Assembly (NCBI GenBank): GCA_029907715.1
Contig: JARYLI010000001.1
Coordinates: 62,001-126,000, forward strand
DNA: 64,000 nucleotides
Origin: Methanothrix sp.
GTDB taxonomy: Archaea; Halobacteriota; Methanosarcinia; Methanotrichales; Methanotrichaceae
Direction of reading: 5' to 3'
Part shown: positions 1 through 64,000 of the stretch, one piece after another
How positions within the stretch are numbered: position 1 is the first letter of the stretch
Layout of the letters: every line of letters starts with the position of its first letter
Position numbers and translations under genes: made by a program
The notes under the pieces: generated by a model
Seen by the model: only the letters and a program-made list of their open reading frames with translations
Database searches by the model: none
What the model was told of the DNA's origin: nothing

Positions 1-1214
1 ATTATATGACCCAGAATTGCATGCGGATCGATCAGCCCCATCCGGTGCCATATTATGTATATTCCGAGAAATGTTCCCAGGGTTGCGCCGAGGTTCGCAA
101 GGGCGGCCACGAGCACGACCCTGAAGAACCGGTTCTCCATCATCTCACCCATGCTCTCAGCGCTTGCCAGGCGTTTCACATCCCCCATCGTCGGCTTCCT
201 CTTCCAGGCTTCGACCATTCCGGCGAACCATCCTGCAGCGACCAGCGGATTCAGTGTGGTCATCCAGGCTATCATGAATGCAGTGAGGATCGACAACGGA
301 TGACCTCTTGCAGCCACGACGCCCAGCGCTGCAAGGCCACCGGTCACCAGGAACCATATGCCAAATGCGAGAAGCACCACGCCGCTCGAGTATCCCGCTA
401 TCAGGATGTAAACAAACGTGGCGATGATCAGGAGTGTGACGATGATGCCAAACGCCTTGCCCATGCTGAACCCCTTCTCAGGAGGCGCGTCGAAGATCCG
501 GGTGTCTGGAATTCTTGAGGGATCTGAGAGGTAGCGCATTATGCCCTCGCGATGGCCGGCGCCCACGACCGCGAGGACCCTCCCGTATCTGGACAGCTCG
601 TACAGGTTCCTGGCTATGTATGCATCCCGCTCGTCAACCAGCGCCCTGGCAGCGGATGGCGCGATCTTCCTGAACTCCGCCATGAGCTGGGATACCACAT
701 CTGAATCGGTGACGCTGTCAACATCGAGATCCTCCTTGCCGAAGCCGAGGGCTGCCACGACGAGGCTCCAGAGCATCTTCATCTTCTCCCATATGCCCAT
801 CGCCGACCAGAACCGCTGGATCGTTATGCTGATGTCCCTGTCGACAAGGGCGACCCTCGCGTTGACCTCCCTGGCAGCCTCTATGGCTGCGAGCATCTCG
901 GATCCTGGCTTCACGCCCATCTCAGAGCCTATCTGCCTCTGCAGGTATGCGAGCAGCCACTGGACCAGAACCAGATAGATCTTTCCGCCGCTCAGAAGCT
1001 CGCTTATTTTTATATCCTCATCCCTCTCCTGGCCTGTCAGGGCAAGGTAGCGCCTCTGGCACAGCTCGACAGCCACGATATCCGGCCTGGTCTGCTCTAT
1101 GGCCTCTCTCACCTCGGCGACGCTCTTCTCTGATACGTGTGCGGTGCCTATGATCACTATCTCGTTCCTTGCATCAGTTACTGATCCTTCCGTGCCTTCC
1201 GTGATATCTGCCAT
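1..1214 (-). CDS. TraB-family membrane protein (3' end beyond window)
   Basis: About 404 residues are visible, reading from ATG at 1214 to the left edge with no stop. The N-terminal half carries the TraB/PrgY pattern: an early GTAHVS motif near residue 22, then VAVELC and, near residue 195, VVGAGHREGI. The C-terminal half has several hydrophobic segments, as in archaeal members of about 400 residues, so little is probably missing. The family is named after enterococcal pheromone shutdown, and its archaeal role is unknown; a membrane-bound hydrolase-like fold is usual. The start directly abuts the stop of the M50 protease gene at 1215, so the two are probably co-transcribed and coupled. Confidence 0.85.
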   Translation of the reverse strand, partial: MADITEGTEGSVTDARNEIVIIGTAHVSEKSVAEVREAIEQTRPDIVAVELCQRRYLALTGQERDEDIKISELLSGGKIYLVLVQWLLAYLQRQIGSEMGVKPGSEMLAAIEAAREVNARVALVDRDISITIQRFWSAMGIWEKMKMLWSLVVAALGFGKEDLDVDSVTDSDVVSQLMAEFRKIAPSAARALVDERDAYIARNLYELSRYGRVLAVVGAGHREGIMRYLSDPSRIPDTRIFDAPPEKGFSMGKAFGIIVTLLIIATFVYILIAGYSSGVVLLAFGIWFLVTGGLAALGVVAARGHPLSILTAFMIAWMTTLNPLVAAGWFAGMVEAWKRKPTMGDVKRLASAESMGEMMENRFFRVVLVAALANLGATLGTFLGIYIIWHRMGLIDPHAILGHI

Positions 1215-2327
1215 TTACAGCCTCACATCCGAGCAGAGCTCGATGGCTCTGAGAAGATCCTCTCTTGATATTATACCCACCAGCCTGCCATCCTCGATGA
1301 CGGGGAGCCTTCTTATCTTCTTATCGCCCATGATCTTTATGGCCGCGGTCGCCTCATCATCCGGTCCTATGACATATATGTTTCTGGTCATGACATCTCC
1401 GACACGGGTTGTCTCGCGCAGATGCTCAGGAACACGCTGCAGATCCGTGATCGTGACTATCCCCACAATCGCATCACCCACCATCACAGGGTAGCCCCTG
1501 TGCTTCTCATAGAACATCAATCGCATCAGCTCCGCCAGGGTCATCTCAGGTGGCACAACTCTCACATCTTTTGACATTATGTGCCTCACCTTTATGCCCC
1601 GCAGGCTGTCTGCTATTGTGGTGCTCCTGTCCTCCTCAGAGGCCGCTATGTAGAGGAATATGCCTATGATGAGCGTGAGGAAGTTCAGCGTGAAAAGCCC
1701 GAGGAATATGAGAAATACTGCAAAGATCTTTCCGAGGGCGGCTGCGTTCTTTGTCGCGACCACATACGGCATCCGGGTGGAGAACCACGCCCTGAGCACC
1801 CGACCGCCGTCCATTGGAAATGCAGGGATGAGATTGAATATCATCAGAATGATATTCATTATGCCCAGTGTCCACAGCAGTACGGAGAACGGATGGCCTT
1901 CGCCAAGCATCGATTCCGACTGAGTGTAGAGCAGTATCGAGATCACGCCGAGAGCCCCGCTGACTGCTGGTCCGGCTATAGCCATCCTCAGCTCCATCGA
2001 TGGGTTTCTCGGGATCTCCTCCATCGAGGCGACGCCGCCGAAGAAGTAGAGGGTGATGCTTCGTATCTCTATTCCGTACCTTTTTGCGACGAATGAATGG
2101 CCCAGCTCGTGCAGCCCCACACAGACAAAGAGCAGCACCGCGAAGAGGAGTGAATAAGCCCATCTTATGAGCGGGGGCTCGACCGCACCAAAGCCGTACA
2201 GCTTGCCGAAAACTGTGGCGTTGACGCTTCCGAAGAGATATGCAACCCAGGGGATGATCAGAAGAAATGTCACATGAAGCCGTATCGGTATCCCCATGAC
2301 CCTGCCGAGCTGGATGGAGTTTTCCAT
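1215..2327 (-). CDS. Site-2-type (M50) membrane zinc metalloprotease with CBS pair
   Basis: This 370-residue integral membrane protease has the zinc motif HELGH at residues 73-77 and the second active-site motif NLIPAFPMDGG at 165-175, with Asp173 the third metal ligand. Hydrophobic helices surround both. From about residue 245 to the end lie two CBS domains, which in this family bind adenine nucleotides and gate activity. It should cut transmembrane substrates within the cytoplasmic membrane; the substrate is unknown. The ATG at 2327 follows a TATA-like AGATATTAAC on the minus strand. The downstream TraB-like gene begins at the next base after the stop. Confidence 0.93.
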   Translation of the reverse strand: MENSIQLGRVMGIPIRLHVTFLLIIPWVAYLFGSVNATVFGKLYGFGAVEPPLIRWAYSLLFAVLLFVCVGLHELGHSFVAKRYGIEIRSITLYFFGGVASMEEIPRNPSMELRMAIAGPAVSGALGVISILLYTQSESMLGEGHPFSVLLWTLGIMNIILMIFNLIPAFPMDGGRVLRAWFSTRMPYVVATKNAAALGKIFAVFLIFLGLFTLNFLTLIIGIFLYIAASEEDRSTTIADSLRGIKVRHIMSKDVRVVPPEMTLAELMRLMFYEKHRGYPVMVGDAIVGIVTITDLQRVPEHLRETTRVGDVMTRNIYVIGPDDEATAAIKIMGDKKIRRLPVIEDGRLVGIISREDLLRAIELCSDVRL

Positions 2328-2473
2328 GGTACAAGGTTATCGACTGAAGTTAATATCTTTTGGCTCCAGCCGGATCATGTCTGAAGCGGGCCTCGCCGGC
2401 AGATGGTGGTCAGCGATGCGAGTCCGGATCTGAGACCTGCTTCTGATTGCACAGCACGTCTTGTGGAGGAATG

Positions 2474-2483
2474 CTTATATAAG
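2474..2483 (+). promoter_or_regulatory. TATA box upstream of metzincin gene
   Basis: The A/T run CTTATATAAG fits an archaeal TATA box. It lies about 107 nt before the ATG at 2590, so the transcript would carry a leader of roughly 80 nt, unlike the near-leaderless genes elsewhere in this window. Confidence 0.55.
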
Positions 2484-2589
2484 ATCAGTAATTGAAATAC
2501 GTAACAGTGTTATGAGACACTGAAGTTTGGGTCAGAGATCCAGATGTTTTCCTCTGCCGGGTGACTGATGGGCAGGGGGTGGTGATATC

Positions 2590-4017
2590 ATGATCATGAA
2601 CAAAAGTGGGGTGGGGGTGTGCCTTCTTCTCGCTGCACTGCTGCCCATGGCACATGCGATCTCGGTGAGCTATGGCTCAAGCGGCTACAGCGGCTCGGTA
2701 TCCATCTCGGAGGCATACCAGCTTGATGATTCTGCGGCCCTGGCTGAGTCGACTGCCCTCAGTTCCGGCGCCGTATCGCAGTCGACCAGCATCTCAGGCA
2801 CTGGATTGAATCTCGTCTCGAAGAGTGTTTCAGGCGGCACGTACGGCATCGAGGCTGCAGCACAGTCTTACGGCTCTCTCGACATGTCTGCAGCTCTGAG
2901 CGCATCCGGCACCTCAGGGGGCATGAGCCAGAGCGTCTCTGGTGCCGGGAACATCGCTGCCGTATCTGAGGGCACCAGTGGCAGTGACGCTGTCTGCAAT
3001 ATCGCCCAGGTGGAGAACGGCCTCATCTCAACCACACAGTCGATCTCATCCGGCGGTTCGGTTTCGGGCTCCCAGAGCACGTCCCTCGATGGGGAGATCG
3101 GGGTGGTCGGATCGATATCAACCTCGGGCGATGGCGGGATGGTGGTGACTGGAGACATCATTGGAGAAGGAAGGATGGATGCGGATCTCCGGGCATCAGA
3201 CGCATCTGTCGCAGGGCAGGTATCTGTCGATGGGACCACCTGGATGAGCTCGCAGGACATGAGCATCGTCGGGAGCAACGACTTCGGCATCGCTGTTGAG
3301 GGGCTCAGGGTCGCAGGCGATGGTGTGGGAACGTTCAGCGTGAACGCGGCACATGTGAGCGGAGACGCGGCCAAAAAGAGGAATGTGAAGACGAATGCGA
3401 TGACGTACTACCAGAACAGCCCGCTCTCGTACACGACCACAGGATGGCGGTGGAACAGGGCGAACCCGCTCGTTCTCTACCTGAGGGCAGATAAAAACCT
3501 CGCATCTGAAGGCCTGTACTCAAACTTGGTGGGAACTGCGATCACCAGCGCTGCGAACACCTGGGATGATGTTACCTCAAGAGATCTGTTCTACGACGGC
3601 GGAGTCATCATCGATTCCAGGAAGAATGCTGACAACCCCTACGATGGATACAGCGTGCACGCCTGGAAGTACCTATCGCTCGCGCCATCGGCTCTTGCAT
3701 ACTCCAGAACAAGATACGGATACCCGAAGGTGAACGGATATTACACTGTCTTCGAATCCGATGTGAGCTACAACACGAGGTACAGCTGGACGACTGACCT
3801 TCCCACGGCCTTGAGTAACAACGGTCGCATCTTCGATGTCCAGACGGTCGCTCTCCACGAGCTCGGCCACACGCTCGGTCTGGGAGACCTGTACACGCTG
3901 CCAAGCACGGATCCGAGGAGAGGAGACTACTCACAGATAATGAACAGCTACAACGACCCGCAGAGGACGCTTGGCAACGGGGATATAGCAGGCATAAAGA
4001 AGCTTTACGGCAACTGA
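2590..4017 (+). CDS. Secreted metzincin-like zinc metalloprotease with Ser/Gly-rich pro-region
   Basis: The 475-residue protein opens with a signal peptide (hydrophobic LLLAALLPMAHA, about residues 12-24). Residues 25-260 are a low-complexity Ser/Gly/Ala-rich region with recurrent S-x-S alternations typical of beta-rich surface proteins. The catalytic domain is C-terminal: HELGHTLGLGD has His423, His427 and Asp433 in the metzincin HExxHxxGxxD arrangement, and Met451 in SQIMNSY is a good Met-turn. It probably acts outside the cell on surface or environmental protein. A second in-frame ATG lies at 2596. The gene stands alone between the divergent M50 gene and an E1 element array. No close named family is recognised for the N-terminal half. 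Confidence 0.8.
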   Translation: MIMNKSGVGVCLLLAALLPMAHAISVSYGSSGYSGSVSISEAYQLDDSAALAESTALSSGAVSQSTSISGTGLNLVSKSVSGGTYGIEAAAQSYGSLDMSAALSASGTSGGMSQSVSGAGNIAAVSEGTSGSDAVCNIAQVENGLISTTQSISSGGSVSGSQSTSLDGEIGVVGSISTSGDGGMVVTGDIIGEGRMDADLRASDASVAGQVSVDGTTWMSSQDMSIVGSNDFGIAVEGLRVAGDGVGTFSVNAAHVSGDAAKKRNVKTNAMTYYQNSPLSYTTTGWRWNRANPLVLYLRADKNLASEGLYSNLVGTAITSAANTWDDVTSRDLFYDGGVIIDSRKNADNPYDGYSVHAWKYLSLAPSALAYSRTRYGYPKVNGYYTVFESDVSYNTRYSWTTDLPTALSNNGRIFDVQTVALHELGHTLGLGDLYTLPSTDPRRGDYSQIMNSYNDPQRTLGNGDIAGIKKLYGN

Positions 4018-4102
4018 ATGGATCTGGCCACACCAGTGGGCCGATCCCCAATTTTTGCATGCAGGCCTGAGGTCGTCTCAGAGCGGTCCGAATTTTGGGT
4101 AA

Positions 4103-4225
4103 CGCTCTTCTCCATCTGATAACTTGCCTAAAGAGACACCGCTCCTGCTCTGCGCTCCTTCCGGGGAATGATTGCGTTCAGCAACCTCCAGGCATGACCC
4201 ACAAGTTGTTGATTGCATAAGAGCG
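4103..4225 (-). mobile_element. E1 element copy a (MITE-like, 123 bp)
   Basis: A short inverted-repeat element bounded by CGCTCTTCT and CATAAGAGCG. It is flanked by perfect 8-bp direct repeats TTGGGTAA at 4095-4102 and 4226-4233, the footprint of transposition. No coding capacity. Same family as eight other copies in the window. Confidence 0.85.
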
Positions 4226-4385
4226 TTGGGTAAAACTGGTTGAATGACGACAGGAATGCAACCGTCCGTATTCCACAAATGCATGAGCACAGTGCAGATC
4301 TCGGTGATCCAGGTGCACATCCCAACCTGGCAGACCAGGAAGTCGTATCGAAACTGACATGCAAGTCGATTCATGTGGTATGCAT

Positions 4386-4509
4386 CGCTCTTATCCATCT
4401 GATAACTTGCCCGAAGAGGTACCAGTCACGCTACGCGCTCGTGTCAAGCGAATGAGTGCATTCAGCAACCGGCCTGCATATCCTTCAAGTTGCTGAATAC
4501 ATAAGAGCA
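4386..4509 (-). mobile_element. E1 element copy b (124 bp)
   Basis: Termini CGCTCTTAT and ATAAGAGCA, with 8-bp target duplications GTATGCAT at 4378-4385 and 4510-4517. Same orientation as copy a, only 160 bp away, but with a different target duplication, so it is an independent insertion and not a tandem duplication. Confidence 0.87.
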
Positions 4510-4572
4510 GTATGCATTTCACCAAGAAGCTCCGCGTCTCCTCATCTGTCGCAAATGATTTTGAGACGAGTT

Positions 4573-5220
4573 CTACTTGAAAACCTCCCCGGCTCCCATG
4601 TACCACAGGACCATATCGAGGTGCGACATCGGTATATTGATGTGGCGCGCGAAATCCAACATCGCAGCCTCTATCTTGAGATACATGCTTCTGCCCAGCG
4701 TTTTCGGGATGTACGGTATAACTCCAAACCGAACCAGGCTCTTCAGGATGTGCCTGTCGAGTATAGCCAGATCCCTGCCCAGGCCGATGTTCCTCAGGAA
4801 ATGGCTCGCCTCCTTGTATCCCATGCCCTTCACGTTTCCGACGAGCCATTCGCGCGTCTGAAATGGATTCTGTGGATCGATGTGAGCCCTCACCGAGAGC
4901 CTACCATCCACTGTAAACAGCTCCCTCGCCATGCATATGTACTCAGCCTTCCTGCGGCTGAACCGCACGCCCCTGAGCTCCATATGTACCCTCTCCCGGG
5001 CTGGACAGCGGAGCTCCCCTCTTGATGACAGTTTCTCCACAGCCGCCCAGCATGCTCTTGCTCTCGACTGTGGTGTCAGGAGACAGAAGACAAGCTCCTC
5101 GAAGAGCCGCTCCTCATCAGCATTAAGCCAGATCTGATCGAATTCTCTCAGCCTGGCCTCTATGATATCCTCCAGCTCCCCGTGCAGCTCCCTCAGCTGC
5201 TCGATCTCATGTGTTGCCAT
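4573..5220 (-). CDS. ogg: 8-oxoguanine DNA glycosylase/AP lyase, Ogg2 type
   Basis: This 215-residue HhH-GPD enzyme would excise 8-oxoguanine and nick the abasic site during base-excision repair. Full-length match to the archaeal Ogg2 family (about 200-215 residues). The helix-hairpin-helix segment GNVKGMGYKEASHFLRN (128-144) carries the likely Schiff-base Lys136, and Asp155 in AILDRHI is the expected catalytic aspartate. LLTPQSRA near residue 48 is also typical. It is the first gene after the two E1 insertions; copy b ends 63 bp beyond its stop codon. Upstream at 5269 the flavoprotein gene reads the same way, 48 bp away. Confidence 0.9.
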   Translation of the reverse strand: MATHEIEQLRELHGELEDIIEARLREFDQIWLNADEERLFEELVFCLLTPQSRARACWAAVEKLSSRGELRCPARERVHMELRGVRFSRRKAEYICMARELFTVDGRLSVRAHIDPQNPFQTREWLVGNVKGMGYKEASHFLRNIGLGRDLAILDRHILKSLVRFGVIPYIPKTLGRSMYLKIEAAMLDFARHINIPMSHLDMVLWYMGAGEVFK

Positions 5221-5268
5221 GATTCATCTCATCGTGATGGTTATACCAGATCATATGGAGCAGCGAGC

Positions 5269-6441
5269 TCAAAGCAGCCCGAGCTCCCTGTGTCTCCTGA
5301 GGATCTCATCTGCAAGCCTCTCGATCGCCCTGAGGTCATCTTCCTTTGGGTAGCCCTTCACGATGACAGGCTCTATGATCTCCATCTTCAGGTTCGGCAT
5401 GAGAGCCTTCACCTCCTCGACGATCCTGGCGCCCCAGCCGTACGAGCCGATGACAGATGCGAACCTGGCCTTTGGGCGCAGCGCATTCGCGAGGATGGCT
5501 GCATATGCGATCAGTGGATGCGGCCTTGTTATGAACGCCGGGGTCCCGAAGACCATGGTGGCGGCGTCCACAAGCGATGCTGCAAGCGCTCCGATATCGG
5601 TCTTGGTGAGATCGAACCTCTTCACTGATACTCCTCGATCGATCAGCGCATCGACCAGATGGCTCACAATCTTCTCGGTGGAGCCGTGCATCGATACAAA
5701 TGGCACCACCACCTCGTTTTTTACATCATCTGATGTCCAGTCCGCATAGGCGCTCAGCACCGCCTCAGGCGTGTTATGCAACGGTCCGTGGCTCGGCGCG
5801 ATGATCTCTGGACCGAGGGCCCTCACACGCTCGAGGTGCCTCCTCGCGTTCGACCTGAACGGCATCATGATCTCAGCGTAATACCTCTTTGCGCTGTCGG
5901 GGTTCCACCCGAAGAGATCGCTGGTCGCAAGATGGGATCCGAGAAAATCGCATGTGAAAAGCACTCTTTTCTCCAGGAGATACGTGAATATGGTGTCTGG
6001 CCAGTGGACCCATGGTGCGCTTATGAACTCAAGTGTCATATCTCCCAGAGAGAGCATCTCACCACCGCTCACTGCGCGGACTTTATCCTTTGAGACGATG
6101 CCGAAATCAACGAGAAGCTCCACGCACTTCTGGGATCCGAGAACTGTGGAACCGTACCGATCGATCAGGAACTTTATCGCACCGGAGTGGTCCTGCTCAG
6201 CGTGCTGTGACACCACATAATCGATACTATCAACGCGGAGCTCGTCGAGGTTCCTGAGCAGCACATCCTTCTTGCTCGGATCAACCGCATCTATCAGCAC
6301 GGTCTTCTCGCTGCCCTTTATGAGATACGAGTTGTAGCTGGTGCCCTCCGGCAGGGGTATGAGCGCATCGAAGAGCCGTCTGTCCCAGTCCACTGCGCCC
6401 ACGTAGAAGACGTTTTTGCATATCTCCCGGATCATGTTCAT
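5269..6441 (-). CDS. fprA: FprA-type diiron flavoprotein (F420H2 oxidase-like)
   Basis: The 390-residue protein has an N-terminal metallo-beta-lactamase domain and a C-terminal flavodoxin domain (from about residue 250; phosphate loop VSMHGSTEKIV). Diiron ligands are visible in HAEQDHSG: His80, Glu82, Asp84 and His85. In methanogens this family reduces O2 to water with F420H2 and protects the oxygen-sensitive enzymes of methanogenesis; some relatives reduce NO. The cytoplasmic location follows from the lack of any signal. The DNA glycosylase gene lies 48 bp downstream, so both could be oxidative-stress genes of one transcript, which is inference. Confidence 0.92.
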   Translation of the reverse strand: MNMIREICKNVFYVGAVDWDRRLFDALIPLPEGTSYNSYLIKGSEKTVLIDAVDPSKKDVLLRNLDELRVDSIDYVVSQHAEQDHSGAIKFLIDRYGSTVLGSQKCVELLVDFGIVSKDKVRAVSGGEMLSLGDMTLEFISAPWVHWPDTIFTYLLEKRVLFTCDFLGSHLATSDLFGWNPDSAKRYYAEIMMPFRSNARRHLERVRALGPEIIAPSHGPLHNTPEAVLSAYADWTSDDVKNEVVVPFVSMHGSTEKIVSHLVDALIDRGVSVKRFDLTKTDIGALAASLVDAATMVFGTPAFITRPHPLIAYAAILANALRPKARFASVIGSYGWGARIVEEVKALMPNLKMEIIEPVIVKGYPKEDDLRAIERLADEILRRHRELGLL

Positions 6442-6839
6442 CCCGACCTTTTACTGCGGTGTGCTTGCATCTGACTTAACTTTAGTGCTGGAAGTGGGCG
6501 CCTGGAGATGGGGAACAGGTGTGATTCGGTCCTGGGCTCGAGATCGATCGCATGTGGCATTCCGCAGAAGTTGTGTGCTGCATCATTGAATCCAGAAGCA
6601 TGCGACATTATGAGATTCATGTGGCGTTATACCAGTACAGAATCCTGGCCAGTTCAGCTATGCCAGTTCAGCTATTCGAGTACACGACCTCCGCATAGAC
6701 ATTGGGTTTTTACGCTGTGAACATGTATTCCAGGATCTCCGCCGATCAGAGGGCTGAGTTTTGCGGGTGACGCTTGCTCTATCGAAACTCTCGCAGATGC
6801 ACCGATACTCTTTATACCCGGAAGTCCTCCCGGTAACCT
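6442..6839. other. Intergenic region, no gene seen
   Basis: Divergent spacer between the flavoprotein and the beta-helix gene. It holds the TATA box at 6810-6817 and a short direct repeat (CAGTTCAGCTATGCCAGTTCAGCTATTCG) near 6650-6678. No convincing coding frame or RNA gene. Confidence 0.5.
6810..6817 (+). promoter_or_regulatory. TATA box for beta-helix protein gene
   Basis: CTTTATAC lies 23-30 nt before the ATG at 6840 with no clear Shine-Dalgarno sequence between them. This spacing predicts an essentially leaderless mRNA. Confidence 0.6.
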
Positions 6840-8786
6840 ATGCACATGCGATATGCACTCTGTCTTCTGATGCTCCTCCTAAATGCATCGGCACACGCAG
6901 AAACCATTGTGGTGACGCCCGGGAGCAGCATCCAGGCGGCGGTAGACTCGGCATCATCCGGTGATACGATAGAGATTCAGGGTGGCATCTACTCGGAGAG
7001 AATCGTGGTGGATAAGAGCCTGATCATCAGGGGAAACACCACATCCGGATATCCTGAGGTGAATGCAGGCGGATCCGGAACGGCTGTTACGATCTCTGGA
7101 AGTGACGTGGTGATCGAGGGGATCAGGGCGACCGGCTCGGGGATGGCCTCAATGGATGCAGGGATACTCGTCACTGGAGATAACAACCGCGTTATCGACT
7201 GCCAGGTCTCCGGCAACAGATATGGGGTCGCGCTGCTCTTCGCGGAGGGCTGCACGCTTGAGAACATACTGGTTGAGGCTAGCAGCGAGGCAGGCATCCT
7301 CCTCGACAACTCCACAAACAGCATAATCAGTGGATGCAGGCTGGAGAACAACATCCGCGGCATAAGACTGATATCATCCGAGTCAAACACGGTGAGAGGA
7401 AACAGCATATCCAACACCACCTTCGAGGCCCTCTCTGTGGAGAGATCCAGCAACAGGAATCTCATCGAGGATAACGTCATCAGATTCAGCCAGATAGGCA
7501 TCTCCCTGGAGACCTCCAGGGGCAACAACATAACCAGGAACCTCGCCAGCAACAACAGCATCGGGATAAAAATAGCAAATCGCAATGACACGGAATCCAT
7601 CCGTCCAATTGAGAATCCGGGCAAGTACGGCGGAGTCTCAATAAAGTACAAGCCGAACAGCGATATCGAGAACTACGACGTCCGGGACAAAGATCTGAGC
7701 TTATACACGACCAACACGATCTACAACAACACGCTCATCGACAACGAGGAGAACGCCATCGATGACGGGAACAACCAGTGGGACAACGGCGCTATCGGGA
7801 ACCACTACAGTGATTTCGATGAGCCTGAGGAGGGGTGCAGGGACAGAAATCGCGATGGCATATGCGACTCGGCCCGTGAGATCGAGGGCGGAATGTCAAC
7901 AGACAGGCATCCGCTCTCGCCGAAGGATCCGATGAAGGCCAGATTCATGTCCAGGAAGAATGGCGCGTACCTCGGCCTGGACAGGATGGTGTTCATGCCC
8001 GGTGAGAGGATCGATCTGAGGCTGTCGGTTCCTGAGAATCTCACCGCCTGGATAGGAATACTGCCCGCAGGCGAGCCCCATGGTGCTCCCGACAGGACAA
8101 AGGCGGTATCGTACAGCACCGCGAACAGCAGTGTGAGGGAGATGGCTCTCGAGGCTCCGAGGATGGTGGGGTTCTACGAGATACGGATGTACTCCACGGA
8201 GGAGCTGGTGAGTCTCCCCATAAGCGTTGAGGTGCCTGAGGTCCACATCACACCTGCAGAGGTCAAGGCATGCGAGCCGATCAATGTCACATACTCAGGA
8301 GCTCCGGGATACGAGGGCGACTGGATAGGAATGTTCTCCACAGGGGCAGGGGATCGCTCGCCGTTATCCAGAAAATACCTCGACGGGAGCACGAACGGCT
8401 CGTTTGTGCTGTACACACCAAGCACCCCGGGGACTTACAACGTGCGGATGTTCGCGGACGACGGCTACAGACTCCTTGCGGTCAGCGAATCGGTGACAGT
8501 TAAGCCGAATGCAGGGGTGAGGATAGTCGCGGAGCCCGAGACCGTCTCGCCAGGCCAGGCGATATACGTGCACTTCTGGGGTGCGATGCCTGATAGCGTA
8601 ATAGGGATGTATGGTGTGACAAGGCCGGACAAATTCTGGATAAATATGCAGCCGACAGGCGGGCCGTCATGCGGCACCCTGACATTCAGGGCTCCATACG
8701 GCGGGGGCAACTATGACTTCAGGCTGTTTGAGAACAACGTCTACAGGAAGCACATGGGTGCCAGCAACGTCGTGCGTGTCGTGTAG
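6840..8786 (+). CDS. Secreted NosD/PbH1 parallel beta-helix protein
   Basis: The 648-residue exported protein has a signal peptide (about 1-20), then a right-handed beta-helix with repeated rungs such as NTVRGNSISN and NLIEDNVIRF (about 25-310), as in NosD/PbH1 carbohydrate-binding proteins. At about 330-345 a DRNRDGICD loop resembles a calcium-binding dockerin-type loop. The C-terminal part (about 370-648) contains three diverged repeats of some 85-90 residues, each with a W/V-IG-I/M core (AWIGILP, DWIGMFS, SVIGMYG) and ending in a yDfRlF-like strand, probably Ig-like modules. Likely cell-surface or sheath-associated. The ligand is unknown. Confidence 0.85.
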   Translation: MHMRYALCLLMLLLNASAHAETIVVTPGSSIQAAVDSASSGDTIEIQGGIYSERIVVDKSLIIRGNTTSGYPEVNAGGSGTAVTISGSDVVIEGIRATGSGMASMDAGILVTGDNNRVIDCQVSGNRYGVALLFAEGCTLENILVEASSEAGILLDNSTNSIISGCRLENNIRGIRLISSESNTVRGNSISNTTFEALSVERSSNRNLIEDNVIRFSQIGISLETSRGNNITRNLASNNSIGIKIANRNDTESIRPIENPGKYGGVSIKYKPNSDIENYDVRDKDLSLYTTNTIYNNTLIDNEENAIDDGNNQWDNGAIGNHYSDFDEPEEGCRDRNRDGICDSAREIEGGMSTDRHPLSPKDPMKARFMSRKNGAYLGLDRMVFMPGERIDLRLSVPENLTAWIGILPAGEPHGAPDRTKAVSYSTANSSVREMALEAPRMVGFYEIRMYSTEELVSLPISVEVPEVHITPAEVKACEPINVTYSGAPGYEGDWIGMFSTGAGDRSPLSRKYLDGSTNGSFVLYTPSTPGTYNVRMFADDGYRLLAVSESVTVKPNAGVRIVAEPETVSPGQAIYVHFWGAMPDSVIGMYGVTRPDKFWINMQPTGGPSCGTLTFRAPYGGGNYDFRLFENNVYRKHMGASNVVRVV

Positions 8787-8787
8787 A

Positions 8788-8804
8788 GGGCGGTACTCCC
8801 GCCC
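8788..8804 (+). terminator. GC hairpin after beta-helix gene
   Basis: GGGCGG (8788-8793) pairs with CCGCCC (8799-8804) around a 5-nt loop immediately after the stop codon. There is no strong T-run, so termination is likely but not certain. Confidence 0.5.
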
Positions 8805-8825
8805 CCACATCTGCTTTGTAAGCCT

Positions 8826-8869
8826 AATTGCGTCAAAACATCCTTGTGTGAGTGAAGCTCACCGCAATT
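8826..8869. repeat. Nested inverted repeat (cruciform-like)
   Basis: AATTGCG (8826-8832) pairs with CGCAATT (8863-8869), enclosing GTGAG (8848-8852) that pairs with CTCAC (8858-8862). It is directly before the E2 copy at 8883. It may be an RNA hairpin or a remnant of another element. Confidence 0.45.
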
Positions 8870-8882
8870 GGTGTGTGTCTGG

Positions 8883-9002
8883 GAACATGCTCAATACGTT
8901 GAGGTAAATTGCCCTCTTGGCAGATTTCTGGACGAACGCCTATTGCCATAGCGGCTTCACTCGATCAGCAACTCAAGCAAGCTTACGATATTGAGCAAAT
9001 GC
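8883..9002 (+). mobile_element. E2 element copy a (120 bp)
   Basis: Imperfect terminal inverted repeats GAACATGCTCAATA and TATTGAGCAAATGC, flanked by perfect 8-bp duplications GTGTCTGG at 8875-8882 and 9003-9010. Non-coding. It shares its interior (GAGGTAAATTGCCCTCTTGG) with the copies near 22.0 and 52.6 kb. Confidence 0.82.
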
Positions 9003-9076
9003 GTGTCTGGCCTTGGATGGCAGCTCATCAGAATGCTCATCAGAATGTGGCTGGTGCTGCAGCGTGTGAACCGGGA

Positions 9077-9223
9077 CGCTCTTATGCATCCAGCAACTTG
9101 GAGGTCATGCGGTAGGTTGCTGAATGCACTCATTCTCCAAGGCATTCGACTACGTCGAAGATAAGTCGAAACGAGCGCATAGCATGACTTTTCTTCGGGC
9201 AGGAGATCAGATGGATAAGAGCG
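9077..9223 (+). mobile_element. E1 element copy c, long form (147 bp)
   Basis: Termini CGCTCTTAT and ATAAGAGCG with 8-bp duplications AACCGGGA at 9069-9076 and 9224-9231. It is longer than most copies because of an extra internal segment with a TTCGACTACGTCGAA palindrome. The copy at 21.68 kb shares this, so there are at least two subfamilies. Confidence 0.87.
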
Positions 9224-9560
9224 AACCGGGATTCATCCGGTCCGGAAACAGGGTCGTGTGCTTGCAGAACGATCTGGCGGAGCCCATTGATCGGGCTGAT
9301 CTGTTCACGAGGCCTCCAGGGCATCCACTCCATCTTTCTGTGATTCAGACGCACACAAACAAAACACACCGGTCCAACAGTGTTGCTCAGGCAGCAAATC
9401 AAGCTCTCCGGCAGCCCGATCAGCTCGCGATCATAGGATGTAGCACTGAATACTTCCGTATCTCCGGAGGGGGTTGTGCATTTTATGCAGCATCTCATTG
9501 TATGTATCTTCTGACGAAAGTATGGGCATGGGGAATCCGATGATAATCACATCAGTTTGA

Positions 9561-9580
9561 TCTAAATCAAAAAATTTAGA
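9561..9580. promoter_or_regulatory. Inverted repeat upstream of the ACDS operon
   Basis: TCTAAAT (9561-9567) and ATTTAGA (9574-9580) form a perfect 7-bp inverted repeat with a 6-bp spacer, about 190 bp before cdhA in a sharply A/T-rich stretch. A candidate operator; no regulator is assigned. Confidence 0.4.
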
Positions 9581-9632
9581 TGTGTTATCAATACATGCGT
9601 ATTAAAATCATATTTGATGCCATTTTTATTAT

Positions 9633-9642
9633 TATTTATATA
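9633..9642 (+). promoter_or_regulatory. Putative TATA box of the ACDS operon
   Basis: TTATATAA-type sequence inside an A/T-rich block (about 9545-9700). It would give an mRNA leader of about 100 nt. A second candidate, CTTTAAATATATTAAAC, lies at about 9653-9670. An 11-bp direct repeat GTGTTATCAAT flanks the region at 9582-9592 and 9672-9682. The ribosome site GGAAAGGAGG lies close before the ATG at 9770. Confidence 0.5.
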
Positions 9643-9769
9643 ACCAAATTTTTCTTTAAATATATTAAACGGTGTTATCAATTTTATAAAACAAAAGCCC
9701 GCCGAAAGGGTTTTATGTACTTCGCGCAAAGGGTGAGCTGCATATACAGGAAAGGAGGCCAAGAACCCA

Positions 9770-12187
9770 ATGGCAAAGCTCGAGGGCAGCTTTACAGTTG
9801 AGGACATGAAGAATGTCCAGATCAACATAGGGGCTGTCGTTAAGGAGGAGGAGGAATGGGACCAGCCGATGGGTCCGTTCCCGAAGCCGCAGATCGCAAC
9901 CCTGCGCGACTGGGACTTCAAGATTTTGAACCGTTACAGAATATTCTACGCGCCTGCAGACGATACCTGTACACTGTGTACATACGGTCCATGTGATCTC
10001 ACCGGCAACAAGCGCGGAGCATGCGGCATAGATATGGCTGGAACATGCGGAAAGATCGTTCTGGTCGCATGCCTGATGGGTACATGTGCTCACACCGCGC
10101 ATGGTCGTCACTTGTACCACTGGACTCTCGACAAGTTCGGGGACATGAAGTTCGATATGGGCACAGATATACTTGTGACAGCACCTCTGACTGAGACCAT
10201 AATCGGCATAAGGCCGAAATCGCTGAAGGACTTCGGCAAGGCTCTTGAGTACTGCGAGGAGCAGATCACGCAGCTTCTGGCGGCAACGCATACAGGTCAG
10301 GAGGGCAGCTATGTCGATTTCGAGTCCAAGGCCCTTCATACGGGCATGATAGATTCGCTCGGCAAGGAGATCTGCGATATGCTGCAGATCGTGGCCTACA
10401 ACATGCCACGCGGCGATCCGAACGCTCCGCTAGTCGAGATCGGCATGGGTACGCTGGACCAGAATAAGGCCGTTCTTATCGCATATGGTCATAACCTCGC
10501 AGCCGGCGCCGAGGCTATGTTCTACACTGAGACGAACAACCTTTGGGACAAAGTCGATATAGGTGGCGTATGCTGCACGGCCATCGATCTCACCAGGATC
10601 GGCGAGGGCATGGGTGAGAAGAAGGTTCCTGACATGGTCGGAACCAAGGCCAAGGTCGCTGGAGCCATAGGCTGGTGGAGGAAGATGGTCAGGGCAGGCA
10701 TCATGGACACTGTGATGATTGACGAGCAGTGCGTATGGTGCGATGCCCTGAAGGACTGCGAGGAGCGCAAGATACCGCTGATCGCCACAAATGATAAGAT
10801 AATGCTGGGTCTCAAGGACAGGACAAATGACCCGGTTGATGAGATCGTGGACGATCTGGTTAACTTCAGGGTGCCTGGAGTAGTGATACTCGATCCGGTG
10901 AAGGCTGGCGAGGTTGGTGTTAAGACTGCCATTGCGGTTAAGCCGAAGCGCGCTGATATCAAGAATAAGAGTGTGCTTACAGAGGATGAGTTCAAGAAGC
11001 TGGTCTCGAGCTGTACAAAGTGCAATGAGTGCGCATTCGTCTGCCCGCCACACATCAGGATAAGCAATCTCATGGAAGAAGCCGCGAAGGGCAACCTGGA
11101 GCCGTTCTCCTCGACATATGAGGTTTGCGTTGGATGTGGCAGATGCGAGCAGGTCTGCAGGCAGGATCTCCCGATACTCAAGATGTATGAGTACGCCAAC
11201 AGGGAGTATATAAGGAACCAGAAGTTCAAGATGAGGGCTGGCAGAGGGCCGATCAGGGATACAGAGATCAGAGCAGTTGGTGCGCCCATAGTTCTCGGCA
11301 CGATCCCTGGCGTGATAGCGCTTGTCGGATGCAGCAACTATCCGAACGGCACCAAGGAGGCGTACGACATCGCCAAGGAGTTCGTGGATAGGGGCTACAT
11401 CGTTGTCACATCGGGCTGCATGGCGATGGATATGTCCCTCTACACTGATGCAGAGGGCAAGACGATCTGGGAGCAGTATCCAGGTGCATTCGATGGCAGA
11501 AATATATGTAACGTCGGATCATGTGTTGCAAATGCCCACATACATGGAGCTGCGATAAAGGTCGCCACGATATTCGCTCACAGGAACCATCGTGCAAACT
11601 ACGATGATATTGCAGATTACATACTCTCCAAGGTCGGAGCGTGCGGCATAGCCTGGGGCGCATACTCGCAGAAGGCAGCCTCAATTGCGACTGGTGTTAA
11701 CAGGATTGGTGTACCTGTTGTGGTGCAGCCACACTCTGTGATATACCGCAGGGCGTTCCTGGGAAGGGCCGATCTGCCAGAGGACTGGATGGTTATAGAT
11801 GCAAGAGATGGCTCCAAGGTGAGGATCGAGCCTGCTCCTGAGCACATGCTGTACGTTGCGGAGACAAAGGAGGAGGCCATGCTGATGATGGCCAAGCTAT
11901 GCTTCAGACCCAGTGATAACTCGATTGGCCGTATGATCAAGCTGACCCACTACTGCGATATATCCATGAAGTACTTCGGCAAGCTGCCGGATGACTGGCC
12001 TGTCTATGTGAGGCATGCATCTGAGCTTCCGCTCGCCTGGAAGGACCAGATGATGAAGGAGCTCGAGGAGAAGTACGGCTGGAAGATCGACTGGAAGGCG
12101 AAGAAGATCGTCGAGGGTCCGATCAGGCCGGCAGATGTGAGCTTCGATCCGACCAACATCGAGAGGAAGATCAGGGTCAGGAAGTGA
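9770..12187 (+). CDS. cdhA: ACDS complex alpha subunit: Ni-Fe-S carbon monoxide dehydrogenase
   Basis: The 805-residue catalytic subunit of the alpha-epsilon component oxidises CO, released from acetyl-CoA, to CO2 and passes electrons to ferredoxin. Cys-rich N-terminal motif CTLCTYGPCDLTGNKRGACG (about 64-83) supplies the B and D clusters. Two ferredoxin-type 4Fe-4S motifs, CTKCNECAFVCPP (about 411-423) and CVGCGRCEQVCRQD (about 451-464), are archaeal additions absent from the bacterial enzyme. C-cluster ligands are expected in GCSN, GSCVANAH and GACGIAWG. Full length for the family. First gene of the operon; cdhB overlaps or follows at once. Confidence 0.97.
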   Translation: MAKLEGSFTVEDMKNVQINIGAVVKEEEEWDQPMGPFPKPQIATLRDWDFKILNRYRIFYAPADDTCTLCTYGPCDLTGNKRGACGIDMAGTCGKIVLVACLMGTCAHTAHGRHLYHWTLDKFGDMKFDMGTDILVTAPLTETIIGIRPKSLKDFGKALEYCEEQITQLLAATHTGQEGSYVDFESKALHTGMIDSLGKEICDMLQIVAYNMPRGDPNAPLVEIGMGTLDQNKAVLIAYGHNLAAGAEAMFYTETNNLWDKVDIGGVCCTAIDLTRIGEGMGEKKVPDMVGTKAKVAGAIGWWRKMVRAGIMDTVMIDEQCVWCDALKDCEERKIPLIATNDKIMLGLKDRTNDPVDEIVDDLVNFRVPGVVILDPVKAGEVGVKTAIAVKPKRADIKNKSVLTEDEFKKLVSSCTKCNECAFVCPPHIRISNLMEEAAKGNLEPFSSTYEVCVGCGRCEQVCRQDLPILKMYEYANREYIRNQKFKMRAGRGPIRDTEIRAVGAPIVLGTIPGVIALVGCSNYPNGTKEAYDIAKEFVDRGYIVVTSGCMAMDMSLYTDAEGKTIWEQYPGAFDGRNICNVGSCVANAHIHGAAIKVATIFAHRNHRANYDDIADYILSKVGACGIAWGAYSQKAASIATGVNRIGVPVVVQPHSVIYRRAFLGRADLPEDWMVIDARDGSKVRIEPAPEHMLYVAETKEEAMLMMAKLCFRPSDNSIGRMIKLTHYCDISMKYFGKLPDDWPVYVRHASELPLAWKDQMMKELEEKYGWKIDWKAKKIVEGPIRPADVSFDPTNIERKIRVRK

Positions 12188-12192
12188 GGGAA

Positions 12193-12741
12193 ATGGCAGT
12201 CGACACAACCAAAAACCCCATACCTTTTGAGATGGCCCAGATCCCCGGGCCTGAGATGGCAAAGGCCTATCCTGTGAAGGTCATAGGCGCCATCATAAAG
12301 AAGGCAAAGAGGCCGCTGCTGGTCGTGGGAGCAGAGCTCTTCGACGACCCGATCATGTTCGATAAGGCGATAGAGATCGCCAAGGCTAAGAACATGACGA
12401 TCGCTGCGACAGCTCACACGATCAGGGGCTTCATCGAGAGAGGGTACACGACGAACGTCTATCAGATCGGGCTGCATCCGCTGACCAACTACCTGCGATT
12501 CAAGGACTGGAAGGGCCTGGATGGCCAGGGACACTACGATGTGGTCATCTTCATGGGTATCTTCTACAAGTTCGCCAACGCCATGTTCTCTGCGCTGAAG
12601 CACTTCAACAGGGACATCAAGCGCGTCTCCATCGACAGGTACTACCATGTCAACGCAGATATGACATTCGGGAACCTGGCGTTCGACTCTGCAGGATACC
12701 ACGAGGCGATCGATGAGCTGATTGCAATACTGAAGAAGTGA
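12193..12741 (+). CDS. cdhB: ACDS complex epsilon subunit
   Basis: The 182-residue accessory subunit of the CO dehydrogenase component is thought to help electron transfer in the alpha2-epsilon2 core. Recognised by PGPEMAKAYPVKVIGAIIKKAKRPLLVVGAEL near the N-terminus, a Rossmann-like fold seen across archaeal CdhB (about 170-185 residues). The ATG at 12193 is chosen; an in-frame GTG at 12184 overlaps the cdhA stop by four bases (GTGA) and is an equally possible coupled start. It is followed by 50 bp containing a palindrome before cdhC. Confidence 0.95.
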   Translation: MAVDTTKNPIPFEMAQIPGPEMAKAYPVKVIGAIIKKAKRPLLVVGAELFDDPIMFDKAIEIAKAKNMTIAATAHTIRGFIERGYTTNVYQIGLHPLTNYLRFKDWKGLDGQGHYDVVIFMGIFYKFANAMFSALKHFNRDIKRVSIDRYYHVNADMTFGNLAFDSAGYHEAIDELIAILKK

Positions 12742-12756
12742 TGTGAGATAATAATT

Positions 12757-12772
12757 CCAAAATTTATTTTGG
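12757..12772. promoter_or_regulatory. A/T palindrome between cdhB and cdhC
   Basis: CCAAAATTTATTTTGG forms a six- to seven-pair stem with a tiny loop, 20 bp before the cdhC start and just upstream of its ribosome site (AGGAGAGG). It could be an RNA processing or stability element, or an internal promoter/operator. Confidence 0.4.
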
Positions 12773-12791
12773 TATTAGGAGAGGTGTAGAA

Positions 12792-14201
12792 ATGGCTGAA
12801 GAGATTCAACTGGACATATCCCCGATGTACGAAGGGGAGCGCATAAGGAAGGAAGACCTGTGGATAGAGATGGGCGGACCGAAGGCAGATGGCTTCGAGC
12901 TGACCCTTGCAGCGTCGATGGACGAGGTACAGGACGGTAAGGTCACAGTCATCGGCCCCGAGCCCAAGGATATCAAGGAGGGCTCAACGATCCCCTTCGG
13001 CATGATATTCAAGGTCGCGGGCGAGAAGATCGAGAAGGACCTGGAGTCGATCATAGAGAGGCGCAACCACGCGCTGCTCTCCTACATAAGCGGCCTCATG
13101 CACCTCAACCAGAGGTACGACATCTGGATGAGGATGGGCAAGAGCCTGCAGAAGAAGGGAGTCCAGTACTGGGAGCAGATATTCAAGCCTGTCATAAACC
13201 TGTACAAGGCTGAGATGCCCTTCATCGAGAAGATGGAGGTTACAATCGTCACAGATCCGGCGAAGGTCAAGGAGGAGCTGGAGAAGGCGATGCAGGTTTA
13301 CAAGGCGAGGGACGAGAGGGCGAAGGGTCTCCATGACGAGGATGTGGATGTCTTCTACGGATGCACACTCTGCCAGGCGTTCGCCCCCACAAGCGCATGC
13401 GTCGTGACGCCCGACAGGCCTTCGCTCTGCGGAGCCATCACATGGTTCGATGGCCGCGCTGCGTCAAAGGTCGACCCGGAGGGCCCGCAGTTCCCGATAC
13501 CCAAGGAGGGCCTGAAGGACCCGATCGCAGGCGAGTACGAGAGCATCAACCAGATGGCTGCGAAGAGATCCGGCGGCGAGTACACAGTGATGAAGCTGTA
13601 CACGTTCTTCGATGCTCCCCACACCTCATGCGGCTGCTTCGAGACAATCGGCTTCTACATGCCTGAGGTCGACGGAATAGGGATCGCGGACCGCGACTTC
13701 AAGGGCGCAGCTCCGAACGGCCTGCCGTTCTCGACCATGGCTGGACAGACAGGCGGCGGCAAGCAGGTCGTCGGCTTCCTCGGAATGGGTGTGCTGTATT
13801 ACTTCTCCCCGAAGTTCCTCCAGGCGGACGGCGGCTGGCGCAGGATCGTCTGGATGTCCAAGAGGCTCAAGGAGAGGGTGAAGGAAGGAATACCCGCGGA
13901 GATGTACGACAAGATCGCCACAGAGGACGATGCCAAAGATCTCGATTCGCTGAAGAGGTTCCTGCTCAAGGTCGATCATCCTGTCGTGACAGGCGTTGTG
14001 AGGCCAGTTGATGGCAAGAAGATCACCGAGGGCTGGAAGTTCGAGGAGGTCACGGACGAGCTGAAGGAGAAGGTCATCGCCTTCATCGAGAAGTATGGAG
14101 GAGAGATCGATACAGACAACGTGAAGAACGAGCTCCTCATGAGCGAGGGGCAGTTCATGCAGGTTGTCGAGGCACTCCAGGCCGATGGCGTGCTAGAGTG
14201 A
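12792..14201 (+). CDS. cdhC: ACDS complex beta subunit: acetyl-CoA synthase
   Basis: This 469-residue subunit carries the Ni-Ni-4Fe4S A-cluster that makes or breaks the acetyl C-C bond and exchanges acetyl with CoA. A-cluster ligands are visible in CTLCQAFAPTSAC (about 191-203), RPSLCGAI and CGCFE (about 278-282). It lacks the N-terminal CODH-docking domain of bacterial AcsB, as archaeal proteins do. The last 60 residues form a small helical domain ending VVEALQADGVLE. The next gene starts 17 bp downstream with its own GGAGGA site. The tail has no Ala/Pro-rich extension, but two separate small genes behind it encode such segments. Confidence 0.97.
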   Translation: MAEEIQLDISPMYEGERIRKEDLWIEMGGPKADGFELTLAASMDEVQDGKVTVIGPEPKDIKEGSTIPFGMIFKVAGEKIEKDLESIIERRNHALLSYISGLMHLNQRYDIWMRMGKSLQKKGVQYWEQIFKPVINLYKAEMPFIEKMEVTIVTDPAKVKEELEKAMQVYKARDERAKGLHDEDVDVFYGCTLCQAFAPTSACVVTPDRPSLCGAITWFDGRAASKVDPEGPQFPIPKEGLKDPIAGEYESINQMAAKRSGGEYTVMKLYTFFDAPHTSCGCFETIGFYMPEVDGIGIADRDFKGAAPNGLPFSTMAGQTGGGKQVVGFLGMGVLYYFSPKFLQADGGWRRIVWMSKRLKERVKEGIPAEMYDKIATEDDAKDLDSLKRFLLKVDHPVVTGVVRPVDGKKITEGWKFEEVTDELKEKVIAFIEKYGGEIDTDNVKNELLMSEGQFMQVVEALQADGVLE

Positions 14202-14217
14202 GTTGGAGGATTTTGAA

Positions 14218-14406
14218 ATGGGCAAGCTGGTACTGAAAAAGAAGGAGGCGGCTGCACCCGCGGCCGCTCCTGCTGCCGCAGCCCCCGCGGCTGCCGCACC
14301 TGCTGGAGCTCCGGCGTTCGCCATGCCCGCGGCCGGCGGTGCTGGCATAAAGCTGGTGCTGAAGGACGCGAAGATAACCATAGACAAGGTGGTTCTGGCG
14401 AAGTAG
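14218..14406 (+). CDS. 62-residue Ala/Pro-rich mini-protein 1 in ACDS operon
   Basis: Not a family I can name. The protein has a short strand MGKLVLKKKE (1-10), a flexible Ala/Pro linker (11-40) and a C-terminal strand pair GIKLVLKDAKITIDKVVLAK (43-62). The start is set by GGAGGA at 14205-14210, 7 nt before ATG. It is a paralogue of the next gene and of exactly the same length. The N-terminal KLVLK repeats inside the C-terminal segment. The linker resembles those joining mobile domains in multienzyme complexes. Position between cdhC and the CooC-like gene implies a structural or tethering role in ACDS; this is inference. It is too long and well initiated to be noise. Confidence 0.82.
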   Translation: MGKLVLKKKEAAAPAAAPAAAAPAAAAPAGAPAFAMPAAGGAGIKLVLKDAKITIDKVVLAK

Positions 14407-14457
14407 AACACCTGTCTCCTCTATATTTTTGCTGGGAATATGAGGGAGGTTTTGAAT

Positions 14458-14646
14458 ATGGCCAAGTTAGTGCTTAAGAAGAAGGAAGCTGCTGCACCTG
14501 CGGCAGCGCCTGCGGCCGCTCCCGCATCTGCGGCTGCACCTGCTGCACCGATGTTTGCGCCAGCTTCTGGTTCTCAGGGAATCATCCTGGAGCTCAGAGG
14601 TGCGACTGTACACATTCAGGAACTAGTCATCAAGCAGAAGAAGTAA
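14458..14646 (+). CDS. 62-residue Ala/Pro-rich mini-protein 2 in ACDS operon
   Basis: Second of the tandem pair, also 62 residues. N-terminal MAKLVLKKKEAAAPAAAPAA is almost identical to the first protein. The linker then differs (Ser, Met, Phe in place of some Ala) and the C-terminal strands are diverged (GIILELRGATVHIQELVIKQ). Conserved ends with a drifting linker point to selection on both ends. Start ATG 14458 has the strong site GGGAGGT at 14444-14449; an upstream GTG-type frame extension is not needed. A TATA-like CTATATTTTT at about 14420 could give an extra internal promoter. Thirteen bases separate it from the CooC-like gene. Confidence 0.82.
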   Translation: MAKLVLKKKEAAAPAAAPAAAPASAAAPAAPMFAPASGSQGIILELRGATVHIQELVIKQKK

Positions 14647-14659
14647 GGAAGGCCAGATC

Positions 14660-15421
14660 TTGGGGAGAGTAATAGCGATAACAGGAAAGGGCGGTACTGG
14701 CAAGACTGCAGTCGCCGCTCTTCTCGTCAGATATCTGATCAAGAGCGGCAGGAAATACCGCGTTCTGGTGATCGATGCAGATCCAGATTCGAACCTTGCT
14801 GATGCTCTTGGCGTGGAGGTGACGAAGACCGTTGGGGACATGAGGGAGTTCATGCAGGAGGCCAGATACACCACACCGCCAGATACGGACAAGGAGAGGC
14901 TCTTCGAGGCGAAGATCTTCGAGATACTTGTCGAGGAGAACGGTTACGATCTTCTGGTCATGGGCAAACCCGAGGGCTCAGGATGTTACTGTTTTGTCAA
15001 CAACCTTCTCAGGGGCATAATGGACAGGCTGATAGATCAGTATGACATCACCATCATAGACACCGCCGCAGGTCTGGAGCACTTCAGCAGAAAGGTGATC
15101 CCCGACCTGGACTCGCTGATCGTGGTCACAGACTCCTCCAGGCGTGGACTCACCACAGGAGAGCGGATAAGGGAGCTGGCCTCGGAGCTGGGTCTGAAGT
15201 ACAACAACCTCTACGTCATTGCAAACAAGGTTACAGAAGGCAATAAGGAGAAGATCATCGAGAACGCCAGGTCCGTCAGTCTCAATGTTATCGGCACAAT
15301 CCCCTATGATGAGAGGTTAGCCACCTTCGATCTGGTGGGAGACCCATTGATCAACCTGCCTGACGATACGCCCGCGGTGAAGGAGATCGAGGAGCATGTC
15401 GTCAAGGCACTGGGTATTTGA
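14660..15421 (+). CDS. cooC: CooC-type ATPase for nickel insertion into CODH/ACS
   Basis: This 253-residue MinD/ParA-fold ATPase has deviant Walker A GKGGTGKT at 9-16 and the CooC signature C-x-C (Cys109, Cys111 in GSGCYCF), which binds nickel at the dimer interface. CooC/AcsF proteins load nickel into the C-cluster or A-cluster. The start is TTG at 14660, inferred because the family begins a few residues before the P-loop; GGAAGG lies just upstream. Location inside the ACDS operon supports a dedicated maturation role. Confidence 0.92.
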   Translation: MGRVIAITGKGGTGKTAVAALLVRYLIKSGRKYRVLVIDADPDSNLADALGVEVTKTVGDMREFMQEARYTTPPDTDKERLFEAKIFEILVEENGYDLLVMGKPEGSGCYCFVNNLLRGIMDRLIDQYDITIIDTAAGLEHFSRKVIPDLDSLIVVTDSSRRGLTTGERIRELASELGLKYNNLYVIANKVTEGNKEKIIENARSVSLNVIGTIPYDERLATFDLVGDPLINLPDDTPAVKEIEEHVVKALGI

Positions 15422-15433
15422 AGGGTGATTTAT

Positions 15434-16792
15434 ATGGCAGAGGAGAAGAAGATCAAGTTATCAGATCTGAACAAGACTTTGGCGCAATATGGCGTTGAGG
15501 CCATCGAGGGTGTATCCATCGAGGGCGATATAGAGATCGAGATAGATACCGGGGCTGCCGGCATAGGGCCGCTCTTCGCCTACTACTTCGGCCAGGAGGT
15601 TGCCCAGATCGCAGTGCAGCTCGTCAAGTTCGCCAGGAGCATGGGGTATCCGGTAGATGCTCTGCTCCAGCCTGCTGCAGTTGCGCATGCGATATCGCCA
15701 GCACCTGCTGAGGTCGTTGAGGCCGCGGCCAAGGTCCCGGAGTGGAAGGTCGCCACAAGCCTGGTCCAGGCGAAGTTCCAGGTCGGAATCGATGAGACCT
15801 GGAAGTATCCGATCCAGGAGGTCACGCTTGGAGCCACGAAGGCTGATGGCGGAAGCAGAGGTCACACGATCAAGATAGGCGGAGAGAAGGCGCTGCCGTT
15901 CTTCTACGACGCACCGATGCCGCACAGGCCCGTGGTCACGATGGACGTCTTCGACATGCCCATCGGCATGGCAAAGGCTGTCAAGATGCACTACGAGGAT
16001 GTCATCAACGATCCCGGCGAGTGGGCGAAGAAGGCTGTCACAAAGTTCGGCGCCGATCTCGTCACGATACACCTCATAAGCACAGATCCCCTCCTGAAGG
16101 ATACGCCCCCAAGAGAGGCAGCCAAGACAGTGGAGGAGGTACTCCAGGCTGTGGACGTCCCGATATGCATCGGCGGCTCCGGCAACCCGGACAAGGATCC
16201 CGAGGTCCTCAAGGCTGCTGCAGAGGTCGCACAGGGCGAGCGCGCGCTGATCGCAAGCGCCAACCTGAACATGGACTGGGAGAAGATCGGGAAGGCGTGC
16301 GTGGACAACGGCCATGTCTGCCTGGCGTGGACGCAGCTTGAGATCAACTCGCAGAAGGAGCTCAACAGGAAGCTCATGAAGGTCGCAGGCGTGCCGAGGG
16401 AGTCCATAGTGATGGATCCGACCACGGCTGCTCTCGCCTACGGTCTCGACTTCGCATACACCAACATGGAGCGCATAAGGCTCGGAGCGCTGAAGGGCGA
16501 CGAGGAGCTCACATTCCCGATGTCCTCAGGCACGACAAACGCATGGGGCGTCAGGGAGGCCTGGATGGTCCGCTCACCCAACAAGGAGGACTCAGACTGG
16601 GGCGACAGGATGCTCAGAGGCCCGATCTGGGAGATCATCACCGGATTCTCGCTTGCGATGGCAGGCGTGGATATATTCATGATGATGCATCCGCTTGCGG
16701 TCGCGTACCTCCAGGAGATCACTCAGACCCTCATGGGACTGATAGATGCGCAGACTCCTGATTTAACCAACTGGGTCAAGATGGAGGTCTGA
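15434..16792 (+). CDS. cdhD: ACDS corrinoid protein, delta subunit
   Basis: The 452-residue partner of CdhE forms the corrinoid iron-sulfur component that moves the methyl group between the A-cluster and tetrahydrosarcinapterin. Family hallmarks include a TIM-barrel core with [18 protein letters not shown] and [13 protein letters not shown] and the region around [13 protein letters not shown]. The N-terminal 60 residues ([20 protein letters not shown]) are the usual archaeal extension. The ATG at 15434 is preferred over GTG at 15425, since GGGTGATTTAT precedes it. cdhE follows after 5 bp. Confidence 0.96.
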
Positions 16793-16797
16793 TAGCG

Positions 16798-18210
16798 ATG
16801 AAGGAAAAGAGCCCCCTGAATCTTTACAAGCATCTGCCTCAGACCAACTGCGGAAAGTGCGGGCTGCAGACCTGCATGGCATTTGCAGCAGCTCTTATCG
16901 ACAGATCCAAGCGCGTCGAGGAGTGCACACCGCTGGCCGAGGAGAAGAAGTACGCGAAGAAGTACGAGACCCTCAAGTCGATAGTTGCCCCTGAGATAAG
17001 GCTCGTCTATGTGGGCACAGGCGATAAGGAGCTGAAGGTCGGCGGCGAGGATGTCATGTACCGCCACCAGATGACGTTCTTCAACAAGCCGCCGTTTGCA
17101 TATGACGTCACAGATACAATGGACGAGGCTGCTCTCGTCGAGCGTGTGAAGAAGATCAGCACGTGGAAGAAGTTCTACATAGGCAAGTGGGAGCGCGTGG
17201 AGATGATCGCTGTCAGGTCAACCTCAGGCGATCCCGCAAAGTTCGCCGCGTGCGTGAAGAAGGTCATGGAGACCACGGACTATCCGCTTATCCTGTGCTC
17301 ATTCGATCCGAAGGTTCTGAGGGCAGGCCTTGAGGTCGCAGCCAAGACCAGACCACTGGTGTACGCAGCAAACAAGGACAACTGGCAGGAGGTCGCGAAA
17401 CTCGTCCACGAGTTCAACGTGCCGGTCGTTCTCAGCGTGCCCTTCGATCTTGATGGTCTCAAGTCGATGGCGCTGACATTCGAGCAGATGGGCATCCATG
17501 ATCTGATTCTCGACTTCGGAACAGCGCCCAACGGCAAGAAGCTCCAGGAGTCGCTGCACAACCTTCTCAAGCTCAGAAGGGCGGCGCTCGAGGAGGGCCA
17601 GAAGGACATCGCCTACCCGACGATCGCCCTGCCGATCAACGCGTGGTTCACAACCAAGGACCCGGTGAGGGCTGCCTACTGGGAGTCTGTGCTTACAGCG
17701 ACATTCGTCATACGCGGTGCCTCTATAATGATCAAGCACTGCATCGAGCCGCACTGCGTGATGCCTGACATGCACCTCAGGTACAACATCTACACCGACC
17801 CGAGGAGGCCTGTCCAGGTCAAGCCCGGCATCTACAAGGTCGGCAACCCCACAGAGGAGTCGCCGGTATTCGTCACAACGAACTTCGCTCTCACCTACTA
17901 CACTGTCGAATCGGATGTCGCCTCGAACAACATCGATGCCTACATAATGTCAATCAACACGGATGGCATCGGTGTGCAGGCATCGGTTGCTGGCGGCCAG
18001 CTGAACCCGCAGAAGATCGTCGATGCGTTCAAGGAGGCCGACTTCGACTTCACAAAGATGAAGTACCCGTCGATCGTTCTGCCAGGGATGGCCGCGAAGT
18101 TCAGCGGCGAGCTCGAGGATCTCTTTGGCGGAAAGGTGAAGATCCTGGTGGGACCGGAGGATTCCGGACGTATAGTCGACTGGATGAAGAGCTACTGGCC
18201 ACCGAAGTGA
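16798..18210 (+). CDS. cdhE: ACDS corrinoid iron-sulfur protein, gamma subunit
   Basis: The 470-residue larger corrinoid subunit binds the cobamide that carries the methyl group. Its N-terminal 4Fe-4S motif has Cys18, Cys21, Cys26 and Cys43 (NCGKCGLQTC and EECTPL), which keeps cobalt in the Co(I) state. The TIM-barrel follows, and the C-terminal part (from about residue 330) is the B12-binding domain. Last gene of the operon; a hairpin terminator lies 6 bp after its stop. All five structural genes of ACDS are thus present and intact. Confidence 0.96.
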   Translation: MKEKSPLNLYKHLPQTNCGKCGLQTCMAFAAALIDRSKRVEECTPLAEEKKYAKKYETLKSIVAPEIRLVYVGTGDKELKVGGEDVMYRHQMTFFNKPPFAYDVTDTMDEAALVERVKKISTWKKFYIGKWERVEMIAVRSTSGDPAKFAACVKKVMETTDYPLILCSFDPKVLRAGLEVAAKTRPLVYAANKDNWQEVAKLVHEFNVPVVLSVPFDLDGLKSMALTFEQMGIHDLILDFGTAPNGKKLQESLHNLLKLRRAALEEGQKDIAYPTIALPINAWFTTKDPVRAAYWESVLTATFVIRGASIMIKHCIEPHCVMPDMHLRYNIYTDPRRPVQVKPGIYKVGNPTEESPVFVTTNFALTYYTVESDVASNNIDAYIMSINTDGIGVQASVAGGQLNPQKIVDAFKEADFDFTKMKYPSIVLPGMAAKFSGELEDLFGGKVKILVGPEDSGRIVDWMKSYWPPK

Positions 18211-18215
18211 AGCCC

Positions 18216-18260
18216 AGGGGGTTGATGCCCCCTCCAGGTTTCTGTTTCTCTTTTTCTTCT
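18216..18260 (+). terminator. Hairpin terminator of the ACDS operon
   Basis: AGGGGG (18216-18221) and CCCCCT (18228-18233) form a perfect 6-bp stem with a 6-nt loop, followed by the T-rich tract GGTTTCTGTTTCTCTTTTTC. Strong sequence evidence for a transcription end. Confidence 0.75.
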
Positions 18261-18292
18261 GTGATCACGGCCCCCAGCATTCACGTGATCTA

Positions 18293-18400
18293 TAGTCCTT
18301 TGCGTCACTTCATGTGAATCCATTTAAAAGCTACTGGATATGTCATACTTCAAAGATGTTTTTATGTAACATAAAATATTATATAAACTTATGAACACTA
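18293..18400 (-). mobile_element. E3 element, diverged copy (about 108 bp)
   Basis: Reverse-oriented relative of the two identical E3 copies at 21.84 and 52.32 kb. It begins TAGTCCTTTGCGTCACTTCA and ends near AACACTA, with mismatches and small gaps in the second half. TA lies before it at 18291-18292. Degenerate, hence older. Confidence 0.7.
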
Positions 18401-18483
18401 TTATGCTGTTCGTCCCGTCTCTCAGCCTTCCGGATGTTGCAGATGCCCTCTCAGATATGCCAGATGTCCCTGCAAAATCTGGA

Positions 18484-18606
18484 CGCTCTTATGTATTCAG
18501 CAACTTGAAGTACATGCATACTGGTTGCTGAATGCACTCATTGCTCGCCACGAGCGCACAGCGTGACTGGTGCCTCTTCGGGCAAGTTATCAGATGGATA
18601 AGAGCG
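18484..18606 (+). mobile_element. E1 element copy d (123 bp)
   Basis: Termini CGCTCTTAT and ATAAGAGCG, with perfect 8-bp duplications AATCTGGA at 18476-18483 and 18607-18614. It contains the subterminal 10-bp inverted repeat ATTCAGCAAC (18495-18504) and GTTGCTGAAT (18524-18533). It ends 27 bp before the thioesterase start, in the position expected for that gene's promoter. Confidence 0.88.
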
Positions 18607-18633
18607 AATCTGGAGGAGCTGGAACTCCAGAAC

Positions 18634-19092
18634 ATGGGTTTTATGTACATCCTTGGACAAGCATCTCCCATGGAACCAGCTGGGATGTTGGAGAGACTTC
18701 ATGCAAAGGTCGATGAGCAGCCTTTCGCGCGAAGGCTTGGCATGAGGCTTGTTGAGCTGAGGGAGGGATACTCGAAGGTCGAGATGGAGCCGTCAGATGA
18801 TAACAAAAACTTCTTCGGAACAGTCCATGGTGGGGCGATATTCTCTCTGATAGACCAGGCATTTGGTGCAGCGGCAAACTCTCATGGAACGGTCGCTGTG
18901 GCGATAAGCGTGACCGTGGACTACCTCCGCCCCGCCAGTCCGGATGAGACGCTTTACGCAGAGGCCAGAGAGGTCAGCAGAACCCGGAGGATCTCAACAT
19001 ACAACATCGAGGTCAGAAATCAGGATGGCGAGCTGAAGGCCGCATGCCTTGCGATGGCATACAGAAGGGATGAAAGGATCCAGTTCGAGTGA
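18634..19092 (+). CDS. PaaI-like hotdog thioesterase
   Basis: About 152 residues from ATG 18634. Single hotdog domain with the family core FFGTVHGGAIFSLIDQAFG, followed by the strand VAISVTVDYLRPA, as in PaaI/YigI acyl-CoA thioesterases. It would hydrolyse small acyl-CoA or aryl-CoA thioesters in the cytoplasm; the substrate is unknown. The start is uncertain: ATGs at 18634, 18643, 18670 and 18685 are in frame, and the frame stays open back into the E1 element at 18532. GGAGGAG at 18611-18617 is rather far from the first ATG. The E1 insertion may have replaced or altered its promoter. Confidence 0.82.
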   Translation: MGFMYILGQASPMEPAGMLERLHAKVDEQPFARRLGMRLVELREGYSKVEMEPSDDNKNFFGTVHGGAIFSLIDQAFGAAANSHGTVAVAISVTVDYLRPASPDETLYAEAREVSRTRRISTYNIEVRNQDGELKAACLAMAYRRDERIQFE

Positions 19093-19482
19093 TTCTGAGC
19101 CGGAGTTTCACAGCGCTTCTGAGCTAACAGTATGCTGCGCAGCTGTAGACGTTCCGCGTCTGACCATACCGCTCGCCACAGAAAACTGTATATCATTTGG
19201 ATGGGATGTATAGAAGCACAGCTTCCGGATGCACCCTGGCATGCGAGAGATCTCTCTGCGAGCGCTGAAAGTTTCTGCAGTGAGTGATATTCGTCATGCA
19301 TAACGGTGTTTGTGTGATGGATGCGCATTGCAGCGAACTCAATGCGGTGGATGATCGTGGTTGTGTTCGAAGTTATCACTGCTGTACGGGCATGCGGGTT
19401 ATGATGCTGGACAGAGCCCCGGCAGCGCGGATCGCGCAGCTGGATGAATTCATATCGTATCTTGCTTGTGGAGGTCACTTGG
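19093..19482. other. Intergenic region, no supported gene
   Basis: Spacer between the thioesterase and aconitase. A 72-codon Cys-rich frame at 19284-19502 exists but has no ribosome site or family resemblance and overlaps the aconitase start. GGAGGT at 19471-19476 serves the aconitase ATG at 19483. Confidence 0.45.
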
Positions 19483-21423
19483 ATGGGATACACCCTGACT
19501 GAGAGGATCCTTAGGGATCATCTTGTTGATGGAACATATGAGCCGGGAAACGAGATCGGCATAAGGATAGACCAGACCCTGACACAGGATGCGACCGGCA
19601 CCATGGCCTATCTTCAGTTCGAGTCGATGGGTCTGGAGGGGATAGCCACAGAGCTGTCTGTGAGCTATGTTGATCACAACACGATACAGGTCGGGTTCGA
19701 GAACGCGGACGATCACAGGTATCTCCAGTCGGTCGCTGAGCGCTACGGCATATACTTCTCACGCCCGGGGAACGGCATATGCCACCAGGTGCATCTTGAG
19801 AGATTCGGGCGCCCCGGAAAGACGCTGCTGGGGTCTGACAGTCATACTCCAACGGGCGGCGGGCTGGGTATGATAGCAATAGGAGCAGGCGGGCTCGATG
19901 TGGCTGTCGCCATGGGCGGCGGGCCTTACTACCTGACAGCTCCAAGGGTGATGGAGGTGCATCTCACAGGGGAGCTCCAGCCCTGGGTAACCCCGAAGGA
20001 TGTCATACTGAAGGTCCTGCAGATACTCTCAACAAAGGGGAATGTGGGGTGGGTCTGCGAGTACACAGGGGATGGAATTGCTGGGCTCACCGTGCCCGAC
20101 AGGGCAACGATCACGAACATGGGCGCTGAGACGGGCGTCACGACATCGATATTCCCGAGCGATGAGCAGACGAGGAGGTTCCTGGCAGCCCAGGGCAGGG
20201 CAGAGCACTGGGTGCCGTTTGCCCCTGACAGGGACGCCACTTATGATAAGAGCATCGAGATCGATCTCTCGGAGCTGGAGCCGCTTGTTGCAGCACCCCA
20301 CAGCCCCGGGAACGTCATCCCGCTGAGCAGTGTGGTGGGCACTCCTGTGGATCAGGTGCTCGTCGGCTCGTGCACGAACTCATCTTACACAGATATGATG
20401 AGAGTTGCGAAAATGGTTAAAGGCAGACATCTTCCTGCAAACGTCAGCTTCGGAGTCGCCCCTGGATCGAGACAGGTTCTGAGGATGATGGCCAGGAATG
20501 GCGCCCTTGACGATCTCATAGCATTCGGCGCTAGGGTACTCGAGAGCGCCTGCGGCTTCTGCATAGGCAACAGCATGTCGCCTGGCACGGATGCCGTCTC
20601 GGTCAGGACGAGCAACAGGAACTTCAAGGGCAGATCAGGGACTCCGAGCGCAAATGTTTACCTGACGAGCCCTGTGGTTGCAGCTGCAGCCGCAATAAAG
20701 GGCGAGTTTGTGGATCCATCCGATCTGAACATGGAGTTTCCAAGGGTGGAAATGCCGGAGAGGTTCGAGATAGACGACAGCATGATCATCCCTCCGAAGC
20801 CTGCTGAGGAGAGAGCCGGAGTCAGGATATTCCGGGGTCCGAACATAGGAGAGCCGCCGCGGAACACCCCGATGCCTGAGAGCATAGATGGAGCTGTCAC
20901 CATAAAGGTCGAGGACAACATAACTACGGATCACATAATGCCGGCCGGATCGAGACTGAAGTACAGGTCGAACGTCCCGAAGTACTCGACGTTCGTCTTC
21001 GAGCCGCTTGATCCTGAGTTCTCCAGGAGAGCTGCTGAGAACCGTGATAAGGGGCTGCACAACATCATTGTTGCTGGGGTGAGCTACGGCCAGGGATCGT
21101 CCAGGGAGCACGCTGCGATGTGCCCGATGTATCTCGGGGTGAAGGCGGTCGTGGCGAAGTCCATAGAGAGGATACATGCCGCAAATCTCGTGAACTTCGG
21201 GATACTGCCACTATACTTCGTCAGGGAGTCTGATTACGGTATCATCGAGCAGGGCATGAGCATGAGATTGCCTGGTATAAGAAAGGCCCTGGAGAGTGGG
21301 GAGTCTGAGGTGAAGGCGATCGCCGGCGATCGCGAGATCCCGCTCCGGATGGAGCTGAGCCGGCGGCAGAGGGAGATACTGCTTGCAGGAGGTCTGCTTC
21401 CATACACGGTTAGGGGAGGTTGA
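19483..21423 (+). CDS. acnA: Aconitate hydratase
   Basis: This 646-residue enzyme isomerises citrate and isocitrate with a 4Fe-4S cluster, here for glutamate biosynthesis through a partial citric acid cycle. Signature motifs: LLGSDSHTPTGGGLG (first aconitase motif), LVGSCTNSSYTDM and SACGFCIGN with the cluster cysteines, and the C-terminal swivel domain with GVSYGQGSSREHAAM. The length and single-chain order match the compact archaeal/bacterial aconitase form rather than split LeuC/LeuD. The ATG at 19483 is chosen because GGAGGT precedes it by 6 nt; an upstream ATG at 19444 lacks this. Two micro-ORFs follow. Confidence 0.93.
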   Translation: MGYTLTERILRDHLVDGTYEPGNEIGIRIDQTLTQDATGTMAYLQFESMGLEGIATELSVSYVDHNTIQVGFENADDHRYLQSVAERYGIYFSRPGNGICHQVHLERFGRPGKTLLGSDSHTPTGGGLGMIAIGAGGLDVAVAMGGGPYYLTAPRVMEVHLTGELQPWVTPKDVILKVLQILSTKGNVGWVCEYTGDGIAGLTVPDRATITNMGAETGVTTSIFPSDEQTRRFLAAQGRAEHWVPFAPDRDATYDKSIEIDLSELEPLVAAPHSPGNVIPLSSVVGTPVDQVLVGSCTNSSYTDMMRVAKMVKGRHLPANVSFGVAPGSRQVLRMMARNGALDDLIAFGARVLESACGFCIGNSMSPGTDAVSVRTSNRNFKGRSGTPSANVYLTSPVVAAAAAIKGEFVDPSDLNMEFPRVEMPERFEIDDSMIIPPKPAEERAGVRIFRGPNIGEPPRNTPMPESIDGAVTIKVEDNITTDHIMPAGSRLKYRSNVPKYSTFVFEPLDPEFSRRAAENRDKGLHNIIVAGVSYGQGSSREHAAMCPMYLGVKAVVAKSIERIHAANLVNFGILPLYFVRESDYGIIEQGMSMRLPGIRKALESGESEVKAIAGDREIPLRMELSRRQREILLAGGLLPYTVRGG

Positions 21424-21426
21424 ACT

Positions 21427-21519
21427 TTGACGGTGTCCTGCATAAACGAAAGGGGCATGATGAAATGGAGGGGGTTACCCGGGGTTCAGGAGGTATCCTG
21501 CATAAATGAGGGGGCGTGA
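21427..21519 (+). CDS. Possible 30-residue micro-ORF with internal repeat
   Basis: Three bases after the aconitase stop, a TTG-started frame encodes a peptide with VSCINE occurring twice, because of a DNA direct repeat (TCCTGCATAAAYGA...GGGGC at about 21436-21457 and 21495-21516). Its TGA lies four bases before the next micro-ORF. It may instead be a duplicated leader. Low support as a protein. Confidence 0.25.
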   Translation: MTVSCINERGMMKWRGLPGVQEVSCINEGA

Positions 21520-21522
21520 TGC

Positions 21523-21615
21523 TTGGAGGCTGCTGAGATACTGTTCTACGTGATAGTTTTCCTGATCGCCTACATGATCGCCAGGATCATCATGAAGATC
21601 ATGAGGGGATACTGA
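21523..21615 (+). CDS. 30-residue single-pass membrane micro-protein
   Basis: A TTG-started frame encodes a peptide with an acidic N-terminus (EAAE), a hydrophobic helix ILFYVIVFLIAYMIA and a basic tail RIIMKIMRGY, the layout of a one-pass membrane peptide with a cytoplasmic positive end. GAGGGGG at 21508-21514 is a fair ribosome site. A perfect 10-bp hairpin starts two bases after its stop, consistent with a real transcription unit end. No family is recognised. Confidence 0.5.
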   Translation: MEAAEILFYVIVFLIAYMIARIIMKIMRGY

Positions 21616-21616
21616 G

Positions 21617-21642
21617 CCCAGCGGGCAGGCGCGCCCGCTGGG
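21617..21642 (+). terminator. Perfect 10-bp hairpin after micro-ORFs
   Basis: CCCAGCGGGC (21617-21626) pairs exactly with GCCCGCTGGG (21633-21642) over a 6-nt loop. No T-run follows, so it may stabilise the 3' end rather than terminate by itself. Confidence 0.6.
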
Positions 21643-21810
21643 ACGATGAATACCGGCATGTGTGGCAGCTGGAGGAATTCACTCTTATGTATTCAGCAAA
21701 TTGGAGGATGTGCATACTGGTTGCTGAATGCACTCGTTCCCTCGCCATGCCTTCGACTGCGTCGAAGATAAGTCGAAACGGGCGCATAGCATGACTTTTC
21801 TTCGGGCAGG

Positions 21811-22047
21811 GTATTTGCTCAATATCGTGAGCTTATAGTATTCCGCATAAGTTGCTATAATATAGCATTTCACATAAAATCATCTATGAAGTATGACATA
21901 TCCAGTAGATTTTAAATGGATTTACATGAAGTGACGCAAAGGACTATAATTGAGTTACTGCTCAAGTGAAGCCACTATCATCGGGCATGGTCGTTGATCC
22001 AGAAATCCGCCAAGAGGGCAATTTACCTTAACGTATTGAGCATGTTC
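21811..22047 (-). mobile_element. E2 element copy b inside E1, interrupted by E3
   Basis: Ends GTATTTGCTCAATA and TATTGAGCATGTTC, flanked by 8-bp duplications CGGGCAGG (21803-21810 and 22048-22055) made from E1 sequence. Without the E3 insertion it is 124 bp, equal to the other E2 copies. Confidence 0.88.
21836..21946 (+). mobile_element. E3 element inside E2 (111 bp)
   Basis: Sequence from TAGTATTCCGC to GGACTA flanked by TA on both sides. Comparison with uninterrupted E2 copies supports a TA target duplication. It is base-for-base identical to the copy at 52316-52426 as read here, so one or both moved recently. Confidence 0.85.
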
Positions 22048-22121
22048 CGGGCAGGACATCAGATGGATAAGAGCGGAGGAACTTTGAGATCCTCAGACTC
22101 AAAGTACGCTCAAATTGGAGA

Positions 22122-23252
22122 TCAGCATATCCTTCTGTACAGCGTATCCCTCTGCACCGGTACTCTACCGTGCCTCTTTATGAGATCCTGAAACTCAGCC
22201 GGAGACATGTACTGCCCCTCTCTGGATCCGGCGCATCTGGATATGTTCTCCTCCATGAGCGTCCCCCCGAGGTCGTTGGCGCCCCATTCCAGTGCCGCTC
22301 CTGCGACAGTCCTGCCTAGCTTCACCCAGCTCGCCTGGATGTTCGTGATGTACGGATAGAGCGCCACTCTTGCGAGCGCGTGCATCTTGAGGTTCTCGAG
22401 GATGCCCGGAGGCGATGAAATCCTTCCCAGAGCCGTGTTCCCGGGGACGAAGGGCAGCAGCACGAACTCTGTGAACCCTCCGGTCTCCATCTGTATCGAT
22501 CTGATGACCTCCAGATGGCTCAGCCTCTCCTCGAAGCTCTCGATATGGCCGTAAAGCATGGTCGAGGTCGTGGGTATGCCCATGGTGTGCGCAGATCTTA
22601 TTATGAATGACCACTCCGCGGTGCTGAGCTTGTCCGGGCAGATCACCCTCCTCACAGAATCGACCAGCAGCTCGGCTGCTGTCCCGGGCATCGAATCGAG
22701 GCCAGAATCCTTTAAGGAGCGGAGGGCGTCCTGGACATCGACGCCGGAGCATCTCGACATGTGCATCACCTCCATGGGAGAGTACGCGTGGAGGTGCATC
22801 CGAGGGAAGTTTGATTTGAGAACCTCAAGAATCTCGCAGTAGCTCTCCACGGTGAGTCCCGGCGCAAGCCCCCCCTGGAGGCACAGCTCAGTGGCGCCCA
22901 TCTGCTCAGCCTCCGCTGCCCTCTGAACGATCTCCTCATGTGTGAGGATGTAGCCATCACTCCTCCTGAACGCGCAGAACCTGCAGCTTCCCACACAGAT
23001 GTTGGTGAAGTTGATGTTTCTGTTTATGACATATGTCACCTCCCTGCCGCAGCAGCTCTCCTGAAGCATGCGGGAGAGGGAGAAGAGCCTCATCGGGCTT
23101 CGCCAGAGGGATTGCATGAGGTTGCGATTCAGAGCTGCATGGTCCCTTGAATCGCTCAGGATGCCCTCGCAGATCGGATCATTCAGAGCATTCGTGTTGC
23201 GTGTCTCCAGGCTGTGCATGATGTTCCGGAGCATGTTGATCATCAACCTCAA
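22122..23252 (-). CDS. cofH: FO synthase subunit 2 (radical SAM), coenzyme F420 pathway
   Basis: CofH joins tyrosine to the flavin precursor in the first step of FO, the chromophore of F420. Radical SAM motif CVGSCRFC (CX3CX2C) follows INRNINFTNI; then GATELCLQGGLAPGL, YSPMEV and MLYGHIES match CofH/MqnC-type enzymes. The 376-codon frame begins inside the end of the upstream gene; likely starts are ATG 23243, 23234 or 23219. The companion cofG is not in this window. Its stop lies 46 bp from the E1 copy e right end. Confidence 0.9.
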   Translation of the reverse strand: MRLMINMLRNIMHSLETRNTNALNDPICEGILSDSRDHAALNRNLMQSLWRSPMRLFSLSRMLQESCCGREVTYVINRNINFTNICVGSCRFCAFRRSDGYILTHEEIVQRAAEAEQMGATELCLQGGLAPGLTVESYCEILEVLKSNFPRMHLHAYSPMEVMHMSRCSGVDVQDALRSLKDSGLDSMPGTAAELLVDSVRRVICPDKLSTAEWSFIIRSAHTMGIPTTSTMLYGHIESFEERLSHLEVIRSIQMETGGFTEFVLLPFVPGNTALGRISSPPGILENLKMHALARVALYPYITNIQASWVKLGRTVAGAALEWGANDLGGTLMEENISRCAGSREGQYMSPAEFQDLIKRHGRVPVQRDTLYRRIC

Positions 23253-23661
23253 GAATCCTGCGCTCCCTGGGCAGCTGCGAGATCAGCCTCCCGGGGGTGT
23301 AGAGGCCGCACCCTATCACCGAGCCCATGTGCGTGACGACCACGTAGCCTCTATCCACCTGCGCTCTCAGCTCCAGGCTCTCGCCCGCGAAGAATCGTCT
23401 CGCCATCTCATCATCCAGATCGATGACGTTCTTTCTCGCATGCCGCCCCCAGAGCTGTAGAGCGTAGGTGGTTGGCTTCCACGGGCTCTCGCGCATCGAT
23501 ATAACCCTCATTCCGATGCTCTCGCATCTGAACGGCGGGATCTCTGGAAGGCTGAACGCCCATATCATTCTGCCGCGCCTGAAGAAGCTGAATCCCTCAA
23601 ACACATCCTCAGGGATGCCAAACCTCTCTTTCCACATAGATACCACTGTATCTTTATTCAC
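23179..23661 (-). CDS. PUA-like RNA-binding protein linked to the m5C methyltransferase
   Basis: About 160 residues from a GTG at 23661 that overlaps the methyltransferase stop by 8 bp; ATG 23637 is an alternative. The second half, GYVVVTHMGSVIGCGLYTPGRLISQLPRERR, looks like the PUA-type domain found at the C-terminus of RsmF and NSUN-type enzymes, here as a separate protein. It probably helps the upstream enzyme bind RNA. The last 20 codons overlap cofH and look less protein-like, so the end of conserved sequence may be near 23240. Confidence 0.65.
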   Translation of the reverse strand: MNKDTVVSMWKERFGIPEDVFEGFSFFRRGRMIWAFSLPEIPPFRCESIGMRVISMRESPWKPTTYALQLWGRHARKNVIDLDDEMARRFFAGESLELRAQVDRGYVVVTHMGSVIGCGLYTPGRLISQLPRERRILEVDDQHAPEHHAQPGDTQHECSE

Positions 23662-24562
23662 AAGCTGGAAGCCTTCTGCGGAGCTTCGCGACAAAGAATC
23701 CCCCCGTGTCGTTCTCGTGTGGATAATACCTCCTGCATTTAACGAGCTCCTCGCCGTAATCGGTCCCGTTCCATGATGTCAGACCCGGGCTTGAGCGCAG
23801 ACCGTGTACCGTGAAGCTCTCCACATCAGCAAGATCGAGCACCCGGGATACGACCCCCTCGTTCTCTTCAGGCGCAAATGTGCATGTGGAGTAAACCACA
23901 ACCCCTCCGGGCTTTGTCAGCTGGATCGCCCGGCGCAGGAGCGATACCTGGAGGCTCTGCAGATCCATGCTTCGCTTCACAGAGCATCTCGAGATCACTT
24001 CCGGGTACCTTCGAGCGGTGCCCTCGCTCGAGCATGGAGCATCAACAAGCGCTCTGTCGAAGGTGTACTCTGGAAAGCGTCTCCCGTCATAGGATGTGAC
24101 GATGGTGTTGACCGCGCCGAGCCTCTCAAGGTTGGCCCGGAGCGGGACGATGCGTGCTGAGGAGCTGTCGTTCGCGACCACGACCCCCCTGTTCGACATC
24201 TGCATGCTCATCTGCGCGGCCTTTCCGCCGGGAGCCGCACAGAGGTCCAGTATCCGCTCGCCAGGCTGCGGATCGAGGACCACTGGCGGCAGCATGGATA
24301 TCTCCTCCTGAACGTGAATCAGGCCCATGTGAAACTCCATGAGCCTTCCAGGCTTCTCAGCATCCAGCCTCAAACCGAGCGGATACCATCGCATGCGCTC
24401 GTACCCGATCCCTGCGCGATCCAGCCTGGAGAGCAGCTCTGGGACTGAGGTCTTCAGTGTATTTATTCTGGCGGTCACCGGCAGCGTCCTGCTCATGAAA
24501 TCCAGGAATGCATCGAAATCAGGTATTATATCGCGGTACCTCTCCAGGTGCTCATGTCCCAT
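23654..24562 (-). CDS. NOL1/NOP2/Sun-family RNA cytosine-C5 methyltransferase
   Basis: This 302-residue SAM-dependent enzyme methylates cytosine in tRNA or rRNA. SAM-binding LDLCAAPGGKAAQ (about 106-118), first catalytic cysteine in DAPCSSEGT and the nucleophile in VYSTCTFAPEENEG, plus a C-terminal GGFFVAKLRR. It is short compared with enzymes carrying fused RNA-binding domains, and the adjacent downstream gene supplies a PUA-like module. RNA target not determinable from sequence. The three genes from 24562 to 22122 read as one overlapping unit. Confidence 0.92.
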   Translation of the reverse strand: MGHEHLERYRDIIPDFDAFLDFMSRTLPVTARINTLKTSVPELLSRLDRAGIGYERMRWYPLGLRLDAEKPGRLMEFHMGLIHVQEEISMLPPVVLDPQPGERILDLCAAPGGKAAQMSMQMSNRGVVVANDSSSARIVPLRANLERLGAVNTIVTSYDGRRFPEYTFDRALVDAPCSSEGTARRYPEVISRCSVKRSMDLQSLQVSLLRRAIQLTKPGGVVVYSTCTFAPEENEGVVSRVLDLADVESFTVHGLRSSPGLTSWNGTDYGEELVKCRRYYPHENDTGGFFVAKLRRRLPACE

Positions 24563-24679
24563 ATTTGGGGTGGTGAATGCTTATCGGCAAAATATCTTGG
24601 CCTCTGAGAAAAGCACATCTTCGTTAAGGTGAGGCCATGAGATCTCAACTGCCATCATGATCTGGTACGAAAACAGGCC

Positions 24680-24802
24680 CGTTCATATCCATTTGGTAAC
24701 TTGCCCGAAGGAGCAGGGGTCATGCTATGCGTTCGTTTCGACAAATGAATGCTTTCAGCGACCACATTGCATGCTCTGCAAGTTGCTACGCACATAAGAG
24801 CG
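24680..24802 (-). mobile_element. E1 element copy f (123 bp)
   Basis: Ends CGTTCATATCC and CACATAAGAGCG, with perfect 8-bp duplications AACAGGCC at 24672-24679 and 24803-24810. The left terminal repeat has decayed by one or two bases. Confidence 0.85.
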
Positions 24803-24810
24803 AACAGGCC

Positions 24811-25292
24811 CGATTTCATCCCATTGGTCATCGGTTAAGGATTTTATGTAAATATATTGACCATGGAATTTAACAAATTGTGATCACGCCAGATTGGAGA
24901 GTCTGATTCAAATCGACCACCTGTGGACTTGAGTCCTGATAGCAGTACTGATGGGGATAAGACTATTAAGTCCAATTCTACACATGTCGATCTTAACCGA
25001 TGACGCTTAACATAGGTGATCTCCTGTCATGAGCGTTTTCTGTCATCATGAGTTTGCAGACCATCGCCCCCCAATTCCATCTGGGAGCACCATCTCCTTT
25101 TGGCACGCCTCCCCAGCGGGGTTTCAGAGAGAAGGAGACAGATTACGGGATATGAGCCATGCTGCACGGAGAGCTGGTCCAGGTCAGGGTCTCCGGTAAC
25201 ATTTGGGCATCTTGGAGCAGACCGTCCAGTCGTAACGCTATCGGGACGAAAGTTTGATATCCAGTCGCGCCCTCATCACACAGGGTGGTCTG
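24811..25292. other. Intergenic region, no gene seen
   Basis: About 480 bp without a supported coding frame, between E1 copy f and the small protein gene. No tRNA or clear family of RNA recognised. A/T-rich sequence near 24830-24890 could contain a promoter. Confidence 0.4.
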
Positions 25293-25529
25293 ATGAAGTT
25301 CAAGGAGTGGACCCGGCCGATCAGGAAGTTTGATGATATATACTACACAATTGAGAGGATCATCTACGGAAGGGGCAGGCTGAGCGGTTTTACATCAGAG
25401 GACATATACAACAATCTCCACGACAAGCGCTTCTTCAGGGATGCGGCAGATCTTCACAATTATCTTCTTGCCAAGGGCAAGACCTACAGGATAAGGCCCA
25501 AGGACGGCGGCTGGGAGAGGATCTGGTAG
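25293..25529 (+). CDS. Conserved-looking 78-residue protein of unknown function
   Basis: From ATG 25293 (after GGTGGTCTG), MKFKEWTRPIRKFDDIYYTI and FTSEDIYNNLHDKRFFRDAA indicate a compact helical protein, possibly winged-helix-like, with a basic C-terminal strand (GKTYRIRPKDGGWERIW). Balanced, protein-like composition and no membrane segment. A longer reading from 25254 has no ribosome site. I do not recognise a family and the neighbours give no clue. Confidence 0.6.
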   Translation: MKFKEWTRPIRKFDDIYYTIERIIYGRGRLSGFTSEDIYNNLHDKRFFRDAADLHNYLLAKGKTYRIRPKDGGWERIW

Positions 25530-25653
25530 AGGTCATCCCGTCGCATGGTTAAAGTGGGCATCCACATTTTTTGTGCAGCTTAATCGGAGCTGCAAGCTTG
25601 GGCGACACCCGGGCACCGATAACATAAACTGCCTGTTGTTACAGGTTCCTGAA

Positions 25654-26634
25654 TCACGGGGATCTGCCATCCTTTTCTGGCAGCGGACTCTCTCGGATCT
25701 CCCTGAGCAGCGATTCTGCAGCCCTGGCCACGGCCTCTCGTGAGCCCAGCCTCGGCCTCCAGCCGAGCTGTCTTATCGCGTCTGTTGACAGGCACATCAG
25801 CTTAACATCTCCCTTCCAGCCCCTTCCATCGATCCCGCCTGTGAATCTGTACCTCACGCCGTCCAGGCCCATCGCTTTGACGACTATGTCCGCGATCTCC
25901 CTCACATCAACGGTGTCCTGAGAGCCGATGTTGTATATGTTCACCTGCTCATCCGCATGCTCAACGCAGTGGATCATGGCATCCACGCAGTCCCTGACAT
26001 CGAGGTAGGACTTCCTCTGCGCTCCTGATCCGAGGATCTCGAGCTCTTTCGGGTTTGCCCTGAGCTTTTTTATGAAATCAACGATCACGCCGTGGTTCCC
26101 ACGCTCTCCCACTATGTTCGCGAAGCGGTATATCCACGCCTGCATATCGAATGTGTGGCAGTAAGATGATATCATCGCCTCACATGCGAGCTTCGACGCC
26201 CCGTAGAGCGATATCGGCTTCAGCGGGCCGTAGTCCTCTGGCGTCGGTATGATCTTCGCCTCCCCATAAACAGTCGATGTCGAGGTGAACGCTATTCTCC
26301 TGACCCTCGCCCGGCGCATCGCCTCCAGGAGGTTGTACGTGGTGAGGGCGTTCTGCTCGAGGTGTATCCTTGTATCAGTCTCGCCCACTGCCACAGAGGG
26401 GTTGGCAGCGAGGTGGAACACAATGTCCTTCTCCTTCACAGCATCATAGACCTCCAGCCTGTCGAGCAGATCGGCCTCTATGAGCCTGAAGCGCGGATTG
26501 GATTCGTGCGCACTGAGATACTCCCTCTTCCCTGTGCTCAGGTTGTCTATGACTGTAACCTCATTGTGTTTTATCAGCGCATCGACAAGATGAGATCCTA
26601 TGAACCCTGCACCGCCAGTTACCAGAATCGACAT
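25654..26634 (-). CDS. NAD-dependent sugar-nucleotide epimerase (GalE-like)
   Basis: This extended short-chain dehydrogenase has the Rossmann motif VTGGAGFIGSHL, followed by NLSTGKREYL, the catalytic YGASKLACE (Tyr-x3-Lys) with an upstream STSTVYG serine, and the C-terminal GWKGDVKLM. About 326 residues from ATG 26634 (alternatives 26652 and 26667). Such enzymes convert UDP-glucose and UDP-galactose or related sugars for surface glycans and glycoproteins. No glycosyltransferase lies next to it, so the exact substrate is open. Confidence 0.88.
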   Translation of the reverse strand: MSILVTGGAGFIGSHLVDALIKHNEVTVIDNLSTGKREYLSAHESNPRFRLIEADLLDRLEVYDAVKEKDIVFHLAANPSVAVGETDTRIHLEQNALTTYNLLEAMRRARVRRIAFTSTSTVYGEAKIIPTPEDYGPLKPISLYGASKLACEAMISSYCHTFDMQAWIYRFANIVGERGNHGVIVDFIKKLRANPKELEILGSGAQRKSYLDVRDCVDAMIHCVEHADEQVNIYNIGSQDTVDVREIADIVVKAMGLDGVRYRFTGGIDGRGWKGDVKLMCLSTDAIRQLGWRPRLGSREAVARAAESLLREIRESPLPEKDGRSP

Positions 26635-26742
26635 ATCTCTGAGTATGGGCATGCTTTGAGGGTACATGACAGGTATGATATATCTTTTGGAGACTGGCAG
26701 GTTTGATCGGATCCACCAGCCGCAGGCCCGTCTTCCTCATCG

Positions 26743-27294
26743 TCACACTGAACTTCTGAGCTTCAGAACGTACAGCTCCTCGAAGAAGTATCTCTCCCTG
26801 GCCACAATCTCTGTGGTGAGGCCAGACGCCTGGGCCAGCTCCATGACCTCTTCTGGCCCTGTGAGGGATGATATGAGCAGGAGTATCCTTCCACGAGGGC
26901 TCATCACATCCTTCACGCCTTTCAGAAATCTCGCTATCACCTCTCTCCCATCAGCCCCGCCGTCAAGCGCTGCTGACAGCCATTTATCGTCCTCTGAATC
27001 CAGCGCATCCTCTGCGGGCAGATACGGTGGATTGAAAAGAATGAGGTCGAACTTATAGGATATCCCGTGAAACAGATCCGCCCTGACCGCGGGTATGCCC
27101 AGGGATGCTGTTGCCTTTACAGCATGAGGATTGATATCTGTGGCCACTATGCTCCTGACCCTGCCTGCAAGGGATTCTGATATCATCCCAGAGCCGCAAC
27201 CGATCTCTATTACAGAGTCGTCTGGCCTGGCTTCAGCGATCGCAGCACGCATGAGCAGGTGCGTGTCCTCAGATGGGGGGTACACGTTCACCAT
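26743..27294 (-). CDS. HemK/Mtq2-type glutamine N5-methyltransferase
   Basis: 183 residues from ATG 27294, chosen because GGAGGCGG precedes it and the family starts with VYPPSEDTHLL. SAM motif VIEIGCGSGMISE and the diagnostic NPPYLPA at the active site fit the Mtq2/HemK clade that methylates the GGQ glutamine of release factor aRF1. The reading frame continues upstream to 27468, but that extension is low-quality sequence. Short, single-domain form typical of archaea. Confidence 0.88.
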   Translation of the reverse strand: MVNVYPPSEDTHLLMRAAIAEARPDDSVIEIGCGSGMISESLAGRVRSIVATDINPHAVKATASLGIPAVRADLFHGISYKFDLILFNPPYLPAEDALDSEDDKWLSAALDGGADGREVIARFLKGVKDVMSPRGRILLLISSLTGPEEVMELAQASGLTTEIVARERYFFEELYVLKLRSSV

Positions 27295-27460
27295 TCCGCC
27301 TCCTCTCCTCTTACACTGAAAGCATTTAGGGTTAACCTTCAACTGCATGGTCGTTTCTGGACGAAACCAGCAATCAAAGCTCTCATCCTTTTGGTAACCT
27401 CTAATGTCGCCTGTGGTGTTTCGCAGGAAAATGCTCACTGCCCGAGAGGCGTACACATCC

Positions 27461-27558
27461 CAACTCATCTGACAGAAAGTGTTTTACTGCTCCACTGCGC
27501 TTCTCGCCATCGATCTCCTGTATCCAAACCCGCAACTCATCTGGCAGAAACTGTTTTA
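27461..27558 (+). promoter_or_regulatory. Duplicated promoter-like repeat before potassium channel gene
   Basis: Two copies of a 26-bp sequence (CAACTCATCTGRCAGAAAST then GTTTTA) at 27461-27486 and 27533-27558, exactly 72 bp apart. The second copy's TGTTTTAT lies about 27-30 nt before the channel ATG at 27585, a good TATA position. Confidence 0.5.
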
Positions 27559-27584
27559 TCCGAACAGCTCATCAGCTCTCGCAA

Positions 27585-28391
27585 ATGAGCTCAGGAATCA
27601 AGCATCGTGTCCACAGACTTCTTGAGCCTGGCGATGATGAGGGGAAATACATCGACATCTTCATAGTCTGTCTCATAATCCTCAACGTTACAGCAGTGAT
27701 ACTTGAGACTGTATGGTGGATAAACGCGCGCTTTTCATATTTTTTCGACGTCTTCGAGATGTTTTCTGTCGCGGTCTTCACCGTTGAATACGTCCTCAGA
27801 GTCTGGTCATGCACAGTCGATCCCCGCTTCAGCGATCCCATCCGTGGAAGAATGAGATTCATGGTATCACCGCTTGCAGTTGTTGATCTGCTTGCGTTCC
27901 TTCCGTTTTACCTTCCCTTGCTGCTTCCGGACACGAGGGTTCTCAGAGCGGTTCGTCTCTTCCGGCTGCTCAGAATCATGAAGTTTGCGAGATATTCGGA
28001 GTCGGTCGATCTTTTCGCCGATGTTATCAGGATGAAGAAGGATGAGCTTCTGCTGGTCTTCGTATCCATACTGATACTTCTCCTGGTCTCCTCGACTCTT
28101 ATGTACGAGGTGGAGCATGATGCACAGCCCGATAAGTTCTCATCGATACCAGCAGCCATGTGGTGGGGGCTGGTGACGCTGGCAACAGTCGGCTACGGCG
28201 ATGTATATCCTGTAACGCCAGCTGGCAAGCTAATAGGCTCTGTGGTCGTGATGCTTGGTATAGGTCTCTTCGCTCTGCCAGCAGGTATAATCGCATCCGG
28301 CTTCACCGAGGCCCTTCAGAGGAGAAGGGAGAGTCATGAGATTGTATGCCCCCACTGTGGAAAACCGATAAAAGAGTTGATGATAAGGTAA
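27585..28391 (+). CDS. Six-helix voltage-gated-type potassium channel
   Basis: The 268-residue membrane channel has helices S1-S6 between about residues 20 and 235. S4 carries regularly spaced arginines in LRAVRLFRLLRIMKF, and the selectivity filter TVGYGDVYP lies between S5 and S6. The C-terminal tail ends in CPHCGKPI, a half zinc-ribbon-like knuckle that is unusual. It should let potassium cross the membrane in response to voltage. It is compact, like KvAP and bacterial Kv homologues. Convergent with pyrG, whose stop is 8 bp away. Confidence 0.92.
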   Translation: MSSGIKHRVHRLLEPGDDEGKYIDIFIVCLIILNVTAVILETVWWINARFSYFFDVFEMFSVAVFTVEYVLRVWSCTVDPRFSDPIRGRMRFMVSPLAVVDLLAFLPFYLPLLLPDTRVLRAVRLFRLLRIMKFARYSESVDLFADVIRMKKDELLLVFVSILILLLVSSTLMYEVEHDAQPDKFSSIPAAMWWGLVTLATVGYGDVYPVTPAGKLIGSVVVMLGIGLFALPAGIIASGFTEALQRRRESHEIVCPHCGKPIKELMIR

Positions 28392-28399
28392 CGCTCGTC

Positions 28400-30040
28400 T
28401 CACGCGGTCAGTTCGAGTGTGCACGCTGATCCTGGTCTTCTGAGCCGCTGTGTCTTCATCGCCTCGACGAATGCCAGGAACGGAGGCGATGGCCTGCCCG
28501 GTCTTGACCTCATCTCAGGATGGAACTGGCATGCGAAGAAGAACGGATGTCCCGGGATCTCCAGGATCTCCATCAGATCCCCGTTTCTTCCTGAGAAGAG
28601 AAGCCCGTTCTTCTCGAGTATCTCGATGTATGCTGGATTCACCTCATACCTGTGCCTGTGACGCTCCACGATCTCTGTGGTGCCGTAGATCCTGTGGGCG
28701 AGGGTGCCCTCGAGGAGATGCGCCGGATAGTTGCCCAGCCGCATAGTCGCCCCCATCTGCCTGACCTTCTCCTGCTCGGGGAGCAACGCGATGACAGGAT
28801 GAGGCGTCTCGCCGAACTCTGTGCTCGACGCACCCTCGAGACCGCAGACGTTCCGGGCGAACTCTATGACTGCGAGCTGCATTCCGAAACATATCCCGAG
28901 GTACGGTATTCCCTTCTCCCTGGCATACCTTATGGCGTTCATCTTTCCCTCTGTGCCGCGAACCCCGAATCCACCCGGGACAAGTATGCCGTCGAAGTCC
29001 CTCAGCAACTTCTCGGGCTGAGCCCTCTCGAGATCCTCGGCATCTATCCAGGAGATCTCTGGCATCGCCCCTGCCTCGATGCCCGCATGCTTCAGCGCCT
29101 CGCGTATCGAGAGGTAGGCATCCTTCATCGGATCCGTGCACTGTGATCCTGATGTGTACTTTCCAACAAGAGCCATGCTGACCTTCTCCCTGACCGCGTC
29201 CATCCTCTGAACGAGATCGTACCAGTCCCTCCGCTCCTCCAGTGGGAACAATCGCATGGCCTTCATGATATATTTAGTTAGACCCTCGGCCTCGAGCTGG
29301 AGCGGAACCCTGTAGATGTCATCCGAATCATGCCCGCTGATGACAGCCTCTATTGGAACATCACAGAAGTGCGCGATCTTCGCCTTCGTCTCTGGGAGCA
29401 GTGGCTTCTTGCACCTCACCACTATCATGTCTGGCTGAAGCCCCAGCTCGCGCATCTCCTTTACGCTGTGCTGCGTTGGCTTTGTCTTCTGCTCGCCATC
29501 AGAGGTCATCGGCGCGAGCGTCACATGGACAAAGAATATGTTTCCAGACTCCTCATACTTCAGCTGCCTCATCGCCTCCAGGAACGGCATCGACTCTATG
29601 TCGCCAACGGTTCCGCCAACCTCGATGAGACAGATCTCGCTCCCTCCGGTCCTCGATACCTGGCGTATGCGCCTCTTTATCTCATCCGTTATGTGCGGTA
29701 TTATCTGAACGGTCTTTCCCAGGTACTCGCCGCGCCGCTCCTTCTCGATGACCGTGCTGTAGACCTTTCCGGTTGTGATGTTGTGATCTCTCGTGAGCTC
29801 TATGTCGAGAAACCGCTCGTAGTTGCCGAGGTCGAGATCCACCTCGCCGCCGTCCTTGAGCACGTACACCTCGCCGTGCTGGAACGGGCTCATGAGCCCT
29901 GCGTCTATGTTGATGTAGGGGTCTATCTTTATGGCAGTGACCCTGTACCCCTTGTTCATGAGCAGCCTGCCTATCGAGGCTGCAGTTATGCCCTTGCCAA
30001 GCCCGCTCATCACCCCGCCGGTGACCACGATGTACCTCAA
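28400..30040 (-). CDS. pyrG: CTP synthase
   Basis: The 546-residue enzyme makes CTP from UTP, ATP and glutamine. N-terminal synthetase domain starts [21 protein letters not shown]-terminal class I glutamine amidotransferase has [12 protein letters not shown] with the nucleophilic cysteine and [11 protein letters not shown] with the catalytic histidine. The TTG at 30040 is chosen because family members start with (M)(K/R)YI-VTGG and GTGATC just before it fits the ribosome anti-SD; a frame from ATG 30055 adds five residues. Confidence 0.95.
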
Positions 30041-30061
30041 ACAGATCACTCTCATCCAGAG

Positions 30062-30748
30062 CTAAGATCTCAGCATGGTAGCTGTACCATAGATGATAAG
30101 GCTGACGATCATCATGGATGTTGCGAGCGCTCCGTGGAAGAGCGGCAGGGTTCTGGTGTGGAATGTAAGCACCATGAGCATGATGGTTGCTGCCAGGATC
30201 AGGGCGACAGGAACCAGATCCATGCTGTACCTGCCATATCCGGTGACCGGCTCATATCTATCAATACTCTCGCCATCGCGCGAACCGGTCCAGGAGTTGT
30301 GGCGATAGTACTGATCGCTTTTGTAGTAACCCTCATCGCGCTGTTCATCATCATCGTATCCATCACCGTAATCATCGTGGCTCTCGTTCTCCCTCAGACC
30401 CTCATCCTCGCTGTCATCTCTGTACATGCCATCAGCCTCCAGGGTCACCGGAATTTTTTTGGTGGCGGTGTCAGTAATTAGCAGCACATCTCCGCTCACC
30501 GTCTCAGCGGTCTCAGGCATCCTCACCGATATCGGGATCATCTCCTCGAGCACTATGTAGTGGTTCATCTTCTCGGGTTTTACGTAGCGGATGATGCCCT
30601 GATCCGTTTTAACAACCAGGTTGGTCGGCTCGCCGAGGTTGACAACACGTAGATGTATCTCATCGCTGCCGCCCGGAGGCAGCCTCAGGGATATCGGCTC
30701 CGGCTCGCCCTCACCTGCGCTGTCGTTTATCCTGATCACGTACTCCAT
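30062..30748 (-). CDS. Membrane protein with extracytoplasmic-type beta domain, unknown function
   Basis: About 228 residues from ATG 30748 (another start at 30769). Residues 1-110 look like an Ig-like or cupredoxin-like beta domain (LRLPPGGSDEIHLRVVNLGE). A highly acidic and Tyr-rich linker (DDYGDGYDDDEQRDEGYYKSD) follows, then two C-terminal transmembrane helices (about 175-225). No signal peptide. It lies just upstream of pyrG in the same direction, 21 bp apart, and a Trm112-like gene is behind. Function not recognised. Confidence 0.7.
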   Translation of the reverse strand: MEYVIRINDSAGEGEPEPISLRLPPGGSDEIHLRVVNLGEPTNLVVKTDQGIIRYVKPEKMNHYIVLEEMIPISVRMPETAETVSGDVLLITDTATKKIPVTLEADGMYRDDSEDEGLRENESHDDYGDGYDDDEQRDEGYYKSDQYYRHNSWTGSRDGESIDRYEPVTGYGRYSMDLVPVALILAATIMLMVLTFHTRTLPLFHGALATSMMIVSLIIYGTATMLRS

Positions 30749-30794
30749 CCAGGATAAAGATGCGATCATATTTTATAAATATTTCTCTAGTGTA

Positions 30795-30983
30795 TTAACG
30801 CCTCTCGCGGAGCTCCGGCGGCAGCATGTTGGGTATTCCCTCTTCTATCGGATACACCTCGCCACAGGATCTGCACGTGAGCCTTCCAGTGAGTATCTCC
30901 CTCTCGTTCTCCTCGAAGACCTCGAGTTCGAGATCTCCCCTGCAAACAGGGCATACAAGTATCTCCATCAGATCACGTCTCAT
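30795..30983 (-). CDS. Trm112-like zinc-binding protein
   Basis: 62 residues: MEILVCPVCRGDLEL and LTCRSCGEVYPIEEGIPNML give the two CPxC/CxxC knuckles and the IPNML motif of the Trm112 family. Archaeal Trm112 is an activating partner of several RNA and protein methyltransferases, including Mtq2-type enzymes; the Mtq2-like gene at 26.7 kb is a plausible partner. Initiation at 30983 or ATG 30968. Confidence 0.85.
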   Translation of the reverse strand: MRRDLMEILVCPVCRGDLELEVFEENEREILTGRLTCRSCGEVYPIEEGIPNMLPPELRERR

Positions 30984-31183
30984 GATCCCTCATGAGATGC
31001 CCATGGAGATCAAACTTCCTGCCAGTGGAGGCGCTTGGATAGCGTCTGGATCGGTTGCCCGCATCGGGAGGTTAATCCTGGAAAATCACAGCTCAGGTGG
31101 GGGTAAGCTGGAAGCCCCCTCCAGAGCGCAGAAGCGGCCCCCCCAGCCCCTCGGCCCGACGTTCTCGTTAATGTGTCACGGGA

Positions 31184-31528
31184 TCAGAGCAGGCTGAGCC
31201 TGCCGGTCACCCTGTCCATGAGCTCGTCCGGAGCCGGCCCGAGGCCCAGGGCTGTCACGGTTCCGGGAGGTACCTCTGTGAGGCCTGCATCCCTGACGAT
31301 GGCAGCCGGTATCCCCAGGGATTCTGCCTCTGCCCTGAGCCTGAAGAGGTGCTCCTCATCTCTACCCCTGAGGACGATCTTCCTCATGCCCTCATCCTTC
31401 CACTGCTCGACGACATCCTTTCTGGCGAGCTCCATTGCCATTATCGAAGCATGCGCCACTTGGACTGCGAGCTTTCCTGTTGATAGCCTCAGATCGTCCC
31501 TGACAACTATGCACTGCTTGAGCGGCAT
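31184..31528 (-). CDS. pth2: Peptidyl-tRNA hydrolase, Pth2 type
   Basis: The 114-residue enzyme frees tRNA from stalled peptidyl-tRNA. The archaeal/eukaryotic Pth2 hallmarks are all present: [20 protein letters not shown] with the catalytic lysine, AHAS, and the C-terminal [15 protein letters not shown]. Full length. It begins 9 bp after the upstream membrane protein gene and is the last gene of the operon that starts with the RND exporter. Confidence 0.95.
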
Positions 31529-31536
31529 GCTTAACC

Positions 31537-32571
31537 TCAGGCTTTATTCGCTCTCCTCCTGTAGATGTAAGCACCTGCGCCGCCCAGGATCACAAGAACC
31601 GCAAGCGCTGGGAACATCATCGATCTGGACGCGGGCTCCACTCTCACGGGAATCTTCATGCTCTCCGAGATCACGGTATCCCCTCTCACATCGGTGTACT
31701 TGATCTCGCTGTTGATGCCGTACTCCTTCGGGGTTGCATCCGAGTCCACATCGAGGCGGAAGACCACGGTCGCCTCCTCGCCAGGCCCGAGATCACCTAT
31801 GTAGGCCTGGTCGTCGGTGGACGAGAACGGCTTGAATATGCTAAGCCTGGCAATGGCGTCGCTCACACCCTCCTCACCGATGTTTTTATAGGTAACCTGC
31901 AGCTCCTCCTTCTTGGCTCCAGCCCTGAGGACCCCCTTGACGTCAGTGATCACGAAGTCCGCCCTCTTCTTCACGACGACAGGCACGATCACCGTCTGGT
32001 TCGCCTTCTGGTACCAGTAGGCTGCCCTGAACCCTATGAGGTTGTTTGTAGCTGGATCGAACTTGTTCGCATCGACCTGCACATTGTACTGGTAGTCGTA
32101 CTTCAGATTGAGCTGGAGGGGGTACACGCCAGCCGGTGCGTGCTTTCCTATCTTTATTGTGAATTTGAGCGGATTCTTTGTCTTGTCACCGGATTTGAGG
32201 GATTCCACAACCTGATCGCCGGACTTGACCTCGATCTGGTCGCTCTCCGACACCAGAGTTGCAACTATCCCTATGGCAGTGGTCTTGGCCTGCTCCAGCT
32301 CCTGCTCTTTGGCTGCGAGCGCCATCTCCATGGGGGTGTAGGCTGTCTTGTCCTTCTCGAAGCTCAGGAACCTGCCGTAGTTTATCAGATCGATGTAGAG
32401 CGTGACTGTATCCCCTTTATCGAACTCGTTCGTGCCGCTTATTGCAGCGGTCAGGTTTGGTGATCCGTACATGTTCCAGTAGTTCTCACCCTCGATCACT
32501 GGAGGGATGTAGTTGCTCTGGCCCATCGCTGGGACAATAAGGATCAACAGCATTATCATCTCGTATCTCAT
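31537..32571 (-). CDS. Secreted membrane-anchored CARDB/COG1361-type protein
   Basis: About 344 residues from ATG 32571, which shares one base with the RND stop (TGATG), so translation is coupled. It has a signal peptide ([11 protein letters not shown]), two or three beta-sandwich domains of the S-layer-related COG1361 kind (for example [20 protein letters not shown]), and a C-terminal membrane anchor [20 protein letters not shown] followed by RRRAN. Proteins like this accompany archaeal RND exporters and probably form an extracytoplasmic adaptor. Confidence 0.82.
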
Positions 32572-34898
32572 CAAACTGCACCTGCGCATCTTTTTCTAAG
32601 CAAATCGAATATCGTGTTCATCCTCTGGATTCTCTCCCGCTCTCTTTCAAGCTGAACGAGAAGCACGGGAAATACTGTGAATGTTGTGATAAGAGCGAAT
32701 ATCACAGCCAGCACGGTCACTGTGCCGAAGTTGTTGGTTATGACGAATGGAGATGTTATGAGTGCCCCGAAGCCGAAGACCGTGGTCAGGCCGGATGCAA
32801 CCAGCGCGGATCCTATGCTCGACGATGCCTTCGACATCGCCTGGTCGATATCATTGCACCTCTTGAGCTCCTCGTAGAACCTCTCCATCATGAGTATGGA
32901 GTACTCAGAACCCACACCCAGGATCAGGGCTCCCAGCGTCGCAGTCAGCGGGGTGTACTTCATGCCGGTGACATACATCACCCCGCCCATCCAGCCTATC
33001 ACGACGAGCATTGGCAGGACCGGCACAATCGCCTTTATCAGATCCCTGTATATCAGGAGGAGCATTAAGAATATCACGACCAGCCCGAAGAGGGTCATCT
33101 CTGTCCTCCCGGTGGTGAGCGCCTCGATCACTGTCGTCATCACAACCAGGTTGCCTGTTATCACAACGCCGGTTCCAGGAGGCACGCCAAACCACTCGAC
33201 GTCCCTGTACATTTCTTTTATGAGACGGTCGACCCCCTCTTCCCCAAGGTCCCGCAGCGCGTTGCCTATGTTGATGTCCATTACGGCTGTGTCATGCCCG
33301 TCTATGTACCTGTCTTTCATCGAAGATGGCATTATGCTGAGCAGATATCTTGTTGAGGTCGCGTCCTCTGGTATGGAGCCGTTGTTCAGCATTCTCATAT
33401 AGCCGGCAACGCTGTTGACGTAGTACACCTGCTGCCTCGACTCCGTGATGTAATCTCCGAACTCGTTCATCCACTCCAGCATCTTCGGATCTGTTATGTC
33501 ATCTCCCTGGACGATTATGTTGAGCTCATCGCTCCCTCCGAATATGTCGACGAGGTGCCTGAACTGGACCAGGGGAGGAAGATCCTGAGGCATGTAGTTC
33601 TTGAAATCCGTATCCACAGGAACTAGGGTATCGGAGTAAACCCCTGCAAGCGACAGAAGCAGGGCGAGCAGGATTATCAGAGTCCCGCGCCTGAGCGAAA
33701 ACCTGACGATGAATCTTACAGCTCTGCCGATGGTCGTCTCACCGACCGTGCTCTCAGATGCATCAGCTCTCTTCCTGTTCTTTCTGTTGTTTCCGCTCCT
33801 CTCCGCAGCGTAGAGAACCGTTATCCCAACAAAGAGGGCTGAGATGTAGCACATTATGAGCCCTATGAGACACAGGACCCCGAACTCCCTGATCATGGGC
33901 ACGGTTGAGGTGAAGAGCGAAAAGAATCCAGCTGCTGTTATCGCCAGCGCTATCAGGACCGCCGGCGCGGTGTGGGCCACGGTCTCAACGACCGCTTTTT
34001 TTATCGACCCTCCCTTCGAGAACTCCTCCTCGATCCTGTTGTGGAACTGTATCGCATAATCTATGCCGATGCCGATGAGTATCGGGAATGCCGACATCGA
34101 TATCATAGTCATCGGGATGTGAAGCAGCCCCATTATCCCGAATGTCCAGATTATGCCCAGAAAGACTATCGGCAGGGGGAGGAGCGGCCAGTTGACATGA
34201 CGGAAGACGAGCAGAAGCGCCAGGATCATGAGGACGCCAGATGCGCCAAGCAGGCTTGCATTGCTCTTGGACATCTCATTCTTTATGGCCACACCAAGCG
34301 CTGCATTTCCTGTGACTATGACGCCCACCCCTGGGGGAAACTCGGCCATGGCCACCGCTCTCTCGGTCTCGCGCAGGACCTCCTCGCGCTCCCCCTCCGT
34401 GAGAGTGAGCGGTATCTCTATCGAGAGTATCGTGTGCCTTCTGTCCGGAAGTATGTTCTGCAGCATCCTGGCATCCCCTTTGAGCAGGAGCGTGTCTATC
34501 GCGCTCTGTTCATCTGGAATGTATCTCCTTCCTATCTCCCTCTCTGCAGCGATCTTTATGATCTGCGATATGCCCGTGACAGAGATGACATCCGGCACAG
34601 ACTCCATCTGCACAGCAAGCCTGTCCATCGCCTTCAGGACCTCAGGAGCTGTCACATCATCTCCCTCGATCACCACAGTTATCGACTCTGTTGCGAACCG
34701 CTCCTTGAAGAGGTGCTCATAGGTCTGGTACAGCATCGATCCCTTGTCCACAAAGTCCTCTGTTCTCATCCCATGCATCTCGATCTGCTGGGCGTAATGA
34801 AGCGACAGAAGTGTGAGAAGAACTGCAGCGATGAGTATGAGCTCAGGATTCTTTGCGATCCAGCAACCAAGCCGCTCTTTTCTGTCTATGGGCCTCAC
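32571..34898 (-). CDS. RND/MMPL-superfamily membrane exporter
   Basis: This 775-residue transporter has the duplicated six-helix plan: TM1 near residue 20, a large external loop (about 45-215), five helices (about 220-370), then a repeat with TM7 near 405, a second loop and helices to about 760. FPILIGIGIDYAIQFHNR and ALILGVGSEYSILMMERF are the paired TM4/TM10-type motifs with the charged residues used in proton coupling. Likely substrates are lipids or hydrophobic compounds. GTG start at 34898; a regulator gene diverges from it with 81 bp between. Confidence 0.92.
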   Translation of the reverse strand: MRPIDRKERLGCWIAKNPELILIAAVLLTLLSLHYAQQIEMHGMRTEDFVDKGSMLYQTYEHLFKERFATESITVVIEGDDVTAPEVLKAMDRLAVQMESVPDVISVTGISQIIKIAAEREIGRRYIPDEQSAIDTLLLKGDARMLQNILPDRRHTILSIEIPLTLTEGEREEVLRETERAVAMAEFPPGVGVIVTGNAALGVAIKNEMSKSNASLLGASGVLMILALLLVFRHVNWPLLPLPIVFLGIIWTFGIMGLLHIPMTMISMSAFPILIGIGIDYAIQFHNRIEEEFSKGGSIKKAVVETVAHTAPAVLIALAITAAGFFSLFTSTVPMIREFGVLCLIGLIMCYISALFVGITVLYAAERSGNNRKNRKRADASESTVGETTIGRAVRFIVRFSLRRGTLIILLALLLSLAGVYSDTLVPVDTDFKNYMPQDLPPLVQFRHLVDIFGGSDELNIIVQGDDITDPKMLEWMNEFGDYITESRQQVYYVNSVAGYMRMLNNGSIPEDATSTRYLLSIMPSSMKDRYIDGHDTAVMDINIGNALRDLGEEGVDRLIKEMYRDVEWFGVPPGTGVVITGNLVVMTTVIEALTTGRTEMTLFGLVVIFLMLLLIYRDLIKAIVPVLPMLVVIGWMGGVMYVTGMKYTPLTATLGALILGVGSEYSILMMERFYEELKRCNDIDQAMSKASSSIGSALVASGLTTVFGFGALITSPFVITNNFGTVTVLAVIFALITTFTVFPVLLVQLERERERIQRMNTIFDLLRKRCAGAV

Positions 34899-34952
34899 CC
34901 GCTATGATTTGATATGTACAGAGATTACAGAACGTGCAGTTTTTACGAAAAG

Positions 34953-34959
34953 TATTTAA
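34953..34959 (+). promoter_or_regulatory. TATA box of divergent regulator gene
   Basis: TATTTAA preceded by CGAAAAG (BRE-like purines) lies 21-27 nt before ATG 34980, predicting a leaderless transcript. Confidence 0.6.
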
Positions 34960-34979
34960 CGCTTCCGGCTCAGGTTCGG

Positions 34980-35489
34980 ATGATGAACCGGGATATCGAG
35001 GAGATCAGGAGATACATCACGGATGCGTGTGTTCAGATCGCGAGAATGCGGGGGTACAGCGATGCGCTTGGGGTGCTGAGGGGAATTCTGATGCTCTCTG
35101 AAACACCTCTGTCCCTTGATGATCTGGTCGAGCTCACCGGTTACAGCAAGTCCACCGTGAGCACGAACATGAGCATTCTTGAGGGCCTCGGCGTTGCGAA
35201 GAGGGTGATAACGCCAGGAGAGAAGAGGTACAGATACATACCGGTGACCGACACAGACATGCTCAGAAATGCGATGATGAACCACGTCAGGAGGGAGATC
35301 AGCACGCTCATGTCGGCGCTCGATCGTGCGGAAAAAGCGCTTTCATGCGCTGATAGCCCGGAGGCAGGGCAGATCAGAGAGAGGATCAACGGGATAAGGA
35401 ACTTCTACAGCAAGACAGACCGTCTTCTGAACCTCATACAGAAATACGATGTCGACAGGCTCATTGAGATCCTGGAGAGGAGCGGGTAA
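34980..35489 (+). CDS. GbsR/MarR-like winged-helix transcription regulator
   Basis: About 169 residues. Helix-turn-helix LSLDDLVELTGYSKSTVSTNMSILEGLGVAKR (about 38-70), a wing strand with EKRYRYIP, and a C-terminal dimerising helical region (about 95-169), the GbsR arrangement. ATG 34980 is chosen from its TATA spacing; 34983 is an alternative. The divergent position next to an RND exporter, with only 81 bp between, suggests it represses that exporter and itself, as many MarR-type proteins do. Ligand unknown. Confidence 0.82.
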   Translation: MMNRDIEEIRRYITDACVQIARMRGYSDALGVLRGILMLSETPLSLDDLVELTGYSKSTVSTNMSILEGLGVAKRVITPGEKRYRYIPVTDTDMLRNAMMNHVRREISTLMSALDRAEKALSCADSPEAGQIRERINGIRNFYSKTDRLLNLIQKYDVDRLIEILERSG

Positions 35490-35591
35490 GCCCCAGGGGG
35501 TATCTACACGTAGGTGTGCGTGGATGCATGCTGCAGGGCGTGGAAACGCCAGTCCCCAATTTCAGGAGCTGGGCCTGGGGCGACACCACGC

Positions 35592-35765
35592 TCACACTGA
35601 GTACTTCTTGACACGCTTCACGTTCCTGGACCTGCAGCTTGGACAGGAAGGTATAACACCCAGTCCTTTGAATCGGTTGCCGCAGTCCAGGCAGGTGTAT
35701 TCCTTCGCCAGTATATGCTCCTCATCCCCCACATTGATGAGGCTGAATCCGGGACCGGAACACAT
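35592..35765 (-). CDS. 57-residue zinc-ribbon protein
   Basis: From ATG 35765, preceded by an excellent ribosome site GAGGTGATC. CLDCGNRFKG and CPSCRSRNVKRVKKY give a four-cysteine zinc ribbon with a basic C-terminal tail suited to nucleic-acid binding. TATA-like AAGTATTTAAT lies upstream on the minus strand. No closer family identity. Confidence 0.75.
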   Translation of the reverse strand: MCSGPGFSLINVGDEEHILAKEYTCLDCGNRFKGLGVIPSCPSCRSRNVKRVKKYSV

Positions 35766-35953
35766 GAGGATCACCTCAAAAAACCATCATTATTATCAAT
35801 TAAATACTTTTTGTAGTGGATCATGCTGCTTTCTGTAACCGCATCGTGCATGTGGAATGCGCCCGGGCTCTTTGGAATCCCGTTTGCAGATCCAGACATC
35901 TCATGTGGTCGGGTCACGGGCTCGAGTCGTGAACGGCATTTGATAAATCGGCA

Positions 35954-36076
35954 TCTTTTATCCATCTGATGACTTGCCCAAAGAGGCACCGCTACTGCTC
36001 TGCGCTCCTTCCGGGGGAATGATTGCGTTCAGCAACCTCCAGGCATGACCCACAAGTTGTTGAATGCATAAGAGCG
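35954..36076 (-). mobile_element. E1 element copy g (123 bp)
   Basis: Perfect 8-bp duplications AATCGGCA at 35946-35953 and 36077-36084. The left end has decayed to TCTTTTATCC, and the right end ATAAGAGCG is intact. Its interior is very close to copy a (4103-4225). Confidence 0.86.
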
Positions 36077-36186
36077 AATCGGCATTCTCTGACAGATCAC
36101 GAATCACGAGATCGCATCCTGTTGAGGCGAGCACACGAACGTCCATCGATTCAAGCACGCAACCGGGGGATGAGCCCGACCACAAT

Positions 36187-36210
36187 CTTAATAATTTATT
36201 TCTTATTAAG
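36187..36210 (-). terminator. A/T-rich inverted repeat after membrane protein gene
   Basis: CTTAATAA (36187-36194) and TTATTAAG (36203-36210) form a perfect 8-bp inverted repeat, 36 bp past the stop of the gene ending at 36246. It may mark a 3' end. Confidence 0.4.
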
Positions 36211-36245
36211 AAATACACATCGTATTTATATTTTCATTTATGTAT

Positions 36246-36929
36246 TCACATGTTCTCGGACAGGCTTGAGAGCCTGTTGATAAGCCAGTTGGTCATGAAT
36301 CCTGTGAGGAAGCACACGAGCATGGTCGAGAAGACGGTGTCATCTGATTTCACGTTAAATGCGATGAGGCCGCTGCTGAAGAGCAGGTACGCCATGTAGC
36401 CGAATATCATGCTGAGCAGCGGTATCGTCGTATACCAGATCCGCTTGTACCTTACCACCATACCATCCCTCCGGAGATCGTCCACAACCCCAGTTAGTAT
36501 CTGGGCGGATGAGCCGAGCCCCGCGAAGAAGGAGCTCCACAGCGGCACTCCGAGGACCCTGACATCAGAGTAGCCGTATATCAGCGCTCCGAAGAGAATG
36601 GCAGAAAGTACTCCATAGAGCACCGCGTAAAGGCCGTAGAGCTTGAAGAAGAACGAGACAGTCCTGGAGCTGTGAATGCGCAGTCCGCGTATGTTGTGCT
36701 TCGCCTCGTTGATCGCGCTGGTCAGCTCGTACTTCGCCCTGTCGTAGTAGAGAAATGCATCCGCGTAGTTGTTCTTGCTCAGCTCCTTGAAGGCCAGGAC
36801 GTAGAAGTCATAGCTGTTCTTGACATCTATCGAGCTTCTGTGAGCGGCCTGCAGCATCCGCCTCAGCCTTCGAAGGGCCAGGCCGAGACCCTCAGGCGAT
36901 ACTTCCTCAAGAGCGTCTTTTGCTTCCAC
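36246..36929 (-). CDS. Four-helix membrane protein of unknown function
   Basis: About 227 residues from GTG 36929. The cytoplasmic N-terminal part (1-90) is helical and charged (LRRLRRMLQAAHRSSIDVKNSYDF). Membrane helices lie at about 100-120, 125-145, 170-195 and 200-222. The start is inferred from the TATA box at 36956-36961, 27-32 nt upstream; the longer frame to 37022 runs over that promoter. Not assigned to a family. It resembles bacterial and archaeal proteins with an N-terminal helical sensor and a small membrane domain. Confidence 0.6.
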   Translation of the reverse strand: MEAKDALEEVSPEGLGLALRRLRRMLQAAHRSSIDVKNSYDFYVLAFKELSKNNYADAFLYYDRAKYELTSAINEAKHNIRGLRIHSSRTVSFFFKLYGLYAVLYGVLSAILFGALIYGYSDVRVLGVPLWSSFFAGLGSSAQILTGVVDDLRRDGMVVRYKRIWYTTIPLLSMIFGYMAYLLFSSGLIAFNVKSDDTVFSTMLVCFLTGFMTNWLINRLSSLSENM

Positions 36930-37296
36930 GAATAAATTTACTTCAGTAATAAGGATATATAGTTTTCCATCAAAAAATTGATTAAAAGATAATAATATTA
37001 ATGGCACTTCAGCAGTGTGCACAAATTTCCGGGCGGGTATGGAGGTTTCATGCTATATCTACAAATCGATTCGGCAAAGGGAGACCGGGGTTCATACGCA
37101 CGCGGGATGGATCACATGTGATATTGCAGGATTTGTCTTAATGCAGATTCCTGCCATACTGTTTGATCTTCATTGATTTAAGACCACACCCAGCGCGGGA
37201 AATGGCCGGCGTGGTTGCTGCCTGAGGAATCTCAGATATCCAGCACACGCTGACAGTGCTGTTGCTCAGAGCGAGTTGGATACGGCTCTTCGGGAC
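36930..37296. other. Intergenic region
   Basis: Holds the TATA box GATATATAG (36954-36962) for the leftward membrane protein gene. No further gene or RNA recognised. Confidence 0.45.
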
Positions 37297-37701
37297 TCAA
37301 CTCATAACGTATCCGCCGCGCGAATAGAAGAACGTCGGCGGTGTTGTGTAGTAAAATGTCATGCCCCGGAGCCCGTAAACGTTGACATCCCACCATGGAT
37401 CGATGCCGAAGTCAGCTGGATCGAAGGTTGTCTTCATGAGATACGAGTAGGCGGGATATCGATAGGCTCCATACACCGGATGGTATATCCCGGGATATCT
37501 GTAATACGGGCTGTAGTATGATGTGTAGTAAGGCAGTCTGTCTACTGGATAAACCCAGCTGTACTCCCACCGGTAGCTGTGAGTCAGAAACGGGTTGTAC
37601 CAAGGTGAGAGCCAGTCATGCTCCAGCGATACCTCCTCCGCCAGGCAAGGTACGGCCAGAATGGATACTGCCAGAGCCACAAGCACGAATCTTTTTCTCA
37701 T
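37297..37701 (-). CDS. Secreted Tyr/Pro/Trp-rich protein, unknown function
   Basis: The 134-residue protein starts with a clear signal peptide (MRKRFVLVALAVSILAVPCLA). The mature part is dominated by tyrosine, proline and tryptophan in short repeats such as YYTSYYSPYYRYPG and YGAYRYPAY, and is almost free of lysine. Such composition is found in adhesive, cross-linked or fibrous surface proteins. Methanothrix cells have a proteinaceous sheath, so a sheath or surface role is conceivable but inferred. No recognised domain. Confidence 0.68.
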   Translation of the reverse strand: MRKRFVLVALAVSILAVPCLAEEVSLEHDWLSPWYNPFLTHSYRWEYSWVYPVDRLPYYTSYYSPYYRYPGIYHPVYGAYRYPAYSYLMKTTFDPADFGIDPWWDVNVYGLRGMTFYYTTPPTFFYSRGGYVMS

Positions 37702-37989
37702 AACCCCACTCGAGCAGAATGTTCTGCGCTGTTAATACTTATGAGTTTCGACGCTATCACCAGGAGCGCAGGCTCCGGAGATCCTGGATCCATGGGGGTG
37801 CTGGCGCGGGTTGCAGGCACATCGATCCCGATACTTTTTGGGTGCAATGATATCGATATCAACAGCCATATGGACCCCGCGAATGCTGTAACCTCTCGGT
37901 GGATGTGGTTCCTGAGTGGCGCTCGAACCGAGCCAGCGATCAGATTCCGGAGAGAAGCTTTAACTCGCATGTGGTATCAACTGACTTTC

Positions 37990-39138
37990 ATGAGGCGCAT
38001 ATACATGGACCACTCGGCCACGACCCCGGTCGCGCCCGAGGTCCTGGAGGCGATGCTGCCGTACTTCAGGGAGATGTATGGCAATGCGTCGAGCCTCCAC
38101 GAGTTCGGCCGGGAGGCGCGTGATGCTGTTGAGGGCGCGAGGGAGAAGCTCGCCTCGCTGATCGGCGCGAGCCCTGAGGAGATATACTTCACGAGCGGGG
38201 GCACAGAGTCGGACAACCTGGCGCTCAAGGGCGTTGCGCTCAGCAGCAAGGGAAAGCATATCATCACGACGTCGATAGAGCATCCTGCGGTTCTTGAGGT
38301 GTGCAGGTCTCTGGAGCGCATGGGCTTCGATGTCACGTGCGTTCCAGTTGATGATCAGGGGATAGTCGATCCGGGAGAGATCGAGAGGGCGATACGCGAT
38401 GATACTGTGCTCATATCCGTCATGCATGCGAACAACGAGATAGGTACAATACAGCCGATAAAGGAGATCGCGGAGATCGCCTCGGAGAGAGACATACTCC
38501 TGCACACGGATGCTGTCCAGACGGTTGGCAAGATACCCGTGAATGTTGACCAGCTTGGTGTTGATCTGCTCTCAATATCTGCGCACAAGTTCTATGGTCC
38601 GAAGGGCGTCGGCGCGCTGTATGTCAGAAAAGGCACGAGGATCGAGAGCATAATCCAGGGCGGTGGGCACGAGAGGGGGCTCAGGTCGGGCACAGAGAAC
38701 GTACCGGGGATCGTGGGTATGGGCAGAGCTGCAGAGCTTGCATCTGAGATGATGGATAGAGAGGCGGAGAGGCTCACAGCGCTGCGCGAGAGGCTCAAGA
38801 GTTTTGTGCTCTCGAACATCGATGACTCCTGGCTCAACGGCCATCCGACTAAGAGACTTCCGATCAACCTTAACTTCGGCTTCGGCAGGGTGGAGGGAGA
38901 GTCGCTGCTGCTCTACCTCGACTCAAAGGGCATAGCAGTCTCCACAGGATCAGCCTGCTCTTCAAAGAAGCTGGAGCCGAGCCACGTGCTCAGGGCCATA
39001 GGCCTGGATCCGGTGAGATGTCATGGCTCCCTCAGGATAACGCTTGGAAGGGATAACACGCAGGAGGATGTCGATTACGCTGGCGAGTGCATCCGTGAGG
39101 CTGTTGAGCGGTTCCGGAGCATATCTGCAATACGGTAG
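37990..39138 (+). CDS. iscS: Cysteine desulfurase (IscS/NifS-like)
   Basis: This 382-residue PLP enzyme releases sulfur from cysteine for Fe-S clusters and thiolation. YMDHSATTPVAPEVL opens the fold, LISVMHANNEIGTIQP and HTDAVQTVGK bind PLP, SAHKFYGPKG holds the PLP lysine, and STGSACSSKK contains the catalytic cysteine. ATG 37990 is chosen because the homologous region starts there; the frame is open far upstream without family resemblance. No adjacent iscU is seen. High demand for Fe-S clusters in ACDS makes this a key supply gene. Confidence 0.93.
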   Translation: MRRIYMDHSATTPVAPEVLEAMLPYFREMYGNASSLHEFGREARDAVEGAREKLASLIGASPEEIYFTSGGTESDNLALKGVALSSKGKHIITTSIEHPAVLEVCRSLERMGFDVTCVPVDDQGIVDPGEIERAIRDDTVLISVMHANNEIGTIQPIKEIAEIASERDILLHTDAVQTVGKIPVNVDQLGVDLLSISAHKFYGPKGVGALYVRKGTRIESIIQGGGHERGLRSGTENVPGIVGMGRAAELASEMMDREAERLTALRERLKSFVLSNIDDSWLNGHPTKRLPINLNFGFGRVEGESLLLYLDSKGIAVSTGSACSSKKLEPSHVLRAIGLDPVRCHGSLRITLGRDNTQEDVDYAGECIREAVERFRSISAIR

Positions 39139-39192
39139 CGACTCCATATGGCAGCGCTGAGCGATTGCGCAGGAACCGCGCTGCGGAGAAAT

Positions 39193-39200
39193 TTTTATAG
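39193..39200 (+). promoter_or_regulatory. TATA box for secreted protein pair
   Basis: TTTTATAG lies 24-31 nt before ATG 39224, predicting a leaderless mRNA that would carry both 39224-40198 and the coupled gene behind it. Confidence 0.6.
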
Positions 39201-39223
39201 TATCACATGAAACAGTCACTCGC

Positions 39224-40198
39224 ATGTCTTCGAAGCGTACCATGCGCTCGGCTGTTCTGCTGCTTCTTCTCCTCATATCTCTGGAAACTGCATCCTGCTG
39301 GAGGAGCTACGAGATCCACGAATATGATACCGGATGGAGCACCGGAAGGAGGTCCACAATGAACATCTCGATGGACCTGTACGGGTACGCTCTCGGCACA
39401 GGAGATCACAGCAGGTACACAGAGATCGATATCAATCATGTCAGCATGAGCGAGCGCGTGGCTGCGAAGAACGGCACCATGGAGGCGGAGGACAGGATCG
39501 CCCTGCAGGCAGCAGGCGATAATGTCAATGCGACATCAACGCTGGTCAAGATACCTGGGACGCAGAACTACATGCTTTCTGTGAATGAGGTATGGCCGGT
39601 CGTGCTGAGCACGTCGAGCACCCTCGACTACAGGGGAGCCGGGATATCAAGCAGGGAGACATTCATCAACAACCTTGATCGTGTTGGGACATCGTATCTT
39701 TACACGAAAGATCTGAGAAAGGAGCGCGCATGCGACATGTACCTCAAGAGCGCATGGTTCCAGCTCTCGATGAACGACAGCACAGACACGATCATATCAG
39801 ATCTCTTCCGTCCAAACAAAAACATCCACTACAGCATAAGCTCGCACTCCTCCGGACTTGTCATGCAGAGGTACAGGCAGTACTCCGATAAAACTACAGC
39901 CTCCGAGGGATTCGACACCTACTGGGGGAGCTTCGATATACGTTCTGTCATTGATATGGAAGGCAGAGGAAAGAACCTCGGGCTGGAGGAGTCCTGGGTT
40001 GGAAAGAACACATACGATGCAGCTGTCATAAATGAAGCTCCGGAAGGGAGAGTTTACATGTGCGGATGCCTCGGGTATGATGTTGTCTCCGTGAGATCTC
40101 CTGGTCCGGAATGGCTCTCATGCTGCCAGTCCGATGATACAGGAGCGATCAGATCTCTCAGGGATTCGATATGGAGCTGCTCAGGGGATGTGCGATGA
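39224..40198 (+). CDS. Secreted protein of unknown function
   Basis: The 324-residue protein has a signal peptide (SAVLLLLLLISLETASC). The mature region is rich in Ser, Thr, Asn and Tyr, with beta-strand alternation and several N-glycosylation sequons such as NGT and NDS. Six Cys cluster near the C-terminus (CGCLGYD and CCQSDD, then CSGD), which suggests disulfides or metal binding. No family recognised. Its stop overlaps the next start (ATGA at 40195), so the two are translated together and may work together. Confidence 0.72.
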   Translation: MSSKRTMRSAVLLLLLLISLETASCWRSYEIHEYDTGWSTGRRSTMNISMDLYGYALGTGDHSRYTEIDINHVSMSERVAAKNGTMEAEDRIALQAAGDNVNATSTLVKIPGTQNYMLSVNEVWPVVLSTSSTLDYRGAGISSRETFINNLDRVGTSYLYTKDLRKERACDMYLKSAWFQLSMNDSTDTIISDLFRPNKNIHYSISSHSSGLVMQRYRQYSDKTTASEGFDTYWGSFDIRSVIDMEGRGKNLGLEESWVGKNTYDAAVINEAPEGRVYMCGCLGYDVVSVRSPGPEWLSCCQSDDTGAIRSLRDSIWSCSGDVR

Positions 40199-41454
40199 GG
40201 CTGAGTGTCATTAAGCAGGGTCGTGGTTCTTCTGCGAGTTCAAAGCAGATCGTTATGCATCGCAGTTTGGGGTCGAAACCCGGCGCGCTGCCTGTTATTC
40301 TGTTGCTGCTTGCCATTCCCATTTCAGGTGCGGTGGATGTAGCGATCCAGTACAGCGACAGCACGCCAGATGATGGCATGTGGCTCGCAGGCGACCAGGG
40401 TCACGCGGTCCTCTTCGCGCCTCCGGAGAACTGGACACTGTCAAGGATTGCGGTCTGCGGCATGCTCAACCGCGATGGGATATTCGTCCTGGAGATATGG
40501 GATGCGGCCCTCAACCTGGTTTACAGAACCACAGACCTCTCTGGAGCTTACTTTGGCAGCAATCTGAGCTGGGCTGAGATAGATGTGCCTGATCTCAGAA
40601 TTGATGGGCCTTTCTTCGTGGTGTTCTTCGAGTACTCCACGGTCTTCGTTGGAATTGATAAAAACACAACACTCAATCGCTCTTTCGTCGCATCCAGGAG
40701 CCCCAGCATGCTTTCATCCCCAGGCGATTACGAGTGGATGATTGCAGCAATCGGCCACATCACATCTCTCCCCCCGCGGATCAACGCATCCTATGAGAAC
40801 CTCACTGATGGCATTGTCATAAAGGCAGATATCTCAGATACCGAGGGGGATCTCGCCGGCGTCTCTCTATACATATTAGACCAGAAGAGCGGAGAGGTTG
40901 TGTGGATGGATAAGGCGGATTTAAACGGGAGCAGATCAGAGATCAGGTTCATCTGGCCGAGGGTGGTGTACGGCGTGAGCTGCGGCTCTGAGCGTGTGTC
41001 TCCCGTCGTTGCCGTTGAGACGAGAGGCGTTCCTGAGAATATATCGAGGTACATGAGATACTCTGCACCCTGCCTGCTGAACTTGACAGATGAGGGGCCG
41101 TTCTCAGATGCACTGGCATACTTCGGAGAGGATATGGAGCTGCATGCGATCGAGGGGCTTGATGGAAGGATCCATTACCTCTCAAAGGAGCTCTTCGAGA
41201 CGCTCAGGCCTGAGGGTCGGTACTCTGATTATGTGAGAGAGAACATAACGATCATCGAGGGCAGGAGCTCTCTGCGATTCATCTCGATGGGCGAGAGCCT
41301 TGCGTTCCACAGGCCGATTTATCTCAAGAGATCTCCGATCTTCCATTACGATATGAAGCTTGAAAGGGAAGCAGCAGGATCACAGTACGCTGCGGTGCTG
41401 ATCGCATCTGATTTCCACGGCGCGGCTGCGAGAGCATCCCTGGAGATCGGATAG
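40195..41454 (+). CDS. Secreted or surface protein, unknown function, coupled to upstream gene
   Basis: About 419 residues from ATG 40195, overlapping the previous stop by 4 bp. An internal hydrophobic stretch GALPVILLLLAIPISGAVD (about 30-48) follows a basic N-terminus and is probably the signal peptide. The mature part has beta-sandwich-like segments: a first domain on surface exposure (about 50-175, LDIWDAALNLVY-like pattern) and a second starting RINASYENLTDGIVIKADIS. Many N-x-S/T sites. No domain assignable. Confidence 0.7.
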   Translation: MRLSVIKQGRGSSASSKQIVMHRSLGSKPGALPVILLLLAIPISGAVDVAIQYSDSTPDDGMWLAGDQGHAVLFAPPENWTLSRIAVCGMLNRDGIFVLEIWDAALNLVYRTTDLSGAYFGSNLSWAEIDVPDLRIDGPFFVVFFEYSTVFVGIDKNTTLNRSFVASRSPSMLSSPGDYEWMIAAIGHITSLPPRINASYENLTDGIVIKADISDTEGDLAGVSLYILDQKSGEVVWMDKADLNGSRSEIRFIWPRVVYGVSCGSERVSPVVAVETRGVPENISRYMRYSAPCLLNLTDEGPFSDALAYFGEDMELHAIEGLDGRIHYLSKELFETLRPEGRYSDYVRENITIIEGRSSLRFISMGESLAFHRPIYLKRSPIFHYDMKLEREAAGSQYAAVLIASDFHGAAARASLEIG

Positions 41455-41557
41455 GAGCCGCCCTCCGCGGGGATGGTTTCGATTCAGGTGTCTCGAGCAT
41501 CATTGTATTTATACCAATGAATACTTACTGCGGAAGTCAATGACCACTAAAGAGCCT

Positions 41558-41680
41558 CGCTCTTATGTGCGCAGCAACTTGCAGAGCATGCAATGTGGTC
41601 GATGAAAGCATTCATTTGTCGAAACGAACGCATAGCATGACCTCTGCTCCTTCAGACAAGTCATCAAATGGATAAGAGCG
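41558..41680 (+). mobile_element. E1 element copy h (123 bp)
   Basis: Good terminal repeats CGCTCTTAT and ATAAGAGCG, but the 8 bp on each side (AAGAGCCT and TAAGTTGT) do not match. It is the only copy of nine without a target duplication, so its flanks were rearranged or have decayed. Confidence 0.8.
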
Positions 41681-41971
41681 TAAGTTGTTATGAGATGATG
41701 AGCGAATTGTTTTATCAGCAACATAGGATTGGACAAAACCGCAGAAGATGTGTTGATGCGATCGGAAAGGGTTATTTCTTTGGTTGAGAGGGGGCGGCAT
41801 TTAAAAACATCTGGCAGTGTGCCGAAATTGCTGTAAGTTGACCCCCATGCTGGCGCGAAGCATACCGATCAGTTTCGAATTTACAGCGAATTCGATACAC
41901 TGCCAGAGCAGAGCACCCAGTAGCAGAAGCTGACCGAAATTTACTTTAACCGATATGTAAGAGGACCGCAC

Positions 41972-42145
41972 ATGGCAAAGAAGAAAGGCGAAGGTCCGGG
42001 CCTGATGTCATCGGCCGGCCTGATGAGATACTTCGAATCTGAGGAGACCTCGATAAAGCTCGACCCGAAGATGGTCGTGGGCGCTGGTATAGCATCCGGG
42101 GTCGCGATAATGGCCCTGAACATAACCTTCGGGCTCTGGCCCTAG
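41972..42145 (+). CDS. secG: Sec61-beta/SecG, protein translocase subunit
   Basis: A 57-residue protein missed by length filters. MAKKKGEGPGLMSSAGLMRYFESEE is the conserved N-terminal cytoplasmic part of archaeal Sec61-beta. A single membrane helix follows (VVGAGIASGVAIMALNITFGL). It forms the Sec channel with SecY and SecE. Upstream TTTACTTTAAC is a TATA-like promoter. It converges with the ATP-grasp gene and overlaps its end by 4 bp. Confidence 0.93.
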   Translation: MAKKKGEGPGLMSSAGLMRYFESEETSIKLDPKMVVGAGIASGVAIMALNITFGLWP

Positions 42146-43041
42146 AGCTCATCCAGCTTGAAGGTCATCTCTCCATCCACTTCCACGCTCTCCGGCAGCC
42201 CGCCGAAGCTCGCCCTGAGTATGAGGTCTGCCAGCTCCCATCTGAGCACCTTCGAGCATCCGACGATCGATGTTGTGAGGCGCGCATTCACATCCACCAC
42301 TCTGGGAAGATCGCCCACAACCAGATCGATGCCCGCATACCCCTTCAATCCGAGCGCCTCTGCGGCCCTCCTCGCCACACTCCATATCTCCTCTGCCCGC
42401 GGAGATCTGTACGGCACCTGGCTACCGGCATAGACGAACCTGCTGCCCTTCATCTCTATTATCTGCCTGTTTATCGTGAGCGGCAGGAACCGTTCTCTAC
42501 CCCGGATGAAGCTGACGCTGAGATGCACGCCCTCGACATATCTGGTCGTGATGCAGCCCTCTGGAGCGTTGGGAAAGGATGAGATGATGACACCATCTGA
42601 GCCGCAGCCGTATCTGGGCTTCACGACATACACACTGCATTCACATTCCGGAGATTCGACAATATCTGCCACAGGCACTCCTGCCCTCTTCAGGGTCAGC
42701 GTGCACTCGAGCTTGTCAGCGCAGAGCCGCGCTGCCTCCCTGTCAGATCCCAGATTGACCATCCTGTTCTCAACTGCCTCTATGAGATCGGATGCGAGGG
42801 GGTCAGGTGCCACGATCAATCCCGCGTCTGCATCGATGGATCTAAGAAATCCCTTGAGGTCGCTCCGCTCGAGAAGTACCGGGACGCCTGCATCGACAAC
42901 CGGCCCGGATGTGGGGTACACCACCCTGTGACCGCATCTCACAAAGCTCCGGGCTATCGTCGAGAGCATCGCCCTCCCCTCGATCTCGTATGTTCCGCCA
43001 AGACCTGTGGCGATCGCATACTCAGCTATCAGTATCTTCAT
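42142..43041 (-). CDS. mfnD: ATP-grasp ligase, probable tyramine-L-glutamate ligase
   Basis: The 299-residue ATP-grasp enzyme has an N-terminal Rossmann-like half, central YVVKPRYGCGSDGV with the nucleotide-binding lysine and Gly loop, and a late DLPRVVDVNARLTTS that binds the metals. It fits the COG1821-type methanogen proteins that include MfnD, which adds glutamate to tyramine in methanofuran synthesis. The tyrosine decarboxylase MfnA at 48.3 kb makes the tyramine substrate. Family placement is by pattern, so another small-molecule ligase is possible. Tail-to-tail overlap with secG. Confidence 0.66.
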   Translation of the reverse strand: MKILIAEYAIATGLGGTYEIEGRAMLSTIARSFVRCGHRVVYPTSGPVVDAGVPVLLERSDLKGFLRSIDADAGLIVAPDPLASDLIEAVENRMVNLGSDREAARLCADKLECTLTLKRAGVPVADIVESPECECSVYVVKPRYGCGSDGVIISSFPNAPEGCITTRYVEGVHLSVSFIRGRERFLPLTINRQIIEMKGSRFVYAGSQVPYRSPRAEEIWSVARRAAEALGLKGYAGIDLVVGDLPRVVDVNARLTTSIVGCSKVLRWELADLILRASFGGLPESVEVDGEMTFKLDEL

Positions 43042-43140
43042 GCGAGAGACGCTCCGGAGCGGAGATTTGAGGCTGCGACATCCGCTCTATCATTCCATTG
43101 AGGCAGCGTGTTCTCATAAACCATCATCTTTGCTGTGTGT

Positions 43141-44607
43141 TCAGTACTGCCTGGCCATGTACGTCGATCCTGTGGACTCCCGGCCGCATATCAGACAGCG
43201 CATGGGCGGTATCTCATCCCCTCTGGGCTCTCCGAGCAGGTTCGCGCCGACCTGATCCTCAAGGGCATGACCGCACTCCACAGATCCGCACCACGGAACC
43301 CTGGCCACGCCGGACTGCACCTGCGACCTCGCTTCATCCAGGGAGGATACTAGTTTTATCTTCGAGTCCATGAACTCCTTCGCGCGGTTGTAGAGAACAG
43401 ACTGCAGCTCATCGGCCTCTGCGATGATCGCATCAACAAGCCCCTCTCCCATGGGCAGGGTCTTTCTCACCCCATCCCTTCTGACGATGGTCACAACGCC
43501 GTTTTTGATGTCCCTGGGGCCTATCTCTATCCGCACAGGAACACCACGCATCTCCCACTTGTAGAACTTCGCGCCAGGACGCTCATCCCCATCATCAAGC
43601 TTGACCCTTATGTTTCTGCCTGCGAGCAGGGACTCGATCGACCTGCAGACATCGATTATCGGCTCTCTCTCCCCGAATATGATCGGCACAATGACGACCT
43701 GCACCGGCGCGACCCGCCAGGGCAAAACCAGGCCCTTATCGTCGCCATGAACCGCTATGAGGGCTGCTATGCATCTCTCAGAAATTCCATAGCATGTCTG
43801 ATTGACGTACCTCTGCTCCCCATGCTCATCCTCGTATGTTATCTCGTACGTCTTCGCGAAGTTTGTTCCCAGAAGGTGCGCGGTTCCGACCTGAAGGGTT
43901 CTCCCGTCGGGCATTATTACATCCAGGGCGATCGAGTAATCCGCTCCAGGGAACTTGTCCCAGGACGGCCGCTTGCTCACCAGGCATGGAATTGCAAGCC
44001 GCCTGTAGAACTCGATGTACCTCTGGACAGCGATCTCGACCTGCATAGCCGCCTCCTCCCATGTGGCGTGCGCTGTGTGGGCCTCCTTGAACGACGTTAT
44101 CTCCCTGAGACGGATGAGGGGGCGGGTGTGCTTCGTCTCGTAGCGGAATGTGTTGACTATCTGGTATATCCTGAGGGGGAGGTCTGCATGCGATCGTATC
44201 CAGAGCCTTAGCATCGGATATATCGCGGTCTCGCTCGTCGGACGTAGCGCAAGCTTGATGTCCAGGGGATCCCGGCCGCCATGCGTCACCCAGTATACCT
44301 CATCCTCGAAGCCCTTTATGTGCTCGGCCTCCTTCATGAACTCGGTCTCTGGGATGAGCAGCGGGAACTGTGTCTCGTAGTGATCGACATCGAGAAGCTC
44401 TTTTATTATCTGGTAGACATGACTTCTGAGCGCAAAGCCGAACGGATACCAGACGCTCATGCCCTTAACAGGATACCTGACATCGACTATCTCTGCGTTC
44501 TTCAAAAGCTCATGGTACCATTCGCTGAAGTTCGACTTTGGGGGGAGCTTTGCCTCCCTCTCCTCTTTTCTCACCATCTGCGTCTCTTGAGCATCATTCA
44601 TCTTCAT
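43141..44607 (-). CDS. proS: Prolyl-tRNA synthetase (archaeal/eukaryotic type)
   Basis: The 488-residue class II synthetase has motif 2 ([17 protein letters not shown]), motif 3 region near [11 protein letters not shown], anticodon-binding domain from about 290, and the zinc-like C-terminal domain with [13 protein letters not shown] and [10 protein letters not shown], typical of the archaeal form. ATG 44607 is chosen; GTG 44610 and ATG 44601 are close alternatives. It overlaps or abuts the stop of the SpoIIM-like gene, so the two are probably coupled. Confidence 0.95.
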
Positions 44608-44609
44608 CA

Positions 44610-45188
44610 CTACCGGGATGCAAGGGATATTGCGAGGGGTGTGATAAATGTTTCAATCACTGCCGCGACGAACAGCAGCGGAGCAACCCTGTACATCAGG
44701 AAGCTGATGGCAGCACGCGCCTCCCCTCCGAGGTCACCATCGCCATCAATCACTGTCATGATAAAGATGTGGCCAAGCCGCAGGCCGATCGCTATGCTCA
44801 CCAGCACCGCTGGAAGCTCCACAATTCCATGCGGCAGAATTCCCGCCAGAAGGTAGAGAACGCCCTCCTTCTGGGTGACCTGGTATGATACAATGCCAAC
44901 AAGAATGCCGTTGGAGATGGCGACAAGCAGAGGCACTATGCCTGCGCCCACCCCGAGAAGCACAGCCATCGCGCATGCCAGAAGGTTTTTTGCGAATATA
45001 AGGATCATTATCATGAGAGGCGGCAGATCTGTGATCCATTTGAGCATCTGCAGCTCCTTCATCCACTCCTCCGCAATCGCTGGATTCTGCTCAGCTGCCA
45101 TGAATCCCGATGCAGCGGCGGCGAAGAACAGAATGACGGATACCGCGATATAGCCTCTGATCGATCTCAGGTATGCGATAAATTTCAC
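44610..45188 (-). CDS. SpoIIM/DUF95-like membrane protein
   Basis: 192 residues with five hydrophobic segments (about 13-32, 58-82, 86-110, 115-140, 160-185). The [20 protein letters not shown] segment is the family signature. SpoIIM is a sporulation protein in Bacillus, but archaeal relatives act in an unknown membrane process. GTG start at 45188 is 4 bp after the LysE-like stop, so the genes form an operon with proS. Confidence 0.85.
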
Positions 45189-45192
45189 AGTA

Positions 45193-45816
45193 TCACCATC
45201 CGAGAGACCCGGCCACTCCGCTCAGGTAGTACAGTCCGAATATCATCAGGAATATGCCGCATGCGGAGAGAACGTACCTGTATCCCCTCTCCGAGAGGAC
45301 GCCCTTTCCCCTGTCAACGCTCGTCGATACGAGTGTGTACCAGCCGAAGTCCGCGCCCCAGTGGCCTATCATGAACGCTGCGGCGAGCAGAAATCCGCCT
45401 CTGAGTCCGTCAAGCAGCATTGCAGAGCCGACGGAAAGCCACCATATCCAGAAGTAGGGGTTGGCAGCGCTCGTCAGGGCTCCGGCGATGTACGGGTTTG
45501 ATGATATCTCATATCCCTGTGATGATATGGATGCATTGCTCGCTCCCCGCAGCGTCAGCGCCCCGAATACCATGAGGGCAGTGCCTCCGATCAGCGATAT
45601 CGGAACTCTGTATGCATCTGCGGCGCCGCTGAGGCCCATGAGTATCAGCACGAATATCAGCATCTCAACAAATGCATGGCCGATCGAGACCTTCGGCCCT
45701 GAGGTCCACCCGCTCTTCAGTGAGCTGTTCACAGTTGCGACGAGAGTTGGCCCTGGCGCCAGCGCGCCTGTGAGCCCGATGGCAAACGCGACGAGAAGCA
45801 TCTCCATTACATTCAT
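45193..45816 (-). CDS. LysE-type amino-acid exporter
   Basis: About 207 residues from ATG 45816. LysE-family opening MLLVAFAIGLTGALAPGPTLVATV, six membrane helices, and the conserved ANPYFWIWWLSVGSAML. Such proteins export amino acids or related solutes. The start is set by the TATA box ATAAATAT (45839-45846, minus strand), 23-30 nt upstream; the longer frame to 45969 would run across that promoter and into the ppsA leader. Confidence 0.87.
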   Translation of the reverse strand: MNVMEMLLVAFAIGLTGALAPGPTLVATVNSSLKSGWTSGPKVSIGHAFVEMLIFVLILMGLSGAADAYRVPISLIGGTALMVFGALTLRGASNASISSQGYEISSNPYIAGALTSAANPYFWIWWLSVGSAMLLDGLRGGFLLAAAFMIGHWGADFGWYTLVSTSVDRGKGVLSERGYRYVLSACGIFLMIFGLYYLSGVAGSLGW

Positions 45817-45838
45817 CGGAAGCTGGTTGGCATATGGG

Positions 45839-45846
45839 ATATTTAT
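45839..45846 (-). promoter_or_regulatory. TATA box for LysE-like gene
   Basis: ATAAATAT read on the minus strand, 23-30 nt before the ATG at 45816; leaderless promoter of the LysE-SpoIIM-ProS operon. Confidence 0.55.
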
Positions 45847-45993
45847 GCGTTCTCGGCTGGTCCGGAGAATCAACGCATATCCTCTTCGCCAGGCCATCAT
45901 TTTCCGGCTCGGTGGATCTGAAAGGAAAGGGTAATATACAGTCGCGGATTGAAGCACCACCATCTCCATGATAACGCTAAGAGGCTGACTTTG

Positions 45994-48258
45994 ATGGCGA
46001 TCGTTGTTTGGCTTGAAGAGGTGGGAAAGGAGGATATACCTGTAGTCGGAGGAAAGGGCGCGAGCCTGGGCGAGATGATAAACATAGGCATCCCTGTACC
46101 TGGTGGGTTTGCGGTCACTGCACAGGCCTTCCGGCAGTTCATCGAGCGCGCGGGCATTGCGAAGGAGCTCTTCGACTCTCTAAAAGTGGATGTGAACAAC
46201 CCCGAGGATCTCCTTCGTGCAGAGGCCACGGCCAAGAAGATCGTGATGGATGCAGAGGTTCCGGAGGATATAGAGAACGCGATAAAGGAGAGGTACAGAG
46301 AGCTCTGCGAGCGGGAGGGCGAGGAGGTTTTTGTTGCTGTCAGATCCAGCGCGACCGCAGAGGATCTCCCGGATGCTAGCTTCGCCGGTCAGCAGGAGAC
46401 CTACCTGAATGTGAGGGGAGCGGATGCTGTATTTGAGGCGGTGAAAAAGTGCTGGGCATCCCTTTACGGCGCCAGGGCGATATTCTACAGGGTTGAGCAG
46501 GGATTCGAGCATGAGAAGGTCAACCTCTCCGCGATAGTGCAGAAGATGGTTGACTCCGAGAAGTCAGGGGTCATGTTCAGCTCCCAGCCGAGCACAGGCG
46601 AGCCACTCGTTGTGATTGAGGCAGCATGGGGCCTGGGAGAGGCGGTGGTCAGCGGCAGTGTGTCTCCCGACAACTATGTGGTCGACAGATCCTCCAAGAA
46701 GATAGTCCACAAGATGATCGCCACGAAGGAGATCATGATCGTAAGGGATCCAGTTACGTCAAAGACCGTGACAGTGTCGGTGCCACCGGAGAAGAGGGAG
46801 GCACAGGTTCTGACCGAGAGCGAGATACTTGATCTCGCGAAGTATGCGGAGATCCTGGAGAGGCACTACGGCATACCTCAGGATATCGAGTGGGGTATAG
46901 AGAAGAACAAGATTTACATCCTCCAGTCGAGGCCGATAACCACAATAGCCAAGGGCGCTCCAAAGGCCGGAGCAGAGGCTTCCGGCGCAGCCAGGGTCCT
47001 GGTCACGGGGCTCGGAGCATCCCCAGGCACTGCAACCGGCACTGTGAGGATCATCTCGGGAGTCAAGGACCTGGAGAAGATAAAGGACGGGGACATAATG
47101 GTCACCCGCATGACCATGCCAGATATGGTTCCTGCAATGAGACGGGCCGGCGCCATAGTCACGGACGAGGGGGGCATGGCATGTCATGCTGCCATAGTGA
47201 GCCGCGAGCTCGGCTGTCCTGCAGTTGTGGGAACAAAGAACGCCACAAAGGTGCTCAGGGATGGGATGGTTGTCACCGTCGATGGCACCAAGGGCCAGGT
47301 CTACGAGGGAAAGGTGGCTGTGGCCGAGGAGAAGAAGTTGCAGCCGGTCGCTGTGGCCTACAAGCCTGTGACAGCGACAGAGGTCAAGGTCAACATCAGT
47401 GAGCCCACGAGAGCACAGGCCGCAGCCGCAACGATGGCAGATGGTGTGGGTCTTCTCAGAATAGAGCACATGATCCTCGGGCTCGGAAAGACGCCTAACT
47501 ACTACATAAGGTCCGGGCGGAGCGAGGAGTACGTCGATGAGCTCGTCAGGAACATCAGGATAGTGGCAGACGCATTCTATCCAAAGCCGGTGTGGGTGAG
47601 AACCCTTGATGCGCCCACGGATGAGTTCCGCGCGATGGAGGGCGGCGAGAACGAGCCGGTTGAGCACAACCCGATGCTCGGCTGGCGCGGGATACGCAGG
47701 GATCTCACAGAGGTGGAGCACTTCCGCCTGGAGATAAGGGCGTTCAAGAAGCTCCACGAGCTCGGCCTCACGAATGTGGGTATCATGCTTCCCATGGTCC
47801 AGCACGTGAGCGAGCTGAGAAGGGCGAAGGAGATAATGGTCGAGGAGGGCCTGGATCTGAGCAGGATCGATGTGGGGATAATGGTCGAGACTCCGGCTGC
47901 TGCGCTCACAATCGATGATTTCATAGAGGAGGGCCTGGACTTCATATCGTTCGGCACAAACGATCTCACGCAGTACACGCTCGCTGTGGACAGGAACAAC
48001 GAGAACGTTGCCGGCCTCTACTCTGAGATGCATCCAGCTGTCATCAAACTCATAGAGTATGTTGTGGAGCGGTGCAAGAAGGCCGGCGTCAAGACATCGA
48101 TATGCGGCCAGGCGGGATCCTACCCGGAGATGGCCAGGCGGCTTGTTGAGATTGGCATCGACAGCATATCCGCGAACATCGATGCGGTGGCTGCTGTGAG
48201 GGAGGCAGTGGCAAGGGCAGAGCTCTCGATACTCCTGGAGGCTGCAAGGAATCGATGA
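45994..48258 (+). CDS. ppsA: Phosphoenolpyruvate synthase
   Basis: The 754-residue enzyme converts pyruvate and ATP to PEP, AMP and phosphate, the entry into gluconeogenesis for an organism living on acetate. N-terminal ATP-grasp half opens VVWLEEVGKEDIPVVGGKGA; the phosphohistidine domain has TDEGGMACHAAIVSRELG; the C-terminal PEP/pyruvate barrel ends with SICGQAGSYPEMARRL. ATG 45994 begins the homologous region; GAGGCTG lies before it. The last bases overlap the mfnA start (ATGA). Confidence 0.95.
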   Translation: MAIVVWLEEVGKEDIPVVGGKGASLGEMINIGIPVPGGFAVTAQAFRQFIERAGIAKELFDSLKVDVNNPEDLLRAEATAKKIVMDAEVPEDIENAIKERYRELCEREGEEVFVAVRSSATAEDLPDASFAGQQETYLNVRGADAVFEAVKKCWASLYGARAIFYRVEQGFEHEKVNLSAIVQKMVDSEKSGVMFSSQPSTGEPLVVIEAAWGLGEAVVSGSVSPDNYVVDRSSKKIVHKMIATKEIMIVRDPVTSKTVTVSVPPEKREAQVLTESEILDLAKYAEILERHYGIPQDIEWGIEKNKIYILQSRPITTIAKGAPKAGAEASGAARVLVTGLGASPGTATGTVRIISGVKDLEKIKDGDIMVTRMTMPDMVPAMRRAGAIVTDEGGMACHAAIVSRELGCPAVVGTKNATKVLRDGMVVTVDGTKGQVYEGKVAVAEEKKLQPVAVAYKPVTATEVKVNISEPTRAQAAAATMADGVGLLRIEHMILGLGKTPNYYIRSGRSEEYVDELVRNIRIVADAFYPKPVWVRTLDAPTDEFRAMEGGENEPVEHNPMLGWRGIRRDLTEVEHFRLEIRAFKKLHELGLTNVGIMLPMVQHVSELRRAKEIMVEEGLDLSRIDVGIMVETPAAALTIDDFIEEGLDFISFGTNDLTQYTLAVDRNNENVAGLYSEMHPAVIKLIEYVVERCKKAGVKTSICGQAGSYPEMARRLVEIGIDSISANIDAVAAVREAVARAELSILLEAARNR

Positions 48259-49403
48259 TGTACACGTTCCCGGAGAGGGGTCTGTCAGAGGAGATGGTCA
48301 CGGATCTCCTGAGAGAGATGCGCGGAAGGGACTGCTCCTATGACCATCTCCTCTCCACCATGTGCACCCGCCCCCATCCCGTGGCGGTGAGAGCATACAC
48401 CATGTTCCTGGAGACCAACCTGGGCGACCCCGGGCTCTTTCCGGGGACAGCGGAGATTGAGCGCAGGGTTGTTGGCATTCTCGGATCTTTACTGGGATGC
48501 TCCGACGCGGCAGGCTACATATCAACAGGTGGCACCGAGTCGAACATCCAGGCGATACGCGCCGCGAGGAACTCATCGGGCAGGCGCGATGGGAACATAG
48601 TCGTTCCTAGATCGGCGCATTTCTCCTTCGATAAGATCGCGGATCTCCTCAACCTAGAGGTGAGGAAGGCCGAGCTCGATGATATGCTCAGGGTGGATGT
48701 CGGGGATGTCGAGAGGCTGATCGACGAGCGTACGGTCTGTCTTGTTGGCATCGCCGGGACCACAGAGTTCGGCCAGGTGGATCCGATAGAGGATCTGGCA
48801 GAGCTTGCGATCGAGAACAACATACCCCTTCATGTGGATGCTGCATTCGGCGGGTTTGTGCTGCCGTTCCTTGACAGAAACTACCACTGGGATTTCAGGG
48901 TTGATGGGGTGCAGTCGATAACCATCGATCCACACAAGATGGGCATGAGTCCGATTCCGGCGGGCGGATTGATCTTCAGGAGCTCAGATCCTGTCAGGCG
49001 GCTGGAGACAGAGACATACTACCTGACGGTCGCGAGACAGGCATCGCTGACGGGCACGAGAAGCGGGGCTGCCGCTGCAGCCACATACGCTGTGATCATG
49101 CATCTAGGCACTGATGGTTACAGAAGGGTCGTCAGGAGATGCATGGAGATGACGGAGCATCTAGTGTCAGAAGCCCGTGCAATGGGCGTAGAGCCTGTCA
49201 TCGAGCCCGTGATGAACGTCGTCGCGCTGAAGATCGATGATCCTCCCGGGGTCAGGAGGGCGCTGCTTGAGAGGGGCTGGCACGTCTCGATGACCCGAGA
49301 GCCAAAGGCGCTGAGGCTCATACTGATGCCGCACATGACTGAGGAGAATCTCGATCTGTTCCTGGATGATATGAAGGACGTGATCTCCTCCACGAGGTCC
49401 TGA
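48255..49403 (+). CDS. mfnA: Tyrosine/aspartate decarboxylase
   Basis: This 382-residue PLP enzyme matches archaeal MfnA: GLFPGTAEIERRVVGILG, STGGTESNIQAI, HVDAAFGGFVLPF and the PLP lysine in TIDPHKMGM. MfnA makes tyramine for methanofuran, and some archaeal forms also decarboxylate aspartate to beta-alanine for coenzyme A. The 4-bp overlap with ppsA implies translational coupling. Together with the likely mfnD 5 kb away it supports an active methanofuran pathway. Confidence 0.93.
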   Translation: MMYTFPERGLSEEMVTDLLREMRGRDCSYDHLLSTMCTRPHPVAVRAYTMFLETNLGDPGLFPGTAEIERRVVGILGSLLGCSDAAGYISTGGTESNIQAIRAARNSSGRRDGNIVVPRSAHFSFDKIADLLNLEVRKAELDDMLRVDVGDVERLIDERTVCLVGIAGTTEFGQVDPIEDLAELAIENNIPLHVDAAFGGFVLPFLDRNYHWDFRVDGVQSITIDPHKMGMSPIPAGGLIFRSSDPVRRLETETYYLTVARQASLTGTRSGAAAAATYAVIMHLGTDGYRRVVRRCMEMTEHLVSEARAMGVEPVIEPVMNVVALKIDDPPGVRRALLERGWHVSMTREPKALRLILMPHMTEENLDLFLDDMKDVISSTRS

Positions 49404-49533
49404 TAAACAGCGCAAGGACTCCTGAAAGCCCAAATTTTCGATCACGATAAAAATAACCATCGACCTGAGGGGTCCTGAGAAGGAGGCTGACATCCCAGCG
49501 TGCCCACGCATCGCTTGGGAGAGATGCTGCCTT

Positions 49534-49658
49534 CGCTCTTATCCATCTGATAACTTGTCCGCAGAGGCACCGGTCCTGCTATGCGCTACTGACGAGCAAA
49601 TGGGGTGCATTCAGCAACCGTCTTGGATGTCCTTCAAGTTGCTGAATACATAAGAGCG
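49534..49658 (-). mobile_element. E1 element copy i (125 bp)
   Basis: Intact termini CGCTCTTAT and ATAAGAGCG with perfect 8-bp duplications GCTGCCTT at 49526-49533 and 49659-49666. It lies between the convergent mfnA and dph2 genes. Confidence 0.88.
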
Positions 49659-49672
49659 GCTGCCTTAATGGG

Positions 49673-50680
49673 TCACGTGCTCCCGGTCTCCCCGCATGCC
49701 TCGAGGATCTCGTCGAAGGTGTAATCATTTCTCATTCCAAGCGCGATCTCGAACTCTGGCGGTGTGAGAACAGGAACGCTGTACCTGCGTGCGTCATCCA
49801 GAGCGATGCGCGGGCATGCTGTCGAGACCACCGCCTCGAGGCCGAGATCGAGAACCCTCTCAGGCTCGATCCTGTCAATGTAAACATCAAGCATGTTCTT
49901 TCCCTTCGATCTCCCGAGAGAGCTGAGCCTCCTCGCCGTCACGCATCTTCTCTGGCCCGGCTTCTTCGATATCAGGATCCCGATGCTCTTCGCATCTGAT
50001 GCTCTGGCGATTATCCCGTACCTCCACCGGAGGAAATCATGCGTCTCGATCTCCCCCACCGAGCCTGTGACAGGATCCGCGGCTATCACCCGCATGCCTG
50101 TCGCCATCGAGAGTCCCAGCGGATGGAATCTGCCGGTGCCTATGAAGAGAGCCTCCTCTGCCCCGACCCTCGCGGCCGCATAGCAACAGCCGAGAACCTG
50201 TCCGATATGCCTGGTTCGAGGAGATGGCCCGCCTGCGAGGGCCTCGATGCCATGCGATCGCATCATACAAATCACGCGATCGATCATGTGAGCATGCTGG
50301 ACGGTTGTGCAGACAGCCACCCTCTTTTTCGTGAAAAATTCAAGCGATCTCTCCACGACCTCGGTGACATCATCTGGCATCCTCGCCTCGATGTAAACAA
50401 TCCTGTCGCTCAGTCTCTCGCACATCTCCGAGTGGCCTATGTGCAGCATCAGGTCGACCGTGCTGCAGAGCTGGAGATCGATATCACATGCACCATAGCA
50501 CGGATCCCCTGATACCAGGACCTCAGCGCCGGTCTCCTCTATGATTCTTGATATCGCTGGGGCGGATCTCTTCAGGCCGTCGGGAACCTGAACGCCGACC
50601 CTCCTGACTCCAGCTCTTTTTATGATGCTGAGGGCCCTCTCGAGATCGATCTCGTAGCCGGAGATGATAATCAGAACCAC
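49673..50680 (-). CDS. dph2: Diphthamide biosynthesis protein Dph2
   Basis: About 335 residues from GTG 50680. Three domains each contribute one cysteine to a 4Fe-4S cluster that cleaves SAM in a non-canonical way: GDPCYGACD, QVLGCCYA and VVSTACPRI. The enzyme transfers an aminocarboxypropyl group to the diphthamide histidine of elongation factor 2. The start overlaps fen1 by 10 bp. Confidence 0.92.
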   Translation of the reverse strand: MVLIIISGYEIDLERALSIIKRAGVRRVGVQVPDGLKRSAPAISRIIEETGAEVLVSGDPCYGACDIDLQLCSTVDLMLHIGHSEMCERLSDRIVYIEARMPDDVTEVVERSLEFFTKKRVAVCTTVQHAHMIDRVICMMRSHGIEALAGGPSPRTRHIGQVLGCCYAAARVGAEEALFIGTGRFHPLGLSMATGMRVIAADPVTGSVGEIETHDFLRWRYGIIARASDAKSIGILISKKPGQRRCVTARRLSSLGRSKGKNMLDVYIDRIEPERVLDLGLEAVVSTACPRIALDDARRYSVPVLTPPEFEIALGMRNDYTFDEILEACGETGST

Positions 50681-51681
50681 CTCTCGAGCGTGCACTGCCC
50701 TGCTCGGTACGATGCACTCAACCTGTCGACTGCCTTTCTGACCCTCTCCTCCGAGAAGTCCCGCTCGTCACATAAAAATTTAATAATCTCCTCGATCCTG
50801 GGCTTCTTCATCCTCAGCTCATAGCTCTCTGTGACCTCCGGATGCAGGAAGATATCCCGTACCTCCTGGAGATTCTCGATGCTCTCCCCCAGCGCATCGA
50901 GCACGGCCTCCAGGCATCCATGCTCTCTTATCAGCTTTAGAGCTCTCTTCGGACCCACCTTCTGAAGTCCCCTGTTGTAATCGGTGCCGCACATTATCCC
51001 TATATCCACAAGCTGTTCCCTGCTTATCCCGAGCCTTGTGAGCTCTTCCTCCAGGATTATGACCTCAGGCGGGACATCGATGTACACATTCTTCCTGGGA
51101 ATCTTCCTCCTGCCGGTGATCGCGATGTTCCTCACGACCCTGGGCGCGCCGAACAGAAGGGCGTCGTAGTCCTGAGATGCCACATAATCAACATCCCCTC
51201 GGATCGCCATGAAGGCAGCCTGTGCCTCGCCTTCTGATGGAGCCTGTACATACGGGATTCCCATGGCGTCCAGGAGCCTTATGGAGTCATGGAGTATCTC
51301 GCTGTTTATCCTGGTGGCGGCCTGTGCATACCTGAAGCTCTCAGCACCTGTGGCTATCGCCTCCTGCAGCTGGATCTCCGCAGCCTCCCTCATCTGAGCC
51401 CTGGCAGCCAGCGTCCCGGCCTTGAGCTCTGGGGGTCTCCCATCGAAGACGAATGCAACCCTGATCCCGGCCTCCATGAGGTTTGTCATGCGGTAGAGCA
51501 ATCCCGAGAGATGCGATGTTATCCTTCCAGATGAGTCCATGAGAGGTGTGCCGTCGGGCTGTCTTATGGTTGAGAGAAACTGGTAGAGCGTGTTGAAGCC
51601 GTCGACTGCGATCCAGCTTCCTGACAGATCCTCGATCGAGATTTTTTTCCTGTCGAGAATATCTCCGAGATCGACGCCCAT
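50671..51681 (-). CDS. fen1: Flap endonuclease 1
   Basis: The 336-residue nuclease removes 5' flaps in Okazaki fragment maturation and repair. N-terminal MGVDLGDIL, WIAVDGFNTLYQFL, then FVFDGRPPELK, YVQAPSEGEAQAAFM (metal acidic cluster), SQDYDALLFGAPR and GTDYNRGLQKVGPKRALKLI (helix-two-turn-helix). The usual PCNA-binding C-terminal motif appears as RAGQCTLERWF. Full length. Operon order: regulator, fen1, dph2. Confidence 0.95.
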   Translation of the reverse strand: MGVDLGDILDRKKISIEDLSGSWIAVDGFNTLYQFLSTIRQPDGTPLMDSSGRITSHLSGLLYRMTNLMEAGIRVAFVFDGRPPELKAGTLAARAQMREAAEIQLQEAIATGAESFRYAQAATRINSEILHDSIRLLDAMGIPYVQAPSEGEAQAAFMAIRGDVDYVASQDYDALLFGAPRVVRNIAITGRRKIPRKNVYIDVPPEVIILEEELTRLGISREQLVDIGIMCGTDYNRGLQKVGPKRALKLIREHGCLEAVLDALGESIENLQEVRDIFLHPEVTESYELRMKKPRIEEIIKFLCDERDFSEERVRKAVDRLSASYRAGQCTLERWF

Positions 51682-51684
51682 GAG

Positions 51685-52203
51685 TTATACCTCGATCTTC
51701 TTTGCCGCGACCTCTATCGCCCTCTTGACGCTCTCCCTGGGTATTATCGTGGCGACCGGTATTGTGAGAAGCTTTTCGACCGTGGGGCTGACTATCGGGG
51801 CACAGACGACTGCAGCTGCGCCGTCAGATTCTGCCCTTACCGCTGCGATGATCGCCTCTTCGATATTTGTCGCGGAGTACTCGCGGAGCGTGAAGACCTT
51901 ATCCCCGATGCGCATCTTGGTCTCCTCGATCTTGTCGAGAACAGGCCTGGCAGCTATTATCGCTATGAACCTCTCGCCTCCGCCCTCGAGATCCCGAATG
52001 GTCTTCACGATCTGGCGAAGCGTTGTTATATTCGGTTCCCGGTGGCCTGAGAGTATCTTGTAAAGGGTGCTCTGAGGTATGGATGAGATCCTGCTGAACT
52101 CCCTGGTGCTCATCCCCATCTCTGAGATGACCGATTTTATCGCCTCTCTCAGAGCCTCATCCGACTGGAACGCTGCCCTGATGATCCTGTCGGCGTGAGA
52201 CAT
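51685..52203 (-). CDS. HTH transcription regulator with C-terminal sensor-like domain
   Basis: 172 residues. An XRE-type helix-turn-helix at about 29-62 (STREFSRISSIPQSTLYKIL) is followed by a domain with FTLREYSATNIEEAIIAAVRAESDGAAAVVCAP, which resembles the PrpR N-terminal sensor fold. This architecture is conserved in euryarchaea. The stop is 3 bp before fen1, so it may regulate its own fen1-dph2 operon. Effector not known. Confidence 0.85.
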   Translation of the reverse strand: MSHADRIIRAAFQSDEALREAIKSVISEMGMSTREFSRISSIPQSTLYKILSGHREPNITTLRQIVKTIRDLEGGGERFIAIIAARPVLDKIEETKMRIGDKVFTLREYSATNIEEAIIAAVRAESDGAAAVVCAPIVSPTVEKLLTIPVATIIPRESVKRAIEVAAKKIEV

Positions 52204-52315
52204 AATGATGGATGAGATCGCTGCGTATTTCTACTTTTGGGATAATGACATCTGGAGTTTCGCATTTGTGGTCAGCAACTTTATCTCATGCGGGCTGATT
52301 GGGGGATGCATATTA

Positions 52316-52426
52316 TAGTATTCCGCATAAGTTGCTATAATATAGCATTTCACATAAAATCATCTATGAAGTATGACATATCCAGTAGATTTTAAATGGA
52401 TTTACATGAAGTGACGCAAAGGACTA
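52316..52426 (+). mobile_element. E3 element copy (111 bp)
   Basis: TAGTATTCCGC to GGACTA, flanked by TA on both sides (52314-52315 and 52427-52428). Identical to the copy nested at 21836-21946. An internal TGCTATAATATAGCA palindrome lies near its left end. Confidence 0.85.
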
Positions 52427-52539
52427 TAACTACCGGGAGAGCGTAGCAGGACCAATATGTCTGAGGATTCCATTTACACGTATCTTCATCTCGGCATCTG
52501 GCTTTGATTGTTTATCTGGCATATTTGGAGCCAAAATTT

Positions 52540-52661
52540 AAACATGCTCAATATGTGAGGTAAATTGCCCTCTTGGCGGATTTCTGTATAAACGACTATG
52601 CCCGATGATAGGGCCTCACTTGATCAGTAACTCAAGTACGCTCACGATATTGAGCAAATAC
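52540..52661 (+). mobile_element. E2 element copy c (122 bp)
   Basis: AAACATGCTCAATA to TATTGAGCAAATAC, matching the E2 copies near 8.9 and 21.8 kb along its whole length. Flanking 8-mers do not match, so the target duplication was lost. Confidence 0.8.
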
Positions 52662-52754
52662 AACCAATGGAAAATATAGTGTGAACCGGCTGGCTCGACG
52701 CTCCTCCAGATCGCTCAAAGTCGTGCTTAAAATCAATCATCTGGCTTATAACTA

Positions 52755-53126
52755 TCATTTGTATTCCCATGGAACTATGTAAACCTTGTCTCCCTCGCGC
52801 CTGCCCTTCACGAGCTGGCAGTGCCGCAGGATCGCGATCTCATTCTCCAGCTCCTGTGGAGACAGCCCCAGCTCTGCCTGGAGATCCTCCCGCGTGACCT
52901 TTCTTGAGCACACCAGATTGTACAGTCTCTTCTGGATCTCTGTTAGACCCTCATCGCCCTTGAGGCCATGCATCTTCCTGAACGTCCTCGCCGAGTACTC
53001 GCCCCAGGGATCGCACACGCGTATCCTGTGGCTCGCCTCGATATAGCAGTCCTCGCAGAGCGTCTCTCCGTCATGTATGTAGATCTCGTCCTCCTCAAGA
53101 TCCCGACCGCACATCTGGCATTTCAT
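52755..53126 (-). CDS. Zinc-finger plus winged-helix protein
   Basis: 123 residues. N-terminal LIM-like zinc knuckles CQMCGRDL and CEDCYIEASH (1-35), then a helical winged-helix-like part (about 62-118: TEIQKRLYNLVCSRKVTREDLQAELGLSPQELENEI) ending in a beta wing (KGRREGDKVYIVPW). Probably binds DNA or RNA in transcription or translation control. Conserved-looking in euryarchaea; no exact role known. Confidence 0.78.
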   Translation of the reverse strand: MKCQMCGRDLEEDEIYIHDGETLCEDCYIEASHRIRVCDPWGEYSARTFRKMHGLKGDEGLTEIQKRLYNLVCSRKVTREDLQAELGLSPQELENEIAILRHCQLVKGRREGDKVYIVPWEYK

Positions 53127-53297
53127 GGGGCTTGAATCTTATTTTCTAGCTTAAAAATATTACTCAGAATGCCGGCATATCTCCAGCCAGATCCTCTGAG
53201 GATCCGTACCGTCCGGTGTGTTCTGTTCCAAGAACCAGAGTGTCAGAGTGTGACCAGGATGCTGTCCCTATTCTGAGACTCGGCCATATGCTCTCGG

Positions 53298-53921
53298 TCA
53301 GGATTGTCCTGAATTTCCTCTTGCATAATTCAGAATCAGAAAGACCCTCTGGATCACGGTCAGGTTTGCGAGCAGTGCTGTGATAGTTAACATGAGCACC
53401 ACAAGATCCATGCTGTACAGCCCTGCGATTATGCATGCGTAGAGCAGCATCAGACGCTCCGCCCTCTCCAGAAGCCCGCCCATCCTCCTGAGCGCCTCCT
53501 GATCTCTGACCAGACCTCTGTGATCTGCATAGGCCCTGACGAAGCTTGTCATGAGGGATCCGAAGATGAGGAGAGAAAAAAGCAAAGAGAGTCTCAGGTC
53601 GATGCGACCGCCGAGGTAGAGCATTAGCCCGACGATGAGCATTATCTCCACATACCTGTCTATCACCCCATCTATGTATGCGCCGAGAAACGTGACCGTG
53701 CCGGTCGCCCTCGCAACAGCTCCATCGATGACATCCATGGCACCGGCTGCCAGAAACATCAGCAGTCCTGCGATCGGATCACCTCTCCCCAGGAGCAGCA
53801 TGCCAGCGAATGCAAACGGCAGGGAGAACACAGACCACGCTATGGGGTGGAGGCCAAGCCTTGCGAAGGGCCTGAGCAATCCATCCGTTCTCTCCCTCCT
53901 GAGAAACCGGGATCTGAGCAT
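53298..53921 (-). CDS. CDP-alcohol phosphatidyltransferase (archaeal phospholipid synthesis)
   Basis: 207 residues from ATG 53921. The catalytic signature D-x2-DG-x2-AR-x8-G-x3-D-x3-D is present: DVIDGAVARATGTVTFLGAYIDGVID. Six membrane helices. In archaea this family attaches inositol phosphate or a similar head group to CDP-archaeol. The start follows 11 bp after the aminotransferase stop, in an operon with Lrp and the aminotransferase. Confidence 0.88.
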   Translation of the reverse strand: MLRSRFLRRERTDGLLRPFARLGLHPIAWSVFSLPFAFAGMLLLGRGDPIAGLLMFLAAGAMDVIDGAVARATGTVTFLGAYIDGVIDRYVEIMLIVGLMLYLGGRIDLRLSLLFSLLIFGSLMTSFVRAYADHRGLVRDQEALRRMGGLLERAERLMLLYACIIAGLYSMDLVVLMLTITALLANLTVIQRVFLILNYARGNSGQS

Positions 53922-53932
53922 CAGCCCACCTG

Positions 53933-55123
53933 CTACAGCCCGCTCAGAAATGTCTCGATCCTGTCCAGCGCCTCTATCAGCTCCTCCCTGGATGTGGCAT
54001 AGGAGCACCTCAAAAATCCCTCGCCGCTCTGTCCAAAGACATTCCCGGGAACGACCGCGACCTTCTGCTCCCTGAGCAGGCGCTCTGCAAAGGCTTCTGA
54101 GGACAACCCTGTATCCATGATTGAGGGGAACGCGTAGAAGGCACCCTGCGGCTCTATGCACGGCATCCCTATCCTGTTCAGTCCGGAGACGAATAGCCGC
54201 CTTCGGAGGTTGTACTCGTGCTTCATCTTGAGCATCTCCTCCTCTCCATGCAGGAGGGCCTCGATGGCTGCCATCTGCGACATTATCGGGGCACAGAGCA
54301 TCGTGTACTGGTGGATCTTTGTCATGGCGCCTATGATCCTCGGATCGCCGAGCGCATAGCCTATCCGCCAGCCGGTCATGGCATGCGACTTCGACAGGCC
54401 GTTGAGTATGATCGTCCTCTCGCCCATCCCATCGAGCTGTGCGAAGCTTGCATGCGTCCCTGAGTATGTGAGGATGCTGTAGACCTCATCAGATATGACG
54501 AGAAGGTCGTGCTCAATAACCAGATCTGCTATATCCTCAAGATTGCTGCGTGTCATTATCGCGCCCGTCGGGTTGTTCGGATAGCTCAGTACCAGAGCTT
54601 TGGTTTTCTCGGTGATCGCCGGCAGGATCGATTCTGGAGTGACCCTGAACCCATCATCTATCCTTGTGGATACCTGCCGGGGCACGCCGCCTGCCAGTAT
54701 TATGTCCGGAACGTATGCGACATAACAGGGCTCAGGCACTATCACCTCATCCCCGGGATTGAGCGTCGCCCTGAACGCAAGATCCACAGCCTCGCTTACA
54801 CCCGTGGTCACGAGTATCTGGTCGCCGGGATCGTAATCGAGGCCCAGATGCTCCTTCGTGAAATCTGCGATGGCCTCACGCAGCTCGGGCATCCCCTTGT
54901 TGGACGTGTATGATGTGTAGCCTGACTCGAGAGAGTATATGCAGGCTTCCCTGACGTGCCATGGCGTGACGAAGTCCGGCTCGCCGACCCCTAGGCTTAT
55001 CGCCTCGTCCATCTCATTCACAAGATCGAAGAATCTCCGGATCCCGGACGGCGGCAGATCTCTAACAGTCCGGGAGAGATGGGCCTCGGCATTCCATGCT
55101 GGAACCTCTCTGAGAATTGTCAT
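53933..55123 (-). CDS. PLP aminotransferase, aspartate/aromatic class I fold
   Basis: This 396-residue enzyme has ISLGVGEPDFVTP, LVLSYPNNPTGAIM (PLP-binding N-P-T), SDEVYSILTY, and the PLP lysine in NGLSKSHAMTGWRIGY. The archaeal branch usually acts on aspartate, aromatic or alanine-type amino acids; the exact donor is not clear. ATG 55123 overlaps the Lrp stop by 4 bp, so the regulator and enzyme are coupled. Confidence 0.92.
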   Translation of the reverse strand: MTILREVPAWNAEAHLSRTVRDLPPSGIRRFFDLVNEMDEAISLGVGEPDFVTPWHVREACIYSLESGYTSYTSNKGMPELREAIADFTKEHLGLDYDPGDQILVTTGVSEAVDLAFRATLNPGDEVIVPEPCYVAYVPDIILAGGVPRQVSTRIDDGFRVTPESILPAITEKTKALVLSYPNNPTGAIMTRSNLEDIADLVIEHDLLVISDEVYSILTYSGTHASFAQLDGMGERTIILNGLSKSHAMTGWRIGYALGDPRIIGAMTKIHQYTMLCAPIMSQMAAIEALLHGEEEMLKMKHEYNLRRRLFVSGLNRIGMPCIEPQGAFYAFPSIMDTGLSSEAFAERLLREQKVAVVPGNVFGQSGEGFLRCSYATSREELIEALDRIETFLSGL

Positions 55124-55599
55124 GCTGTTATCACCAGTCTCTTGGGCTTGGGTTTATCGGTGAGGATGACCCCGTGCTCCTTATAGCTCTTCAGTATGAA
55201 GTGAGTGCATGTCGACTGGATGCCCTCCAGGGGAGCGATCTTCTCTGCCACAAAGAATGCCACATCCCTCATCGATTTTCCGCGGACTGTGACCGAGAGG
55301 TCGTGATCCCCTGATATGAGCCGCACAGACTGAACCTCGGAGAATCTTGCAATCCTCTCTGCCACGGAATCGTAGCCTGTTGACCGCTGCAGGGCCACCT
55401 TCAGCTCTATAACCGCGTAAACATAGCCCTCAGATGCCTTCTCCCAGTCTATGATCGTGATGTACTTTCTTATAACCCCCGAGTCCTCCAGCTCCTTTAT
55501 CTCGCGTGCCACATCCTCCTCGGTTCTGCCGAGAAGAGCCGCGATCTCCGCTGGTGTTGCCCTTGCGTTCTCAGAGAGTATCTGCAAAATCTCGTTCAT
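55120..55599 (-). CDS. Lrp/AsnC-family transcription regulator
   Basis: 159 residues: N-terminal winged helix ARATPAEIAALLGRTEEDVAREIKEL (about 10-37) and a C-terminal RAM/AsnC ligand domain (about 70-150, VQSVRLISGDHDLSV). Lrp-type proteins sense amino acids as dodecamers or octamers. Overlap with the aminotransferase makes autoregulated control of that gene likely. Confidence 0.92.
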   Translation of the reverse strand: MNEILQILSENARATPAEIAALLGRTEEDVAREIKELEDSGVIRKYITIIDWEKASEGYVYAVIELKVALQRSTGYDSVAERIARFSEVQSVRLISGDHDLSVTVRGKSMRDVAFFVAEKIAPLEGIQSTCTHFILKSYKEHGVILTDKPKPKRLVITA

Positions 55600-55786
55600 A
55601 AAATCCTGTATAACGATGCACGATCTGATTATAGCCTTTACGCTTGTGGAGGTCCAGTTTAGTTTTATTCAGATGCATTGGATGAGCACGTCATATGGGG
55701 CATGGATCATGCGGACGGATCAAATGCGATCCGGATCAGCATGACTCACCGTGAGATGCAGATCTGCAGATAATACTGCAGCGCGC

Positions 55787-56452
55787 TCACATGCCTCCTC
55801 CGGGGCGTGTGATGAAGAGATCCCCGAAGAGCTGCTCCTGCTCGAGCCATATCTGCTTTCTCTGAGCCATGAAGAGCAGCGCAAGGTAATTCATTATCCT
55901 GTCACCCTCGATATCCTTAAGCTCAACCCTCTCTTTCATGCTCAGCATATCCTCTATCACAGGGGAGAGCATCTTTATCCTGTCCTCTACGCCCTCCTCG
56001 TGGGAGAGGTCCACTATCTCCTCCTCAGGCTCCTCGAGGCGCTGGCGTATCGCCCTCTTCCTGCCGATCATCTCTGCCTTTTTGAGCTCCGCTATCAGCT
56101 CGTCAAGCGTGACCGGTCGTCTTGTGCGACGGCGAACTGGCGGCTGAGGCAGGGTGTACGCCATCTCCTCCGGGGTCTCCACAGAAGCCTCCGGGCTCTC
56201 CTCCTCTTCCTCCTGATCCTCCATCGCGTCGGATTTCATTCTGAGGAGGATCGCAGCGTAAAGAAGAGTCCTGGCGGGTATCCGCAGATCCCTCTGCGCC
56301 AGCGACTCAACGTACTCCAGGAACCTCTCGGTGGTCCTGACTATATCCACATCCCATGGGTCGAGCTCTCCCCTCCTGGCAAGCTCGACCAGCACCTCAG
56401 CCGGGTCGCTCATCTCCAGACCCGTGTACGAATCAGGGTTCAGCTCAGACAT
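55787..56452 (-). CDS. scpA: Segregation and condensation protein ScpA (kleisin)
   Basis: 221 residues. N-terminal kleisin segment DPAEVLVELARRGELDPWDVDI and TERFLEYVE, an acidic-linked middle (DQEEEEESPEASVE) and a C-terminal winged helix, as in archaeal ScpA. It bridges the Smc heads. It starts 13 bp inside the end of smc, so the two subunits are made together. Confidence 0.92.
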   Translation of the reverse strand: MSELNPDSYTGLEMSDPAEVLVELARRGELDPWDVDIVRTTERFLEYVESLAQRDLRIPARTLLYAAILLRMKSDAMEDQEEEEESPEASVETPEEMAYTLPQPPVRRRTRRPVTLDELIAELKKAEMIGRKRAIRQRLEEPEEEIVDLSHEEGVEDRIKMLSPVIEDMLSMKERVELKDIEGDRIMNYLALLFMAQRKQIWLEQEQLFGDLFITRPGGGM

Positions 56453-59400
56453 ATGCCGGTCACGCTGCTGATGTTCTTATCCTGCATCGAGACTCCGATC
56501 GTGTAGCTGGCCTGCTGTATCATGGGGCGCCTCAGCGAGACCACTATGAACTGCGCATCCCTGGAGATTCTCCTGATGAGCTTCGCCACGCGCTCGACAT
56601 TCGCCCCGTCAAGGAACATGTCGATCTCGTCCATGGCATAGAAGGGGGCGGGCCTGAACCGCTGTATTGCGAATATCAGTGAGAGCGCGGTGAGGCTCTT
56701 CTCCCCACCAGACATCGCCTCAAGCCTGTGGAAGACCTTGCCCGCGGGCCTCGCTCTTATAGTCATGCCTCCGCTAAGCGGATCGTCGGGGCATTCGAGC
56801 ACAAGCTCTCCGTCTCCGCCTGACAGCTCGTGAAATATCTCCCTGAAGTTCTGGTTCACGGCCGCAAAGCAGCTCATGAAGGCATCCTTCTTGAGCTGAT
56901 CGTAGCGCTCCAGCTTCTCTATGACCCCCTCCCTCTCCCTGTGGAGGACCTCCCTGCGATCGCTAAGGTTGCGGAACCTTTTCTCAACGCGCTCGTACTC
57001 ATCGATGGCGAGCATGTTGACAGGCTCGAGCGCTGCCATCTCCTCCTCCAGAGCCCTGATCTTCGCAGCTATCGTCTCGCTCTTCGGAGGAGTCTCGGAG
57101 GGATCGATGCCTGCTCCCTCAATTTCGGATCTGAGCGTTTCCATCCTGCCGGATATCTCCTCTCTGGCTTTGGATACGGCCATGAGCCTCGCATCGAGAC
57201 GCTCAATGCTCCTCTCAGTACCGCCAATCTCACGCTCCTTGCCGATTATGCTCTCTAGAAGGGACCCCCTCTCCCCCTTCAGGCCGCTGAGCTCGATGTC
57301 AAGGTCCTTTTCTCTCTTTATCATCTCCTCCAGTGAAGCTCTGAGTTCATCTATGCTCGAGAGCGCTGAGCTGCGTCTCTGGATCGCATCATTTTTCTTG
57401 AACTCCAGGAGTTCCTTAGTCCTCGCAAGCTCATCCAGCCTGCTCCTCAGACTCTCCTCTTTCAGCCTGCAGCGCATCATCTCAGAGTCCAGATCCATTA
57501 TCCTCGACTCAAGCCTCCTGATCTCGCCCTCGATCTGCTCAACCAGCGCCATCATCTCAGGGATCTTTGAGCCCTGCATCTCCCGCTCCAGCCTCTCCCT
57601 GATATCCCCCTTCTCCGAGAGGAGTGACTCAAGCTCCTGCATCTCCTGCTCCAGCGCTGTGAGCCTGCTCCTCCACTCCTCGCTGCTCCTCTCGATCTCT
57701 GACAGCCTGGACTTGCGTTCCTCGATGTGCCGCTCCATTTTGCCCCTCAGCGATCGCTTCTCCTCCAGCAGGAACGTCCTCCTGGAGATCTCCTTGTCCA
57801 GGGACTCGAGCTTTCTGCTGATGGATGATATCTCCTCCTCGATGGAATCGAGATTCTCGAGCAGCTCGCTCCTGCTGCTTTCAGTGGATGATATGCGCTC
57901 TGATATCCCCACAAGCCTCCTGCTCTCCTCTGCTGCAAACTTCAGGCGTGATGTGTAGTGGCCGCCTGTCATCGCCCCGCTCCGCTCGATCAGATCCCCA
58001 TCGAGGGTCACCATTCTGTACCTGCCAATCATCCTCCTGGCGGTATCAAGATCCTCAACGACAAGTGTATCCCGGAAGACGTACCAGAAGGCAGGATAGA
58101 GGCGATCATCGAACCTTATCAGGTTCAGGGCGAAGTCGACGACTCCCGGGGCTCTTGGAACTTCGGGCAGCGATCCGACCTCCATTTTGTTGAGCGGCAG
58201 AAAGGTCGCCCTGCCTATCTGGGATCTCTTGAGGTAATCTATCGCGGCCGCTGCGTCCTCATCGCTCTCCGTGACCACGCTCTGGAGCCTTGAACCGGCT
58301 GCGACCTCAAGAGCTGCAGCATACCGCCTGTCCACCTCCCCAAGCTCCGCGATCGTCCCGCAGAGGCCCTGGAGTATGCCCCGCTTCATCGCAGACCTCA
58401 CTGCCTCCACTGCTCTGCTGTAGCCTGACCTCTCCTCGGCTGCCCTGACCTGGGCCTCGACCCTGGCGTACTCACTCTGCAGCCTCTGAAGGCTCCTGTC
58501 GAGCTCGGCCAGCTCCCTCCGGAGACTGAGCCTCCTCGCCTCCAGCTCGTCCTTCCTCTTATCGAGACCCATCGCCTCTGAGGCGAGCGACTCGATCTCT
58601 GCCTCGAGCCTCTCAGACTCTGTGGATGCAGCGGAGATACTGCTCAGCGCCTCGGTGATCTCTGTGGCAATCTCCTCCTTCTCCATCGAAGCCCTGCGGA
58701 TCGCATCGAGAAGTCGATCCCTCTCTCTGACCCTCTCTCCGATCTGCGAACGAACCTCCTCAATCTCTTTAAGTAGATTGGTCAGATCTTCCCTGTATTT
58801 TGCGAACCTGCTATCGGCATCGGAGATGGTTGATCGGAGCGATGAACGCTGGGATATCTGCTCGTCCAGCTCCCCCTGGAGGCCAGCTCTTCTCACAGCC
58901 ATATCACTGAGCTGCTCTGAGATGGATGCTATCTCCGTTCGCACCCTGTCCATCTCGATAAAGCACTGGCTCAGGGATCTCTCCGCCTCCTGTATATCAG
59001 CATCCGCAGTCTCGATCTTCGTCTCCTCTCTCGCGATCCTGCCCCTGATCTCCTCAATCTCGCGCCTCACCCTGAGCTGCTCGTCCTCTCCCCTGTGGCT
59101 GATCTCGCCCTCCACAGCCTTCAGCCGCTCCTCCAGGGCCCTAAGCTCCTCTCTTCCTATCTCAAGCCTCTCCAGAAGCTGGGCCTTCTCGGATGTGATG
59201 GATGCAATCTCGCTGTCCAGCGCGCTGAGCTCCACCTCGGACTCCTTAAATTTGGCAAGCAGAAGGTAGGCCTCCTGCCGCTTCCTCTCCTCGCGGCATG
59301 CCCTGTACCTCAGAGCCCTGTCGCGCTCGGCCTGGAGCCGCCTGAGCTGCTGGCCAACCTCCTCGAGTATGACATCCACGCGGGCGATCCTCTCCCTGAC

Positions 59401-59955
59401 GACATCGAGCTCAGCCATTGCGCGCTGTTTCTTCTCCTCGAACTCGGAGACTCCGGCGATCTCATCGATTATCCTTCTCCTCTCCGTGGGGCCCATCTCG
59501 ATTATTCTCGTGACGTCCCCCTGCATCACCACATTGTATCCCTCAGGAGTTATGCCAGCTCTCGCCAGATGCTCCTGGAGCTCGGCCTGGGTGCATGCCC
59601 TTCCATTCAGGTAGTGCTGCGCGTGGTATCTGTCTCCGTTGACCTTTATGCGTCTCGTGATGACAACCTCATCGCTCTCCACAGGCATGGTCCTGGTGCT
59701 GTTGTCGAGCCTCACCGTCACCTCTGCGAAGTCCGGCGCTCTCCCATCGTCACCGCGGTATATGAGATCGGGCAGCCTCTCGGCGCGCATCGCCCTGGAG
59801 CTTGTGAGGCAGAGCGAGAAGAGAAGAGCGTCTATGATGTTCGATTTTCCGCTTCCGTTGGGCCCGGTGATGACTATGAAGTCCTTTTTAAGCTGTACGA
59901 GAGCCCTTCTGCCGAACGATTTGAAGTTCCTGAGCTCGATCTCCTTGATATGCAA
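56440..59955 (-). CDS. smc: Chromosome partition protein Smc
   Basis: About 1,171 residues. Walker A in VITGPNGSGKSNIIDALL near the N-terminus, two long coiled-coil arms (about 160-500 and 690-1000), a hinge at about 510-660 with GTIAELGEVD and GAMTGGHYTS, and C-terminal ABC signature LEAMSGGEKSLTALSLIFAI followed by Walker B FYAMDEIDMFLD. TTG at 59955 is selected because GGAGG lies just upstream and the family begins HIKEIELRNFKSFG; the frame extends to 60027 without similarity. It condenses and segregates the chromosome with ScpA. Confidence 0.96.
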   Translation of the reverse strand: MHIKEIELRNFKSFGRRALVQLKKDFIVITGPNGSGKSNIIDALLFSLCLTSSRAMRAERLPDLIYRGDDGRAPDFAEVTVRLDNSTRTMPVESDEVVITRRIKVNGDRYHAQHYLNGRACTQAELQEHLARAGITPEGYNVVMQGDVTRIIEMGPTERRRIIDEIAGVSEFEEKKQRAMAELDVVRERIARVDVILEEVGQQLRRLQAERDRALRYRACREERKRQEAYLLLAKFKESEVELSALDSEIASITSEKAQLLERLEIGREELRALEERLKAVEGEISHRGEDEQLRVRREIEEIRGRIAREETKIETADADIQEAERSLSQCFIEMDRVRTEIASISEQLSDMAVRRAGLQGELDEQISQRSSLRSTISDADSRFAKYREDLTNLLKEIEEVRSQIGERVRERDRLLDAIRRASMEKEEIATEITEALSSISAASTESERLEAEIESLASEAMGLDKRKDELEARRLSLRRELAELDRSLQRLQSEYARVEAQVRAAEERSGYSRAVEAVRSAMKRGILQGLCGTIAELGEVDRRYAAALEVAAGSRLQSVVTESDEDAAAAIDYLKRSQIGRATFLPLNKMEVGSLPEVPRAPGVVDFALNLIRFDDRLYPAFWYVFRDTLVVEDLDTARRMIGRYRMVTLDGDLIERSGAMTGGHYTSRLKFAAEESRRLVGISERISSTESSRSELLENLDSIEEEISSISRKLESLDKEISRRTFLLEEKRSLRGKMERHIEERKSRLSEIERSSEEWRSRLTALEQEMQELESLLSEKGDIRERLEREMQGSKIPEMMALVEQIEGEIRRLESRIMDLDSEMMRCRLKEESLRSRLDELARTKELLEFKKNDAIQRRSSALSSIDELRASLEEMIKREKDLDIELSGLKGERGSLLESIIGKEREIGGTERSIERLDARLMAVSKAREEISGRMETLRSEIEGAGIDPSETPPKSETIAAKIRALEEEMAALEPVNMLAIDEYERVEKRFRNLSDRREVLHREREGVIEKLERYDQLKKDAFMSCFAAVNQNFREIFHELSGGDGELVLECPDDPLSGGMTIRARPAGKVFHRLEAMSGGEKSLTALSLIFAIQRFRPAPFYAMDEIDMFLDGANVERVAKLIRRISRDAQFIVVSLRRPMIQQASYTIGVSMQDKNISSVTGICLS

Positions 59956-60067
59956 TGCTGCCTCCAGGGTGCAATCAGAGATGCCACGAGACGGCTCGCT
60001 CTTCCAGAGCGTGCCACTGGCGATCAATCATGGTATCAGGCGTATCGATTCCGCTAGATGGGCTGCA

Positions 60068-60541
60068 TCAGATCAGCGGGTAGTAGTAATCCGTTGGTGT
60101 CCTTACTATCGCACCAAGCTGCTGCGCCCTCACCCACGGATCATCTGATAGATACAGCGGCGAGAGTGGGAGACCTTCTTTCAGGGTGGCATACCTGCTC
60201 CCATTAAGGTTCACGATCGTTCCGAGCGGCATCTCACCTAGCCAGTCTGAGGTCAGGTTTGTGTGGTTCACAGTCATATCCGGAACGAGCCTGCCCCCGA
60301 CTATCTTCTTCCCCTTTGGAGCCCCGCCCCAGCTCCAGAGGTCGTTCACCTGATCCGCCTCCACAGGAGGCTCATTGTACCTGAGGAAGTTCTGGAGCCA
60401 TGCCCTTCCGAACTCTCCGCCAACCTGCTGGCCGGATACCGGAACGAATGTCCCCTCGGCCCCGGTCTGTGCCGCAACAACCCCAGCAACCAGAGCAATC
60501 ATTAGCAGAGGAACAAGCATTCTGATGAACGCCCTGATCAT
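60068..60541 (-). CDS. Secreted protein of unknown function
   Basis: 157 residues. Signal peptide MIRAFIRMLVPLLMIALVAGVVAA, then a mature part with aromatic and proline-rich segments such as AWLQNFLRYNEPPV, LWSWGGAPKGKK and TPTDYYYPLI, and two NxT/S sites. No domain recognised. A probable surface protein. Confidence 0.68.
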   Translation of the reverse strand: MIRAFIRMLVPLLMIALVAGVVAAQTGAEGTFVPVSGQQVGGEFGRAWLQNFLRYNEPPVEADQVNDLWSWGGAPKGKKIVGGRLVPDMTVNHTNLTSDWLGEMPLGTIVNLNGSRYATLKEGLPLSPLYLSDDPWVRAQQLGAIVRTPTDYYYPLI

Positions 60542-60920
60542 GCAAAACCCCCATGAGATGATACCACAGATTCAGCCAGATAAAGACATCCTCTGATCGA
60601 AAGTGCAGATGTGATTGATGACGTATAGATTTATCGGTTAAGCCAGAATGTGCACCGTGATCGATGTCCTGAGGCCTGATTGATCCCGGGTCGTATACAC
60701 GTATCAGTGAAATCCGCATGGCTCAACCTGTCCGCACTATGGAATATCCCGCCCGAGGCTGCCGATTCCAGCAGATTCACCCAGCAATTCAAGACCGTGC
60801 ACCAACCACACACGCGGGAAGCATCTATGCTCCCCTCTCCCATCGCCTGAAGCAGGCATGCTTGGAAATTCTTTTATAGAAGATCAAATACTGTGATCCT
60901 GCGATAGTGGAGGCGAGCTT
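60542..60920. other. Intergenic region with thermosome promoter
   Basis: Divergent region. It holds a TATA box (CTTTTATAG, 60871-60879) for the thermosome gene. A GC-richer block at about 60640-60860 has no supported gene. Confidence 0.5.
60871..60879 (+). promoter_or_regulatory. TATA box of the thermosome gene
   Basis: CTTTTATAG lies about 42-50 nt before ATG 60921, leaving a leader of about 20 nt that includes the ribosome site GGAGG (60909-60913). Confidence 0.65.
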
Positions 60921-62615
60921 ATGGCTGCGTTAGGAGGAGTACCGGTAATCATACTCAAGGAGGGCACCCAGAGGGAGTCTGGCAGAGAGGCCATCGAGAA
61001 CAACATAATGGCTGCACGTGCGGTCGCAAACGCCGTGAAGACAACCCTGGGGCCGAAGGGCATGGACAAGCTTCTTGTTGATGCGCTTGGGGATGTCACG
61101 ATAACCAATGATGGAGTCACCATACTCAGAGAGATGGAGGTGCAGCACCCAGCTGCCAAGATGGTCGTGGAGGCAGCGAAGACCCAGGACAAGGAGGTAG
61201 GAGATGGCACCACGACAGTGGCCATACTGATAGGCGAGCTGCTGAAGCATGCGAGAGAGCTCATGGAGAAGGGCGTGCATCCAACAGTGATCGCAAGAGG
61301 CTACGCACTGGCTGCAGGAAAAGCCGTGGAGTTCCTGAACAGCATAGCGAGAGACGTCTCGGAGAAGGACAGGGAGCTTCTTGAGAAGGTTGCCATAACC
61401 GCGATGACCGGAAAGCTCGCTGAGACCCCGAGCCACAAGGTCGCAAGATACGCTGTCGATCTTGTGCTCTCCACAGTTGACAAGTTCAACGGAAAGACCG
61501 TCGTCGATCTGGACAACGTGATGGTTGAGAAGAGGGTGGGCGGCGGGATCGAGGACTCGGAGCTCGTCAGGGGAGTGATCATAGACAAGGAAAGAGTCCA
61601 CCAGAACATGCCGACGAGGGTTGAGAATGCGAGGATCGCGCTGCTGAATGTCCCGATCGAGAGGAGGGACACCGAGACTAAGGCAGAGATATCGATCACA
61701 TCCGGCGACCAGTTCCAGCTCTTCATGGACCATGAGAAGGAGGAGATCAGGAAGGTGGTTGACAAAGTCATAAGAAGCGGCGCCAATGTTGTCTTCTGCC
61801 AGAAGGGCATCGATGATCTCGCACAGCACTTCCTGGCCAAGGCGGGGATCATGGCGTACCGCAGGATGAGGAAGAGCGATCTTGAGAAGCTCTCTCGCGC
61901 CACGGGTGGCAGGCTCATAACAAACCTGGATGAGATGAGGCCTGAGGATCTCGGCGAGGCGGCTCTCGTCGAGGAGAGGATTGTGGGCGCAGGACCCATG
62001 ACCTTCGTCACAGGATGCAGGAATCCCGGATACCTGTCACTGATACTCCGCGGTGGCACACAGCAGGTCGTCGACAGCCTTGAGAGGGCGCTGGATGATG
62101 CCCTTCACGCCGTTGCCACAGCGATTGAGAGCGGCAAGCTGCTGGCCGGAGGCGGCGCACCCGAGACTGCCGTGAGCATAAGGCTGAGACAGTACGCAGC
62201 ATCTCTGAAGGGCCGGGAGCAGCTCGCGGTCGAGAAGTTCGCCGAGGCGATGGAGGTTGTGCCAAAGACGCTCGCCGAGAACGCCGGCTTCAATCCGATC
62301 GACAAGATGGTAGCTCTGAGAAGCAAACACGAAAAGTCTGGCAGCACATACGGACTCAACGCATACACCGGGGAGATCGTGGACATGTGGGATATCGGCG
62401 TCGTCGAGCCTCTCAGGGTGAAGGTCCAGGCGATCTACTCCGCAACAGATGCAGCAAACCTTATACTCAGAATAGACGATGTGATCGCCGCCAAGAAGAA
62501 GGAGGAGGAAGAGGAGAGGGAGGGCCAGATGCAGGGCGGAATGCCCGGAATGGGTGGAATGGCTGGGATGGGTGGAATGGGCGGAATGGGTGGATTCCCG
62601 CCTGGCATGATGTGA
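60921..62615 (+). CDS. thsA: Thermosome subunit (group II chaperonin)
   Basis: The 564-residue subunit of a double-ring ATP-driven folding machine. Apical, intermediate and equatorial domains intact; ATP-binding motifs [20 protein letters not shown] and [18 protein letters not shown] near the N-terminus, [17 protein letters not shown] near residue 410. The C-terminus ends in a Gly/Met tail of repeated GGM units that projects into the cavity. Preceded by TATA and GGAGG. No second subunit gene in this window. Confidence 0.96.
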
Positions 62616-62854
62616 GTTCTCTCCACCCGCATCATCTCCTTTTCCAGTTCTTCAGCCATCGATATCTGCAGCATTCATTTCTGTCTGAATGCAATAAATG
62701 CCGGTTTTGCTGTACCTTATTCGAGCAGCAGACCGTCCAGCCTCAAATCACGGGTTTTACTTGAGAGACTGCAAACATGCGCAGCAGTTCACCGGCAATA
62801 TTCTAATACAATCAGCCCAAACCCGCGGCGAGTGATCTCGCGAGCGGTATTGAC

Positions 62855-64000
62855 ATGGACGAGATATGCCTTACGATCGACGGTGTTGAGGTGAGGGTCC
62901 CCAGTAGGACGACGATCCTGAATGCAGCACGAAAGGCCGGAATCTACATCCCGGCGCTCTGCGATCACCCGGATCTGAAGCCGATAGGCATCTGCAAGCT
63001 CTGCATAGTCGAGATCGCAGGCTGGGAGACGTATCCGACGGCCTGCACCACGTATGCGGAGAGCGGTATGGTCGTTCGCACCAGCACCCCTGAGATACAG
63101 GATATCCGGAGGAACACGCTGGAGCTCCTGCTTGCGATCACCAGCCACCCCGTGAGCTGCCTGATCTGCGAGCGCAAACGCGACTGCTCTGAGCTAAAGG
63201 AGTGCATGCGCAAGTTTCCCGCCACAGTGGGATGCAAGTACTGCCCGAAGGATGGGGAGTGCGAGATTCAGATGGCTGCAGATCACCTCGGACTTGAGAG
63301 GATCAGATATCCTGTCTCATACAAGGGAATGCCGGTGCTCAGGGAGCCGTTCTTCGACCGGGACTACAATCTCTGCATAATGTGCGGAAGATGCGCCAGG
63401 ATATGCTCTGAGCTCAGGGGCGAGGGTGTTCTCCAGATGATCGCAGACTATCACAGAGGCAGCCGGATCGGACCAGAGTCGCTCATCGATAGCAACTGCA
63501 AGTTCTGCGGGGCATGCGTCGATGCCTGCCCGACTGGTGCTCTCTACGCGAGGATCGAGAAGTGGGAGCGGGCCGACAGGAGTGTGGTTACTACATGCCC
63601 GTTCTGCGGGGTCGGCTGCCAGATGGAGGTTGGCGCCAGGAACAACCACATCGTGAGGGTCAGAGGTCACAGGGACGGAGCAAATGAGGGGCAGCTCTGC
63701 GTGAAGGGCAGGTTCGGGCTGGAGTTCGCAGAGAGCCCTGATCGTCTCAGGACCCCGATGATAAGAAGAGACGGAGAGCTCGTCAGTGCCACCTGGGACG
63801 AGGCGCTGGATCTGATCGCAGAGCGTCTCAGCTCCTTCAGAGGCGATGAGTTCGGCATGGTGGCATCTGCCAAGTGCACCAACGAGGAGGTGTATCTGGC
63901 CCAGAAATTCGCCAGGGTTGTTATGGGCACGAACAACATAGATAACTGCGCAAGGCTCTGCCACGCATCAACGATATCGGGTCTGTCAATTGCGATAGGC
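62855..64000 (+). CDS. fdhA: Formate dehydrogenase alpha-type molybdoenzyme with NuoG-like N-terminus (partial)
   Basis: The first 382 residues are present, and the gene continues past the right edge. Order of domains: 2Fe-2S domain (CDHPDLKPIGICKLC), NuoG-type cysteine segment (HPVSCLICERKRDC), two ferredoxin motifs (CIMCGRCARIC and CKFCGACVDACP), then the molybdopterin 4Fe-4S site (CPFCGVGC and CVKG). Cys369 in CARLCHAST matches the catalytic Cys/Sec position of formate dehydrogenases. The start ATG 62855 is inferred from MDEICLTIDGVEV. The enzyme would move electrons between formate (or another substrate) and a carrier. Confidence 0.85.
   Translation, partial: MDEICLTIDGVEVRVPSRTTILNAARKAGIYIPALCDHPDLKPIGICKLCIVEIAGWETYPTACTTYAESGMVVRTSTPEIQDIRRNTLELLLAITSHPVSCLICERKRDCSELKECMRKFPATVGCKYCPKDGECEIQMAADHLGLERIRYPVSYKGMPVLREPFFDRDYNLCIMCGRCARICSELRGEGVLQMIADYHRGSRIGPESLIDSNCKFCGACVDACPTGALYARIEKWERADRSVVTTCPFCGVGCQMEVGARNNHIVRVRGHRDGANEGQLCVKGRFGLEFAESPDRLRTPMIRRDGELVSATWDEALDLIAERLSSFRGDEFGMVASAKCTNEEVYLAQKFARVVMGTNNIDNCARLCHASTISGLSIAIG

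Follow-up and report, generated by a model that had tools for sequence, protein, structure and literature searches.

The window analysed here, a stretch of 64,000 nucleotides from the 2.0-Mb genome of a Methanothrix species (G000), contains two convergent genes, which we take to encode an aconitase-like protein and a CofH-like radical SAM protein. The gap separating them, between 19444..21423 (+) and 22122..23252 (-), is occupied by three short elements, E1, E2 and E3, one nested within another. The features of the locus are as follows, in window coordinates.

19444..21423, + strand: neighbour gene, open frame, presumably aconitase-like
21672..21679, no strand: left 8-bp target duplication of E1, GAGGAATT, found once at the empty site in congener G003
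21680..21810, + strand: left part of E1, subtype E1b, including the left CGGGCAGG (21803-21810); 85-87% identical to window 9077-9221 and C3:142743
21811..21833, + strand: left part of E2, with terminal repeat GTATTTGCTCAATATCGTGAG
21834..21948, + strand: E3 with its TA duplication on both sides, core 21836-21946
21949..22047, + strand: right part of E2, last bases ...TATTGAGCATGTTC
22048..22075, + strand: right-hand CGGGCAGG (22048-22055) plus the right end of E1
22076..22083, no strand: right 8-bp target duplication of E1, GAGGAACT
22122..23252, - strand: convergent neighbour gene, open frame, presumably CofH-like

Downstream of the aconitase-like gene, the gap also holds a 30-codon frame with a TTG start (21523-21615, + strand; LEAAEILFYVIVFLIAYMIARIIMKIMRGY). 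This frame is kept in all five congeners examined, with mostly synonymous changes, and is likely to encode a small membrane protein.

E1 spans 21680-22075, begins with CACTCTTATG, ends with ATAAGAGCG, and is flanked by GAGGAATT/GAGGAACT, an 8-bp duplication with one mismatch. Within it lies E2 (GTATTTGCTC...GAGCATGTTC, 21811-22047), bordered by an exact 8-bp CGGGCAGG at 21803-21810 and 22048-22055; this duplicated octamer is itself E1 sequence, and other E1 copies read CTTCGGGCAGG at this position. E3 (TATAGT...ACTATA, 21834-21948) splits E2 in turn, with TA at 21834 and 21947. Excision of E2 together with one copy of its duplication restores an E1 of 151 bp, 87% identical to C3:142743 and 86.7% identical to window 9077-9221, and excision of E3 restores an E2 of 123 bp, the same length as intact E2 copies. 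An earlier note on this DNA had described E1 as split by E2 and E2 by E3, with duplications made of E1 sequence around E2 and TA on both sides of E3, and this description proves true to the base; the restored bodies, put there at about 150 and 124 bp, match intact copies. Since each family is multi-copy, the E3-in-E2-in-E1 nest is far beyond chance.

We compared the locus in five congeners (G001-G005), including a single-contig assembly of 1,879,471 bp (G005) that we take to be Methanothrix thermoacetophila PT. The locus is empty of E1, E2 and E3 in all five. In the nearest congener, G003, the flanks are 92-93% identical and the would-be target reads GCTGGAGGAATTTTTGGAGCTC, in one copy. Because the site is empty in every congener, the nest most simply arose within the lineage of this species, after its split from G003, and its history within that lineage is most simply either three insertions, or E1 followed by E2 and E3 in one. 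The earlier note had looked to related genomes for empty, singly filled and doubly filled versions of the locus; the empty version was found (5/5), and no singly or doubly filled orthologue of the nest occurs among the five congeners. Elsewhere in the gap between the aconitase and cofH genes, G003 (L056, contig C82) and G005 (L059, contig C1) each carry a different single E1-family element, and these have their own duplications, TCAGCATA and ACCGAAGT, and are independent insertions.

The three elements belong to separate families, as the earlier note had proposed, and these families are unrelated. E1 (123-151 bp), E2 (123 bp) and E3 (115 bp) have no transposase frame, carry terminal inverted repeats at both ends (E1 CGCTCTTAT..., E2 TGCTCAATA...TGAG, E3 TATAGT...), and have fixed target duplications in many copies (8 bp for E1, 8 bp for E2, TA for E3). 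An exact-pattern search of the own genome marked 162 sites with E1 ends and 80 with E2 ends, against 0 for each reversed-pattern control. For E3, 70 distinct near-full-length copies were collected across the genus; TA lies at both borders in 59/59 scored copies, namely those having intact ends, and TTAA is preferred (25/59). A fourth family, E4, has ends CATTGGTCATCGG/CATGCGTCATCGG, a length of ~190 bp and duplications of ~10 bp. Being short, gene-less and multi-copy, with terminal inverted repeats and fixed target duplications, E1, E2 and E3 are MITE-like, non-autonomous elements of three unrelated families. Three E3 copies are 100% identical to the E3 of the nest over 115 bp (window 52314-52428, C4:127934-128050 and G003:C59:8014-8132), the last of them in G003, a species with ~7% divergence in the flanks of the window locus. 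Such identity across species would reflect recent activity or interspecies transfer.

The earlier note also held that the nesting fixes the order of insertion. This stands in part: the nesting places E1 before E2 at this locus and E2 before E3 somewhere, but does not in itself prove that E3 arrived after E2 had entered E1. The same note had named recurrence of the composite at other loci of a related genome as the sign that it moved as one unit. Half of this occurs, and in the own genome, where a search recovered a second E2 carrying E3, at C1:152984-153206, in the same TA and the same orientation, but outside E1 and with an E3 of another clade; by itself it would fit that sign for the two inner levels of the nest. 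This second case is bordered by its own 8-bp duplication GAGATAAC/GAGATACC and has lost 10 bp from its right end; in G003 the corresponding site is empty. Among the matches listed in the own genome there is no further copy of the E1-E2 junction, and the exact E2-E3 junction has no match in GTDB genomes, a search that possibly left the records of the own genome outside.

Two histories compete for these observations. Either E3 entered the E2 of the nest at this locus, or an E2 already bearing E3 moved as one piece, into E1 or out of this locus to C1:152984, and gene conversion by another E3 copy afterwards replaced one of the two E3s, so that the order here could be E1, then E2 and E3 together. 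The second history, which we consider rather unlikely though still credible, predicts that the two E2 hosts should be nearest relatives, and they are (96% identical), although the support for this grouping, 87/76, is not strong; among E2 copies, only these two carry TTAA at the site and share GAGCTTAATTGAG. Moreover, at an E3 occupancy of intergenic TTAA that we estimate to be of the order of 2% per site, two hits in the same orientation on sister E2s are not cheap, and this counts against a history of three insertions. On the other hand, the E3s of the two hosts differ at 9/115 positions and each is near-identical to E3 copies elsewhere. The E3 of the nest groups with four other E3s, three of them identical to it (support 99/86), whereas that at C1:152984 groups with C14:17432 and C5:123862 (99/91), and forcing the latter into the former clade costs 19 lnL units (AU p = 0.027, an optimistic value, as the groups were picked after inspection of the tree). 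Movement as a unit would require a conversion tract that spans the whole of E3 and ends close to either border. In addition, E3 favours the very TTAA that the two hosts share: a target model built from other E3 copies places 95% of the within-E2 weight on this single TTAA, so a repeat hit is expected there. A precedent for such repeat hits is E1, which occupies one and the same 8-bp target of E4 at two loci. Because the E3 clades differ and the TTAA holds this weight, it is plausible that the two cases are independent E3 insertions at the same TA, and the second E2 with E3 is weakened as a simple proof of unit movement. Measured against its nearest copy, E1 diverges by 13%, E2 by ~4% and E3 by 0%, with E1 copies sampled in part only; this points the same way, agreeing with E1 as the oldest and E3 as the youngest. 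We therefore regard the order E1, then E2, then E3 as the probable one at this locus.

With the same degree of confidence, we explain the locus as a three-level nest of MITE-type elements built by three successive insertions. E1 landed first, via an 8-bp staggered cut between the convergent genes, as recorded by its duplication and the five empty congener sites. E2 then landed in E1, again via an 8-bp staggered cut, leaving the exact E1-derived duplication, and E3 entered E2 at TTAA, with duplication of TA. That E3 was the last to arrive, and did so here and not as a passenger of E2, is suggested by the E3 phylogeny and the divergence values. As E1, E2 and E3 code for no protein, their movement would presumably depend on transposases acting in trans. 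The dense nesting calls for no special mechanism, and would follow from insertion being limited to a small intergenic space.

A census of nests in contig C1 (330 kb) for the four families is in keeping with such a limit. The contig holds 45 sites of these families, amounting to 2.1% of its sequence; with an intergenic share of 13.3%, taken from a crude count of open frames, the families fill ~16% of intergenic space. Approximately 9/54 elements (17%) are nested, against the ~16% of intergenic space that is made of elements, so nests are about as frequent as they should be when insertions persist in intergenic DNA alone. Other three-level nests are E1 > E4 > E3 (C4:127790-128230) and E2 > E4 > E1 (C1:131653-132095), and further pairs include E1 in E3, E1 in E2, E1 in E4, E2 in E4, E4 in E2 and E3 in E1. 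The nest at 21672-22083 is not special in its own genome and represents ordinary transposon biology, and because the families insert into each other both ways, no general ranking of their ages follows from this locus. A single E2 copy elsewhere (G000:C9:8190-8568, L267) carries two separate E1 insertions.

Exact target positions within host elements are occupied more than once: E3 lies twice at the same TA of E2, plausibly through re-use, and E1 twice at one target of E4. In the latter case, E1 sits at the same 8-bp E4 target (TTGGACTT/AAGTCCAA) at C1:52456-52579 and C1:131883-132006, in opposite orientations and as different E1 subtypes. It is possible, and we advance it only tentatively, that in this genus MITEs serve as landing pads for repeated insertion, with sister E2s that gained a TTAA being hit twice and independently by different E3 lineages, at one dinucleotide and in one orientation, and one E4 target twice by E1. 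If so, nests would form by predictable, sequence-driven re-targeting and not as single historical events, and a shared nested arrangement would be no proof of common descent.

The search for autonomous parents covered two transposase families, PF01609 and PF13358, and among these no parent of E1, E2 or E4 was found. Two extant insertion sequences sit between E1 or E2 ends and encode transposases, an IS5-family element at C12:3598-4866 and an IS630-family element at C7:65530-66833, which would suit a reading of E1 and E2 as internal-deletion derivatives of them. We consider this very improbable, as both elements behave as guests and not as parents. Homology between the C7 element and copies in G005, G002 and isolate SKW87, which have no E2 ends, ends at positions 67/68 and 1247, which are precisely the points at which the E2 halves start; the C12 element, a transposase remnant, starts at position 57 within the E1 halves and has its own ends (GAGGATTCCTAT), and the same end occurs without E1 at window 52463-52539. 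An E2 pair at C3:94632-96016, considered as an autonomous element, consists of two complete E2 copies face to face with other sequence between them. As observations in their own right, the remnant of an IS5-family end at window 52463-52539 lies between an E3 and an E2 copy, and the transposase of the C7 element (G000:C7:65530-66833; L138:1302-2605) is spread over two frames that meet at an A8G run (...ATTGAAAAAAAAGAGC), an arrangement that fits programmed -1 frameshifting, in which case the element may be intact.

For E3, the ends show partial similarity to those of an intact IS630-family element of 354 amino acids in G002 (L143:911-2024), which resemble the TATAGT..CGCATAA.. of E3. The likeness is confined to the terminal ~25 bp, and the interior of E3 does not derive from that element by internal deletion. 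Given these ends and a TA duplication, which E3 shares with elements of the IS630/Tc1-mariner type, E3 was most likely mobilised by an IS630-type transposase.

Short, intergenic and furnished with inverted repeats, the elements could be read as structured regulatory RNAs or REP-like hairpins and not as mobile DNA. This reading is hardly tenable: an Rfam search with E values up to 1 gave no match, and the empty sites, the clean target duplications and the insertion of the families into one another mark them as mobile; as a full account it is ruled out by the duplications and empty sites, with a later function being possible.

A study that annotated 30 archaeal genomes de novo (PMC3852290) dealt with archaeal MITEs and nested elements ('Russian dolls'), and nesting of prokaryotic elements is already known from that work. 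Like the MITEs described there, E1-E3 are short, without a gene, bounded by terminal inverted repeats, flanked by fixed target duplications, multi-copy and mutually nested; in contrast, our search of two transposase families recovered no autonomous parent of E1, E2 or E4. In the searched papers, nothing was found on MITEs of Methanothrix or on these families. The exact re-use of targets inside host elements is a more interesting residue than the nest itself. From this locus a likely order can be read for three insertions in a single species lineage. With four MITE families, 2-Mb genomes and empty orthologous sites, the genus offers a compact system for studying insertion rates and target choice in archaea. 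Two cautions follow for the reading of such loci: identical nested junctions at two loci are no proof that a composite has moved, and insertion sequences lying between MITE ends can be guests that resemble parents.

Finally, on contig C15 (G000:C15:33480-33691 and 34707-35104; L096:5478-5691 and 6705-7104), E2 copies lead into head-to-tail repeats ~92 bp long, in which the initial ~25 bases of E2 are missing, a MITE turned tandem array.
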